A DNA stretch of 64,000 bases, from positions 7,874,001-7,938,000 of the forward strand of contig NZ_CP022098.1 in the NCBI RefSeq assembly GCF_002305875.1, given 5' to 3'. This DNA comes from Cystobacter fuscus. Its GTDB lineage: Bacteria; Myxococcota; Myxococcia; Myxococcales; Myxococcaceae. The notes under the pieces were generated by a model. That model made no database searches. It was not told the origin of the DNA and saw only the letters and a program-made list of their open reading frames with translations. A program made the translations under genes and the position numbers. Below are positions 1-64,000 of the stretch, in pieces (within the stretch, counting starts at the first letter, position 1; each line of letters starts with the position of its first letter).

Positions 1-234
1 GAGGGCCGTGGCGCCGGTGATGCGCTGGCCATCCACGAAGGTGCCATTGGCGCTTCCCACGTCCTCCACCATCACCGAGCCGTCTTCCTCGAAGAAGCGG
101 GCGTGGCGACGCGACACACCGCCCTCGGCGAGGACCAGATCGTTGGTGCCGTCCTGGCGGCCGACCCTCAGCTCGCCAGACAGTTCATGCTCGCTCTCGC
201 TGCCGTCGGGATGACGGATGACCAGGGTAGGCAT
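1..234 (-). CDS. FHA-domain protein, N-terminal part (cut by window edge)
   Basis: The first 78 codons of a leftward gene are present; the rest lies outside the window. The reading begins MPTLVIRHPDGSESEHELSG and runs through a recognisable forkhead-associated fold: a GR pair followed by SRRHARF and then SANGTF, the motif set that binds phosphothreonine peptides. The ATG lies 7 bases after the stop of the CpaF gene, so it is almost certainly the next gene in the same operon. By context it would help regulate or assemble the Tad-type apparatus. The FHA assignment is firm; what follows it cannot be seen. In myxobacteria such proteins can carry further domains, so the full function is open. Confidence 0.85.
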   Translation of the reverse strand, partial: MPTLVIRHPDGSESEHELSGELRVGRQDGTNDLVLAEGGVSRRHARFFEEDGSVMVEDVGSANGTFVDGQRITGATAL

Positions 235-241
235 GATGGGG

Positions 242-1984
242 TCAGTCCTCGCGGAAGATGCTCATGTTGACGGGGATGCCCTTGCGCTGCAGGTCGTCAT
301 AGAACTTGGGCACGAAGCCGCTCGCCACGTACCGGCCGCGCACCTTGCCCTCGTCCGTGAAGCCTTCCTGCTTGTAATAGAAGATGTCCTGGAGGGTGAC
401 GATGTCCACCTCCATGCCGGCGATCTCCGTGATGAAGCAGATCTTGCGCGTGCCGTCGGAGAAGCGCGTCTGCTGCACGATGATGTGCACCGCGCTGGCG
501 ATCTGCTCGCGGATGGCCTTCACCGGCAGCTCCATGCCGCTCATGAGCACCATCGTCTCCAGCCGGGCGATGGCGTCGCGTGGCGTGTTGGCGTGCAGCG
601 TGGTGAGCGAGCCGTCGTGGCCCGTGTTCATCGCCTGGAGCATGTCCAGCGTCTCGCCCGCGCGGCACTCGCCCACCACGATGCGGTCGGGCCGCATGCG
701 CAGGCAGTTCTTCACCAGATCGCGGATGGTGATGGCGCCCTTGCCTTCCAGGTTGGGTGGACGGCTCTCCAGTTGCACCCAGTGATCCTGCGGCAGTTGC
801 AGCTCGGCGGCGTCCTCCACCGTGACGATGCGCTCGTCCTCGGGGATGAAGGAGCTGATGATGTTGAGCGTCGTCGTCTTGCCCGAGCCCGTGCCGCCCG
901 AGATGACGATGTTCTTGCGCGCCTTGACGCACATCTCCAGGAACTCGGCCATCTGCGCCGTGACGGTCTTGAACTTGATGAGATCCTGGATCTTCAGCGA
1001 GTCCTTCTTGAACTTGCGGATGGTGATGCAGGGGCCCTTGAGCGCCAGCGGCGGGATGATGGCGTTGACGCGGCTGCCGTCCTTGAGGCGCGCGTCCACC
1101 AGGGGGCTGGACTCGTCGATGCGCCGGCCGATGGGCGCCACGATCCGCTCGATGACCCCGAGCACCGCCTGGTTCGAGCTGAACGTCTTCTCGCTCAGCA
1201 CGAGCTTGCCCTTGCGCTCGATGTAGATCTGGTTGGCGTGGTTGACCATGATCTCGCTGATCTCATCCGACGCGAGGAACGCCTCCAGGGGCCCCAGGCC
1301 CAGCGCCTCGTTGATGACGTCGGTGAGCAGCTCCTCGCGGTCCACCTCGGGCGGCAGCTCTCCGTCCGCCTCCATCTGATCGATGATGTCGCTGATGGCC
1401 TTCTCGGTGCGCCGCCACAGCTCGTCGTCCCCGAGCCTGTCCATGTCCATGCGGCGCAGGTCGAGGTACTCGATGAGCCGATCGTGGATCTCCTTCTGAA
1501 GCCGGGTGTAGGCCTCCACCCGGGGATCAATCCGCTTCCTGTTCTTGGCGAGCGCCGAGGCGAGCGAGGCGGGCATGCGCGCGTTGGCTTCCTGCTGCGC
1601 GGGCGGCTCCTCCTCGTAGGGCTCTTCCTCGACGGGCTCCTCGTCGTAGTACTCCTCCTCGGGAGGCGCCGTGCGCGTCTGGGAGGCCTCCTCCTCGAGC
1701 GCCTCCACGTTGAGGATGTAGTCGCCGATGGAGATCTGATCGGTCGGCTTGACCACCTGCGGCCCGGCGATCTTCTTGCCGTTCACGAAGGTGCCGTTGG
1801 TGGACTTCATGTCCACGACGATGAACTTGCCGTCCTTGGCGATGATCTTCGAGTGGTACTTGGAGACATTGCCCTTGGCGAGGCGGATGTCGTTGCCATC
1901 CAGGCGACCGATGGTGATCTCGTTCTTCTCGAACTCGATCTGCTCGGTGCCGCCACCCTTCTCCTCGAGCGTAATCAGAAACAT
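242..1984 (-). CDS. cpaF: CpaF/TadA-type secretion ATPase with N-terminal FHA domain
   Basis: Predicted 580-residue motor ATPase of a Tad/Flp-type pilus or secretion system, acting at the cytoplasmic face of the inner membrane. Residues about 1-95 form an FHA domain (TIGRLDGNDIRL, SKYHSKI, STNGTFVNG). A very acidic linker follows near 105-135, then the CpaF domain. Walker A (SGGTGSGKTTTLN) lies near residue 362 and the Walker B region (RIVVGECRAGE) near 438, followed by the TGHDGSLTTLHANTP element typical of the family. The start is the ATG before MFLITLEEK; the frame stays open further upstream but that stretch has no family features. CpaF proteins usually lack FHA, so the fusion is notable and suggests that phosphorylation recruits or gates the motor (inference). 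The next FHA gene starts 7 bases downstream. Confidence 0.93.
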   Translation of the reverse strand: MFLITLEEKGGGTEQIEFEKNEITIGRLDGNDIRLAKGNVSKYHSKIIAKDGKFIVVDMKSTNGTFVNGKKIAGPQVVKPTDQISIGDYILNVEALEEEASQTRTAPPEEEYYDEEPVEEEPYEEEPPAQQEANARMPASLASALAKNRKRIDPRVEAYTRLQKEIHDRLIEYLDLRRMDMDRLGDDELWRRTEKAISDIIDQMEADGELPPEVDREELLTDVINEALGLGPLEAFLASDEISEIMVNHANQIYIERKGKLVLSEKTFSSNQAVLGVIERIVAPIGRRIDESSPLVDARLKDGSRVNAIIPPLALKGPCITIRKFKKDSLKIQDLIKFKTVTAQMAEFLEMCVKARKNIVISGGTGSGKTTTLNIISSFIPEDERIVTVEDAAELQLPQDHWVQLESRPPNLEGKGAITIRDLVKNCLRMRPDRIVVGECRAGETLDMLQAMNTGHDGSLTTLHANTPRDAIARLETMVLMSGMELPVKAIREQIASAVHIIVQQTRFSDGTRKICFITEIAGMEVDIVTLQDIFYYKQEGFTDEGKVRGRYVASGFVPKFYDDLQRKGIPVNMSIFRED

Positions 1985-2070
1985 GGGCGCGGATGCTACC
2001 AAGCGACCCCGGGCAGCACCAAGGGGACATGACGCGCCGCCACGGGCCCGCCCGCTCTCCTGAACGCGCC

Positions 2071-2113
2071 GAGGCCGGCCCCCCCTCCCTCGCGGAGGAT
2101 GGAGACCGGCCTC
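2071..2113. other. Nested inverted repeat in the secretin-cpaF gap
   Basis: The 170-base gap between the secretin stop and the cpaF start contains GAGGCCGG at 2071-2078, matched by its complement CCGGCCTC at 2106-2113, with a small inner stem (CCTC / GAGG) between them. There is no T-run, so it is not an ordinary intrinsic terminator. It could stabilise or separate the two messages (inference). Confidence 0.45.
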
Positions 2114-2154
2114 GGGCCGCCCGGAGGGCGGGCGGGGAACCTGGGGTTGGGACC

Positions 2155-3603
2155 TCAGTCGAAGATGTTGAAGGAGACCTCGGAGCGCGCCTGCTTGTAG
2201 CGGCTCTTCACGTCCTCGATGAGGGTGTGGATCTTGTCCGAGTCGGGCGTGACGATGCGCGGGGTCACGAAGATGACGAGCTCGCGCTTGGTGGAGTCGA
2301 ACGCGCGGTTCTTGAAGATCTCCCCGATGATGGGGATGTGGCCCAGGCCCGGCAGCTTGGAGACGGCCTTCTGCTCGTCGTGGCTGAACACGCCGGACAG
2401 GACGATCGTCTCGCCGTGGCGCACGGTGACGTTCGTCTTCACCTTGCGGGTGCGGAAGCCGGGGATGGCCGCCGAGCCACCGATGGAGACGGCCACCGAG
2501 GTGTCCAGCTCGCTCGCCTCGGCCTCGATCTCCGTCTGGATGTTGCCGTTGCTGTCCGCGGTGGGGCGCAGGTTGAGGATGACGCCGTAGGGCTTGTACT
2601 CCACGGAGAACTGGTTCTGGGTGATGAGGGGGATGGGCACCTCGCCGCCCGCGAGGAACTCGGCCTTCTCGCCGCTGGCGCACACCAGCTTGGGCTGGGC
2701 CAGGAGCCGGCCGTAGCCGTCATTGCCCTGGAAGCCCACGGCGAACTCCGCGCCGGCCGCCAGCGACGCCATGCCCGCGCCCGAGCCGAAGGTGCCCGGG
2801 AAGAGCGACTGGTTGATGGTGGCCGTGGCGGACACGGTGCCGGCGATGTCCGTGGGGTACTTGATGCCGTAGCGATCGCGCGAGTTGCGGCGGATCTCCA
2901 CGAACTGCACCTCGGAGATGATCATCTTCTTGATGCCCACCACGAGCAGGTTCTCCACCTTCTCGCCCAGCGCCTTGACGAGCAGCTCCGCCTTCTGCAT
3001 CTCCTGCTGGCTCTCCACCGAGCCCTCCAGGAAGATGGTGGAGCCCTGGGGGTTGACCTGCACGTTGCGCAGGCCCGCCTTCTGGAAGGCGGCGGTGAGG
3101 TTCTGCGCCACGAGCTTCTTGGCGTTGGGCGCCACCTTCACGAAGCTCTTCACGTTGGGGTAGAGCGCCGCCACCTCCTCGATGCGCGCGGCGTCCGCGG
3201 ACGTGTACGCCTGCCCGTCCAGGAAGATGCGATCCCCCACGATGCGGATGCTGACACCCTCGATCTCCCCGAGCAGCTTCTTGATGTCGGAGCTGACCTC
3301 GTTGGGGTCCTGCTTGCGCACCGCGATGTTGTAGGTGACGCGCTGGCCATTGCCCTTCCACACCAGGAGCGTCGTCTTGCCCTCGCCCTGCCCGAGCACG
3401 AGCACCTGGCCGGGACCGAGCGCCTTCACCTCGGCGACCCCCGGGTCTCCGATGGAGATGCGCGTCATGCCGGGGATGGAGAGCACCTTCTGGGCGCCGA
3501 TGCCCAGGTTGATGAGCGAGCTGTCCTGGGCCTGCGCGCTCGCGGCGACCAGCACGGTCAACAGGACGCCAATCGCGGCGGCCTGGGTGAAGCGTCCAAG
3601 CAT
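2155..3603 (-). CDS. cpaC: CpaC/RcpA-family secretin of a Tad-type system
   Basis: 482-residue outer-membrane secretin, the exit pore of a Tad/Flp-type pilus or type II-like system. A Sec signal peptide (residues about 1-25, ending SAQAQ) is followed by the pilus-assembly N-terminal domain (LNLGIGAQKVLS-like start), a BON-like segment near 90-190, and the secretin domain from about 240. The family signature (LPGLGHIPIIGEIFK) falls near residue 420, then VIFVTPRIV. The ATG at 3603 is chosen because AAGGA lies at the correct distance; an in-frame ATG 24 bases upstream has no better site and would put charged residues before the signal peptide. It lies between the prepilin peptidase and CpaF genes, the expected company. 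About 480 residues is normal for CpaC. Confidence 0.92.
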   Translation of the reverse strand: MLGRFTQAAAIGVLLTVLVAASAQAQDSSLINLGIGAQKVLSIPGMTRISIGDPGVAEVKALGPGQVLVLGQGEGKTTLLVWKGNGQRVTYNIAVRKQDPNEVSSDIKKLLGEIEGVSIRIVGDRIFLDGQAYTSADAARIEEVAALYPNVKSFVKVAPNAKKLVAQNLTAAFQKAGLRNVQVNPQGSTIFLEGSVESQQEMQKAELLVKALGEKVENLLVVGIKKMIISEVQFVEIRRNSRDRYGIKYPTDIAGTVSATATINQSLFPGTFGSGAGMASLAAGAEFAVGFQGNDGYGRLLAQPKLVCASGEKAEFLAGGEVPIPLITQNQFSVEYKPYGVILNLRPTADSNGNIQTEIEAEASELDTSVAVSIGGSAAIPGFRTRKVKTNVTVRHGETIVLSGVFSHDEQKAVSKLPGLGHIPIIGEIFKNRAFDSTKRELVIFVTPRIVTPDSDKIHTLIEDVKSRYKQARSEVSFNIFD

Positions 3604-3632
3604 CGTGAGAGTTCCTTCTCGTCGCATCCGAG

Positions 3633-4169
3633 CTACCCCAATCTGTCGTGCTGCCACCACATGGCCCAGAAAGTCCCCAGCGCGATCGCCACGCCATACG
3701 GGATATGGCGTCGCGGCGCGTCCACCGCGCCCTCCTGCATCCACCGCACCCGCACGGCCCAACGCCGCACCAGGTCGCCCAACGTCTCCCAGACGGCGCC
3801 GTGCCACAGCAGCGTCACCACTGCCTGCAGGGCTCCCACCAGGGAGATGAAGGCCGCCGCGGCCATCACCGCGGGAAAGCCCAACACCGCGCCCACGCCC
3901 GCCATCAACTTCACGTCCCCCCACCCCATGCGCCCGCGCACCGCCGCCGGCACCAGCACCAGCGCCAACCCCGCCCCGGACACCACCCCACTCACCAGCC
4001 CCGTCTCCAGCCCTCCCACCCCCTCGCTCGCCAGACGCACGCCCAGCGCCACCACCATCAAGGGATAGGTGACGACATCGAGGATCCGACGGCGGAGCAC
4101 GTCCGTCACCACGGAGATCACCAGCGCCATGCCCAGGACGATCCACAGCGCGATGTGAGAGGGCGTCAT
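3633..4169 (-). CDS. cpaA: CpaA/TadV-type prepilin peptidase
   Basis: 178-residue integral membrane aspartic protease (A24 family) that would cleave leader peptides of Flp-type pilins. The two catalytic aspartates of the family are visible: D23 in SVVTDVLRRRI after the first membrane helix, and D85 in GWGDVKLM. Several further hydrophobic helices follow. Size fits the short TadV/CpaA class, which lacks the N-methyltransferase part of PilD. The chosen ATG begins MTPSHIALW; the frame is open 24 codons further upstream, but that extension is basic, has no good ribosome site and reads through a GC palindrome. Its own likely Shine-Dalgarno is inside that palindrome. The secretin gene follows 29 bases downstream. 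No Flp pilin gene is visible in this window. Confidence 0.88.
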   Translation of the reverse strand: MTPSHIALWIVLGMALVISVVTDVLRRRILDVVTYPLMVVALGVRLASEGVGGLETGLVSGVVSGAGLALVLVPAAVRGRMGWGDVKLMAGVGAVLGFPAVMAAAAFISLVGALQAVVTLLWHGAVWETLGDLVRRWAVRVRWMQEGAVDAPRRHIPYGVAIALGTFWAMWWQHDRLG

Positions 4170-4180
4170 CGAAGGCAAGC

Positions 4181-4200
4181 CGCCTCCCCCGGGGGAGGCG
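4181..4200 (-). promoter_or_regulatory. 20-nt perfect palindrome covering the prepilin peptidase RBS
   Basis: CGCCTCCCCC directly abuts its own complement GGGGGAGGCG, giving a 20-base perfect palindrome that ends 11 bases before the prepilin peptidase ATG. On the coding strand the right arm GGGGGAGGCG is the only purine-rich Shine-Dalgarno candidate. In RNA it could fold back on the left arm (minus a few central bases for the loop) and hide the site, or the DNA could bind a dimeric regulator. The sequence is certain; function is inference. Confidence 0.5.
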
Positions 4201-4312
4201 GGGAGGAGACGGCGGGCAACTAAACCAGGGAGGACCGCCATCCGTCAATCAGGCAACGGCCCAACTTCCTGAAAAGACAGCGCTCCGGTGATTCACCGGG
4301 CGTCTCCAGGCT

Positions 4313-5206
4313 TCATTGGTAGGTGAGCCGGACGCGCTCGCTGCAGATGAAGTACTCGTCACCGTCCTCGACCTTGCGGCGCTTGATGCGCTGCTTGTTG
4401 AACCAGGTGCCGTTGGACGAGCCCAGGTCCTCGATGAAGAAGTCGTCGCCCTCGCGGACGATGACGGCGTGCTCGCGCGACACCTTGCCGGAGTTGATGA
4501 CCAGGTCGCAGTGCTTGCCGCGGCCGATCACGAAGCGCTCCTTGGTGATGCTCTGCGGCTCGGCGTTGTCCATGGACAGCAGCAGCCCGCTCACCGGCTG
4601 GTCCATGGGCTCGTCCTCGGGCGGCGCCTCGTCCTCGGGCAGCGGCTCGTCCTCGGGCAGCGGCTCGTCCTCGGGCAGGCCCAGATCCGAGTCGTGCTCG
4701 TCGGCCAGGGGCTCCTCGTCGAGCTCCTCGCGCGGCTCGTTGCTCTTGCCCTTGATGAGGCGCTCAAGCTCGGCGGCGGTCTCCAGCACGCGCTCGGCCA
4801 CCTCGCGGCGGGCCGGATCATTGTCCAGGGTGTTCGCCGAGGGGCGCTCCTCGAGCCGGGGGGCGGCCCGCTGCGGAGCGGGTGCCGGCAGCGGTGTGTC
4901 CTCGCGGGGCGGAGGCGTCTTGGCGCCGCCTCCGCTCACCGGCTGCAACACGGGCGGAGCGGACCGGGCCGGGGCGGAGGGCCGCGCGGAGGCCGTGGCC
5001 GGGGCGGCGGAGGCAACCTCGGCGGGCGCCTCGGAGCGACTCGGGCGCACCTCGAGGAAGCCGTTGAGACGCGCGAACATGAACAGCGCTTGATTGATGA
5101 GCGCGTCGCGGTCCGAGCCCATCTGCTGGGCCATGTCTTCGTAGGTCTCCCACAGGTGGTCGGCGATGCCGACCTTGCGGGCAGGACGGGAATTCTGGTC
5201 AATCAT
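4313..5206 (-). CDS. RHH-like N-terminus, acidic repeat linker and C-terminal FHA domain
   Basis: 297-residue cytoplasmic protein of unknown function. Residues about 12-50 (HLWETYEDMAQQMGSDRDALI, then a helix) resemble a ribbon-helix-helix DNA-binding fold; this is tentative. A Pro/Ala-rich stretch follows, then a very acidic linker with four LPEDEP-type hexapeptide repeats near 175-200. A canonical FHA domain occupies about 215-290 (FVIGRGKHCDLVI, SREHAVIV, SSNGTWFN). It precedes the prepilin peptidase by 143 bases on the same strand, so it may regulate or scaffold the Tad genes in response to Ser/Thr kinases, which are abundant in myxobacteria. Starting ATG is the only one that keeps the N-terminal helix pair. 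Confidence 0.8.
   Translation of the reverse strand: MIDQNSRPARKVGIADHLWETYEDMAQQMGSDRDALINQALFMFARLNGFLEVRPSRSEAPAEVASAAPATASARPSAPARSAPPVLQPVSGGGAKTPPPREDTPLPAPAPQRAAPRLEERPSANTLDNDPARREVAERVLETAAELERLIKGKSNEPREELDEEPLADEHDSDLGLPEDEPLPEDEPLPEDEAPPEDEPMDQPVSGLLLSMDNAEPQSITKERFVIGRGKHCDLVINSGKVSREHAVIVREGDDFFIEDLGSSNGTWFNKQRIKRRKVEDGDEYFICSERVRLTYQ
4611..4682. repeat. Four 18-bp tandem repeats coding for acidic hexapeptides
   Basis: The plus strand shows four consecutive copies of an 18-base unit (TCGTCCTCGGGCAGCGGC and close variants), inside the FHA/RHH gene. They encode LPEDEP, LPEDEP, APPEDEP-like hexapeptides on the minus strand. The near-identity at DNA level indicates recent slippage expansion, so copy number may vary among strains. 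Confidence 0.8.
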
Positions 5207-5266
5207 CGGTTTGACTCACTCATCCAGGAGCGCCGGACGATAACAGAGCGCTCCCGGGACGCGAAA

Positions 5267-7294
5267 TCAACGAAAGGGCACCAACGCCAGGGCGTTGGCC
5301 GCTCCGGCGACGACGGTGGACAGGTTCATCTGCAGGATGGCGTTGGCGGAGGGATAGACGATGTAGGCGAAGTCCGTGTCCCCCACCCTCGCCCGCACCA
5401 CGGGTCCGGGCAGTCGGAACAGGCGGAGCGCCTCGTAGTTCACGAGGTCCACCGAGAGGATGTACGGGAAGAAATGGGACGCGGTGGTCACCACGAAGCG
5501 CTGGCCCCGGCCCACGGGGCTCTGGCGCAGGTCGCGCGTGACCGTCAGGGACACGGCCGTGCCCGTGGCCTGCCCCGCGTAGCCCGGGGGGTGGAAGAAG
5601 AAGGTGTCGGCGCGGGAGTAGGTACTGCCCGTGCCCATGCGCTGGAGGTAGTTGCCCGCGGCATCGGCGAGCACGAGCGAGCGCTCGCCCCCGGCGCGGA
5701 CCTCGAAGCGCGGGTAGTCCGCGCAGGCCGCCGGCAGGGCTCCCGCGGGCGTCACCAGCGCCGTGGAGGCCGCGGGCGCGCGTTGCACCTCCCCCACGAG
5801 CACGGACTCGGCACAGGCCGGCAGGGACGAGTCCTCGGGAAGCAACACGATCAGATCTCCCGGACGCACGCTCGGCCGCGCGCTCCCATCCTCCAGGGCA
5901 TCGACGATGGGGACCGTGAAGGTGGTGGTGGCCGGATCGCGCTCCAGCCGGGTGGCGTTGGGCAGCACGCCCTCGGAGATGAGCAGGTACGTCTCGTCCC
6001 GGGTGGCGCCGAAGGTGCCCGAGAAGGCGATGTCCGCCCGGCGGTCGGGGGTGGAGGGATCCACGTTGTTGCCCACGACATCCACCAGGGAGACGGTGGC
6101 GGTGGCCGTGTTCGCCGTGTCCGTGGCCGCCCAGAGCGCGCCCACGTTGAGGTGGACGAGGTTCAGGGCATCGAAGAAGAGGATGGCGCCGGTGGACAGC
6201 GGCACGATGCCCAGCAGCGGAACCGTGGCCTCGCGCTTCTCGCCCCCCTGCACGCTCAGCAGGGTGTTCGTGGACAGCGACAGGCCCATGGGCAGCCCCG
6301 AGCCCGAGTTGAGGGGCAGCATGGGGTAGCCGGTGAAGTCCTTGGCCAGAGTGCCCGTGGTGGAGTCCACCGCCAGGATGCCCGACTGACACGCGACGGC
6401 CGGGGCGGGGGCGGCGGGCTGGGTGCAGTTGGAGGGATCCAACACGCCGAAGATGCGCGCGCCCGGGGCCCGGCGCTCCGGCTGCTCGTCCTCTCCGGGC
6501 ACCCGGCCGTGGGTGACGAGCTGGAGCACCTGGGCGCCCGCGAAGTCGAGCGTCGTGCGCCGCACCTTCGTGTTCACCTCCAGGATGAAGCTCGTTCCCG
6601 GGTTGCCGTACTGGCCCCGGCGCGTGGACACCGCGATCAGGTTGGGATCGGGCAGCACGAGCAGGGAACCCACCGCCTCGTCGGAAGCCAGCTCCAGCAG
6701 CAGCTCCGCGGTGAGCGGCGCCGGGGGGGAGGCCAGGGCCTGGGTGTCCGTCGTGAGCAGGGCGCGCCACAGCCGCGCCCCGGCCGGCTCCTGGGTGGCG
6801 AAGTAGAGCGTGCTCGAGCCGCCCTCCTGCCCGGTGGCGAGCGCCGCGAAGGCCGTCACCGGCCCCGAGGACACGCCGGTGAGCGTGCGCGTGTCAAGAC
6901 GGGTCACCTCGCGCAGCTTGTCGGCGGCGGAGTCCACCACGGAGATGATGGCCGAGCCGCTGCTGCGCGCGTACACATAGGTGCCGGTGCGCTCGGTGCC
7001 CTCGGCGTCATAGCGCACGTCCCGCGCGAGCGCCTGGGGCCGGGGCAGCACTGGAATCGCGAGCGGCTCCAGCGGATTGGGAGCGCGCACGTAACCCCGC
7101 TTCGTCGCGTCCTCCGTCAACTGGAGCACGCGCAGCTCGTTGCGGTCCGTCGACGTGACGAACAGCAGATCATTGACCAGGGCCAGGTCGTACGTCCCCT
7201 GGAGCCCCGCGGGCAGGGCCACCGGAGTCTGCTCCGTGCACGCGCACAGCAGTGCGCCCAGGCCCAGCACCAGAGACATCATGAAGCGCTTCAC
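5267..7294 (-). CDS. Large lipoprotein, probable beta-propeller, function unknown
   Basis: 675-residue exported lipoprotein. Signal peptide MKRFMMSLVLGLGALLCAC ends in a lipobox (LCAC). The mature part is rich in short repeated blade-like segments (VYARSSGSAIISVVDSAADK, LLFVTSTDRNELRVL, DTDFAYIVYPSANAI) typical of WD/YVTN-like propellers. Start: a GTG at 7294 overlaps the TGA of the upstream lipoprotein (GTGA) and has GGAGGT six bases upstream; the ATG 18 bases further upstream lies before that ribosome site and would not use it. The overlap implies translational coupling. No enzyme motif is seen. Neighbouring Tad genes are downstream on the same strand, so an accessory surface role is possible but unproven. 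Confidence 0.8.
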   Translation of the reverse strand: MKRFMMSLVLGLGALLCACTEQTPVALPAGLQGTYDLALVNDLLFVTSTDRNELRVLQLTEDATKRGYVRAPNPLEPLAIPVLPRPQALARDVRYDAEGTERTGTYVYARSSGSAIISVVDSAADKLREVTRLDTRTLTGVSSGPVTAFAALATGQEGGSSTLYFATQEPAGARLWRALLTTDTQALASPPAPLTAELLLELASDEAVGSLLVLPDPNLIAVSTRRGQYGNPGTSFILEVNTKVRRTTLDFAGAQVLQLVTHGRVPGEDEQPERRAPGARIFGVLDPSNCTQPAAPAPAVACQSGILAVDSTTGTLAKDFTGYPMLPLNSGSGLPMGLSLSTNTLLSVQGGEKREATVPLLGIVPLSTGAILFFDALNLVHLNVGALWAATDTANTATATVSLVDVVGNNVDPSTPDRRADIAFSGTFGATRDETYLLISEGVLPNATRLERDPATTTFTVPIVDALEDGSARPSVRPGDLIVLLPEDSSLPACAESVLVGEVQRAPAASTALVTPAGALPAACADYPRFEVRAGGERSLVLADAAGNYLQRMGTGSTYSRADTFFFHPPGYAGQATGTAVSLTVTRDLRQSPVGRGQRFVVTTASHFFPYILSVDLVNYEALRLFRLPGPVVRARVGDTDFAYIVYPSANAILQMNLSTVVAGAANALALVPFR

Positions 7295-8715
7295 TGCTGC
7301 ACCTCCGTGCACGTCGCGGACTGCCCCACGTCCTGACGGGCGCCGAGATAGGCCACGAGCCGCGCGTCCTGGGGACTGTCGAGGTTGGGGATGTCGATCA
7401 CCGAGATGCGTCCATCTCCGAAGTTGCTGGCGAAGATCCGCGCCGAGTTGCCCTCCCGCTGCACGTCGAGTCCGAAGGGCCGGGGCGACTCGATGCCGCG
7501 GATCTGCCCCACCGACACCTGGGCCACGACCTGCCCCACGTCCGGGTCATAGATGGCCACCACGCCCGCGTCGCTGCAGGAGACGAGCACCAGCTCCGCC
7601 CGCCCCGCCCCCCGGGGCACCAGCGTCACTTCCGTGGGGCCGAGCGGCAGTGGCACCGAGCCCACCACGGACATGCGGGGCGAATCCCCTTCACTGCCGT
7701 CCACGTTCACGATCAGCAGCGAGTCCGGCGCGCGCACGGCCATGTAGAGTCGGCGGCTGGCCGCTCCCGACACCGCGGGCCTCGCCGTCAACGCGAGCCC
7801 CCGGGAGTCGTTCGCCGCGAAGCTCAAATCCAACCCGGGATCGATCACCCGCCCGGGATTGGTCTTGTCCAGCACGCGCAGCAGGAACCGCCGGGCCGAC
7901 GTGTAATTCGACGCGTACCTGTCAAACCGACCGGAGACGAACACATAGCGCTCGTCGACGACCACCGAGTTGCTGCCACCCTGGGGGAGATCCGGAATGG
8001 ACAGCGAGAAGAAGTCCGACGTGGTCACCCGGGGCTCGTCGCCCGGCAGGCGCACCACGTAGGACTGGAAGGCCTTGCTCAAGCCCGACGGGGCCGACCC
8101 GGCCGGAGAGTCCGCGGCGCTCAAGTGTGTCACCCACACGTCGCCCCCCGCCCCCACTCCCACGCCGAAGGGCGCGGGCGCGCGGGGCAGATCATCCGTC
8201 TGGCCCGGAAGCTGGGTGAGCGACAACGCGCCCTCGATGCAGTTGTTGCCCGTGGTGCCCACGCAGGACAGCCGCGTCGGCTCCGGCACGTCGATGTAGT
8301 GGATGAAGTCGCCGTCGGCGCGCGCGGTCACGAAGAGGCGGGGCGCCGCGTCCGCGCGATCCCAGTAGGCGAGCTCCCCGGCGTAGCTCTGGATGAAGAC
8401 CCGGGATTCGGGTAGCACGTTGAGCTGCTCGAGTGTCACCACGGGGGCGGCGGGGTTGGCGCCCGACTCGCTCAGCAGCGGCAGCCGGTTGCCCTCCGTG
8501 CCCACGCGATCCAGATCGACCGCCATGACGGTGCCCTGATCGAAGCACCGGTCGAAGTTGGCGCTCGACACGTAGAGGATGCCCCGCGTGGAACCGGCCA
8601 CGGAGCGGTAGTGGATGCCGCTCGGGTAGACGAAACGATCCGTGGGCGGGGGTCGCGGCTCGGCTTCGGAGCACGCGACGAGGAAGAGCGCGAGACTGGG
8701 GAGGAGGATGCGCAT
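7291..8715 (-). CDS. Lipoprotein with YVTN-like beta-propeller repeats, function unknown
   Basis: 474-residue lipoprotein: MRILLPSLALFLVACSEAE is a signal peptide with lipobox LVAC. The body contains repeated strands such as GILYVSSANFDRCFDQG, LYMAVRAPDSLLIVNVDGSE and VAIYDPDVGQVVAQVSVG, the usual look of YncE/YVTN propellers that bind partners rather than catalyse. It is first of a coupled pair; its TGA overlaps the GTG of the next lipoprotein. ATG at 8715 chosen because it opens the signal peptide; no strong Shine-Dalgarno is visible. Likely anchored to the inner leaflet of the outer membrane or surface-exposed. It begins 134 bases after glyS ends, so it may have its own promoter. Confidence 0.78.
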   Translation of the reverse strand: MRILLPSLALFLVACSEAEPRPPPTDRFVYPSGIHYRSVAGSTRGILYVSSANFDRCFDQGTVMAVDLDRVGTEGNRLPLLSESGANPAAPVVTLEQLNVLPESRVFIQSYAGELAYWDRADAAPRLFVTARADGDFIHYIDVPEPTRLSCVGTTGNNCIEGALSLTQLPGQTDDLPRAPAPFGVGVGAGGDVWVTHLSAADSPAGSAPSGLSKAFQSYVVRLPGDEPRVTTSDFFSLSIPDLPQGGSNSVVVDERYVFVSGRFDRYASNYTSARRFLLRVLDKTNPGRVIDPGLDLSFAANDSRGLALTARPAVSGAASRRLYMAVRAPDSLLIVNVDGSEGDSPRMSVVGSVPLPLGPTEVTLVPRGAGRAELVLVSCSDAGVVAIYDPDVGQVVAQVSVGQIRGIESPRPFGLDVQREGNSARIFASNFGDGRISVIDIPNLDSPQDARLVAYLGARQDVGQSATCTEVQQ

Positions 8716-8781
8716 GTCGGAAGGGGGGCGGAGTGTAGGAACCCCCCTCCCTTCGAGCAACTACAAAGGGGCCGGACCATT

Positions 8782-8831
8782 CCCGCCCCTCGGGGCGGGT
8801 GGGCCCGACGTGGGTCCGACGTGGGCCCGCT
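8782..8831. repeat. GC hairpin plus 11-bp tandem repeat downstream of glyS
   Basis: CCCGCCCC (8782-8789) is followed after two bases by its complement GGGGCGGG (8792-8799). It adjoins three 11-base units, GTGGGCCCGAC, GTGGGTCCGAC and GTGGGCCCGCT, at 8799-8831. This fills the gap between glyS and the lipoprotein gene. The hairpin might slow polymerase after glyS, but there is no T-run. Confidence 0.5.
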
Positions 8832-8849
8832 TCCCCTGTCTGGCGGCGG

Positions 8850-10938
8850 TCAGGCCTCGGACTGGATCTTCGAGAAGTCGGCCACCTGGTTGAACAGCGT
8901 GCCGACCTCCGTGAGCAGCCGGATGCGGTTCTCGCGCAGATCGCGATCCTCGGCCATCACCATGACCTTGTCGAAGAAGGTGTCCACGGTGGGCTTGAGG
9001 CCGGTGATCTCCTGGAGGGCGCCGGAGAAATCATCGGCCTTGACCCGATCGCCCACGCGGGTGCGCGCCTGGACGAAGGCCGAGTGGAGCTGGCGCTCGG
9101 CGTCGTCGGTGAAGCGCTGGGAGTCGACGCCGCCGCGGCTCACGTCCTTGCCCTGCTTCTCGACGATGTTGACCACGCGCTTGAAGGCCACCGCCAGGGG
9201 AGCGAAGTCCGCCTGCCCCACGATGCTGGCGAGCGCCCGGAGGCGCTTGTGGGCGGACACGAGATCGTCGTAGCCGGCGGCGAGCACCGCCTCCACCACG
9301 TCCGTGCGGTACTGCTCCGTCCACAGCGCCTTGAGGCGGCCGCGGAAGAACTCGAGCACCTGCTCGCGAGCGGCGGGCTCGCCGGCCTTGCGCTTGACGT
9401 TGGCGAGCTTCGGCGCGAGCTGCTCGAGCGCCGCGTCCACCGCCTGGGACAGCGAGAAGCGGTAGCCCCGGTCCAGCACGATGCGGATGGTGGTGAGGCA
9501 CGCGCGCCGCAGGGCGAACGGATCCGCCGCGCCGCTCGGCCCCTTGCCGATGGCGAAGATGCCGCACAGGGTGTCCAACCGGTCGGCGAGGCCCACCAGG
9601 GCTCCGGCGTCCTGCGTGGGCAGGGAGTCCTCGGCCGAGCGCGGCAGGTAGTGCTCGAAGATGGCCAGGGCCACCGCCTCCGGCTCACCGCTCGCGCGGG
9701 CGTACTCGCGGCCCATGACGCCCTGCAGCTCGGGGAACTCGCCCACCATGCCGGTGACGAGGTCCGCCTTGGACAGGGTGGCGGCACGCTCGATGGTGGA
9801 CTGGAGCCCACCATGGCCCGTCCACGCCGCCAGCTTCACGGCCAGCGAGCGCATGCGCGCCACCTTCTCCGCGTAGCTGCCGAGCTGGCCCTGCCACACC
9901 ACGCGCGCCAGCTTCTCCGTGCGCGCCTCGAGCGGCGTCTTGCGGTCCTCGTCGAAGAAGAAGCGCCCGTCGGCCAGACGCGAGCGCAGCACGCGCTGGT
10001 AGCCGCGCAGGGACAGGTTCACGTCGCGCACCGGCGTGTTGGACACGGCGATGAAGCGCGGCAGCAGCTTGCCGTTGGCATCCACCACGGAGAAGTAGCG
10101 CTGGTGGCTCTTCATCTCCTGCACCAGCACCTCGGGGGGCAGGTCCAGGTGCCGCTCCTCGAAGGAGCCCACCACCGGGTTGGGCAACTCCACGAGGTTG
10201 GTCACCTGATCCACCAGGGACTCGTCCTCCAGCAGCTTGCCACCGGACTGCTGGGCCGCCGCGCGCACCTTCTCCAGCACCGAGGCGCGGCGCTTGGAGA
10301 AGTCCGGCACCACGTTCGCCTTCTCCAGGGCGGCCTCGTAGTCCGAGGGCCGGGCGAGCTCGATGGCCGCGGGCGACAGGAAGCGGTGGCCATAGGTGGT
10401 GCGGCCGCTCTTCACGTCACCGAGCACCACCGGCAGCACCTCGCCGCCCAGCAGCGCCACCACCCACTGCACGGGCCGCGCGAAGGCCTGGTCCACGTCA
10501 CCCCAGCGCATCGTCTTGCGGAAGCTGATGCCATGCACCGCCGCGTGGAGGATGTCCTTGAGGATGTCCGCCGCCGGGCGGCCCTTCTCCTCCACCTTGG
10601 CGCCCAGGTACTCGCCCTTGGGCGTCTGCACGCGCAAGAGGGCGTCCACCGCGACCTTCTGGCTCTCGGCGAACTTCTCCGCCGCCTTGGTGGGCTTGCC
10701 GTCCTTGTCGAAGGCCGCCTTGACGCTGGGGCCGAGCACCTCGCGGGTGATGTCCTCGCCCCGCTCCGCCACGCCCTTCACCCACACCGCGAGCCGGCGC
10801 GGCGTGCCGTAGGTGCGCACCTCGCCGAGCTGGAGCCGGGCCTCGGCGGCACGCTCGGTGATGATGCGCTTGAGGTCCTCCAGCGCGGGGAGGATGAACG
10901 AGGCGGGGATCTCCTCGGCGCCGATCTCCAGCAGCAGT

Positions 10939-10949
<11 letters not shown>
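8850..10949 (-). CDS. glyS: Glycine--tRNA ligase beta subunit
   Basis: 699-residue beta subunit of the bacterial alpha2beta2 glycyl-tRNA synthetase, which charges tRNA-Gly. The N-terminus [20 protein letters not shown] is the family signature and the length matches (about 690). The C-terminal part carries the DALR-like anticodon-binding region. It starts with GTG, with GGAGGTGGCCC just upstream, and overlaps the glyQ end by 11 bases, so the two subunits are translated together in equal amounts. It is the last gene of a run that begins at the phasin-like gene. Confidence 0.97.
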
Positions 10950-11919
<970 letters not shown>

Positions 11920-12003
11920 GGCGCCGCGGACCCTAGTGATGGGGTCCAGGAGCGTCAAGAACGGCCCGCATGCTCCGTGTCCTATCCGAAAGCGACAGGC
12001 ACC

Positions 12004-13014
12004 TCAGGAGGACTGCTCGCGCAACCACCCGGGCATGGCGGAAGCCACCTCGGCCCCGGTGGGCAGGCCCGCCACGGCCCCCAGGTGCTCCACCACGCGC
12101 GAGCCCACCACGCACGAGAAGCGAACCAGGTCGGTCAGCTCCTCGAGGGACGCCCGCTCCAGCGCCGCCGCGTCCGGGTAGCGCCGCGACAGCCCCCGGA
12201 GCAGACCCGAGGTGAAGCCATCCCCCGCCCCGGTGGTGTCCACCACGCGCGCCCGGGGGGCCTCCACGTGCACCACCTGACCCTTCCAGAGGAAGACGGC
12301 GCCCGCCTCGCCCCGGGTCACCACGGGCAGCAACACGCCCAGGCCCGCCAGGTGGTGCAGGGCCTCCACGGGCCCCGGCTGCCCGGTGGCGAAGGCCACC
12401 TCCTCCTCGGACAACTTCACCAGCGTGCAGCGCGGCAAAAGCCGCCCGAGCAGCTCGCGCAGCACCTGGGGCTGCTCCCAGGCATGGATGCGGATGTTGG
12501 GGTCACAACTCACGATGCGCCCCGCCGCGCGCGCCGCCTCCACGCCACGCAACATCGCCGCGCGCGCCTCGGGCAGCGCCAGGGAGTTGGTGCCCAGGTG
12601 CATCACCCGCGCGCGGGCGAGGAAGGCGGGGTCCACGTCCCGCTCGGCCAGGAGGAACTCGGCCGAGCGCGTGCGGAAGTAGCAGAAGCTGCGCTCGCCC
12701 TGTGCGTCGAGCGAGATGAAGACGAGCCCCGTGCGGCCCTCGGTCGTCTGGCGCAGGCGGCTCACGTCGACGCCCTCGGCGGCCAGGCGCTCGCGCAGCA
12801 GGTGGCCGAACTCGTCCTCGCCCACCACGCCCACGCTGGCCGAGCGGCCTCCCAGGCGCGCCACGCCCACGGCGACATTGGCCAGCGAGCCGCCGATGCC
12901 CGGGGTCCACGAGGCCACGTCCCGCACGCGCTCACCGGCGCGCGTGGGGAGGAAGTCCACCAGGCACTCGCCCACACACACCACGTCGAACGCGGCCGCC
13001 TCGTCCTGCGTCAT
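12004..13014 (-). CDS. PfkB-family carbohydrate kinase (fructokinase-like)
   Basis: 336-residue ribokinase/PfkB-fold kinase that phosphorylates a sugar, probably fructose or a related ketose. Visible family marks: the N-terminal VVCVGECLVDF strand, the GGSLANVAVGVARLGG glycine-rich substrate region near residue 42, and the C-terminal signature VVDTTGAGDGFTSGLL near 250 with the catalytic aspartate in GAGD. A strong AGGAGG stands six bases before the ATG. The gene is embedded between recO and glyQ with 23- and 84-base gaps, an unusual place for a sugar kinase; it may be a passenger in a housekeeping operon. Substrate not determinable here. Confidence 0.88.
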   Translation of the reverse strand: MTQDEAAAFDVVCVGECLVDFLPTRAGERVRDVASWTPGIGGSLANVAVGVARLGGRSASVGVVGEDEFGHLLRERLAAEGVDVSRLRQTTEGRTGLVFISLDAQGERSFCYFRTRSAEFLLAERDVDPAFLARARVMHLGTNSLALPEARAAMLRGVEAARAAGRIVSCDPNIRIHAWEQPQVLRELLGRLLPRCTLVKLSEEEVAFATGQPGPVEALHHLAGLGVLLPVVTRGEAGAVFLWKGQVVHVEAPRARVVDTTGAGDGFTSGLLRGLSRRYPDAAALERASLEELTDLVRFSCVVGSRVVEHLGAVAGLPTGAEVASAMPGWLREQSS

Positions 13015-13037
13015 GTACCGCCTCCTGACCGCCGCCG

Positions 13038-13772
13038 TCAGTCCAGCCCCACCTGGGCCATGAAGTCCACGCTCTTGAGGCGGCGGCCCAGGTGGTGGGA
13101 GATGAAGAGGTTGAGCAGCGAGCGCGCCCGGGCCCGGAGCTCCGCGGGCAGCGGGGTGCGCTCGCCGTCCTGGAGCGCCCGGAGGCCGGAGAGCAGCTCG
13201 GCGGAGATGGCCACCGCGTCACGCGCCCGGACCGCGCACGCCTCGCACACCGCGCCGCCGTGGGCCTGATCGAAGCGGGGCCGCTCACCCGGAGGGCCGC
13301 CGCACAGCGAGCACGAGTCGAAGCGCGGCATGAGGCCCGCGTGGGCCAGCGCCGACAGCTCGAAGGCCAGCAGCGAGGTGGGGCCCGCCTCCTTCGCATC
13401 CAGCTTGTGCAGGTAGCCCTCGAGCAGCGCGAAGAGCTCCGGGTGGGGCTCGTGGTCGCGCGTCAGCTCGCGGCACAGCTCCACGGCGTAGAGGGCCCGG
13501 GCGATGAGGGGCAAGTCCGCGCGTGCCGCGTAGTAGCCCGCGACGATGTCGGCCGAGTCCAGACGCACCGTGGCGCCCCGCGTCTCCACGAGCTGCACGC
13601 GCAGGCGCATGTAGGGCTCCAGCGCGCCAGCGAAGCGGCGTTTGCTCTTGCGCGCCCCGGCGGCGAAGGCCGTCAGCTTGCCGTGCTCGCGCGTGAGGAG
13701 CGTGACCAGCCGGTCCGCTTCCCCATAGTCCACGGTGGAGAGGACCAGCGCCTCGTCAGTGTATCGATCCAT
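13038..13772 (-). CDS. recO: DNA repair protein RecO
   Basis: 244-residue RecO, which with RecR loads RecA on SSB-coated gaps. The N-terminal OB fold starts MDRYTDEALVLSTVDYGEAD and continues LVTLLTREHGKLTAFAAGARK, both characteristic. A zinc-binding set lies near residues 150-180 (CSLCGG and CEACA). Size is normal. It ends 23 bases before the PfkB gene and begins 3 bases after the HTH gene stops, so it is clearly within an operon. The recO-glyQ-glyS neighbourhood is also common in Firmicutes. Confidence 0.95.
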   Translation of the reverse strand: MDRYTDEALVLSTVDYGEADRLVTLLTREHGKLTAFAAGARKSKRRFAGALEPYMRLRVQLVETRGATVRLDSADIVAGYYAARADLPLIARALYAVELCRELTRDHEPHPELFALLEGYLHKLDAKEAGPTSLLAFELSALAHAGLMPRFDSCSLCGGPPGERPRFDQAHGGAVCEACAVRARDAVAISAELLSGLRALQDGERTPLPAELRARARSLLNLFISHHLGRRLKSVDFMAQVGLD

Positions 13773-13775
13773 GCG

Positions 13776-14165
13776 TCAGGGGCGGGGCTGCGGCAGCGCC
13801 ACCTTTCCAGTCACCACCAGGGCCGCGAACACGCCGGCGGCGAGCACCAGCAGCACCACCGCGAGAATCAACCAGGCGCGCCTTCGCCGCTCACGCTCCA
13901 ACGTCACGGGACTGGGCTCGGGAGCCGCCTTGTCCACCTCCTCGTAGCGGAGGATGGCCTCCTCGGGCGCCAGTCCGATGACGGTGGCGTAGGAGCGGAT
14001 GTAGTTGACGATGAAGACCCGGTTGGGCAGCCGCTCGATCTGCCCTTCCTCCAGGGCGGCGAGCAGACTCGGGGAAATCTTCGTCACCCGCGACACCTCG
14101 TCACGGGACAGGCCGCGCAGCTCACGTTGCTGGGACAGATATCTGCCGAATTCGACGTAATCCAC
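13776..14165 (-). CDS. RodZ-like HTH protein with one membrane helix
   Basis: 129-residue protein. Residues about 5-70 form a helix-turn-helix of the HTH_25/RodZ type (FGRYLSQQRELRGLSRDEVS, then IERLPNRVFIVNYIRSYA). A basic stretch (RERRRRAW) precedes a single membrane helix near 96-118 and a very short periplasmic tail, so the RodZ C-terminal domain is absent. In many proteobacteria a rodZ-type gene lies next to pilF, which matches the Tgl-like gene immediately upstream. A role in cell-shape or membrane-anchored regulation is possible; DNA binding is not demonstrated. Confidence 0.8.
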   Translation of the reverse strand: MDYVEFGRYLSQQRELRGLSRDEVSRVTKISPSLLAALEEGQIERLPNRVFIVNYIRSYATVIGLAPEEAILRYEEVDKAAPEPSPVTLERERRRRAWLILAVVLLVLAAGVFAALVVTGKVALPQPRP

Positions 14166-14183
14166 GGGGATGGGACTCGCTGG

Positions 14184-14933
14184 TTACAAGGCCTCGAGCA
14201 GGCGGTGGCAATCGTCCTTGAGGTTCTGGCTCGTCGCCTTGGCCTCGCACGTGGTGAAGCTCTGCTTCGCCTCCTCCAACTTCCCCTGCTTCACCAGGCA
14301 GGCCCCCTCACGCAGGTGGGCATCCGCCACCTCCGGGCAGGCCTCACGATAACGGCCCAGGTAGCGGCATGCCTCGGAAAGCTCGCCGCTCTCCTCGTAG
14401 ATGGTGCCCAGGTTGCGGTAGCCCAGGCAGAAGCCGGGATTGATCGTCACCGCCGCCTTGATGTTCTGCACCGCCCGCTCCTTGTCGCCCTTCTTGTACT
14501 GGGCCCACCCCAGGTTGCTCTGCGCGATGAAGGGCGTGGGATAGAGCATGTCGTTGAGTACCTGCTCGTACAGGGGAATGGCCTCGTCATAGCGCGCCTG
14601 GGACAGATAGACATTGGCCAGGTTCGTCTTCGCCTCGGAGAAGGTCGGACGCAGCGCCAGGGCCTTCTGGTAGTGCACGATGGCCTCCTCGGGGCGGTTG
14701 AACGACAGGTGCAGGAGGATGGCGATGACGTGGTGCGCCTCCGGGTAGTCCGGATTGAACTCCAACGACTTCTGGAGTTCCATGTAGGCAGCCTGCACGT
14801 TGCCGGCGTGCTGGGCCTGCAGGGCCAGCTCGTAGTGGATCTCGGCGCCCTCGCGCTCCTTGTCGGTGGGGACATGCTTGCAGCCCACCAGCAGGAGCGC
14901 GAGGAACCAGAGGGAGGAAGCGCGGGAGAGCAT
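14184..14933 (-). CDS. tgl: Tgl/PilF-type TPR lipoprotein (type IV pilus pilotin)
   Basis: 249-residue lipoprotein with signal peptide MLSRASSLWFLALLLVGC (lipobox LVGC) followed by about six tetratricopeptide repeats, e.g. AAYMELQKSLEFNPDYPEAH and EAIVHYQKALALRPTFSEAK. This matches Myxococcus Tgl and proteobacterial PilF/PilW, outer-membrane pilotins needed for assembly of the PilQ secretin and so for social motility. An in-frame GTG 18 bases upstream is an alternative start. The next gene encodes a RodZ-like protein, as in pilF-rodZ neighbourhoods. TPR lipoproteins are numerous, so the specific Tgl name rests on length, architecture and context. Confidence 0.72.
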   Translation of the reverse strand: MLSRASSLWFLALLLVGCKHVPTDKEREGAEIHYELALQAQHAGNVQAAYMELQKSLEFNPDYPEAHHVIAILLHLSFNRPEEAIVHYQKALALRPTFSEAKTNLANVYLSQARYDEAIPLYEQVLNDMLYPTPFIAQSNLGWAQYKKGDKERAVQNIKAAVTINPGFCLGYRNLGTIYEESGELSEACRYLGRYREACPEVADAHLREGACLVKQGKLEEAKQSFTTCEAKATSQNLKDDCHRLLEAL

Positions 14934-14962
14934 TCGGGGGGATCTCGTCACGGAAGGGGGAA

Positions 14963-15427
14963 TCAGAAGGAGGCCAGCAGGCGGCCGAGGTTCGTCGAGG
15001 CCGTGCGCTTCTCGTCGGCCCGAGTCCGGGTGCCCGGCGCCAGCTTGGGGTCCTTGTAGAAGACGGGCAAGCTCTTCAACAGCTCATCCTGCTGCGCGGT
15101 GGACAGGGAAGCGTAGTGCGCGTTGTCCATCATGAAGCCCATGGACTCCACGAAGGCGAGCGCCTCGGCCTCATGCTGTTGGGTTTCCTCGAGGCTCGTG
15201 CCGCGACGCGAGGGGGCGTACACGGCGCAATCCCTGGCCTCGGACAGGAACAGGTAGATGAAGACGGCGAAGCCACTCCCGCCGCGCAGGCCCACCACGA
15301 AGGCCTGCGCGGGCCCCGCGGGCTTGCCGGGAATGGCCAGGTGGGGCGAGTTGATGGACTGGTGCAGCAGCACCACCTGCTCCCGCGCCGCGGGCAGACC
15401 TCGGAATCTATCGTCGATGACGAACAT
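14963..15427 (-). CDS. Conserved-looking hypothetical protein
   Basis: 154 residues, no signal peptide. It starts MFVIDDRFRGLPAAREQVVL, contains a short hydrophobic patch (GFAVFIYLFLSEARD), and ends in a region with several charged residues. I do not recognise the family. It is placed between an exported protein gene (21 bases upstream) and the Tgl-like gene (29 bases downstream) on the same strand, so it is probably co-transcribed with them. A structural or regulatory accessory role in the pilus/motility neighbourhood is only a guess. Confidence 0.65.
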   Translation of the reverse strand: MFVIDDRFRGLPAAREQVVLLHQSINSPHLAIPGKPAGPAQAFVVGLRGGSGFAVFIYLFLSEARDCAVYAPSRRGTSLEETQQHEAEALAFVESMGFMMDNAHYASLSTAQQDELLKSLPVFYKDPKLAPGTRTRADEKRTASTNLGRLLASF

Positions 15428-15448
15428 GCTTGGGCACCATCCCCCGCG

Positions 15449-16120
15449 CTAGCGCGTGGTGAGGATGAACTCCTCGGTCACGTCCTCGGTCTGCGCGGCG
15501 TTGCGCTGGAAGCGGATGAGGGGCTTGTCGAGCATCACCCGGCCACCGCCCTCGTTGCCCTCGCCGATGATGACCTCGAAGACGTGCTCGGCGGACTCGC
15601 TGCGCCGCGGACCCGTCACGACCTTGGACGCCATCAGCCGCACGGTGTTCTTTCCGGGCCGCAGGTAGCGGGTGAGCTCCGTGATGACCTGCCCCTCGCC
15701 ATTGCGCAGCTTGCGCACCCACGCGGAGTTGATGAACAGGTCGATGTCGTACTCCGTCTTGCCCTGGGCGGACTGCTCCGTCACCAGCCAGTAGCGCTGG
15801 GTGATGCGGGTGGGAGCGGTGGGCGCCGGAGCCGGCGGGGCGGCGGGAGCCACCGGAGCGGCCGTGGGAGCGGGTGCCACGGGGGCCACCGGAGGGGGCG
15901 CGGGAGCGGGTGCCACTGGCGCGGGCACGTCCATCGTCTTGACGGTGTAGCCCGGGGCGACGATGTGGACGTTGCCCTGATCATCGAGGCGGACGGAGGA
16001 GACCTTGTCGAAGGTCTGGTTCGTCAGGCCGTCGATGCGCACCCCATTGAGGAACACCGAGGCGAGAGCCGACAGGGGCAACAGAGCCGAGAGGATGAGA
16101 GCGGAGATGACGCGGCGCAT
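15449..16120 (-). CDS. Exported protein with Pro/Ala-rich linker, function unknown
   Basis: 223 residues. The N-terminal signal peptide is MRRVISALILSALLPLSALA. A short domain follows (VFLNGVRIDGLTNQTFDKVS ending YTVKTMDVP), then a Pro/Ala linker of about 35 residues, then a C-terminal beta-rich domain (ITQRYWLVTEQSAQGKTEYD and VFEVIIGEGNEGGGRVMLD). GGAGGAG precedes the ATG. It is presumably periplasmic, with two folded parts joined by a flexible arm. No catalytic motif. Family not recognised. Confidence 0.72.
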   Translation of the reverse strand: MRRVISALILSALLPLSALASVFLNGVRIDGLTNQTFDKVSSVRLDDQGNVHIVAPGYTVKTMDVPAPVAPAPAPPPVAPVAPAPTAAPVAPAAPPAPAPTAPTRITQRYWLVTEQSAQGKTEYDIDLFINSAWVRKLRNGEGQVITELTRYLRPGKNTVRLMASKVVTGPRRSESAEHVFEVIIGEGNEGGGRVMLDKPLIRFQRNAAQTEDVTEEFILTTR

Positions 16121-16198
16121 GCGGTGATGGACTCCTCCTGGAACAGAGCGATAGCGCACCCATCCGGGACGGACAAGCACGCGCCCTCTCCACGCGCG

Positions 16199-16939
16199 CT
16201 AGGGGCCCTTCACCTCGGGCGAGGGCTCCTCGGACTCCCTCTGGGCCATGGCCCAATCGCCGCCCAGCCCCTCCCCTTCCCGGAAACGCCTGAAGTCACG
16301 GCGGACCGCACGTGGGTAGCGGCGGAAGGTGTCCAGCTCGCCCGCCTTCTTCGCCAGCCAGATGCGCGTGGGGCCGGCGTTGTAGGCCATGAGGGCCAGA
16401 TCCAGATCCCCGAAGCGATCATGCAGCGTGCGCAGGTAGCGGATGCCCAGGCGCACACCCAGGGCGGGGTCCGCGGCCACCTCCTCGCGCGACAGCCGCA
16501 GCCCCTCCTTCTCCGCGAGGAAGTGCAGCGTGCTGGGCTTGATCTGCATCAGCCCCCGCGCCCCCTTGTCGGAGATGGCCTCTTCCGTGAAGTCCGACTC
16601 CACGTCGATGAGCGCCAGGATGAGCAGCGGATCATACCCCGCCTTGCCCGCCTCCTCGGCGATGGCGTGGACGAGCTGCCGCCGCAGGGTGAGACCCAAC
16701 TCCGGAGCACGCTTGGCGAGCACCGCGTCGATGAGCGCCGCGTCGGGAGGCGCTGCTTCGAAACGGGAGGACTCGGCCGTGCGGGGCGCCTCCGGAGGGG
16801 TGAACAGCGGCACCGCGCGGGCGGACAACACCAGGGCGACCCCGGCCACCAGGGGGAGCTTTCCACACCCGGCGCCCAGCGCGTGCAAACCGCGGAACAG
16901 CCCCTCGGCCCAACGCTGACGGGTCGAGGGGGTGGGCAT
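16199..16939 (-). CDS. Soluble/membrane-bound lytic transglycosylase (SLT domain)
   Basis: 246-residue peptidoglycan lytic transglycosylase. An N-terminal hydrophobic segment near residues 30-46 acts as signal anchor. The SLT domain begins about residue 90: IDVESDF with the catalytic glutamate near 115, then KGARGLMQIKPST and LALMAYNAGPTRI, the three classic motifs. Such enzymes open the cell wall for growth or for trans-envelope machines. The ATG overlaps the TGA of the phasin-like gene (TGATG), so translation is coupled to it. Confidence 0.9.
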   Translation of the reverse strand: MPTPSTRQRWAEGLFRGLHALGAGCGKLPLVAGVALVLSARAVPLFTPPEAPRTAESSRFEAAPPDAALIDAVLAKRAPELGLTLRRQLVHAIAEEAGKAGYDPLLILALIDVESDFTEEAISDKGARGLMQIKPSTLHFLAEKEGLRLSREEVAADPALGVRLGIRYLRTLHDRFGDLDLALMAYNAGPTRIWLAKKAGELDTFRRYPRAVRRDFRRFREGEGLGGDWAMAQRESEEPSPEVKGP

Positions 16940-17283
16940 CACTTGCTCTGCCCCATGGCGTCGATGCGCTCGGCCAGTCGGATGAGCCGGGTCTCGATGT
17001 CCTGGATCTGATCACGCCGCGGAATGATGAAGCCCGATAGAGCGCGCCGAACTCCCTCCTCCACGTTGTGCTCGAGGTCCTTGCGGTGGCCCGTCAGCCG
17101 GTCCGTCAGCAGCCGACCCTGGCGCGCCACCTCGTCCTGGCTCCAGCCCGCCAGGTCGGCCACTCGCTGCGCACATCGCGTGGCCTCGTCCTCGGCGGTA
17201 GATACGGCCAGCAGGGCCTGGCTCCACACGCGCTCGAACGTCTCCGCCAGGGGGTACTTCTGGGAGATTTCCACGTTGTCCAT
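16939..17283 (-). CDS. Phasin-like helical protein
   Basis: 114 residues, predicted entirely alpha-helical with heptad patterning (FERVWSQALLAVSTAEDEAT, RLIRLAERIDAM). It resembles small phasin-like proteins or polyhydroxyalkanoate-granule-associated coiled coils, a loose similarity. GGAGAG lies six bases before the ATG. The C-terminal codons overlap the transglycosylase start. A promoter is plausible in the 230-base gap upstream, beyond which lies the rpoC terminator. It may be the first gene of the long operon that runs to glyS. Confidence 0.68.
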   Translation of the reverse strand: MDNVEISQKYPLAETFERVWSQALLAVSTAEDEATRCAQRVADLAGWSQDEVARQGRLLTDRLTGHRKDLEHNVEEGVRRALSGFIIPRRDQIQDIETRLIRLAERIDAMGQSK

Positions 17284-17465
17284 GACACACTCTCCAGCAT
17301 GGCCGTCCCGACCCGGGGCCAGGACGGCGGGGGGGGTAAGGAGCGATCGAGCCAACATGCACTCGATCGTGTGAAACACCGCTCACGCTCGCCGAGCTGC
17401 TTGCTGCGACCACTGCTGGATGTTCGCCCGGGATGCGCACGGGTCGATCTCCATCAATTTTACGA

Positions 17466-17493
17466 ATTAGTGCAACCAGCTTACCCGGGTCAA
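17466..17493 (-). promoter_or_regulatory. Candidate sigma-70 promoter of the phasin-like operon
   Basis: On the minus strand TTGACC (17493-17488) is followed after 16 bases by ACTAAT (17471-17466), matching the -35 and -10 consensus at 5 of 6 and 4 of 6 positions. It lies about 190 bases before the phasin-like ATG in an AT-richer patch just after the rpoC terminator. The rest of the 17284-17590 gap shows no gene. Confidence 0.4.
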
Positions 17494-17516
17494 GCTGTAA
17501 AACTGTTGAAAGTCAT

Positions 17517-17555
17517 AAAAAAAACCGCCACTCCCGGGGAGAACCGGAGTGGCGG
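17517..17555 (-). terminator. Intrinsic terminator of rpoC
   Basis: A perfect 10-bp stem, CCGCCACTCC (17525-17534) with GGAGTGGCGG (17546-17555), encloses an 11-base loop. On the minus strand it is followed by eight T residues (A-run 17517-17524 on the plus strand). It starts 36 bases after the rpoC stop. This is a textbook Rho-independent terminator ending the secE-rpoC block. Confidence 0.93.
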
Positions 17556-17590
17556 CTTGGAACTTCCCTCAACGTGACGAGGAGCGAGGG

Positions 17591-21808
<4,218 letters not shown>

Positions 21809-21870
21809 GTTGCCTCCGAACTTCTTTGGAGCGCGTGAGCGCTTATTCGTTTCACCCTCCCGCCAGCGCC

Positions 21871-21891
21871 CGCCCGCTCAGGGAGCGGGCG
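21871..21891. other. Perfect 9-bp hairpin in the rpoB-rpoC gap
   Basis: CGCCCGCTC, three-base loop, GAGCGGGCG. It lies in the 104-base spacer between the rpoB stop and the rpoC start. With no T-run it is unlikely to terminate; an RNA processing or stability element is more plausible. Confidence 0.5.
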
Positions 21892-21912
21892 CCGGGGGGA
21901 AGGCACGCTGAA

Positions 21913-26139
<4,227 letters not shown>

Positions 26140-26215
26140 TCAAACTCCGGGGCGAGCAAGCTCGGGCGGGACGAGCTTGGATAACGCGCAGCGGCAGCGG
26201 GAAATTTAGAGATAC

Positions 26216-26256
26216 GGAAAGGGCAAAGCCGGCGCACCCTTTCCGGGCACGCCGGC
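26216..26256 (-). promoter_or_regulatory. Pseudoknot-topology element in the rplL-rpoB gap
   Basis: Two perfect inverted repeats interlock. In transcript order, GCCGGCG (26256-26250) pairs with CGCCGGC (26234-26228), and GGAAAGGG (26244-26237) pairs with CCCTTTCC (26223-26216). Loops of 5, 2 and 4 bases separate the arms. This is the order needed for an H-type pseudoknot, or for two mutually exclusive hairpins. It starts 62 bases after the rplL stop and ends 76 bases before the rpoB ATG. A role in attenuation, RNase III cleavage or beta/beta' autocontrol is inferred. Confidence 0.6.
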
Positions 26257-26318
26257 CTGCTCAACCGGTCAGGAGGCGCCGGGAATTTCCCGAAACCCGA
26301 CGCCTGCCCGAGAACGAA

Positions 26319-26699
26319 CTACTTGATCTCGACAGTGGCACCAGCGGCGACGAGCTGGTCCTTGATCTTCTTGGCGTCGTCCTTGTTGACGCCCTCCTTG
26401 ACGGTCTTGGGAGCGCCCTCGACCAGGTCCTTGGCCTCCTTCAGGCCCAGGCCGGTGATCGCACGGATCTCCTTGATGACGTTGATCTTGTTCGCGCCGG
26501 CGTTGGCCAGCACGACGTTGAACTCCGTCTTCTCCTCGGCGGGAGCGGCGGCGGCGGCGCCACCACCAGCGGGGCCAGCGGCCACGGCCACGGCGGCGGC
26601 GGAAACGCCCCACTTCTCCTCGAGCTTCTTCACGAGCTCGGCGGCCTCCATGACCGTCAGGGAGGAGAGCTGGTCGATGATCGTGTTCAGGTCAGCCAT
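26319..26699 (-). CDS. rplL: 50S ribosomal protein L7/L12
   Basis: 126-residue stalk protein that recruits translation factors to the ribosome. The N-terminal dimerisation domain ([20 protein letters not shown]), an Ala/Gly-rich hinge near residues 35-52 and the C-terminal domain ([33 protein letters not shown]) are all present. It follows rplJ after 91 bases, as in nearly all bacteria, and is followed by rpoB. Confidence 0.99.
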
Positions 26700-26790
26700 G
26701 TGAATGTCCTTCTTTCAACTTGTAACGGCCCCTCTTCCTTCCGGAACGAGTGGGACCAGAGGTGTGCGGTGGGTTGGCTACTGGAATCGG

Positions 26791-27312
26791 TTACTTGGGC
26801 TGCTGCTTGTCCACGTTCGCCTGGAGCACGCGGGCCAGCTGGGAGCCAGGGGCCGCGATGGTGCGAACGAGCTTGCCGGCCGGCTGGTTGAGCATGCCGA
26901 GCAGCTGGGCGCGGAGCTCGGGCAGACCGGGCATCTTCGCCAGGGCCTTGACACCCTCGGCGTTGACGCGGCGGCCCTGCACGGACGCGCTGCGGACCTT
27001 GATGGTCTCGAGATCCTTGATGAAGTCCGTGAGGATCTTCGCCGGGGCCACGACATCGTCGTAGCTGATGGCGATGGCCACGGGACCCACGAAGTCCTCG
27101 GCGATGACCTCCACCGGGGTACCCTTCGCGGCGCGCTTGGCCAGCGTGTTCTTCAGGACCTTGTAGTCCACCTTGCCGTCGCGGAACTTCTTGCGCAGCT
27201 TGGTGACCGTCTCCACGTTCAGCTTGGAAAACTCAGCGACGATCGCGGTCTGAGCCCGCGAGAACTTCTCGTTGAGCTCCTTGATGAGTTCTTCCTTCTC
27301 GCTCTTGATCAC
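26791..27312 (-). CDS. rplJ: 50S ribosomal protein L10
   Basis: 173-residue base of the ribosomal stalk; its C-terminal helix binds L7/L12 dimers. The start (IKSEKEELIKELNEKFSRAQ) and the YKVLKNTLAKRA element are typical of L10. It begins with GTG and has GGAGGTG seven bases upstream. The 418-base untranslated region before it holds several hairpins, one directly before the Shine-Dalgarno, which fits the L10 autoregulation known in other bacteria. Confidence 0.98.
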   Translation of the reverse strand: MIKSEKEELIKELNEKFSRAQTAIVAEFSKLNVETVTKLRKKFRDGKVDYKVLKNTLAKRAAKGTPVEVIAEDFVGPVAIAISYDDVVAPAKILTDFIKDLETIKVRSASVQGRRVNAEGVKALAKMPGLPELRAQLLGMLNQPAGKLVRTIAAPGSQLARVLQANVDKQQPK

Positions 27313-27730
27313 TTGGTTTCACCTCCTCACGACGCCCACCCGAGGGTGGGCTGGATTACCTGGGCCACGCAGGGTGGCAGAGCGAGAGGAGCCTCGAGAG
27401 GCACCACACCGCACCTCCAGTCTCGGCAGGGTGGCTCGGGTGAGCCGTTTGAACCCGGTGGACTGCCCGCGCCTCCGACCGGTTGCCCGGTTGCCAACGG
27501 AGAGCACGCGCCCCGCTCCGGATCCCTGCTGTCTGGGACCAGGGATGTCTGAAGCGCGTCGTCTCATCGACGTGGCGCTTCAATTGCAAAAGCCGGGGCG
27601 CTATACCCGCGGCTTCGCAAAACGTCCAGCAAATTGTGATGGGGATGGTCGCGAACCAACGGGGCGGACTTCGTGAACCGAAGCCACACCCCCTCGTCAG
27701 GACTCCGCGACCACCCTAGCCTACCCTTGA
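27313..27730 (-). promoter_or_regulatory. rplJ leader region with hairpins (probable L10 autoregulatory leader)
   Basis: This 418-base gap between rplA and rplJ has no convincing gene. It contains a 7-bp stem GCCCACC/GGTGGGC at 27334-27351, ending a few bases before the rplJ ribosome site. A second stem ATCCCTG/CAGGGAT spans 27522-27546. A third, longer one spans 27551-27581, with GAAGCGC/GCGCTTC outside and CGTC/GACG inside. A candidate promoter lies further upstream. L10 or the L10-(L7/L12)4 complex binds such leaders in other bacteria to repress rplJL; I infer the same here from position, not from a matched consensus. Confidence 0.55.
27600..27628 (-). promoter_or_regulatory. Candidate promoter for rplJL-rpoBC
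   Basis: Minus strand TGGACG (27628-27623), a 17-base spacer, then TATAGC (27605-27600); each hexamer matches 4 of 6 consensus bases. It lies in the most AT-rich part of the rplA-rplJ gap, about 290 bases before rplJ, upstream of all the leader hairpins. Confidence 0.4.
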
Positions 27731-28444
27731 CTACCGGTGACGGGCGAGGATCTCGGTGGTGTCGATCTTGATGCCCGGGCTCATGGTGGCGGAGATGGCC
27801 ACGCCCTTGAGGTAGACGCCCTTGGCGGTGGCCGGCTTGAGCTTCATGACCAGGTCCACCAGGGTGTTGAAGTTCTCCTGGAGCTTCTCCGCGGGGAACG
27901 AGGCCTTGCCGAGCTTGGCGTGGATGATGCCCGCCTTCTCGGCGCGGAACTCCACCTTACCGCCCTTGGCGTCGCGCACGGCCTTGGCCACGTCCATGGT
28001 CACCGTGCCCACCTTGGGGTTGGGCATGAGGCCGCGGGGACCGAGCACCTTACCGAGCCGGCCGACCACGCCCATCATGTCCGGGGTGGCGATGACGGTG
28101 TCGAAATCGAGGAAGCCGCCCTCGATGCGCTTGGCGAGGTCGTCGCCGCCCACCACGTCGGCACCCGCGGTCTCCGCGTCGGTGGCGCGCTCGCCCTTGG
28201 CGAACACGGCCACGCGCACGGTGGCGCCCGTGCCGTGGGGAAGGACCACGGCGCCACGGACCATCTGATCCGCGTGCTTCGGGTCCACGCCCAGGTTGAG
28301 CGCGACCTCGACGGTCTGATCGAACTTGGTGCCGCGGAGGGTGGTGGTCTCCTTCAGGGCCTGGAAGCCCTCGGCGATGTTGTAACGCTTGTTGCGGTCC
28401 ACCTTCTCGGCGGCAGCGCGGAACTTCTTACCGGACTGAGGCAT
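27731..28444 (-). CDS. rplA: 50S ribosomal protein L1
   Basis: 237-residue L1, the mobile stalk at the E site and, in other bacteria, translational repressor of its own rplK-rplA mRNA. Family marks: [14 protein letters not shown] near the start, [20 protein letters not shown], and the signature [15 protein letters not shown] near residue 140. It follows rplK after 42 bases. Length is typical. Confidence 0.99.
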
Positions 28445-28486
28445 GGGGAAAATCCTCTTGATTCAAAAGGGTGAAGGTGGAGGGGA

Positions 28487-28930
28487 CTAGACGATCTCGA
28501 TGCCCATGGAGCGCGCGGTGCCGGCGATGGTGCGCTGGCAGGCCTCCAGAGAACCGGCCGTGGTGTCCTCGAGCTTCTTCTTGGCGATCTCCTCCAGTTG
28601 CTTCTGGGTGATCTGCCCCACCTTCTCCTTGCCCGGCTTCTTGGCGCCCGAGCCCTTCTTCTTCTCGGTGTGCAGGCCCGCCGCCTTCTTGATGAGCACG
28701 GCCGCCGGAGGCGTCTTCAGGATGAAGGTGAAGGAGCGGTCCTGATACACGGTGATGATGACCGGGATGATCAGACCTTCCTTGGCCTCCGCCTGCGTCT
28801 TGGCGTTGAACTGCTTGCAGAACTCCATGATGTTCACGCCCTGCTGACCGAGCGCGGGGCCGATCGGCGGAGCGGGGTTCGCCTTGCCGGCGGGAATCTG
28901 CAGCTTGACCTGTCCTGTGACCTTCTTCAT
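28487..28930 (-). CDS. rplK: 50S ribosomal protein L11
   Basis: 147-residue L11 of the GTPase-associated centre, target of thiostrepton-type drugs. The proline-rich N-terminal domain ([20 protein letters not shown]) and the RNA-binding C-terminal domain are complete, ending in [11 protein letters not shown]. There is a small insertion, [16 protein letters not shown], near residue 95. The ATG before [10 protein letters not shown] is preferred; the open frame upstream runs through GC-rich hairpin sequence and has no family similarity. Confidence 0.98.
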
Positions 28931-28966
28931 CGGCTGACGACTGCCTTTCGAATGGGTGGTTGTCGC

Positions 28967-29008
28967 GGCCCGCTTGACAGGCGGGCCTCCCACCCCGGGG
29001 ATCCCCGG
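28967..29008. other. Two hairpins in the nusG-rplK gap
   Basis: GGCCCGC (28967-28973) pairs with GCGGGCC (28981-28987) across a 7-base loop, and CCGGGG (28995-29000) pairs with CCCCGG (29003-29008). They occupy the 105-base leader before rplK, the place where L1 binds to repress rplKA in other bacteria. I could not match a defined L1 site, so the role is unproven. Confidence 0.45.
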
Positions 29009-29035
29009 TGCGTGAGCGACCGGGGAAGACTGCGA

Positions 29036-29578
29036 CTAACCGGTGGTCTTCTCCACCTGCATGAAATCCAGCTCCACCGGCGTGGCACGGCCGAAGATGC
29101 TGACCAGCACCTTCACGCGGCCCTTCTCGGCGTTGACCTCTTCCACGGTGCCATTGAAGTTGGCGAAGGGGCCGTCGATGACGCGCACGGTGTCGCCATC
29201 GGAGAACTGCATCTTGGGCTTGGGCTTGAGCGTGCCCTCGGAGATCTGCGAGGTGAGCCGGGCCACCTCGGCATCCGAGATGGGGGTGGGCTGCTCGTTC
29301 TGCGCCGCGCCGGGGAAGCCCGTGATCTTCGGGGTGTTCTTCACCAGGTGCCAGGAGCGATCATTGAGCTCCATCTGCACGAAGATGTAGCCCGGGAAGA
29401 ACTTGCGCCGCGAGGTCTTCTTCTCGCCCTTCACCATCTCGACGACCTGCTCCATGGGGATCAGGATCTCGCCGAACAGCTCCTGCAGGTTCTCGAGACG
29501 GATGCGCTCCTCCAGGCTCTTCTTCGCCTGGTTCTCGAAGTTGGAGTAGGTGTGGACCACGTACCATTTCATCGCCAT
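29036..29578 (-). CDS. nusG: Transcription termination/antitermination factor NusG
   Basis: 180-residue NusG. The NGN domain starts [20 protein letters not shown] and includes [14 protein letters not shown]; the C-terminal KOW domain contains [20 protein letters not shown]. It binds RNA polymerase and couples it to Rho or ribosomes. Its ATG overlaps the secE stop (TAATG), indicating translational coupling; an internal ATG six bases later is the only alternative. secE-nusG-rplK order is conserved in most bacteria. Confidence 0.98.
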
Positions 29579-30021
29579 TACAACTTCCCCCAGATGGCAG
29601 GAATCCACTCGACCATGAGGTTGTAGGCGAGGGTGTCGATGCCGAAGAGGAGGATCGCCGCGACGATCGACGCGACGATGACGGCCATGGTCGACGCCTT
29701 GGTCTCCTCCCAGGACGGCCAGGTCACCTTCATCAACTCCGAGGCGACCTCCAGCGAGAGCACGTGCGTCTTGGGGTGCACGTAGGCCCCCACCACGAGC
29801 CCCGCGGCGATCACGAAGCCCAGGAGCGTCGAGACCGTCCAGTCGAGACCGTCGACGATGACGGGATCGCTCCACCCCACGCGCGCCCAGATGAGGCCGC
29901 AGACGTGCTCCAGGAAGAACGCGAAGATGAGACCCGCGATGAGGAAGAAAATGACCACGAGCCGCTTCGGATCCATTCCCGAACGGTTGGCCTGCTGGCT
30001 GGCCTCTGATGCCGCTGCCAT
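29578..30021 (-). CDS. secE: Protein translocase subunit SecE
   Basis: 147-residue SecE, the essential clamp of the SecYEG channel. Hydrophobic helices lie near residues 22-42 and 55-75. The conserved cytoplasmic amphipathic region reads [18 protein letters not shown], and a final membrane helix follows ([20 protein letters not shown]). This three-helix form resembles E. coli SecE rather than the short single-helix type. GAGGAATC precedes the chosen ATG. Located between tRNA-Trp and nusG. Confidence 0.96.
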
Positions 30022-30061
30022 GATTCCTCGCTGACTGAGTGCGACTGGATACCGGAAAACA

Positions 30062-30097
30062 CAGGAACCCCCGGTACGTGGGTACCGAGGGTCCCTG
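30062..30097 (-). other. Long hairpin between tRNA-Trp and secE
   Basis: A 36-base element can pair over 16 positions with two mismatches, closing on a 4-base GTGG loop (inner stem CGGTAC/GTACCG, outer CAGG/CCTG). On the minus strand it follows the tRNA-Trp 3' end by 12 bases and is followed by TGTTTTC. It could partly terminate transcription after the tRNA or guide its 3' processing. Confidence 0.5.
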
Positions 30098-30109
30098 CAA
30101 CTAAACAAC

Positions 30110-30185
30110 TGGCAGGCCAGGAGGGATTCGAACCCCCAACACGCGGATTTGGAGACCGCTGCTCTACCGTTGGAGCTACTGGCCT
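30110..30185 (-). tRNA. tRNA-Trp (CCA)
   Basis: 76 bases including an encoded CCA end. Acceptor arms AGGCCAG and CTGGCCT pair fully, discriminator G. Anticodon loop CTCCAAA gives anticodon CCA (Trp). The T arm has GGTTCGAATCC. It sits between rpmG and secE, a common bacterial arrangement. Confidence 0.97.
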
Positions 30186-30212
30186 AAAGAACACCCGACC
30201 AAAACAACCGAC

Positions 30213-30377
30213 CTAGACCTTACCTTCCTTATGGACGGTATGCTTGCGCTCGCGGGGGCAGTACTTGCTCAGCTCGAGCTTGTCCTGGCTCTTCCGCTTG
30301 TTCTTGGTCGTGAAGTAATTCCGCTCCTTGCAGGTCGTGCACTCGAGCGAAATGATGCTGCGGTTACCCTTGGGCAT
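30213..30377 (-). CDS. rpmG: 50S ribosomal protein L33
   Basis: A 54-residue gene, short enough to be missed by length filters. It reads [20 protein letters not shown] and continues [20 protein letters not shown], then [14 protein letters not shown], clearly L33. The first zinc pair (CTTC) is intact, but the second motif is YCPRER with a single cysteine, so zinc ligation is incomplete or uses another residue. The gene lies between tuf and tRNA-Trp on the same strand; the tuf-rpmG-trnW-secE order is widespread. Confidence 0.95.
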
Positions 30378-30397
30378 GGCTTGGACTCGATAAGCAC

Positions 30398-30466
30398 GAG
30401 GGGAAGGCTGCGCGAACAGCTTCCCCTCGGGGTTGACTCACTGGAGAGGCGGGCGGAAAGCCCGCC
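30398..30466 (-). other. Two strong hairpins between tuf and rpmG
   Basis: GGCGGGC/GCCCGCC (30448-30466) lies directly after the tuf stop. GAGGGGAAG/CTTCCCCTC (30398-30428), with an inner CTG/CAG stem and a one-base bulge, lies just before the rpmG ATG. There is no T-run, so processing or stabilisation of the abundant tuf message is more likely than termination. Confidence 0.5.
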
Positions 30467-30472
30467 AGCCAA

Positions 30473-31663
<1,191 letters not shown>

Positions 31664-31679
31664 AACGCACCTCGAAAAA

Positions 31680-31755
31680 TGGAGCCCTGAACCAGGATTG
31701 AACTGGTGACCTCATCCTTACCAAGGATGCGCTCTGCCAACTGAGCTATCAGGGC
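31680..31755 (-). tRNA. tRNA-Thr (GGT)
   Basis: 76 bases with encoded CCA. Acceptor GCCCTGA pairs with TCAGGGC, discriminator T. Anticodon loop TTGGTAA gives GGT (Thr). T arm GGTTCAATCC variant is normal. Last tRNA before tuf. Confidence 0.97.
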
Positions 31756-31777
31756 TTGTATTTGCGACTGCAACAAC

Positions 31778-31854
<77 letters not shown>

Positions 31855-31862
31855 ATTCTGAG

Positions 31863-31945
31863 TGGAGGGGGTTGGATTCGAACCAACGAAGGCGTGAACC
31901 GGCAGATTTACAGTCTGCTCCCTTTGGCCGCTTGGGTACCCCTCC
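31863..31945 (-). tRNA. tRNA-Tyr (GTA)
   Basis: 83 bases, type II with a long variable arm. Acceptor GGAGGGG pairs with CCCCTCC, discriminator A; CCA is not encoded. Anticodon loop CTGTAAA gives GTA (Tyr). It is 9 bases from tRNA-Gly, so the two are surely processed from one transcript. Confidence 0.97.
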
Positions 31946-32032
31946 GTACCGCTCTTCAACTACCGCAGAACCACCGTTTCTTCCTACTGCTTTCTTCTGC
32001 TTCCGGGCCCTCACCCGCGGCCCCTCATCCCT

Positions 32033-32105
32033 GGCCGGCGGCGGGATTTGAACCCGCGACCTACTGATTACAAATCAGTTGCTCTACCGACTGAGCTACA
32101 CCGGC
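32033..32105 (-). tRNA. tRNA-Thr (TGT)
   Basis: 73 bases, CCA not encoded. Acceptor GCCGGTG pairs with CGCCGGC (one G-T pair). Anticodon stem ACTGA/TCAGT encloses TTTGTAA, anticodon TGT (Thr). The discriminator base reads C, where A or T is usual for bacterial threonine tRNAs. First gene after the promoter. Confidence 0.95.
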
Positions 32106-32185
32106 ATGCGGCACTGCCCGGCTGCTTCCCCGACCCGCCCGTCCATTCGCCGGGGAGCCACCTGCCGTCCCCGTCGAGGGGCGCC

Positions 32186-32214
32186 CTTGTAGAGGCCCCC
32201 GCCATCCAAGTCAA
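32186..32214 (-). promoter_or_regulatory. Promoter of the tRNA-tuf operon
   Basis: Minus strand TTGACT (32214-32209), exactly 17 bases, then TACAAG (32191-32186). The -35 matches 5 of 6 and the -10 matches 4 of 6. The predicted start falls near 32179, about 75 bases before tRNA-Thr(TGT). It lies between rlmB and the tRNA cluster. Confidence 0.7.
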
Positions 32215-32233
32215 GCAGTTTGCGCCGGGGAGT

Positions 32234-33055
32234 TTACTTCGTGGCACCCGGGCGCGCGCTGCCCCGCTGGCGGGCGGCCTCGTATAGCAGAATCGCCGCC
32301 GAAACCGACGCATTCAGCGAGCCCACCTGGCCCAGCATCGGAATCTGCAGGCGGAAGTCGCAGTGCTCGAGGACGCCGGGGCGAACCCCCGCCCCCTCGG
32401 CCCCCACCACGACCGCCAAGGGCCCATCCAGCCGCGCGCTCCACAAGGGGATCTTCGAGTGGGGGTCGGCCGCGGCGATCCACACGCCCGCTTCCTTCAA
32501 CTCCTCCAGGGTCCGCGACAGGTTGACCACCCGCGCGATGGGGCAGTGCTCCACCGCCCCCGCGGAGGCCTTGGCCACCACGCCCGTCACGGGAACCGCC
32601 CGGTCCTTCGCGATGACCACCCCATGCGCCCCCAACGCATGCGCCGAGCGGATGATGGCCCCGAAGTTGTGCGGATCCTGGATGCCGTCCAGCACCACCC
32701 ACAGGGCCGGCCGCTCGCTCCGGGCGGCTGACTCGAGCAACTCGGAGAACTCCGCGTACTCGAACCCCCGGAGCTCGGCCACCACGCCCTGGTGCACGCC
32801 GCCCTCGGCCATCGCCGCCAGGCGCTCGCGTGGCACCCGCTCCACCCGGATCCCCGCCTCCCGGGCGCGGCTGAGTATCTCCGCCGCGGCCTTCGCCGCC
32901 AGCTGTCCCTCGGTGATGAAGAGCCGCTCCACCCTCTGGGCATGGGCACGGAGCGACTCGAGGACCGGATTCACTCCGTAGACGTGGCGCTGCTCGGCGC
33001 GCTCGCGCTCCGTGCCCCGCTCACTGCCCCTCGACGACGGACGCTGGCGCACCAC
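32234..33055 (-). CDS. rlmB: 23S rRNA 2'-O-methyltransferase RlmB (TrmH/SpoU family)
   Basis: 273-residue SpoU-family methyltransferase with the trefoil knot. N-terminal substrate-binding part HVYGVNPVLESLRAHAQRVE; catalytic motifs WVVLDGIQDPHNFGAIIRSA near residue 120, VVVGAEGAGVRP near 215 and LNASVSAAILLYE near 250. This matches RlmB, which methylates G2251 of 23S rRNA in E. coli. It starts with GTG three bases after the stop of the upstream exported protein gene. Other family members methylate tRNA or other 23S sites; the interdomain length favours RlmB. Confidence 0.88.
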   Translation of the reverse strand: MVRQRPSSRGSERGTERERAEQRHVYGVNPVLESLRAHAQRVERLFITEGQLAAKAAAEILSRAREAGIRVERVPRERLAAMAEGGVHQGVVAELRGFEYAEFSELLESAARSERPALWVVLDGIQDPHNFGAIIRSAHALGAHGVVIAKDRAVPVTGVVAKASAGAVEHCPIARVVNLSRTLEELKEAGVWIAAADPHSKIPLWSARLDGPLAVVVGAEGAGVRPGVLEHCDFRLQIPMLGQVGSLNASVSAAILLYEAARQRGSARPGATK

Positions 33056-33058
33056 GGG

Positions 33059-33508
33059 CTAGAGAACCTCGACGGGCACGGAGAACGTCTTCTTCTGCCG
33101 GGCACACAACTGCTCCGTGCAGATGAAGAAGGTGAGCTTCGCCTCCACCGTGCCCTTGCCGACAGCCGTCGCCGTGAACGGCACCTCGAAGCGGGGATCC
33201 ACGAAGGCCTGTCCCTCGACCTTCTTCGCCACCGAGTCCTTCAACGCGAGCGTCTTCTGGGTGAAGGAGAGTTGCGCCCCCTCGAGCTCCAGCTTCAGCG
33301 GCGCCTCGTCGGACACATGCGCGCCCGGCTTGCTCTTGATGGCCAGCACGAACGTGCCCTGCCCACCCGTCTTGAGCTGCGTGGACGAGCCCGCGGTGCT
33401 CACCTCGTAGAGCGTGGCGGGATCCACGGGGGCTTCGGCGTGGCCCTGGGTGCAGGCGAGGGCCACCACCGCGGCGGCCAGGGTGCTGAGGGGTCGGATG
33501 TGCGGCAT
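33059..33508 (-). CDS. Exported DsbD N-domain-like protein
   Basis: 149 residues. N-terminal signal peptide (PHIRPLSTLAAAVVALAC) possibly of lipoprotein type, with a poor lipobox. The mature part is beta-rich and ends in a FFICTEQLCARQKKTFSVPV element. A CxxxxC pair before the last strand is typical of the immunoglobulin-like DsbD alpha domain and its stand-alone relatives. It may shuttle electrons in the periplasm, but no DsbD membrane part is nearby. It is upstream of rlmB by 3 bases. Confidence 0.65.
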   Translation of the reverse strand: MPHIRPLSTLAAAVVALACTQGHAEAPVDPATLYEVSTAGSSTQLKTGGQGTFVLAIKSKPGAHVSDEAPLKLELEGAQLSFTQKTLALKDSVAKKVEGQAFVDPRFEVPFTATAVGKGTVEAKLTFFICTEQLCARQKKTFSVPVEVL

Positions 33509-33582
33509 GGCGTGGTCTCCTGGGCTGTCCAGCGCCGCCCCTATATCACCCACCCTCCCCCGCTCGCAGGCCTCTTTATGGT

Positions 33583-34536
33583 TCAACCCTCGGCCTTGGA
33601 TGCCCGCTTGCGCCGCGGCACGGCCGTCGACCGCGCCTCGGAGGACTCCACCCCGGAGTTCCCCGCCGCCAGTTGCTCGGCGCGCTCGATGATGATGCGG
33701 GCCAGGTCCTGCCCCGTGGCCGACTCCATCTCCGCGAGGGCTGGCGAGCTGTTGACCTCGAACACCTTGGGGGGGCCCTCTGGCACGTCGAGCAGATCCA
33801 CCGCCGCGACCTCCAGCCCCACCAGCATGGCCGTCCGCTCCGCCGCCACCCGCTGGGACTCGGTCAATTGCAGCGCCTCCAGCCGCGCGCCCCGGTTGAG
33901 CGTGTAGGAAAGCCGCCCCACCCGTGGCCGGCGCCGTACCGCCGCCACCGCCCGCCCCCCGACCACCAGCACCCGCACGTCCTTGCCCGAGTGCTGCACG
34001 TACTGCTGGACGATGAGGTTGTGTCCCAGGCCCAGGATGGCCTCGAGCGCGGCTTCCAGGGACTGGAGGCTCTCGCACACCATCACCCCGCGCTTCTCCT
34101 GGCCCTGCAGCAGCTTCACCAGGACCGGCACGCCCCCCACCAGCCCCACCATGGCCTTCAGGTCCGCCGCGTCCCGCGCCATCACCGTCGCCGGGATGTC
34201 GATGCCATTGGCCGACAGCAACTGCAGCGAGCGCATCTTGTTGCGCGACTCGGAGATGGCGCGCGCCGTGTTCACCAGCGGAACCCCGCCCATCGCGAAC
34301 TGGTTCACCACCGCCAGGCCGTAGTTGTTGATGGACTGCGCGATGCGCGGAATGACCACGTCGCAGGGCGACAGCTTGCGGCGCCGGTAGTACAGGTTGG
34401 CGCGCCGCCCATCCAGGTGCATCTCCACCCGCACCGGGTTGAGCACACGCACCTGATGCCCTCTCGCGCGTCCGGCCTCGACCAGACGCTTGGTGGATGA
34501 AATGGAGGCGGAGCGCGAGAGGAGGGTGATCTTCAT
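33583..34536 (-). CDS. RimK-like ATP-grasp ligase
   Basis: 317 residues. The start MKITLLSRSASISSTKRLVE is the RimK N-terminal motif, followed by the ATP-grasp fold: VNTARAISESRNKMRSLQLL, VPVLVKLLQGQEKRGVMV, and metal-binding region KVFEVNSSPALAEMESATG near residue 270. RimK adds glutamates to the end of ribosomal protein S6 and related proteins make poly-glutamate or other C-N ligations. The last about 35 residues form a basic/Ser tail (PRRKRASKAEG) not usual for RimK. Substrate uncertain. Confidence 0.88.
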   Translation of the reverse strand: MKITLLSRSASISSTKRLVEAGRARGHQVRVLNPVRVEMHLDGRRANLYYRRRKLSPCDVVIPRIAQSINNYGLAVVNQFAMGGVPLVNTARAISESRNKMRSLQLLSANGIDIPATVMARDAADLKAMVGLVGGVPVLVKLLQGQEKRGVMVCESLQSLEAALEAILGLGHNLIVQQYVQHSGKDVRVLVVGGRAVAAVRRRPRVGRLSYTLNRGARLEALQLTESQRVAAERTAMLVGLEVAAVDLLDVPEGPPKVFEVNSSPALAEMESATGQDLARIIIERAEQLAAGNSGVESSEARSTAVPRRKRASKAEG

Positions 34537-34603
34537 GGGGGCCGGGCCGGAGGCGGCGCAGACATAGCCCCGCCCCCTCACCACGTAAAGCCACCCCTGG
34601 GAA

Positions 34604-35875
34604 CTACCGCCTCTGGACGGCGCGAACCTCGATGTTCGCGCGGTTCGACGGAGAGGACGCCTCGATGCGAGCGCACGTGGAGCCCTGGAACACGATGCCC
34701 GGCTCCTTCATCGTCCACGTATCCGGCCCGGGCGACAGCCGCTCCCCGTTGAGATAGACCACCATCAGCTCCTCGGAGGTGGGCCGCTCGGCGGGGTCGA
34801 TGCGCAGCTCGCACGGTGCCTCGGCGATGACCTTCTCGGCAATCTTCCGGAGCGCATCCGACAGCTGGTCCTTGTTCTCCGCCTGGAAGAAGCGGCGGCT
34901 GCACCTGCCGGCGGTGCAGGTGTCATCCGTGCCGCAATCCGCGTTCGTCGTGCACTCGCGCACGAATCCACCCGCCTCGGCCATGCCGTTGAGCGTCGCC
35001 GCGCCCCGACGTCCCTTCTCGGTGTTGGCCTTGAAGTCCGTGCCGAAGCCGATGACGATCGTCTGGATGTCCCGCTTGGTGTCGTCGCTGCGCAGCGCCC
35101 TCACCGCGGCCACGGAGGGATTCGTGTCGAGGCAGCCAATCCGTTCCGTCCCATACTCGGTCGAGCAGTTCGACAGGATGCAGTAGCAGTCCGCGGACGG
35201 AGCGGGGTTCGGATAGCTCTCGTTGCAGTTGGGCAGACCGTCCGTGAGAAGCACCACGAAGTCGGCGCGCTCCGTCCCCTGCAGCTCGTTCAGCCCCGCC
35301 AGGAACTTCAAGCTCTCACTGGTGGGCGTGCCGCCCGTCGGCGTCACCGCGTTTCCGGCGGGGGAGTTCTTGATGGCCAGCAGCTCGGCCTTCGCCTTGT
35401 CGGCGATCGTCTTCAGCGTGACATCGTCCTCCTGGTCACCCGTCGGAAAGGGAACCTTCAGGGAGGTGGTCGCCCCACAGCCGATGAAGCCGTTGTTCGG
35501 GTCCGGATAGGTGGCGAGGCCGATGCGCGCGATCGTCCCGCTCTCCGTGAGGAAGGACGACATCGCATCCTGCAGATCGCTCCAGCGCGTGGGGCACCTG
35601 GTGACGTCGCAGGGATTTTGCTCTCCACACACCTTCCCGCTGACCGTGCACGCCGGCAGGCTGGCGTTCACCGGATCCATCATGGAGCCGGACGTGTCCA
35701 CCAGCAGCATCAGGTTGGGCTTGCGAGCCCGCGCCTCGATGGTCCGTGTCTCCGTCGTCTGCGAGATGGCGAGCGGCTCCACCGGCTCGAAGTCATAGGT
35801 CTGGCATGCCGAGGTGAGAACACCGCTCAGGGTGCCCACCACCAGCGCTCGCAAAAAAGTCAGCTTGGCGCGCAT
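34604..35875 (-). CDS. VWA-domain lipoprotein with cysteine-rich insert
   Basis: 423 residues. The signal peptide MRAKLTFLRALVVGTLSGVL ends at lipobox TSAC. A von Willebrand A domain begins near residue 52 with an intact MIDAS motif (LMLLVDTSGSMM), then TPTGGTPTS and VVLLTDGLPNC. A short cysteine cluster (CTTNADCGTDDTCTAGRC) sits near residue 310, a motif often seen in myxobacterial surface proteins. Cysteines are numerous throughout, indicating disulfides in an oxidising compartment. Probably a surface adhesin or binding protein; partner unknown. 67 bases upstream of the RimK-like gene. Confidence 0.85.
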   Translation of the reverse strand: MRAKLTFLRALVVGTLSGVLTSACQTYDFEPVEPLAISQTTETRTIEARARKPNLMLLVDTSGSMMDPVNASLPACTVSGKVCGEQNPCDVTRCPTRWSDLQDAMSSFLTESGTIARIGLATYPDPNNGFIGCGATTSLKVPFPTGDQEDDVTLKTIADKAKAELLAIKNSPAGNAVTPTGGTPTSESLKFLAGLNELQGTERADFVVLLTDGLPNCNESYPNPAPSADCYCILSNCSTEYGTERIGCLDTNPSVAAVRALRSDDTKRDIQTIVIGFGTDFKANTEKGRRGAATLNGMAEAGGFVRECTTNADCGTDDTCTAGRCSRRFFQAENKDQLSDALRKIAEKVIAEAPCELRIDPAERPTSEELMVVYLNGERLSPGPDTWTMKEPGIVFQGSTCARIEASSPSNRANIEVRAVQRR

Positions 35876-36002
35876 ATGTTGAAGTCGCTCCTCGAAAGGC
35901 GGGCGCGAGAGAGAGCCTCGCGCCTGGATGTGTCCGGCCACGAAATGGGGCCCACAATACCCTCTCCCAGGTTCACACGGCCAGCCTCAACGCACCGCCT
36001 CC

Positions 36003-36395
36003 CTAAAGGGTGAGGGTGCGTGCTCCGTCCGTCAGCTTCCACAACGACGCCAGCTCCATCACCTCGTCCAGCGTCCCCCTCAGCTCCTCGGGCGTATATC
36101 CACAGATTCTTACCGTGGTGTCACACGCCAGCAGGCGAGCTCCCAGCTCGCGCGCCTCCGCGAGCATCCGCTCGGGCACCGGCACTCCGAGTCGCTCCGC
36201 TCGCTCGCTCTCCACCTGCTCCCGGTCGCTGTGCGGCAGGCCGAAGCGGCCCCTCATCAGCGCGCGCAGGGCGTCGAAGGCGAAGACGAAATACACCTCG
36301 TCTCCCTGGGCCGCCGCGGTGACTCCCATCGAGGCGGCCTGGAACGCAGGCTCATACGTGGCGTGCTGCAAGAAGAAGAAGACGCGTCCGGCCAT
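36003..36395 (-). CDS. DsrE/F-family-like small protein
   Basis: 130 residues. GRVFFFLQHATYEPAFQAAS, then a helix and a strand VYFVFAFDALRALM, resemble the DsrE/DrsF/MoaD-associated fold; a cysteine (LLACDTTVRICGYTPEEL) lies where these proteins often carry a sulfur-relay cysteine. Function in sulfur trafficking is possible but not shown, and no dsr or tus partner genes are near. It is divergently oriented from the HAD gene across 203 bases that show no gene. Confidence 0.6.
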   Translation of the reverse strand: MAGRVFFFLQHATYEPAFQAASMGVTAAAQGDEVYFVFAFDALRALMRGRFGLPHSDREQVESERAERLGVPVPERMLAEARELGARLLACDTTVRICGYTPEELRGTLDEVMELASLWKLTDGARTLTL

Positions 36396-36598
36396 GGCTC
36401 CAGAACAATAGCGGCACGCCTCCGCTCGTGGGACGCCGAGTGCACCGAGGACGTCCGCGACTCCCGCCTCTCGCCGGGATTGACTCCCCGCGCCGTGCCG
36501 CGAGAAGCACCCGTGCGTCCGGGCGCCCTCCCGCCGGGACTGTGCGACAACGCCCCCGGAGGTGATCCTCGCTTCACGTACGCCCCTGCATTCATTAG

Positions 36599-37303
36599 AT
36601 GGAGGCCATGCGCCCCACCGTGCTCCTCTTCGACATCGACGGCACCCTCATCACCAGTGGCGGCTCGGGCCGCCGCTCCCTGGAACTCGCCTTCCATGCG
36701 CTGTACCAGCGCCGCGATGCCTGCGACTCCATCAGCCTGTCCGGGATGACGGATCAGGCCATCGTCCGCAAGGCGCTCACCGTCATCGGCGTGGAGGCCA
36801 CCCCCGAGGCCATCTCCGCCGTCATCGACTCCTATCTCCAGCACCTCGCCGAGCAGGTGCTCCGCGTCGATGACCGCACCTACCGCCTCCACCCCGGCAT
36901 GCGCGAGGCCGTGGACGCCGCCCTGTCCCGCCCCGGGGTCGCCGTGGGGCTCGGCACGGGCAACGTGCGCGAGGGCGCCCGCATCAAGCTCAGCCGCGTC
37001 GGCATCCATGATCGCTTCTCCTTCGGAGGCTTCGGCTGCGACCACGAGAACCGCGTCGAGCTCATCCGGCATGGCGCCCGGAGCGGAGCCGCCCGGCTCG
37101 GCGTTCCCCTCGAGGAGTGCCGGGTCGTCGTCATCGGGGACACGCCCAAGGACGTCGACGCCGCCAAGGGCATTGGCGCCCGCTGCATCGGCGTGGGCAC
37201 CGGCAACTTCTCCCCCGAGGACCTGCTCGCCGCGGGTGCCGATCACGCCTACGCCGATTTCACCGCGCGCGAAGCCCTCTCCACCCTGCTCGACGGCCCC
37301 TGA
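36599..37303 (+). CDS. HAD-superfamily phosphatase (phosphoglycolate phosphatase-like)
   Basis: 234 residues. Motif I VLLFDIDGTLITSGG near residue 10 supplies the nucleophile aspartate; motif II GLGTGN near 115 and motif III VVVIGDTPKDVDAAKG near 180 complete the HAD set. A helical cap (LSGMTDQAIVRKALTVIG) is of the Gph/PGMB type. It probably dephosphorylates a small phosphate such as 2-phosphoglycolate, but the substrate cannot be fixed. Two ATGs three codons apart are possible; the first is used. First rightward gene of the window. Confidence 0.85.
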   Translation: MEAMRPTVLLFDIDGTLITSGGSGRRSLELAFHALYQRRDACDSISLSGMTDQAIVRKALTVIGVEATPEAISAVIDSYLQHLAEQVLRVDDRTYRLHPGMREAVDAALSRPGVAVGLGTGNVREGARIKLSRVGIHDRFSFGGFGCDHENRVELIRHGARSGAARLGVPLEECRVVVIGDTPKDVDAAKGIGARCIGVGTGNFSPEDLLAAGADHAYADFTAREALSTLLDGP

Positions 37304-37386
37304 GCCCCCGGTACTTCCGGCACCCCCTCTCCCCGGCTGTGGTATCTCCGGCCCCCCGCCCAGGTACCGCTGGAGGCCCCTCTCCC

Positions 37387-38454
37387 ATGTCGCTGTCCAC
37401 CCTCGAAGCCTACGATCTCGTCCGTTTCGCCGAGGCCTTCGACTCGCGCCTCGCCTCCGCCGACGAGCTGCTCGCGGGCCGCTCGGGCCTGGAGCGTGAG
37501 AAGGAGTGGCTCTCCACCGCCCTCCAGATCGTCCGCACCGAGCGCGCCCCCGCCCAGGCCGTCCTCGAGAAGGTGCGCGATCTGCCCGAGCTGGAGGAGG
37601 TGCGCGAGGAGTTCGCCTACACCCTCCAGAACGCCTGGGTCGACACCCTGGAGAAGGTCCACGCCGGCATCACCTTCTGCGCGAGCAGCCGCGCCCCCGT
37701 CATCGAGGCGCTCTTCCCCCACCTCAAGTTCCCCCAGCTGCGCCGCGCCTCCCGCGAGGCCCTCCAGGAGTTCGTCACGGGCTACGAGCGCCGGCTGAAG
37801 TCCTCCTACGTCTCGCGCATCCTCGCCCGCGACGACTTCGCCTTCGTGCGCCCCGTGCTGGAGCAGGTGGCCACCGCCTACGCCCACTGGCAGTCCTGCT
37901 TCGCCCCCGTGCAGCTTCCCCACGAGCAGGCCGCTCCCCTGCGCGCCGAACTCATCGCGCTCGGCAAACGGCTCGATCTCGCCCTGCGCCAGGCCCGCTG
38001 CCTCGCCGAGGCCGCCCTCGCGCCCCTCCCCGACGCCTTCGAGAACTCCGGCCTCGCCGCCAAGCCGCGCAAGCGCGCCGGTCGTGGACTGCCGCTCGTG
38101 GAGTCCGGTGAGTTCACGGTCCCCGAGTCCCTGGAGCCCACCCCCGAGCCCAGCGAGGCTCCGCTCCGTGAGCCGGACTCCGAGGAGCCCAGCGCCGCCG
38201 AGCTGGCGGAACTCGCGGCGCTCTCCGGCTCCGCCCCAGAACCGGCCGTGTCCTCGGCCGAGCCCGTCCCGCCGCTCCCCGCGTCTCCAGAGCCGGAGCC
38301 TGCCGTCCCCCCCGTGGCCGCCGAGCCTCCCGCCTCCGAGCCCGAGGCCCCCGCGCCGCCCGAGGCCCCGCCCGCTCCCGAGCCGAAGGCCGCCAAACCC
38401 CCTGCCAAGCGCGGCCGCAAGAAGGCCGAGTCCAAGGCGCCCACTCCGGAGTAG
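37387..38454 (+). CDS. Helical protein with Pro/Glu-rich basic tail, function unknown
   Basis: 355 residues, no signal peptide. Residues about 1-235 look all-helical (STLEAYDLVRFAEAFDSRLA, TALQIVRTERAPAQAVLEKV). Residues 236-330 are a long Pro/Glu/Ala disordered linker, and the end is basic (KAAKPPAKRGRKKAESKA), an AT-hook-like or nucleic-acid-binding tail. The gene stops 45 bases before the HrpB helicase start. Co-expression with the helicase is likely; a partnership in RNA metabolism is speculative. I do not recognise the family. Confidence 0.72.
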   Translation: MSLSTLEAYDLVRFAEAFDSRLASADELLAGRSGLEREKEWLSTALQIVRTERAPAQAVLEKVRDLPELEEVREEFAYTLQNAWVDTLEKVHAGITFCASSRAPVIEALFPHLKFPQLRRASREALQEFVTGYERRLKSSYVSRILARDDFAFVRPVLEQVATAYAHWQSCFAPVQLPHEQAAPLRAELIALGKRLDLALRQARCLAEAALAPLPDAFENSGLAAKPRKRAGRGLPLVESGEFTVPESLEPTPEPSEAPLREPDSEEPSAAELAELAALSGSAPEPAVSSAEPVPPLPASPEPEPAVPPVAAEPPASEPEAPAPPEAPPAPEPKAAKPPAKRGRKKAESKAPTPE

Positions 38455-38499
38455 ACCCGAAGCGCGGTGGCCCCGGGCCCCGTTATCGAGGAACTGGCC

Positions 38500-41064
38500 A
38501 TGGCCGATGTCGCCCTCCCCATCGATCCGCTCCTGCCGCAGCTCGTCACCACCCTGCGCGCCGCCTCCTCGCTCGTGCTGGAGGCCCCTCCGGGCGCGGG
38601 CAAGACGACCCGCGTGCCCCGCGCCCTGCTCGAGGCCGGTATCGGCCAGGGCAAGGAGATCGTCGTCCTCCAACCCCGCCGCCTCCCCACCCGGCTCGCC
38701 GCCCAGCGCGTGTCCGAGGAGATCGGCGAACGCGTGGGCGAGACCGTCGGCTACCAGGTGCGCTTCGAGGACGTGCGCGGCCCCAAGACCCGGCTGTCCT
38801 TCGTCACCGAGGGCGTCCTCGGCCGCCGCCTCCTGTCGGACCCCACCCTGCGCGACGTCTCCGTCGTCGTGCTCGACGAGTTCCACGAGCGCCACCTCTC
38901 CGCCGATATCTCGCTCGCCCTGCTGCGCCGGCTCCAGCTCGGCCCCCGGCCCGATCTGAAGATCGTGGTGATGTCCGCCACGCTCGAGGCCGCCCCCATC
39001 AGCACCTACCTCGGCCAGTGCCCCACCCTGCGCTCCGAGGGCCGCCGCTTCGACGTCAGCGTCGAGTACCTCCCCGCCCCCGACGAGCGCTACCTCGATG
39101 CCCAGGTGCTCTCCGGCATCAAGCGGCTGCACGCCAACGGCCTCGACGGCGACGTGCTCGTGTTCCTCCCCGGCGCCGGCGAAATCCGCCGCGCCCGCGA
39201 CACCTGCGCCGAGTTCGCCGAGCGCCACGGCATGGAGCTGCTCCCCCTGCACGGAGACCTGCCCCCCGCCGAGCAGGATCGCGCCGTGCGCCGCAGCTCG
39301 CGCCGCAAGATCATCCTCTCCACCAACGTGGCCGAAACGTCCGTCACCATCGACGGCGTCGCCGCCGTCATCGACAGTGGCCTGGCGCGCGTGGCCTCGC
39401 ACTCACCCTGGTCCGGCCTGCCCATCCTCAAGCTCGCCAAGGTGAGCCGCGCCTCCGCCACCCAGCGCGCCGGCCGCGCCGGCCGCACCCGCTCCGGCCA
39501 CTGCCTGCGCCTCTACACCCAGCACGACTTCGACGGCCGTCCCGAGCAGGACGCCCCCGAAATCCGCCGCATGGACCTGGCCGAGACCGTGCTCGCCCTG
39601 CGCGCCGCCGGCATCCAGGACCTGGGCGCCTTCCCCTTCTTCGAGGCCCCACCGGCCGCTTCGCTCGACGCCGCGGAGACCCTGCTGCGCCGCCTGGGCG
39701 CCGTGGACCCCAAGGGCAAGGTGACCGACATCGGCCAGCGGCTGCTGCGCTTTCCCCTCCACCCCCGCCAGGCGCGCATCATCGTCGAGGGCGAGCGGCG
39801 GGGAGTCGGCGCCGACGCGGCCCTGCTCGCCGCGCTCGTGGGCGAGCGGGACATCCGCCGAGAGGCCCGCACCCAGATGTCGGGTCCGGGCCGCGCCGCC
39901 CACGTCGTCGCCGGGCCCTCGGATCTGCTGGACCTGAGCGAGCGCTTCCGTCAGGCCGAGCGCGCCCAGTTCGCCTCCGGCCGCGTGCAGTCCCTCTCCC
40001 TGGAGCCGGGTGCCGTGCAGGCCGTGGACCGGGTCCAGCGCCAGTTGCGCCGCGCCGTGCGCGAACAGGGCTCCAAGCCCTCCACCCCCGAGGCCCAGGA
40101 GCAGGCCCTGATGCTCAGCGTGCTCGCGGGCTATCCGGACCGGGTGGCCCGGCGCCGCAAGCCCCGCGCGCCCGAGCTGCTGCTCTTCGGCGGAGGCACC
40201 GCGCAGCTCTCCGAGACCAGTGCCGTCCAGGAGCCCGAGTTGCTCGTCGCCGTGGACATCGAGGAGCGTCCCGGCCGGGGGGTCATCGTCCGGCTCGCCA
40301 GCTCCGTGGAGCCCGAGTGGCTGCTCGATCTCTACCCCGACGCCCTCGAGGAGGTGGACACCCTGCAGTGGAACGCCGAGGCGCGGCGCGTCGAGCGCAT
40401 CACCCGCCTGGCCTACGGCAACCTCGTGCTCGAGGAGACCCGCGCCCCCGCGCCCCCGTCCGAGGCCACCGCTCGCGTGCTCGTGGAGCAGGCGCTCGCC
40501 GCGGGCCCGGGCCGCTTCGCCGATCCCGAGGCCCTGCTGCACTGGCGCACCCGCGTGGCGCTGCTCGCCCAGGCCTTCCCCGAGGCGGGCTTTCCCCAGG
40601 TGGACGACACCTTCATGCGCGACGCGCTCGCCTCCCTGTGCGCCGGGGCCCGGAGCTTCGCGGACATGGAGGGCGTGTCCCTGCTCGACGCGCTCCAGGC
40701 CCGGCTCACCCAGGAGCAGGCCCGGCTGTTGTCCCAGCATGCCCCGCAGAAGGTCTCCCTGCCCGGAGGCCGCCAGGCCCAGGTGCACTACGAGCCCGGC
40801 AAGCCGCCCTGGGTCGAATCCCGCCTCCAGGACTTCTTCGGCATGGCCCAGGGGCCCAGCGTCTGCGCCGGACGGGTGCCGCTCGTGCTGCACCTGCTCG
40901 CGCCCAACATGCGCGCCGTGCAGGTGACGACCGACCTCGCCGGTTTCTGGGAGCGGCACTACCCCGCGCTGCGCAAGGAGCTGTGCCGCAAGTACCCCAA
41001 GCACAGCTGGCCCGAGGATCCCCGCCACGCGCAGACTCCCGCCGAGCGCGGCCGGAGAATCTGA
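38500..41064 (+). CDS. hrpB: ATP-dependent helicase HrpB
   Basis: 854-residue DEAH-type helicase. Motif I APPGAGKTTRVPRALLEAG near residue 32, motif II LDEFHERH (DEFH variant) near 128, motif III VMSATLEA, motif VI QRAGRAGRTRSGHC near 325, followed by the long HrpB C-terminal domain. Length is right for HrpB (about 820). The ATG at 38500 is chosen because GAGGAA lies seven bases upstream; a GTG 33 bases earlier is in frame but lacks support. HrpB has been linked to mRNA processing in some bacteria and is often dispensable. Confidence 0.93.
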   Translation: MADVALPIDPLLPQLVTTLRAASSLVLEAPPGAGKTTRVPRALLEAGIGQGKEIVVLQPRRLPTRLAAQRVSEEIGERVGETVGYQVRFEDVRGPKTRLSFVTEGVLGRRLLSDPTLRDVSVVVLDEFHERHLSADISLALLRRLQLGPRPDLKIVVMSATLEAAPISTYLGQCPTLRSEGRRFDVSVEYLPAPDERYLDAQVLSGIKRLHANGLDGDVLVFLPGAGEIRRARDTCAEFAERHGMELLPLHGDLPPAEQDRAVRRSSRRKIILSTNVAETSVTIDGVAAVIDSGLARVASHSPWSGLPILKLAKVSRASATQRAGRAGRTRSGHCLRLYTQHDFDGRPEQDAPEIRRMDLAETVLALRAAGIQDLGAFPFFEAPPAASLDAAETLLRRLGAVDPKGKVTDIGQRLLRFPLHPRQARIIVEGERRGVGADAALLAALVGERDIRREARTQMSGPGRAAHVVAGPSDLLDLSERFRQAERAQFASGRVQSLSLEPGAVQAVDRVQRQLRRAVREQGSKPSTPEAQEQALMLSVLAGYPDRVARRRKPRAPELLLFGGGTAQLSETSAVQEPELLVAVDIEERPGRGVIVRLASSVEPEWLLDLYPDALEEVDTLQWNAEARRVERITRLAYGNLVLEETRAPAPPSEATARVLVEQALAAGPGRFADPEALLHWRTRVALLAQAFPEAGFPQVDDTFMRDALASLCAGARSFADMEGVSLLDALQARLTQEQARLLSQHAPQKVSLPGGRQAQVHYEPGKPPWVESRLQDFFGMAQGPSVCAGRVPLVLHLLAPNMRAVQVTTDLAGFWERHYPALRKELCRKYPKHSWPEDPRHAQTPAERGRRI

Positions 41065-41093
41065 CGAGGCGCGTCGAGGCGCCCCGCGGAGAC

Positions 41094-41567
41094 TCAGAGC
41101 TTCTTGCGCATCTCCAGGTGATCGATGCCCGCCTCGTCGAACACCTCGCCCCAGGGCATGTAGCCCTTCTTCTTGTAGAACTCGAGCGCGTAGAGCTGCG
41201 AGTTCAGCACGATGCCCTGGACGCCGCGGCTGCGCGCCTCCTCTTCCAGGGCCGCCAGCAGGCTTCCGCCCACGTTGGCCTTGCGGTGCGCCTTGAGCAC
41301 CGCCATGCGGCCGACCTTCGCCCACGTCCCCGTCTCTCCGGGAGGAGGCTCGACCAACATCACGAGACGCCCCGTCCCAATGGCGTGGCCACCCTGGAAC
41401 GCGAGCACATGGTAGGCCTTGGCATCCTCGGCATCGCGCTCGATGCCCTCGGGAACGTGCTGCTCTTCGATGAACACCACCTCGCGGATGGCGAGCGCCT
41501 GGAACAGCTCAGCCTCGGAGCGAATCTGGGCGATGGTGACCGGCTGGGGGTTGTCCGGGTTCGACAT
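41094..41567 (-). CDS. GNAT-family N-acetyltransferase
   Basis: 157 residues. The motif VGRMAVLKAHRKANVGGSLL near residue 85 is the acetyl-CoA-binding loop of GNAT enzymes; the fold begins IAQIRSEAELFQALAIREVV and ends YKKKGYMPWGEVFDEAGIDH, closest to the ElaA/YjcF group. Substrate unknown. The start MSNPDNPQPV follows a normal spacer; the open frame further upstream is low-complexity. It faces HrpB's end and is divergent from the next gene across 118 bases. Confidence 0.85.
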   Translation of the reverse strand: MSNPDNPQPVTIAQIRSEAELFQALAIREVVFIEEQHVPEGIERDAEDAKAYHVLAFQGGHAIGTGRLVMLVEPPPGETGTWAKVGRMAVLKAHRKANVGGSLLAALEEEARSRGVQGIVLNSQLYALEFYKKKGYMPWGEVFDEAGIDHLEMRKKL

Positions 41568-41685
41568 ATCGTCGAGCAAGGTACACAAATCCCGGCGGCT
41601 CAAACAGACCAAAAGGCGGGCTCGCCCGGGTGCACTCTCCGTCTTATCCCAACGAGTACTCCCCGCCGTGCTAACCTGATTCGTG

Positions 41686-42738
41686 ATGCGATCCGCCCTC
41701 CTCGCACTCGTCCTCTCGCTCTGCTCTCTTCCCGCCGCGGCCCAGCCGGAAGTCTTCTTCGGCGCCAACCGCGAAGCGCCCAACCTCAAGGAAGAGGACT
41801 TCGACCGCCGCTTCCTCCGCTCCGGCTTCTACCAGGGACTCTCTCGGGGAACGAACGACGCCAACTGCGCCCGGCTGCTCGGCGGCATGCTCACGCTGCT
41901 CGGCGAGACCGCGCCCCTGCTGCACAAGCGCGATGAGAACTTCTACCTGGATCCCCTGCTCGCCCAGGCGCTCAACACCCAGCTGAGCACCCCGCGCTTC
42001 CAGGCCAACGCGTACCTGGTGGCCATGGTGCGGCGCGTGCTGATTGATCGAAAGCTGCCCGAGAGCTGGTTCCAGACCGCGTCCACCCTGGGACCGCTGG
42101 TGCTCACCATCGACGTGGGCAAGCTGCGCTTCCTGGCCGAGGGCCTTCAGCCCATCGACAGCTTCTTCCTCACCCTGCCGGCCCTGCGCGAGCGCTACGA
42201 CATCGAGGTCCGGCGCGCCAACGCCACCGCCGCGCGCTCCGCCGAGAAGATGTTCCGCGAGAACTACCTCGACCGTCAGGTGGCCTTCGGTGACCTGCGG
42301 CTCATCGACGTGACGGTGGAGCAGCCCAAGAAGCCCAAGAAGCGCAAGGGCCAGCCCGAGGAGGAAGCGCCGCCCCCCACCGCCGTGGCCCGCATGGTGT
42401 GGTATCCGCCCGACCCCAACGCCGGGAAGATCGATCCCTTCAGCAAGTACAAGCCCCTCGAGGTGCGCATCACCGCCCGGCTCGCCGCCCAGCAGTACCT
42501 GGACCTGAGCCGCATTCCCAAGGGCACCCGGCTCATGGTGCGTGGGCGCTTCTGGTCCTTCGCCAAGGGCGTGGACGAGCTGGAGCTGCGCGACGCCCTC
42601 ATCTTCCAGGATCGCGACTGGTCCCAGGGCAACACCCTGGTGGACCCCGCCTCCGTGACGCAGTGCCCCTTCGCCATCAATGATCTGATGGGCGCGGCGC
42701 CCACCCAGGCCGGGGCCTTCGGACAGCCCCGCCGCTAG
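41686..42738 (+). CDS. Secreted protein of unknown function
   Basis: 350 residues with a Sec signal peptide MRSALLALVLSLCSLPAAAQ (cleavage after AAA). The mature part has no cysteine cluster and one lysine-rich loop (KKPKKRKGQPEEEAPPP) near residue 225. It contains a beta-rich end (GTRLMVRGRFWSFAKGVDEL) resembling an OB-like or DUF4156-type fold, though I cannot name it. A GTG one codon upstream is an alternative start. Presumably periplasmic. Divergent from the acetyltransferase gene. Confidence 0.75.
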   Translation: MRSALLALVLSLCSLPAAAQPEVFFGANREAPNLKEEDFDRRFLRSGFYQGLSRGTNDANCARLLGGMLTLLGETAPLLHKRDENFYLDPLLAQALNTQLSTPRFQANAYLVAMVRRVLIDRKLPESWFQTASTLGPLVLTIDVGKLRFLAEGLQPIDSFFLTLPALRERYDIEVRRANATAARSAEKMFRENYLDRQVAFGDLRLIDVTVEQPKKPKKRKGQPEEEAPPPTAVARMVWYPPDPNAGKIDPFSKYKPLEVRITARLAAQQYLDLSRIPKGTRLMVRGRFWSFAKGVDELELRDALIFQDRDWSQGNTLVDPASVTQCPFAINDLMGAAPTQAGAFGQPRR

Positions 42739-42873
42739 GCGCCGCGGGACACGCACCATCCCGGCGGCGAGTCCCCCGTCCATGGCGGGAGAGGGCTCGC
42801 CGCGAAGTCTCCCCGCGGCCCTCCCTGGCACACCTCGTGCTCCCGGTGAGGTACCCCAGCGCCGCGAGGGAGC

Positions 42874-43641
42874 ATGAAGGTCGACGATCGCCAAGACACC
42901 CCGCCCACCCGGTCCGTCCCGGAGAAGGACCGCTTCCAGGAACTGATGAAGAGGGCTCCGCCCGAGCCGGTGAAGCGCCCGCCACCGGGGGCTCAGGGGG
43001 TGCGCTCACCCGGAGTGCTCGCCCGGGGAAGCCTCGGCGCCCGTGCCGTCCCCGGCACCCTCCAGGTCGCCCCCCGAGGAGCGTTCGCCAGCGCCGAGCA
43101 ACTGGGACGGGTGCGCCAGGGGCTGAGTGCCGAGGCCCACCGGCTGGGGGAGGTCCGGGGGGAAGCCCACCAGACGAACCAGGAACGGGTCCACCAGCGC
43201 CTGACGGCGCTCCTCGCCCGTGAGCTCGCGCGGGACTCGTCCCCGGAACCCGTGACGGGCAAGGGGGAGTCCGCGACTCGAGGCGCGGAGGTCCTCCCGG
43301 CCGAACCGCCAGACGCCCGCCCCACCCCACCCGGGACGCGCCTGGACGGGGGCTCGGGCCCGGTGACGGCCGGGGCCGCCTCGCCCGGGGAGACGCGCGT
43401 CCAGGCCACCCTGGAGCTCATCGAGAAGATCGAGGTGTTCGTGCGCTCGCAGCGGCCCGCGCTCGCGATGCGGCTGGGCGGGGCGTTGGAGGCCACGGTG
43501 GAGGTGGAGCGCACGGGCCCCCGCGAGGTGGCGCTGCGCATCCAGGGCCACCGCGGACCCCTGCCCCGGGAGAACCTGGCCCGCATCCAGGAGGAACTGG
43601 CCGCGCGCGGACTGAGGCTCAAGGCCCTGTCGAGTGCCTGA
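42874..43641 (+). CDS. Orphan protein with possible HpaP/SctP-like C-terminus
   Basis: 255 residues. The first 160 are Pro/Gly/Arg rich and probably disordered. The last 90 form a compact domain: QATLELIEKIEVFVRSQRPA, then LGGALEATVEVERTGPREVA and LRIQGHRGPLPRENLARIQE. This resembles the C-terminal domain of type III secretion HpaP/SctP or FliK-like length-control proteins, but the similarity is from memory of pattern only. No other secretion gene is near. If real, it would be an isolated regulator or a relic. It ends 72 bases from the convergent fdxA gene. Confidence 0.5.
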   Translation: MKVDDRQDTPPTRSVPEKDRFQELMKRAPPEPVKRPPPGAQGVRSPGVLARGSLGARAVPGTLQVAPRGAFASAEQLGRVRQGLSAEAHRLGEVRGEAHQTNQERVHQRLTALLARELARDSSPEPVTGKGESATRGAEVLPAEPPDARPTPPGTRLDGGSGPVTAGAASPGETRVQATLELIEKIEVFVRSQRPALAMRLGGALEATVEVERTGPREVALRIQGHRGPLPRENLARIQEELAARGLRLKALSSA

Positions 43642-43657
43642 GTCCACCCCCCCACGG

Positions 43658-43696
43658 GCAAAAGCAAAGGCCCCGCGTCTCACGACACGGGGCCTT
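43658..43696 (-). terminator. Intrinsic terminator between fdxA and the convergent orphan gene
   Basis: AAGGCCCCG (43667-43675) pairs perfectly with CGGGGCCTT (43688-43696), with an inner GTC/GAC stem and a 4-base loop. On the minus strand it is followed by TTTGCTTTTG, so it best serves fdxA; it may also act weakly for the rightward gene. Confidence 0.82.
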
Positions 43697-43713
43697 GGAT
43701 ACCCGCCGGATGA

Positions 43714-44049
43714 CTACTTGCCGGGCTTGAGCTCCAGCAGCTCGCGCTTGCCCTTCTTGTCCTTGAACTCCTCCGCCTCCGGCAGGGCCGCGCGCTTCTC
43801 GGCGATGTTCGGCCACTTGGGGGCGTAGTCCGCGTTGATCTTCTGGTACTCCTTCCACTCCTTGGGCAGCTCCGACTCCGGGAAGATCGCCTTCGTCGGG
43901 CAGACGGGCTCGCACGCACCGCAGTCGATGCACTCGTCCGGGTGGATGACCAGGAAGTTGGCCCCCTCATAGAAGCAGTTGACGGGGCAGACTTCGACGC
44001 AGTCGGTGTACTTGCACTTGATGCAAGGCTCGGCAACTACATAAGCCAT
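43714..44049 (-). CDS. fdxA: FdxA-type 7Fe ferredoxin
   Basis: 111 residues, the length of Azotobacter ferredoxin I. Two cluster motifs: [20 protein letters not shown] near residue 8, typical for the [3Fe-4S]/[4Fe-4S] pair, and [20 protein letters not shown] near 40. The sequence [13 protein letters not shown] between them is very conserved in this family. It transfers electrons to unidentified partners; FdxA in Pseudomonas is linked to redox stress. The ATG before [11 protein letters not shown] is used. Downstream of asd by 89 bases, and ending at a strong terminator. Confidence 0.95.
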
Positions 44050-44138
44050 TGAGATCTCCGATAGGACAGGACCGTGCGCGCCCACAGTAGTGGGTTGTCA
44101 CGGGGGAGGCACTCCTAAATTGAGTGCCCTCCTCTACC

Positions 44139-45227
44139 TCATCCGAGGAGCCCCTGGGCACGCATCAGTTCGGCCACCAGGATCGCTCCCTTGGCCGCTC
44201 CCATCTTGGTGTTGTGGGATACCAGCACGTATTTGAAGCCATTCTCCAACACCGAGTCCTCGCGCACCCGGCCCACGGTGGTGGCCATGCCCCCGTGGGT
44301 GTCCCGGTCCAGGCGGGGCTGGGGCCGGAACGGCTCGTCGAGCACCTCGATCCAGCGCGGCGGAGCCGACGGAAGCTGGCGCGCCACCTCGGCGCCCCGC
44401 CACTCGCGCATCGCCGCCACCACTTCCTGCACGGAGGCCTTGCGGGAGAGCGACACGAAGACGGACTCGGTGTGGCCCTCCATCACCGCCACCCGGGTGC
44501 AGGTGCACGAGACGCTCACGTCGTGCGGGGTCAGGGCGGTGCCCCCGGCGTCGAGTGAGCCCAGGATCTTCTTCGTCTCCACCTGGACCTTCTCCTCCTC
44601 CTTGGGAATGAAGGGGATGACGTTGTCCAGGATGTCCAGGCCGATGACGCCCGGCGAGCGACCCGCGCCGGACATGGCCTGCAGCGAGGTCATCAGCACG
44701 GACTTGACGCCGAAGTGCTCGGCGAGCGGGGCCAGGGTGATGGCCAGACCCGTGGTGGTGCAGTTGGGGATGGGGACGATGAAGCCCTTCCAGCCCCGCT
44801 GCTTGCGCTGCGCGCGGATGAGCGGCGCATGGGAGGCATTGACCGGGGGGATGAGCAGCGGGACGTCCGCCTCGTAGCGGAAGGCGCTGGCCGCGGAGAA
44901 CACGGGGATGTCGCGGGCGAGCCGGGGCTCGAGCTCCTTGGCCACATCCGACTCCACCGCCGAGAAGGCGATGTCATAGTCCCGGGCGTTGATCTGCTCC
45001 CCGCTCATCACCTTCAGCTTCGCGACGGACTCCGGGAGCGGCTCGGGGACGAACCAGGCCGTCATCCCGTTGGAGGCGCGCAACGCTTCCACATAGGACT
45101 TGCCCGCCGAGCGCGGCGAGGCCGCCAGGCCCGTGAGTTCGATGTCAGGGTGATCCTTGAGCGCGGAGATGAACTGCTGGCCGGCGAGTCCGGTGGCACC
45201 GATCAGCACGGCACGAAGCTTGGCCAT
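44139..45227 (-). CDS. asd: Aspartate-semialdehyde dehydrogenase (archaeal/yeast type)
   Basis: 362 residues. The N-terminal Rossmann motif VLIGATGLAGQQFISALKDH binds NADP; the catalytic cysteine is in IVPIPNCTTTGLAI near residue 156, and histidine lies in the C-terminal part (CTRVAVMEGHTESVF). The arrangement NCTTT and the MSGAGRSPGVIG stretch resemble the archaeal/fungal class rather than E. coli Asd (PGCNCTV). It makes aspartate semialdehyde for lysine, threonine, methionine and diaminopimelate. No lysine riboswitch is seen in the 98-base upstream gap. fdxA follows on the same strand. Confidence 0.92.
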   Translation of the reverse strand: MAKLRAVLIGATGLAGQQFISALKDHPDIELTGLAASPRSAGKSYVEALRASNGMTAWFVPEPLPESVAKLKVMSGEQINARDYDIAFSAVESDVAKELEPRLARDIPVFSAASAFRYEADVPLLIPPVNASHAPLIRAQRKQRGWKGFIVPIPNCTTTGLAITLAPLAEHFGVKSVLMTSLQAMSGAGRSPGVIGLDILDNVIPFIPKEEEKVQVETKKILGSLDAGGTALTPHDVSVSCTCTRVAVMEGHTESVFVSLSRKASVQEVVAAMREWRGAEVARQLPSAPPRWIEVLDEPFRPQPRLDRDTHGGMATTVGRVREDSVLENGFKYVLVSHNTKMGAAKGAILVAELMRAQGLLG

Positions 45228-45325
45228 GACGAGACATCCTTGATGGAGCGTGAGTTGCCCCGCGTCTTTACACGCATCGGCACCGCACTTCACCCTGCCC
45301 GGGAGTGCACTGGACCCCCGGATTC

Positions 45326-45685
45326 TCAACAGGCCTCGCTGGCCATGACCTGCGGGACATGATGGCACTCGGTGGGCATCCCCTGGCTCAGCCACCCCTG
45401 GAGACCCCCTTCCAGGCACACCGCGTTGAAGCCCAGGCGCCGCAGCAGCCGACAGACCCGGCGGGCGTCGGAGCCGTCCGGAGCACACCCACACACCACG
45501 ATGAGCTCGTCGTCGGGCAGCACCGCCCCATCCCGAAGAATCTCCTCGAAGGGCATCCACAAGGCGCCGGGGACATGGAGCCCGTAGCGAGCCCAATCCT
45601 CGGGCTCGCGGCAGTCGAGGACGAGCACCTCATCATCTCCAAGCCGCACGTACAGCTCGGCACAGGGCATACGGGCATCCACCAC
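45326..45685 (-). CDS. Rhodanese-like domain protein
   Basis: 119 residues. A single rhodanese domain: LVLDCREPEDWARYGLHVPG, then ALWMPFEEI, and the active loop VVCGCAPDGSDARRVC with cysteine at the expected position. The loop is longer than the usual six residues and lacks the classical CxxxxR pattern, so sulfurtransferase activity is unsure. Start is the GTG at 45685, six bases after AGGAGG; later ATG before PCAELYV would lose the site. It could serve in sulfur transfer or phosphate-like binding. Confidence 0.8.
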   Translation of the reverse strand: MVDARMPCAELYVRLGDDEVLVLDCREPEDWARYGLHVPGALWMPFEEILRDGAVLPDDELIVVCGCAPDGSDARRVCRLLRRLGFNAVCLEGGLQGWLSQGMPTECHHVPQVMASEAC

Positions 45686-45809
45686 CCGGAACCTCCTGTT
45701 GCGGTATCTATTAGGGGCAACCCGGGACCCGGTTAAACCCATCCCGAAGGCAGGCAGCCGCCCTGGGTGCTCCACGAGCCCGGAACCGCCCGGGTCCCAC
45801 GCTCCTGTC

Positions 45810-45838
45810 TTGACCCGGCGGATTCAGGTCCATATAAG
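45810..45838 (+). promoter_or_regulatory. Promoter of tRNA-Cys
   Basis: TTGACC (45810-45815), a 17-base spacer, TATAAG (45833-45838); each box matches 5 of 6 consensus positions. The predicted start near 45845 lies a dozen bases before the tRNA. Confidence 0.85.
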
Positions 45839-45856
45839 GCCGTACGCACGGTTCGC

Positions 45857-45928
45857 GGCGCCATAGCCAAGTGGTAAGGCAAGGGTCTGCAAAACCCTCA
45901 TTCCCCGGTTCGAATCCGGGTGGCGCCT
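45857..45928 (+). tRNA. tRNA-Cys (GCA)
   Basis: 72 bases; acceptor GGCGCCA pairs with TGGCGCC, discriminator T, CCA not encoded. Anticodon loop CTGCAAA gives GCA (Cys). T arm GGTTCGAATCC. It is a monocistronic unit with its own promoter and terminator. Confidence 0.97.
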
Positions 45929-45937
45929 CATCAAGAC

Positions 45938-45980
45938 AAGGCCCGATGTGGACTCCGGTCCCCATCGGGCCTTCGTGTTT
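45938..45980 (+). terminator. Intrinsic terminator of tRNA-Cys
   Basis: AAGGCCCGATG (45938-45948) pairs perfectly with CATCGGGCCTT (45963-45973), 11 bp with a 14-base loop, followed by CGTGTTT. It begins 10 bases after the tRNA end. Confidence 0.8.
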
Positions 45981-46114
45981 CCGCCCGCCGCGTCGTCCAC
46001 GAGCGAGCGGGAGGAGGCTCGCCAGCCCACTTGCCTCGCGGGAGGCCCGCCCCCCGCCCCCGCCAACGCAGCCGGGGGCCCGGTGGAGCAGCCCCCGTCA
46101 CCGCCCTCCGATCA

Positions 46115-49100
46115 TCAGCCCAGCGTCACGCGGGCGTTGCGGAACAGCCGCATCCACGGGCTGTCCTCGCCCCACTCCGGCGGGCACCACGAGTACTGCA
46201 CGCTGCGGCTCACGCGCTCCGGGTGCGGCATCATGATCGTCACCCGCCCGTCCCGGGACGTCAGGCCCGCGATGCCGTGCGGCGAGCCGCTCGGGTTGGC
46301 CGGGTACGTCTCCGTCACCCGCCCGTGGTTGTCCACGAAGCGCACGGGCACCACGCCCAGCCCGTTCACCCGCGCCGCCTCCTCGGCGGTGGAGAACTCC
46401 GCGCGGCCCTCGCCATGCGACGAGGCGATGGGGATGCGGCTGCCCGCCATGCCCTGGAAGAACAGCGAGGGGCTCGGCGCCACCTCCACCTGTACCAGCC
46501 GCGCCTCGAACTGCTCGGAGACGTTGCGCACGAAGTTCGGGAAGTGCTCGGCCCCGGGAATCAGCTCACGCAGCTGCGCCATCATCTGGCAGCCGTTGCA
46601 GATGCCCAGGCTGAAGGTGCCCGCACGCGCGAAGAACGCGGCGAACTCGTCCCGGGCACGCGCGTTGAACAGGATGGAGCGAGCCCAGCCGCCTCCCGCC
46701 CCCAGCACGTCTCCGTACGAGAAGCCGCCGCACGCCGCCAGGCCCGTGAAGTCCTTCAGCGACACCCTCCCGGTGAGCAGATCGCTCATGTGCACGTCCA
46801 CCGCGCTGAAGCCCGCGCGCACGAAGGCCCGCGCCATCTCCAACTGGCTGTTCACCCCCTGCTCGCGCAGGATGGCCACCCGGGGCCGCGCCCCCTTGGC
46901 GATGAACGGCGCCGCCATGTCCTCCGAGGGCGAGAACGTGAGCCGCGCGGACAGGCCCGGATCCGCCGGGTCGCACCTGGCGGCGTACTCCTGCTCGGCA
47001 CAGCGCGGGTTGTCGCGCAGCTTCTGCATCTCGTAGCTGACGCGCGACCACACCGCGCGCAGCCCCATCACGTCCTCCTCCAGCAGCACCCGCTCCCCGT
47101 GGCGCACCCGGGCCGTCAGGGCCGTGTGGGGGCGGCCCAGCTCGTGGCAGTGCGCCTCCAGCCCGTGCAGCTTCATCACCTCGCGCACCCGGGGGAGATC
47201 CGCCACCCGCACCTGGAGGATCGCGCCCAGCTCCTCGTTGAAGAGCGCCGCGACCGCGTCCGCCCCCAGGCCCGTCACGTCCACCTCGAAGCCGCAGTGT
47301 CCGGCGAAGGCCATCTCCACCAGCGTGGTGATCAACCCGCCGTCGGAGCGGTCATGGTAGGCGAGCAGCGTGCCCGTGTCGTTGAGCGCCTGCACCGCGG
47401 CGAAGAAGCCCTTGAGGGACTCGGGGTCGTCCACGTCCGGGCAGCGCGGGCCCACCTGGGAGTACGCCTGGGCGAGCACCGAGCCACCCAGCCGCTGCCG
47501 GCCCGCCGCCAGGTCCACGAACACCAGCCGGGTGTCCGCGCCCGGATCGCGCAGCTGGGGGGTGAGCGAGTGGCGCACGTCCAGCACCGGCGCGAAGGCC
47601 GACACGATGAGCGACAGGGGCGCCGTCACCGCCTTGCGCTGGCCCTGCTCCTCCCAGACGGTGCGCATGGACATGGAGTCCTTGCCCACGGGGATGGTGA
47701 GGCCGAGCGCCGGGCACAGCTCCATGCCCACCGCCTTCACCGCGGCGTAGAGGTTGGCGTCCTCGCCCGGGCTGCCCGCGGCCGCCATCCAGTTGGCCGA
47801 CAGCTTCACGTTGCCGAGCTGGGCCACGCGCGCCGCGGCGATGTTGGTGACGGCCTCGCCCACCGCCATGCGCGCCGAGGCCGCCGCGTCGATGAGCGCC
47901 ACCGGGGTGCGCTCGCCCACCGCCATGGCCTCGCCCGTGTAGCCCGCGTGCGCCGACAGCGTCACCGCGCAGTCCGCCACCGGCACCTGCCACGGGCCCA
48001 CCAGCTGATCCCTCGCCGTCAGGCCCGACACCGTCCGATCACCAATCGTGATGAGGAAGCCCTTGTCCGCCACCGTGGGGTGCGCGAGCACCCGGGAGAG
48101 CAGCTCCTTCACCGGCGCGTCCAGCTTCAGCTCCGCGTGCGCGAGCGGACGCGACTTCACGTCCCGGTGCATGCGCGGGGGCTTGCCGAACAGCACGTCC
48201 ATCGGGAGGTCGATGGGCGCGTTGCCGAACTGCTTGTCCCCCACCGTCAGCACCTGCTCGGCCGTGGCCTCGCCCAGCACCGCGAAGGGCGCGCGCTCGC
48301 GCTCGCACAGGGCCGTGAAGCGCGGGAGATCCTCCGGCGCGATCGCCAGCACGTAGCGCTCCTGCGCCTCGTTGCACCAGATCTCCACCGGCGACATGCC
48401 CGGCTCGGCGTTGGGCACCTCGCGCAGCTCGAAGCGTCCACCCAGGTCATTGTCGTGGATGAGCTCCGGCACCGCGTTGGACAGGCCGCCCGCCCCCACG
48501 TCGTGGATGGAGCGGATGGGGTTCTTCTCCCCCTGGGCCCAGCACTGATCGATGACCTCCTGGCAGCGCCGCTCCATCTCCGGGTTGTCGCGCTGCACCG
48601 AGGCGAAATCGAGGTCCGCCGCGCTCGAGCCCTGCGCCATCGAGGACGCCGCGCCGCCGCCCAGGCCGATGAGCATCGCCGGGCCGCCCAGCACGACGAT
48701 CTTGTCCCCCGGCTGGAGCGTGCCCTTGCGCACGTGCCCCGCCCGGATGTTGCCCAGGCCGCCGGCGATCATGATGGGCTTGTGGTAGCCGCGCACCTCC
48801 ACGCCCTCGGGCGTGGGCACCTGCATCTCGAAGCTGCGGAAGTAGCCGCACAGGTTGGGCCGGCCGAACTCGTTGTTGAAGGCGGCGCCGCCCAGGGGCC
48901 CGTCGATCATGATGTCGAGCGCGGACACGATGCGCTCGGGCTTCCCATAGGGCGTCTCCCACGGCTGCTCGTGGCCGGGGATGCGCAGGTTCGACACGGA
49001 GAAGCCACTCAGGCCCGCCTTGGGCCTGGCGCCCCGCCCGGTGGCGCCCTCGTCGCGGATTTCTCCGCCCGCGCCCGTGGAGGCCCCCGGATGGGGGGAG

Positions 49101-50011
49101 ATGGCGGTGGGATGGTTGTGCGTCTCCACCTTCATCAGGATGTGCGTGGGCTCGCGGTGGAAGCGGTACTCCCCGCTGTCGGGATCCGGAAAGAGGCGCT
49201 CCACCTCGAAGCCCTCCATCACCGCCGCGTTGTCCTTGTACGCCGACAGCACGCCCTCGGGGTGTGCCGCGTAGGTGTTCTTGATGGACTGGAAGAGCGA
49301 GCGCTCCTGCGCCACCCCATCCACCGTCCACGAAGCGTTGAAGATCTTGTGCCGGCAGTGCTCGCTGTTGGCCTGGGCGAACATCATCAGCTCGACGTCG
49401 GTGGGGTCTCGCTTCAGCTCGGTGAAGCGCGCCACCAGGTAGTCGATCTCATCCTCCGCCAGCGCCAGGCCCAGCGCGCGGTTGGCGGTGACGAGCGCCT
49501 CCCGGCCTCCCGCGAGCACCCCCACCCGGGTGAAGGACCGGGGCGTGTGCGCGGAGAAGAGGATGGCCGCGTCCTCCTCGCGCCCCACCACCGCCTGTGT
49601 CATCCGGTCGTGCAGCACCGGTTGCACCCGGGCGAGCGACCCGGGAGGCAGGGCATTGCCCGCCTCGTCGGCGATCCAATAGGCGATGGCACGCTCGATA
49701 CGCCGCACACCGAGCAAGCCACAGTTCTGGAAGATGTCGGTGGCCTTGGAGGACCAGGGGGAGATCGTCCCGGGCCGGGGGATGACGAGCTGGAGGCTGC
49801 CCCGCGGCTCCTTCCGGGCGAGCCGGGGACCGTACTCCAGTAGCTTGTCCACCAAGGAGCGCTCGGAGGCGGACAGGGCCGCGGGGACATCGAGGATGTG
49901 CACGAACTCGGCATAGACGGAGCCCACGGAGGGCTCGCGCTCACGACAGAGAGCGAGCAGCTTGGCCAGACGGAACTCGGAGAGGGCGGGGGCACCACGC
50001 AGGGTGAGCAT
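46115..50011 (-). CDS. purL: Phosphoribosylformylglycinamidine synthase (long form)
   Basis: 1298-residue single-chain enzyme of purine synthesis, FGAR to FGAM, using glutamine and ATP; the length equals the E. coli type. The N-terminal linker, two AIRS-like halves ([33 protein letters not shown]) and the C-terminal glutaminase domain are all present. The last reads [20 protein letters not shown] with the catalytic cysteine. ATG before [17 protein letters not shown]. Most Gram-positives and many others use the split PurLQS, so the long form fits proteobacteria. Convergent with tRNA-Cys. Confidence 0.98.
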
Positions 50012-50328
50012 GGAATCTCTGGGAGAGAGGGGCCGAGGGGAAGGGTTCAGAACGCGGGCGTCTTAACCGAGGCGCCCTCCTCATTCGAGGAGATCTCGCG
50101 CCGAATTGTGGTTGAATGCGCGGCCATGGGGCGGGATTCAGTACGAGCAGGCATCCAGGGGGCTGATGCGTCGAGGACAGTGGGGGACCGGCGTGAATAC
50201 ACGCCCGAGGTCCGTCACTCCGCCGCACACGAACGCTCGGGCTTGAGTAGGGTAGCCCCCCCTCCTGTCCTCCACCGATCGCCAGGACATCCTTTCTCCT
50301 CCTCCGTGGTTTCTCCGAGAGATTCCCG
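50012..50328. other. Divergent intergenic region purL / molybdopterin oxidoreductase
   Basis: 317 bases with no gene I can support. A perfect hairpin CTCCTC-ATTC-GAGGAG lies at 50077-50092, near the purL side. The region is less GC-rich around 50100-50125 and probably holds the promoters of both divergent genes, but no clear -35/-10 pair stands out. No purine riboswitch motif is seen. Confidence 0.5.
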
Positions 50329-52554
50329 ATGAGCCCTACCCCTTCCCCCTCCGCCGTCCACTTCCGCACGTGCAACCTGTGCGAGGCCATGTGCGGCCTG
50401 CGCATCGAGACCGCCGGGGACCGAGTCACCTCCATCCGCGGAGATGACGAGGATCCCTTCAGCCAGGGCCACATCTGCCCCAAGGCCGTCGCGCTCCAGG
50501 ATCTCCACGAGGATCCCGATCGGCTCCGGAACCCCGTGCGGCGCACCGCCTCGGGCTGGCAGCCGCTGTCGTGGAAGGAAGCCCTCGACGAGACGGCGAA
50601 GCGCCTGCACGCCGTGCAGCAGAAGCACGGCCGGGACGCGGTGGGCGTGTACGTGGGCAATCCCACCGTGCACAACCACGGCGCCATGCTCCTGCTGCCC
50701 TTCCTCCTGAAGGCGCTGCGCACGCGCAACAAGTTCTCGGCCACGTCGGTGGACCAGCTCCCGCACCACGTCGCCTCCTACCTGATGTTCGGGCACCAGC
50801 TGCTCATCCCCATCCCGGACATCGACCGCACGCACTTCATGCTCATCCTCGGGGCCAATCCGCTCGCCTCCAATGGCAGCCTGATGACGGCGCCGGGCAC
50901 GCGCGGCCGGCTCAAGGCCATCCAGCAGCGCGGCGGCAAGGTGGTGGTGGTGGACCCGCGCCGCACGGAGACGGCCCGCATCGCGGACGAGCACCTCTTC
51001 ATCCGCCCCGGCACCGATGCGCTCTGGCTCTTCTCGCTCCTGCACGTGCTGCTGGGCGCGGGGCCGAAGCTCGGGCGGCTCGCGGACTTCACCGATGGCC
51101 TGGTGCACGTGAAGGAGCTCGCGCGCGAGTTCACCCCCGAGCGCGCCGCGATCCACACCGGCATCCCCGCGGACACCACGCGGCGGCTCGCGCTCGAGCT
51201 GGCCGCCTCGTCCTCCGCCGTCTGCTACGGCCGCGTGGGCGTGTCCACCCAGCCCTTCGGCGCGCTGTGCCAGTGGCTCATCAACGTCATCAACGTGGTG
51301 ACGGGCAACATGGATCGCGAGGGCGGCGCCATGTTCACCCTGCCCGCCTTCGATCTGATCAAGGGCCCCCGCCCCCTGACGGCCGGCCGCGGCAGCATGG
51401 GCCGCTTCAAGAGCCGCGTGCGCGGGCTGGCCGAGTTCTCCGGTGAGCTGCCCGTGTCCGTGCTCGGCGAGGAGATCCTCACCCCGGGCGAGGGGCAGAT
51501 CCGCGCCCTGGTCACCTCGGCGGGCAACCCCGTGGTCTCCACCCCCAACGGCCGGCAGCTCGATCAGGCGTTCGGGTCGCTCGACTTCATGGTGAGCATC
51601 GATCCGTACATCAACGAGACGACCCGGCACGCGCACATCATCCTGCCGCCCGTCACGCAGCTCGAGCGCGGCCACTACGATCTCATCTTCAACACGTTCG
51701 CGGTGCGCAACACCGTGAAGTACTCGGCGCCCCTCTTCACGCCACCGCCGGGCGCGCTCCAGGACTGGGAGATCTTCCTGGAGCTCAAGCACCGCCTGGA
51801 CTCGCTGCGCGGCGAGCCCCTCACGCGCGGCGAGCTGCCCTACCGGGCCCTCAAGGCGCTCGGCCCCGAGGGCATCCTCGACCTCGGCCTGCGCGGGGGC
51901 CCCTACGGCATGCGGCTGAAGCCCTGGCGCCGGGGACTGAGCCTCGCGAGCCTCAAGGCCGCGCCCCATGGCGTGGACCTGGGCCCCCTCAAGCCCTGCT
52001 TCCCCGAGCGGCTCGCCACGCGCGGACACCGCCTCCAGCTCGCCCCCGAGCCGTTGGTGGCCGACGTGGACCGGCTGCGCCAGGCCTTCCCCGCCACACC
52101 CCCGGCCTTCGCTTCCGAGGACGCGCTGCTGCTCATCGGCCGGCGCCACGTGCGCGACAACAACTCGTGGATGCACAACGTGCCCCGGCTCGTCAGTGGC
52201 AAGCCGCGCTGCACGCTCATGGTGCACCCCGAGGACGCGCGGCGCCTCGGCCTCGAGGAGGGACAGGAGGCACTCGTCACCTCCCGTGTGGGCGAAGTCA
52301 AAGCCCCCGTGAACGTGACGGACGAAGTGATGCCCGGCGTGGTGAGCCTGCCCCACGGCTACGGCCATGGGCGCCAGGGCATCCAGATGCAGGTGGCCGG
52401 CGCACATGCCGGAGTCAGCATCAATGATGTCACCGATGATCAGGTTTTGGATGCAATCGGTGGAAACGCCGCATTCAGCGGGATTCAGGTGCGGGTCCAA
52501 CCGGTACAATCAATGAGCACGACCGTGCAACCGCGGCAATCCGCGATCGAGTGA
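50329..52554 (+). CDS. Molybdopterin-dependent oxidoreductase (formate dehydrogenase/NapA-like)
   Basis: 741-residue Mo-bisMGD enzyme. The N-terminal iron-sulfur motif FRTCNLCEAMCGLRI with the fourth cysteine in GHICPKAVALQD (about residue 55) binds one [4Fe-4S]; there is no twin-arginine signal, so it is cytoplasmic. Molybdopterin-binding motifs follow (LILGANPLASNGSLMTAPGT, VVVVDPRRTETARIAD, HIILPPVTQLERG), and the C-terminal dinucleotide-binding domain (LIGRRHVRDNNSWMHNVPRL). No partner subunit genes are nearby, so its electron acceptor and substrate are unknown. GST-like gene starts 10 bases downstream. Confidence 0.9.
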   Translation: MSPTPSPSAVHFRTCNLCEAMCGLRIETAGDRVTSIRGDDEDPFSQGHICPKAVALQDLHEDPDRLRNPVRRTASGWQPLSWKEALDETAKRLHAVQQKHGRDAVGVYVGNPTVHNHGAMLLLPFLLKALRTRNKFSATSVDQLPHHVASYLMFGHQLLIPIPDIDRTHFMLILGANPLASNGSLMTAPGTRGRLKAIQQRGGKVVVVDPRRTETARIADEHLFIRPGTDALWLFSLLHVLLGAGPKLGRLADFTDGLVHVKELAREFTPERAAIHTGIPADTTRRLALELAASSSAVCYGRVGVSTQPFGALCQWLINVINVVTGNMDREGGAMFTLPAFDLIKGPRPLTAGRGSMGRFKSRVRGLAEFSGELPVSVLGEEILTPGEGQIRALVTSAGNPVVSTPNGRQLDQAFGSLDFMVSIDPYINETTRHAHIILPPVTQLERGHYDLIFNTFAVRNTVKYSAPLFTPPPGALQDWEIFLELKHRLDSLRGEPLTRGELPYRALKALGPEGILDLGLRGGPYGMRLKPWRRGLSLASLKAAPHGVDLGPLKPCFPERLATRGHRLQLAPEPLVADVDRLRQAFPATPPAFASEDALLLIGRRHVRDNNSWMHNVPRLVSGKPRCTLMVHPEDARRLGLEEGQEALVTSRVGEVKAPVNVTDEVMPGVVSLPHGYGHGRQGIQMQVAGAHAGVSINDVTDDQVLDAIGGNAAFSGIQVRVQPVQSMSTTVQPRQSAIE

Positions 52555-52564
52555 GACGACGCCC

Positions 52565-53293
52565 ATGATCACCCTCTATCAAACCCCAGTGGCCTGGGGG
52601 ACCCCGAACCTCAGCCCGTTCTGCTTCAAGCTGGAGGCCTACCTGCGGATGGTGGACCTGCCCTATGAGGTGAAGCTGGCGGATCTGCGCTACGCCCCCA
52701 AGGGCAAGGCGCCCTACGCCGACATCGACGGCACGATCATGGGTGACTCCCAGTTCATCATCGAGCGGCTGAAGAAGCAGTATGGGGATCCGCTCGACTC
52801 GAAGCTGACGCCGGAGCAGGTGGCGGTGGGCCACGCGGTGCGGCGCATGCTGGAGGAGTGCACCTACTGGTACATCGTGTACATGCGCTGGGTGGACGAG
52901 GCCGGCTGGCTCGCCTATCTGCCCGTCGCCGAGACGATGGTGCCCCACGTCGTGGGCGGACAGGTGCCGCTGTCGGATCTGCGCCAGAAGATGCTGCAGA
53001 TCCTCCATGACCAGGGCACGGGACGCCACGCCATGGACGAGGTGCAGGAGCTGGCCAAGGCGGACATCTTCTCGATCGCGACGATCATGGGCAACAAGCC
53101 CTACCTGCTGAGCGAGACGCCCTCGTCGTTCGACGCGGTGGTGTACTCGTTCCTGGTGAGCATCATCGCCAACCCCGTGGACACGGAGCTCAAGCAGTAC
53201 ACCCTGAGCCAGACGAACCTGGTGCGCTACTGCGCCAAGTTCAAGTCGCGCTACTTCGCCAACTGGAAGCCGCCCGAGTTCAAGGCCGCCTGA
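52565..53293 (+). CDS. FAXC/metaxin-like glutathione S-transferase-fold protein
   Basis: 242 residues. Thioredoxin-like N-terminal part LYQTPVAWGTPNLSPFCFKL with a single cysteine, then YLRMVDLPYEVKLADLRYAP and IMGDSQFIIERLKKQYG; the C-terminal half is helical (RRMLEECTYWYIVYMRWVDE). The NLSPF and EECTYWYIVYMRW patterns are those of the failed-axon-connections/metaxin-like GST group found in animals and scattered bacteria. The classical GST catalytic tyrosine/serine is not evident. It probably shares a transcript with the molybdopterin enzyme. Confidence 0.82.
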   Translation: MITLYQTPVAWGTPNLSPFCFKLEAYLRMVDLPYEVKLADLRYAPKGKAPYADIDGTIMGDSQFIIERLKKQYGDPLDSKLTPEQVAVGHAVRRMLEECTYWYIVYMRWVDEAGWLAYLPVAETMVPHVVGGQVPLSDLRQKMLQILHDQGTGRHAMDEVQELAKADIFSIATIMGNKPYLLSETPSSFDAVVYSFLVSIIANPVDTELKQYTLSQTNLVRYCAKFKSRYFANWKPPEFKAA

Positions 53294-53355
53294 AGTCACA
53301 CGCGCGCGAACAGGGAATGGCGGGCGGAGCGGTCCACGGTTAGCGTCGGGGGGCT

Positions 53356-55104
53356 TTGCACAAAGTCGTCCTCGCCCTCCTCGCGTTCGCCCTCGTCACC
53401 TGCGCCACGCCCCGTCCACCTCCGGAGGCGGCGCCCACGCCCTCCCCCACCGTGGAGCCCCGCTCCCGGGACGGCGGAGCGTCCACTCGCTCTCCGGATG
53501 CCCTCGCGTTCCCCGCCGGGCCCGATCTCAAATCCGTCGACGAGCTGCTGCCCGCGCCGGACACGCTCCGGCGCCTGGACTTCCGGGGCGGCGAGCCCCA
53601 GGTCCCCATCGGCTTGATGCAGGGCCGGCGCGAGGTGCGCTTCTCGCCCCGGGGGCGGATGCGGCTGCGCTTCGGCGGCGAGGAGGGCCGGGTCCTCGAG
53701 GCCCCCGCGGGCTCGGTGTGGACGGTGCGGGTGACGGAGGGTTCTCCCGCCGAGCTGTCCTCGTACCTCCAGCTCGCGGAGGTTCCCTTCCCGGACAAGG
53801 CGGGACTGGCCGAGGCCCAGGCCCTGTGGCGCTCCCGGGGCGTGGCGGTGCGCGTGCACGTGCTGGGCGTGCTCTACGGCATCGCCGGCAAGGTCATCGA
53901 CAACCGGCGCTACCTGCTGCTGTCCCAGGAGCAGCTCTCTCCCACCGAGGCGCCCGCGCGCCAGGCGGAGCTGCTGCGCGAGTACGGCGCGCGCACCAGC
54001 CTCTTCGAGGAGGTCCGCGTCCCCTCGCGCGCCATCCTCGAGGTGCGGGACGAGTCCGGCGTCGTGGTGGGGCTCGCCCAGGACTCGGTCCTCGCGGAGA
54101 CGCTGGACGAGTCCGGCTTCGACGTGCGGCAGGTGGAGCACGACGTCGGCTACGACAACCACGGCTTCGAGGACCGGAGCTTCCGGGGCACGCTCCAGCT
54201 CACGGTGGATCGCCACGGCACGCTCGCGGCGGTGAACCTGGTGCGGCTGGAGGATCTGCTCAAGGGGCTGGTGCCCTCGGAGATCTACGCGCGGGCGCAC
54301 CCGGAGGCACTCAAGGCGCAGGCGGTGACGGCGCGCGGCGAGGTGCTGGCCAAGGTGGGCATCAAACACCTGGCGGACCCCTTCCTGTTGTGCTCCGAGC
54401 AGCACTGCGCGGTGTACCGCGGGCGCACGGGCGAGGCGGCCAGCACCACGGCGGCGGTGGAGGCCACCCGGGGCGAGGGCCTCTTCTCGCAGCAGGGGCG
54501 GCTGGTGGACTCGGTGTACAGCGCGGTGTGCGGGGGCCACACGGAGGACAACGACGTCGTCTGGGGCGGCCCCCCCAACCCCAACCTGCGCGGCCGTCCC
54601 GACGTGCTGGGCCCCACCGAGGGACTGCCCGGCCCGGACTCCCTCTCCGAGTACCTGCGCGCGGAGCTGCCCACGGCCTGCCGGCTCTCCACCTTCGCGC
54701 AGCCGAGCAAGTACCGCTGGGAGAAGCGCTTCAGCGTGGAGCAGGTGAACGCCTTCACGGCCAGCCTGGGGGTGGGCCCCGTGCGGGCGCTGAGCCTCGG
54801 GGAGCGGGGCGTGTCCGGCCGGGCCCGCACCCTCACGGTGGCCGGCGAGCGCGGGGTGACGCAAGTGCGCGGCGAGCTGAACATCCGCCGCCTCTTCGGC
54901 ATGCTCAACAGCTCCATGGCGCTGGTGGACGAGGAGCGTGACGCGGAGGGCCACCTCACCGGCTGGCACTTCCGGGGCGGCGGCTGGGGCCACGGCGTGG
55001 GCATGTGCCAGACGGGCGCCATCGGCCGGGCCGAGGCGGGCCAGCGCTACCAGGACATCCTGCGCTTCTACTTCAACGGCGCCGAGGTCGCGCCCATCTA
55101 CTGA
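53356..55104 (+). CDS. SpoIID/LytB-domain lipoprotein
   Basis: 582 residues. Start TTG (weak site) followed by HKVVLALLAFALVTCATPRP, a lipoprotein signal (lipobox LVTC). A Pro/Ala linker precedes a long beta-rich region, then the SpoIID domain: LVRLEDLLKGLVPSEIYARA, EALKAQAVTARGEVLAKVG, SAVCGGHTEDNDVVWGG, ending GGGWGHGVGMCQTGAIGRAE. SpoIID proteins strip peptides-free glycan strands during sporulation or division; myxobacteria also form spores. Catalytic glutamate at SEIYARAHPE is present. An upstream TTG was chosen as the only start giving a signal peptide; uncertain by a few codons. Confidence 0.85.
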   Translation: MHKVVLALLAFALVTCATPRPPPEAAPTPSPTVEPRSRDGGASTRSPDALAFPAGPDLKSVDELLPAPDTLRRLDFRGGEPQVPIGLMQGRREVRFSPRGRMRLRFGGEEGRVLEAPAGSVWTVRVTEGSPAELSSYLQLAEVPFPDKAGLAEAQALWRSRGVAVRVHVLGVLYGIAGKVIDNRRYLLLSQEQLSPTEAPARQAELLREYGARTSLFEEVRVPSRAILEVRDESGVVVGLAQDSVLAETLDESGFDVRQVEHDVGYDNHGFEDRSFRGTLQLTVDRHGTLAAVNLVRLEDLLKGLVPSEIYARAHPEALKAQAVTARGEVLAKVGIKHLADPFLLCSEQHCAVYRGRTGEAASTTAAVEATRGEGLFSQQGRLVDSVYSAVCGGHTEDNDVVWGGPPNPNLRGRPDVLGPTEGLPGPDSLSEYLRAELPTACRLSTFAQPSKYRWEKRFSVEQVNAFTASLGVGPVRALSLGERGVSGRARTLTVAGERGVTQVRGELNIRRLFGMLNSSMALVDEERDAEGHLTGWHFRGGGWGHGVGMCQTGAIGRAEAGQRYQDILRFYFNGAEVAPIY

Positions 55105-55212
55105 GGGCCCACGGCTCGGAGGCCCCCGGACGGGAGGCCCTCCTCCGCTCTCCTGTCGTCCCGGCGACGGTTCGGGAGTAAGCAGCCCACTCAAGGGTTA
55201 TCATCCACGCGC

Positions 55213-56454
55213 GTGTCGACGGGTCCATCGCATCCAGAGCAGCCATCCAGGCGCCGGCGTCGGCGGGAACACCCCGCCCGCTACCTCCTTGCCACGCTCC
55301 TGGCCCTGCTGTTGCAGGGAGCGTTCGTGGGCCTGCTCGCCCTCATGGCGTACATCCAGGTGAACCTGCCCCCCGAGCCCACGCCCAAGCCTCCGAGCGC
55401 CGTGGCGCTGCGGCCCATGACGGCCCAGGAGTGGGAGAAGAACCGGGGACCCCTGGCCAAGAGCCCCTCCACCGCGAAGGCGCCGCCTCCGAAGAAGAAG
55501 GAGGAGAAGAAGCCCGAGAAGCGTCCGGACGGACAGGTGGTGGACGTGGCTCCGGGCAATCGCCAGGAGGCGCCGGACGCGAAGTACCTCGCCGAGCAGG
55601 ACAACAAGGTGCAGAAGGAGACGCGCGCGCGAGAGCAGACGGCCCACTACAAGACGGCCCAGCCCCAGACGACGGCGCGCGAGGCGCGCCAGGGCTCCGG
55701 CGTGAGCGAGGAGCAGGCGGGGCACGTGGCGGGCAACAACGGCCGGGGCGCGGATGACCGGCCCTTGAGCGAGGGCGGCAAGAAGTCCGCCTTCGAGCTG
55801 CCCGATGCCCGGCGCAAGCAGGAGATCGCCATGCGGCAGGACCCGAACAACCGCGGTCCCGGCGTGGAGGTGTCCAACCGCAACGAGAGCGACGAGATCA
55901 TCGGCAACGCGAAGCGGCTGCGCGTCCAGGACGGCACGGGCGACGGCGACGAGGGCTCCGAGGGCCGCGTGGGCACGTCGGGGCTCGCCCGGCTCATGCC
56001 CTCGCAGGCGGTGATGGATCAGATCATCGGCGGCGCCCCGAATGATCACCTCAAGGACGTGGACGAGGGGGACGGCACCTACCTCAACACGCGCGAGTGG
56101 AAGTACGCGAGCTTCTTCAACCGGGTGAAGCAGAGCGTGGGCACGCACTGGAATCCGAACATGGCGCTCATGCGCCGGGATCCCACGGGCGCCACGTACG
56201 CCGGCAGGGATCGCCACACGCTGGTGCGCGTCACCCTGGACGAGCAGGGCAAGGTGGCGGACATCACCATCGAGAAGAGCTGCGGCCTGGACTTCCTGGA
56301 CATGGAGGCCGTCGAGTCCTTCCGCCGCGCCCAGCCCTTCCCCAATCCTCCGCCGGGCCTGTTGGAGGACGACGCCAAGGTGCGCTTCTCCTTTGGTTTC
56401 TTCATGGACATGGGCGGAGGTCCCCGGATGAGGCTCTTCCGCCAGCCCAACTGA
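55213..56454 (+). CDS. TonB-family envelope protein
   Basis: 413 residues. A basic N-terminus (SRRRRRREHPARYLL) and one membrane helix near 25-46 (LLATLLALLLQGAFVGLLAL) anchor it in the inner membrane. A long, charged, disordered Lys/Glu/Pro linker follows. The C-terminal domain (FNRVKQSVGTHWNPNMALMR, HTLVRVTLDEQGKVADITIE, FPNPPPGLLEDDAKVRFSFG) is a TonB C-terminal fold. Such proteins span the periplasm and couple proton motive force to outer-membrane machines; myxobacteria use relatives in gliding. ExbB/ExbD genes are not nearby. GTG start. Confidence 0.85.
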   Translation: MSTGPSHPEQPSRRRRRREHPARYLLATLLALLLQGAFVGLLALMAYIQVNLPPEPTPKPPSAVALRPMTAQEWEKNRGPLAKSPSTAKAPPPKKKEEKKPEKRPDGQVVDVAPGNRQEAPDAKYLAEQDNKVQKETRAREQTAHYKTAQPQTTAREARQGSGVSEEQAGHVAGNNGRGADDRPLSEGGKKSAFELPDARRKQEIAMRQDPNNRGPGVEVSNRNESDEIIGNAKRLRVQDGTGDGDEGSEGRVGTSGLARLMPSQAVMDQIIGGAPNDHLKDVDEGDGTYLNTREWKYASFFNRVKQSVGTHWNPNMALMRRDPTGATYAGRDRHTLVRVTLDEQGKVADITIEKSCGLDFLDMEAVESFRRAQPFPNPPPGLLEDDAKVRFSFGFFMDMGGGPRMRLFRQPN

Positions 56455-56464
56455 GGGCACTAGG

Positions 56465-57376
56465 GTGCGCCGCGTGGACGCCTCCCCGATCGAGCGCAAC
56501 CGCAAGGTACGCAACGTTCTCGCCGCCATCCTCGTGGCCAACTGGGCCGTGGCCCTGATCAAGCTCCTGCTGGGCCTGAAGAGCGGCTCGGCCGCGGTGA
56601 TGGCCGATGGCGTGCACTCCTTCATCGACGGTGGCTCCAACGTGCTCGCGCTCGTGGCCATGTCCGTGGCCGCTCGGCCCGCGGACGAGGATCATCCCTA
56701 CGGCCACGGCAAGTTCGAGGCCCTCGCCTCCCTGGGCATTGGCGCGCTCATCGGCACGTCCATGCTGGAGCTGGGGCGCATGGCCCTCGACTCGCTGCTC
56801 CATGACCGCCACCCCGAGGTGACGCCGCTCACGCTGGGCATGATGGTCGGCACCCTACTCGTCAACCTGTGCGTCACGCGCGTGGAGCAGTCCTGGGGAC
56901 GCGAGCTCCAGAGTCCCCTGCTGCTCGCGGACGCCCGGCACACGCTCTCGGACGTGGGCGTCACGCTGGCGGTGCTCGCCTCGCTCGGGCTCGTGTGGCT
57001 GGGCTACCCGAAGGCCGATGGCCTCGTGACGCTCGGGGTGATGGTCTTCGTGGCCCGGGTGGCGTGGGACATCGTCAAGCAGGCGGTGGGCATCCTCTCG
57101 GACACGGCGCGGCTGGACAAACAGAAGGTGGCCACCCTCACCCTCCAGGTGCCGGGGGTGCGCTCCTGCCACGACGTGCGCAGCCGGGGCATGGAGGGCA
57201 CGGTGTACGTGGACCTGAAGATCGAGGTGGATCCTCAGATGTCCACCGCGCGCGCCCATGAGCTGGCGGACGCGGTGGAAGCACGGCTGCAGGCGGAGTT
57301 CCCCGAGGTGGTGGACGTGGTGGTGCACGTCGAGCCGGCGCGCGTTCGCGTCGCGCTGCCTCCCGGAAAGACGTAG
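56465..57376 (+). CDS. Cation diffusion facilitator (CDF) efflux transporter
   Basis: 303 residues with about six membrane helices. The metal site in helices 2 and 5 is visible: ADGVHSFIDGGSN (HxxxD) near residue 44 and ADARHTLSDVGVTLAV near 155. A cytoplasmic C-terminal domain (GVRSCHDVRSRGMEGTVYVD, HVEPARV) holds further metal ligands. CDF proteins export Zn2+, Co2+, Fe2+ or Mn2+; the HxxxD pair suits Zn/Co or Fe types, not resolved here. GTG start 10 bases after the TonB-like stop, so probably the same transcript. Confidence 0.92.
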   Translation: MRRVDASPIERNRKVRNVLAAILVANWAVALIKLLLGLKSGSAAVMADGVHSFIDGGSNVLALVAMSVAARPADEDHPYGHGKFEALASLGIGALIGTSMLELGRMALDSLLHDRHPEVTPLTLGMMVGTLLVNLCVTRVEQSWGRELQSPLLLADARHTLSDVGVTLAVLASLGLVWLGYPKADGLVTLGVMVFVARVAWDIVKQAVGILSDTARLDKQKVATLTLQVPGVRSCHDVRSRGMEGTVYVDLKIEVDPQMSTARAHELADAVEARLQAEFPEVVDVVVHVEPARVRVALPPGKT

Positions 57377-57385
57377 CTGGAAACG

Positions 57386-58195
57386 CTACGCCGCGTCCCC
57401 CTCCACACGCGTGAGGCCCAGGGTCAACCGGTGTCCGCCGAACCAGTCGTCGATCATCCGCGTGAACAGCTCCGGGTACTCCACGTTCCAGGTATGGCCC
57501 GCGTCCGGTACGCGGGCGGCCCATGCGCCCGTAATCAGCCGGGTGAAGTCCGGCAGCTCGGCGCGGATCTTCGGATGCTCCCTCGAGCCCGCGACGGCGA
57601 GCACCCGATGGGCTCCACCGTCGAAACCCGAAGCCGCCCCCAGCGCCTCGGGAAGCCGCGAGCCGAGCAGCTCGTCGAACACCGCCTTCATCACCACGGG
57701 TGACGAGGTGCGCATGTCCTCGAGGAAACGCTCCATGTAGGCGTCGGGGATCTTCATCGCCCGCGCGCTCATCTGGAGCACCACCTTCGCCGTGCTCAGG
57801 CTCATCACGGCCGCGTACATCAGACGCATCACCCGAGGCGAGGAGTAGGGCCGGGTGGTGACTCCACTGACGATGACGTCGCCGCAGACCCGCGGATGAT
57901 GGGCCAGCAGCCGCAGGGCGAGGTGCCCCCCCAGGGACAGGCCCACGACACGGGCGGAGCCGGTCCGCGTCCGGGTGGCGATGAGCTGGGCGAGCTGCTC
58001 GGCCGTGTGGGCCAGGGACGCCCAGGGCGCGGCCGTGTTCTTGCCAAACCCCGGCAGATCCACCGCGAGGCAGTGGTAGCGGCTCGAGAGCGGCTCCATC
58101 TGGGCCTCCCACATCCAACCACTGACTCCCGCCCCATGCAGGAACAGGATGGACGGATGCCCCGGGTCCCCCTTCGTCACCAGCGGCATGTCCAT
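57386..58195 (-). CDS. Alpha/beta hydrolase
   Basis: 269 residues. Oxyanion region ILFLHGAGVSGWMWEAQM, nucleophile elbow VVGLSLGGHLALRL (GxSxGG) near residue 90 and a C-terminal histidine (RVPDAGHTWNVEYPELFTR) form the triad. Substrate unknown. The first ATG is chosen; a second, two codons later, is equally usable. The gene converges on the CDF transporter with only 9 bases between stops and no terminator, so the two may interfere. Divergent from the ArsR-methyltransferase gene. Confidence 0.85.
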   Translation of the reverse strand: MDMPLVTKGDPGHPSILFLHGAGVSGWMWEAQMEPLSSRYHCLAVDLPGFGKNTAAPWASLAHTAEQLAQLIATRTRTGSARVVGLSLGGHLALRLLAHHPRVCGDVIVSGVTTRPYSSPRVMRLMYAAVMSLSTAKVVLQMSARAMKIPDAYMERFLEDMRTSSPVVMKAVFDELLGSRLPEALGAASGFDGGAHRVLAVAGSREHPKIRAELPDFTRLITGAWAARVPDAGHTWNVEYPELFTRMIDDWFGGHRLTLGLTRVEGDAA

Positions 58196-58265
58196 GAGGC
58201 CCCCTTTCGCGGGCGAGCGAGCAGGCTCGGAAGTCAACGCTATAGCCCGGAAAACGGCTCGGACC

Positions 58266-58296
58266 TTGCTATGGGACACCGGCATCGATATATCGA
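58266..58296 (+). promoter_or_regulatory. Promoter with palindromic operator before the met operon
   Basis: TTGCTA (58266-58271), 17 bases, TATATC (58289-58294), each 4 of 6 to consensus. A perfect 12-base palindrome TCGATATATCGA (58285-58296) covers the -10 box, an ideal site for a dimeric ArsR-type repressor. A second, shorter inverted repeat TCGAC/GTCGA follows to 58306. The predicted start is only a few bases before the ATG at 58308. Binding by the adjacent regulator is inferred. Confidence 0.55.
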
Positions 58297-58307
58297 CATA
58301 CGTCGAG

Positions 58308-59264
58308 ATGCTCGAACTGACTGAAACCTTCAAGGCCCTGGGAGATCCGACGCGGCTGCGCATCCTGCGGCTCGTGGGAGAGGCGCGCCTCAACGTGTCC
58401 GAGGTGGTGTCGCTGGTGGGAGTGGCGCAGTCGTCGGTGTCGCACCACCTGACGAAGCTCAAGGCGCTGGAGCTCATCCGCGAGGAGCGCCAGGGAGGGT
58501 TCACCTATTACTCGCTGATGGTGGATGAGAAGGCGCCGCTGTGGCCGCTCATCCGCCTGGCGAAGGACGCGCCCGACGAGCACGGCGACCTGGCGCGGCT
58601 GACGGAGCTGCTGCAGCGCCGGGAAGACGCGCTCACGCTCAACGAGAAGCTGCTCGAGCCGGGCCAGTCCTGGCGGCTGTGGGCCTCGGCGCTGGCGAGC
58701 CTCCTGCCGCCGCTGGACGTGGTGGACTTCGGCTGTGGCACCGGCGTGCTCACGGTGGAGCTGGCGCGCTGGGCGCGGCACGTCACGGCCATCGACCACA
58801 ACCCGGCCGCGCTGGACAAGGCCCGCGCCGAGGCCGGGCGCCTGGGGCTGCGCAACATCACCTTCCTCGAGGCCGACCTCAAGGCGCTGCCGCTCGAGAG
58901 CGGGGCGCAGGATCTGGTGGTGCTCTCCCAGAGCCTGCACCACGTGAACGCGTGCGAGCGCGTGCTGTCCGAGGGAGCGCGGCTCTTGCGGCCCGGCGGG
59001 CGCATGGTGGTGCTCGAGTTGATGCCCCACGACGAGCAGTGGGTGCGCTCGCGCCTGGGCCACCAGCACCTGGGCTTCGAGCCCGCGGCGCTCCAGAACG
59101 CGATGCGCGCGGCGGGGCTCGAGACGCCCACGCTGGTGGCCGCGCCGCGTGACGCCGCGTCTCCATTCAAGGCCTTCCTCCTCACGGGCACGCGCCCCCT
59201 GGCGCCGGCCCTGCTGCCCCCCGCCCCCCTTCGTCCCTCTTCCCTCGCCCCCAGAGCCCCATGA
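58308..59264 (+). CDS. ArsR-family regulator fused to SAM methyltransferase domain (SahR-like)
   Basis: 318 residues. N-terminal winged helix of ArsR type: LTETFKALGDPTRLRILRLV, then VSLVGVAQSSVSHHLTKLKA (recognition helix). No metal-binding CxC motif is seen. From about residue 130 a class I methyltransferase fold follows: VVDFGCGTGVLTVELARWAR (SAM loop) and LPLESGAQDLVVLSQSLHHV. The same architecture, as I recall it, is that of SahR, which senses S-adenosylhomocysteine and controls methionine-cycle genes. Its stop overlaps the next start (ATGA), and that gene is metH, supporting this. Enzymatic activity is possible but unproven. Confidence 0.82.
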   Translation: MLELTETFKALGDPTRLRILRLVGEARLNVSEVVSLVGVAQSSVSHHLTKLKALELIREERQGGFTYYSLMVDEKAPLWPLIRLAKDAPDEHGDLARLTELLQRREDALTLNEKLLEPGQSWRLWASALASLLPPLDVVDFGCGTGVLTVELARWARHVTAIDHNPAALDKARAEAGRLGLRNITFLEADLKALPLESGAQDLVVLSQSLHHVNACERVLSEGARLLRPGGRMVVLELMPHDEQWVRSRLGHQHLGFEPAALQNAMRAAGLETPTLVAAPRDAASPFKAFLLTGTRPLAPALLPPAPLRPSSLAPRAP

Positions 59265-60325
59265 GCCGGCCCCACCACACCGCCCAGGAACTCGAGCAGC
59301 TCTTCGCCCAGCGCATCGCCGTGCTGGATGGCGCCATGGGTTCCATGGTCCAGACCTATCCGCTCACCGAGGCGGACTTCCGCGGCGAGCGCTTCAAGGC
59401 GCACCCCAAGGATCTCAAGGGCAACAACGATCTGCTGTGCCTCACGCGGCCCGACGTCATCGAGGACATCCACGCGCGCTACTTCGCCGCGGGTGCCGAC
59501 ATGGCGGAGACGAACACCTTCAGCGGCACGTCCATCGCCCAGGCGGACTATGAGCTGGGCTCGCTCGTCACCGAGCTGAACGTGGCCGCGGTGGCGTGCG
59601 CCCGCAGGGCCGCGCTGGCCGCCGAGGCCGCCACCCCGGGCCGGCGCTGCTTCGTCGCCGGGGCCATCGGGCCGCTCAACCGCACGCTGTCGATGTCGCC
59701 CGACGTCAACCGCCCCGACTACCGCGCGGTGACGTGGGATCAGGTGGTGGAGTCCTACGCGGAGCAGGTGCGCGCGCTGCTGTCGGCCGGAGTGGACGCG
59801 CTGCTGGTGGAGACCATCTTCGACACGCTCAACGCCAAGGCCGCGCTCTTCGCCATCGACGCCTGTTTCGAGGAGCTGGGCACGCGCGTGCCCGTCATGG
59901 TGTCCGTCACCATCACCGACGCCTCGGGGCGCACGCTGTCCGGACAGACCATCAGCGCGTTCTACCACTCCATCCGCCATGCCCGGCCCTTCAGCGTGGG
60001 CATCAACTGCGCGCTCGGCGCCAGGGACATGCGGCCCTACATGCAGGAGCTGGCGCGGATCGCCGAGTGCCATGTCACCTGCTACCCCAACGCCGGCCTG
60101 CCCAACGCGTTCGGCGGCTACGACGAGACGCCCGCCGACATGGCGAACTCACTGAGCGACTTCGCCCGGCAGGGCTGGGTGAACATGGTGGGAGGCTGTT
60201 GTGGCTCGACACCGGACCACATCGCCGCCATCGCCTCCGCCGTGTCGTCCTTCGCGCCTCGCGCCGCGATTGCCCCCACACACACCATGAGGCTCAGTGG
60301 TCTCGAGCCGCTCGTCGTCCCCTAG
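59261..60325 (+). CDS. metH1: Methionine synthase, homocysteine-binding subunit (split MetH N-part)
   Basis: 354 residues, corresponding to the first domain of E. coli MetH. Homocysteine methyltransferase barrel: [14 protein letters not shown] near residue 22, then [20 protein letters not shown]; zinc cysteines in [13 protein letters not shown] (about 247) and [13 protein letters not shown] (about 311). The chain ends with a normal stop instead of continuing into the pterin domain. The next gene supplies the rest after 22 bases. Co-translation with the regulator through an ATGA overlap. Symbol given only as descriptive name for the split part. Confidence 0.9.
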
Positions 60326-60332
60326 CCCGATG

Positions 60333-60347
60333 AAGGAGGACACCGCC

Positions 60348-60350
<3 letters not shown>
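60333..60350 (+). promoter_or_regulatory. Ribosome binding site deciding the start of the second MetH gene
   Basis: AAGGAGG (60333-60339) stands eight bases before GTG (60348-60350). Two in-frame earlier starts (ATG at 60330, GTG-like at 60297) lie inside or before this site and have no Shine-Dalgarno of their own. GTG 60348 is therefore the likely start. Confidence 0.75.
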
Positions 60351-63038
<2,688 letters not shown>

Positions 63039-63207
63039 GCCCCCGTGAGGAACCCCTGAGACGAGCCCGGACACCCACCACGTGTTCAGGGCCGTAACGA
63101 AGGGGACACACTCAAGGTCGACTTCCGTACAGACCCGGGAAGAGAGCGGAGCGCGCGGGGGGCCTCGCCCGGTACCGAGACACCCCGAGGGTTAGCATCC
63201 GCGCGCG

Positions 63208-64000
63208 ATGACGGCGGACTCCTCGGGTTTGAAGGCCCTGCTGCGGATGCAGCGCAGAAACTACTTCATTGGCGCGGGCTGCCTGACGCTCGGGCTCGTG
63301 TTGCACTGCGTGGTGATGCAGTCCTTTCCCAGACTGCTCGTGGGCCTTCAGGCCGCATGGACCATGCTCTTCGCGCTGATGGGTGTCTGCGTGGGCGCGG
63401 GCTGGCTGCCGATGAAGTGGGCGGGGGTGATCGCCTCGGTCGTTGGATTCGTGGCCCTCACGAGCTTCATCCTCCTGAGTGGAGGCCCGGAGAGTCCCTA
63501 CTTCTGCATGTACGCCGCCCTGCCCTTCATCCTGGCGGTGTTCACCCCCGGCAGCCGCATGCCGACGCTGCTGAGCGGAGGGGTGTCACTCGTGGCGATC
63601 GTCATCGTGAACGCCATGGCCGATGTCCCCCTGTCGCGGGTGATCCTCCAGCTGACGAGCTACACCACCTTCCTGGGACTGGCGCTCGTCGGCACGCGCA
63701 TGTACCGGCACATGCTGGATGCGCAGCTCGCGGCGCACCAGGAGCGGCTCCAGGCTCTCGAGCAACTCGCGGAGAGCGAGCGCCTGCGCGCGCGTGCCGC
63801 GCTCGAGCGCGCGGAGGTGGAGCGGCTCGTGCTGGTGGGGCAACTGGCCGCCGGGGTGGCGCACGAGGTGAACAACCCCCTGGCCTTCGTGAAGGCCAAC
63901 CTGAGCTACCTGCAGAGGGAGACCGCGGACGAGGCGTGGACGATCGAGCGCGAGGAGTTCCGGGACGTGCTCGACGAGACGAAGCAGGGGGTGATGCGCA
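63208..64000 (+). CDS. Sensor histidine kinase, N-terminal part (cut by window edge)
   Basis: 264 codons visible, no stop before the end. Six hydrophobic helices lie in residues about 20-170 (FIGAGCLTLGLVLHCVVMQS to YTTFLGLALVGTRM), with only short loops. A coiled coil follows (AAHQERLQALEQLAESERLR) and then the H-box LAAGVAHEVNNPLAFVKANL with phosphoacceptor histidine near 218. The ATPase domain is beyond the window. The 169-base gap after metH2 shows no gene or clear terminator. Ligand unknown; membrane-embedded sensing is likely, since there is no large periplasmic domain. Confidence 0.88.
   Translation, partial: MTADSSGLKALLRMQRRNYFIGAGCLTLGLVLHCVVMQSFPRLLVGLQAAWTMLFALMGVCVGAGWLPMKWAGVIASVVGFVALTSFILLSGGPESPYFCMYAALPFILAVFTPGSRMPTLLSGGVSLVAIVIVNAMADVPLSRVILQLTSYTTFLGLALVGTRMYRHMLDAQLAAHQERLQALEQLAESERLRARAALERAEVERLVLVGQLAAGVAHEVNNPLAFVKANLSYLQRETADEAWTIEREEFRDVLDETKQGVMR

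Follow-up and report, generated by a model that had tools for sequence, protein, structure and literature searches.

What controls the methionine synthase operon of Cystobacter fuscus, and through which DNA site? Within the window, the whole 64,000-nt stretch of contig NZ_CP022098.1 analysed here, the first-pass annotation had described a perfect 12-bp palindrome lying over a -10-like box, just before a winged-helix regulator gene that itself leads a methionine synthase operon. It had proposed that the palindrome is the operator of an autoregulated, SAH/SAM-responsive loop of the SahR kind. Both descriptive statements were confirmed: the palindrome at 58285-58296 overlaps TATATC at 58289-58294, and domain profiles identified an ArsR-methyltransferase gene followed by metH1 and metH2. 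The features of the locus are as follows.

58266..58271, + strand: -35-like hexamer TTGCTA, read from the sequence, 17 bp before TATATC
58284..58307, + strand: operator-like element ATCGATATAT-CGAC-ATACGTCGAG, abutting the ATG at 58308 (conserved block, matrix score)
58285..58296, + strand: perfect 12-bp palindrome TCGATATATCGA, comprising the left arm and part of the spacer region, off-centre in the element (sequence, symmetry axes)
58289..58294, + strand: -10-like hexamer TATATC, inside the 24-bp element, read from the sequence
58308..59264, + strand: fusion of an ArsR-type winged helix with a class I methyltransferase domain, 318 aa, SamR/SahR-like, presumed autorepressor (Pfam HTH_5 and Methyltransf_11/25; NCBIfam HTH_metalloreg; tree)
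59261..60325, + strand: metH1, homocysteine-binding module of a split methionine synthase (S-methyl_trans, 1.2e-93; matches the N-terminal part of metH profiles)
60330..63038, + strand: metH2, pterin-, B12- and activation modules (Pterin_bind, B12-binding, Met_synt_B12)

An ArsR-methyltransferase gene leads a split metH operon

Judged by their domain profiles, metH1 and metH2 together constitute a split cobalamin-dependent methionine synthase. The regulator stop and the metH1 start overlap (ATGA), and the metH2 open reading frame, listed from a GTG at 60297, was assigned the ATG at 60330 as start by our own choice. The regulator was detected (E 1e-40) in 30 of 79 genomes sampled from the order and in 88 of the 96 genomes of the family. 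Its locus was long enough for its neighbour to be seen in 101 of 123 cases, some genomes giving several loci, and metH1 lay immediately 3' of the regulator in all 101. Motif I of the methyltransferase domain reads DFGCG[TS]G in 23 of 24 myxobacterial proteins and DLGCGTG in the remaining one.

On the minus strand, at ~57386-58195, an alpha/beta-hydrolase-like gene (every NCBIfam match below cut-off) diverges from the regulator, ~90 bp from the operator-like element; it could share the control region of the regulator.

A conserved 24-bp element abuts the regulator start codon

The window has a G+C content of 68.5% and contains 32 perfect 12-bp palindromes, two of them with 8 A/T, so that a 12-bp palindrome is by itself ordinary here and the unusual feature of this one is its A+T content. 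Allowing up to two mismatches gave two matches in the window, against 0.49 expected, a number reached in 12 of 100 shuffles. In the 12.35-Mb genome, the palindrome occurs exactly once, with a single one-mismatch place at 9178995.

Upstream DNA was collected from 86 regulator loci, of which 85 could be placed, giving 76 distinct blocks, the window's included. One block (L199), with the element 32 nt before the start, was misregistered by the script and dropped, leaving 75 blocks counted; by eye it fits. Another locus (L231) was missed by tblastn, and its genome (G092) does have the site. In the 75 blocks, ATCGAYRTAT-N4-AT-N4-CGAT or a close variant of it immediately precedes the ATG of the regulator gene or overlaps it, and across the 76 blocks the distance from the element to the aligned start was 24 nt in 61, 22 nt in eight, 21 nt in six and 32 nt in one. 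Column information, calculated over 33 weighted clusters, did not exceed 0.22 bit from -34 to -18, reached 1.0-1.7 bit for TTG at -16 to -14, and amounted to 0.7-0.75 bit in the two columns flanking the element and 1.1-2.4 bit at its fixed positions. The TTG near the -35-like position was the strongest kept block 5' of the element in the relatives. TTGnnn and TATnnn are spaced by 17 bp in the consensus; TTG is shifted two bases farther away in the window and the two relatives closest to it (L003, L194, L195), where it again lies 17 bp from TATATC.

The best symmetry axes of the aligned element, counted from its first base, were 11.5 (7.66 of 12 pairs) and 7.5 (7.28 of 12), located 5 and 1 bp to the right of the palindrome's own axis at 6.5, which was not among the eight best. 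The 12-bp palindrome was therefore dropped as the operator; from the aligned sequences, it is probably an off-centre part of a longer switch, the conserved unit extending over 58284-58307. The arms showed no covariation beyond column make-up, which predicts 7.93 pairs for axis 11.5 and 7.17 for axis 7.5, so close to the observed counts that the symmetry is a property of the consensus rather than of correlated changes. Of the 75 blocks, 60 have GAT at offset 13 and 69 have it at offset 21; the only other offsets with GAT are 3 (22 blocks) and 5 (one block). ATC-N10-GAT was present in either of two registers in 66 of the 75 myxobacterial blocks, and the outer ATC...GAT in 69. The window's element is among the nine with ATC-N10-GAT in neither register, and its 3' end is GAG, not GAT.

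A scoring matrix was built from the 75 blocks, with the window's site in the training set and 23.6 as the lowest training score. The window's site scored 29.8 on the + strand and 32.0 on the - strand, compared with 7.0 for an overlapping place and 2.4 for the best non-overlapping place in the window, while 22 loci of the same genome, chosen for partial pattern matches, scored at most 21.7. A scan of this genome with up to three mismatches returned 122 + 121 matches on the two strands; since the reversed control already gave 50 + 43, such loose matches carry little meaning. Only two places had zero mismatches.

Occurrence of the element at methionine-cycle genes

A degenerate pattern, ATCGAYRTAYNNNNAYNNNNCGAT, derived from the regulator promoters alone, was searched in the 96 genomes of the family. 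It matched in 84 of them, and the reversed pattern in 0 of 96; none of the eight family genomes that lack the regulator gave a match. The match is located at the regulator gene in 81 genomes. In the present genome (G000), G124 and G125, the site at the regulator has GAG at its end, and for this reason the pattern matches them only at a second place; the regulator-bearing genomes with no match (G073, G049, G084, G095) carry near forms of the site.

Seven sites lie away from the regulator: at metH2 in three genomes (G113, G091, G116), whose metH2 are 80-87% identical to the window's, at a patatin-like gene in three, and in G083 before a gene for a trans-sulfuration-type enzyme and a homoserine-dehydrogenase-like gene (best NCBIfam matches 1.6e-113 and 3.4e-84, both below cut-offs). 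When 30 ahcY and 30 metK loci were scored with the matrix, a single degenerate site (29.4) emerged, in G068; metK and ahcY are neighbours in that genome, and both of its loci include the site, which lies ~80-100 bp before metK (L148:1399-1422). Sites at methionine genes outside the regulator operon were thus confined to five genomes. A shorter operator pattern gave 14 sites in 13 of 29 genomes, 13 of them at the regulator. The remaining one (L180; G087:C30:803-818), away from the regulator gene, is absent among the matches of the longer pattern.

In the present genome, the matrix scan found no site at ahcY (L129, best -2.2), metK (L157, -5.0) or metF (L273, 2.0), compared with the lowest training score of 23.6. 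Recurrence at other methionine-cycle genes, the check put forward in the first-pass annotation, accordingly holds for a few relatives (metH2, the trans-sulfuration pair, metK-ahcY) and not for the genome's own ahcY, metK and metF.

Before its own ahcY, this genome carries instead an SAH riboswitch (RF01057; L129:2969-3039, minus strand, 67.8 bits), so the cycle has a separate route of SAH control in this organism. The riboswitch is an RNA element, unlike the element described here, and none was found in the window, where the Rfam matches at the gathering threshold were six tRNAs only. Seven of the 30 ahcY loci of the family have an SAH riboswitch. The combination with a regulator of this kind is not new, as Table 1 of PMC4239095 already counts SahR/SamR together with SAH riboswitches in Pseudomonadaceae and Xanthomonadales.

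Placement of the regulator relative to SamR and SahR

SamR is an ArsR winged helix fused to a methyltransferase domain, and the regulator in the window has the same architecture and lies beside metH1 and metH2. In a tree of 43 proteins, whose rows include a few upstream codons added by the script, 24 myxobacterial proteins formed one branch with the Rudaea protein (L181) and L274, with support of 99/97; the value was 98 when three long-branched rows were removed. The SamR side of this tree is represented by L181, from Rudaea's order, and the metH1-linked L274, the published Xanthomonas SamR not being among the named rows. The first-pass label, SahR kind, needs refining, since the protein groups with metH1-linked SamR-like proteins.

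Outside the myxobacteria, ArsR-methyltransferase fusions adjoin metH1 in Rudaea and metH, metF or metK in eight genomes. In the phylum of G104, reached via a Deferrisomatales record and comprising 148 genomes, ten longer matches were found, before ahcY (eight), metK (one) and metH1 (L274). Rudaea's order is Lysobacterales in the NCBI taxonomy, which we take to be the Xanthomonadales of the SamR paper, and 54 of its 61 genomes encode a SamR-like protein. Among the 30 of these 54 loci that were fetched, ATC-N10-GAT-N5-GAT precedes the gene in all 30 (background, 43 of 2781 windows, operators included) and metH1 is next to it in 29, the remaining locus being too short. At 19 outside loci, ATC-N10-GAT was found near the start in 13 and ATC-N10-GAT-N5-GAT in five, against 48 and 8 of 1042 windows. 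The longer geometry occurs in L181 and L274, and also in the SahR-type L184 (metF), L276 and L280 (ahcY), that is, in 3 of 17 SahR-type loci, so geometry by itself cannot tell SamR from SahR. On tree and gene order, we file the regulator as putatively SamR-type.

According to PMC4239095, SamR is a distant homologue of SahR, with samR co-localized with metH1 and metH2. Its operator is a palindrome of 24 bp that shares ATC-N10-GAT with the SahR motif of gammaproteobacteria, its predicted targets include metB, hom and metK, and SAM is suggested as its effector. SahR is described there from alpha-, delta- and some gammaproteobacteria, with a 20-bp palindrome as operator. SamR is reported there from Xanthomonadales only, and Table 1 is without any myxobacterial group. 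A search of the open-licence literature found no paper on ArsR-family control of methionine synthase in Myxococcus xanthus.

Unlike the SamR operator, the myxobacterial element has arms of the form ATCGAYRTAT, with one inner ATC/GAT triplet usually broken, and in most genomes of the family it occurs once, at the regulator gene. Of the SamR targets, trans-sulfuration/homoserine-dehydrogenase-like genes are preceded by a site in one genome and metK in one. The likeness to SahR lies in a related protein, predicted autoregulation and methionine-cycle targets, and in ATC-N10-GAT, which nine of ten loci in the phylum of G104 have, as does Halospina. Against the 20 bp of the published SahR operator, the conserved myxobacterial element spans 24 bp with its outer arm at offset 21, an arm that the SahR-type L184, L276 and L280 also show. 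SahR-type genes also differ in their neighbours, standing at ahcY or metK in the phylum of G104 (except the metH1-linked L274) and at metF or metH in the alphaproteobacterial type, and they fall on other branches. For ahcY, the core SahR target, a site was found in one family genome, before the metK-ahcY pair of G068.

A change of methionine synthase and a second element in the genome

The metH1 behind the regulator is of two kinds, ~73-100% and ~38-46% identical to the window's, with the regulator at 54-100%; two very different metH1-metH2 types thus follow the same regulator and operator-like element. On the regulator tree (24 myxobacterial rows), one change suffices to account for the two kinds. 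This suggests that the methionine synthase changed while the regulator and operator in front of it persisted.

Most operons with the second kind of metH1 are flanked divergently by a patatin-like gene, whose best NCBIfam hit (RssA, E 8.2e-13) falls below cut-off. In G000, G124 and G125, this gene is found elsewhere, with neither regulator nor metH adjacent, yet with a full 24-bp site. In the present genome, this second full element (L082:4995-5018, genome 9178994-9179017) lies ~80 bp before the patatin-like gene and scores 36.1 and 33.7 on the two strands, with both arms near the consensus. On the plainest reading, the regulator operon appears to have moved away and left this operator in place. 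We offer only tentatively, as a rather doubtful extension, that the operator left at the patatin-like gene when the regulator-metH operon moved in the genus took on, or kept, an active role in switching that gene; if so, a lipase-like enzyme would respond to the methylation state of the cell.

Alternative explanations

The regulator might be a classical SahR, which represses the SAM cycle in response to SAH; in the version of the first-pass annotation, its operator would be the 12-bp palindrome. The two-domain protein, the metH neighbour and an operator over the promoter would all suit a SahR, as would ATC-N10-GAT near the start at 13 of 19 outside loci, among them L181 and L274, and the longer geometry of the SahR-type L184, L276 and L280. 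We nevertheless regard this as unlikely: the palindrome's axis is outside the eight best, the tree sets the protein with the metH1-linked SamR-like proteins and apart from the other two branches (99/97; 98), and the genome's own ahcY has no site and is under an SAH riboswitch instead.

A metal-sensing ArsR repressor, with the metH link a chance of gene order, has in its favour a DNA-binding domain above the cut-off of the NCBIfam metalloregulator ArsR/SmtB model. This domain contains no Cys in the window protein and no conserved Cys in the 24 myxobacterial proteins (Cys at positions 1-5 of that comparison belongs to upstream codons added by the script), and a metal sensor with Cys ligands was rejected on this ground. 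The fused methyltransferase domain and metH1 next to the regulator in 101 of 101 loci also speak against such a role, which we consider very improbable. It is slightly less credible still that the conserved block is coding, the true start lying upstream and the block encoding the N terminus of the regulator. In the window, the frame is indeed open upstream to an ATG at 58149, but an in-frame stop lies within 160 nt upstream in 65 of 76 blocks, and in at least 20 blocks a stop lies three codons before the start, inside the element. Moreover, the block varies in frame (offsets 24 and 22) and also precedes unrelated genes, and coding was rejected on these grounds.

Proposed mechanism and implications

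We consider it likely that a SamR-type ArsR-methyltransferase repressor has 58284-58307 as its operator and controls its own gene together with metH1-metH2. This reading rests on the conserved element and its fixed place, its recurrence before methionine genes (five genomes), the gene order and the kinship of the protein. Counted against it are the atypical copy in the window, arms that do not covary, sites at methionine genes outside the regulator operon in just five genomes, the genome's own ahcY, metK and metF with no site, and a geometry that extends beyond the SamR branch. The autoregulated loop put forward in the first-pass annotation is supported, with an ArsR-methyltransferase gene at the head of a metH operon and a strongly conserved operator-like element over a -10-like box, but the exact site, the family label and the regulon need correcting.

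SAM is the substrate and SAH the product of cellular methylation. From its sequence and position, the 24-bp element is very probably bound by the regulator encoded just behind it. In the pathway we propose, a regulator dimer would bind the element through its winged helices, with ATC...GAT as half-sites. As the element spans the region from the -10 box to the start codon, the bound protein would exclude RNA polymerase and act as a repressor. The methyltransferase-like domain, whose motif I is intact, would serve as the sensor of SAM or SAH as ligand. A signal for methyl-group recycling would cause the protein to release the DNA, and methionine synthase would be made. The transcript would be expected to have a leader of a few bases, because 9-13 bp separate the end of the -10-like box from the ATG.

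This reading would extend SamR-type control of methionine synthase from the Xanthomonadales, for which PMC4239095 reports it, to a myxobacterial family in which 88 of 96 genomes have the regulator. The extension brings with it a defined predicted operator, in a promoter that packs -10 box, operator and start codon together, and the question of whether SAM or SAH is the ligand of SamR would become testable in a laboratory myxobacterium.
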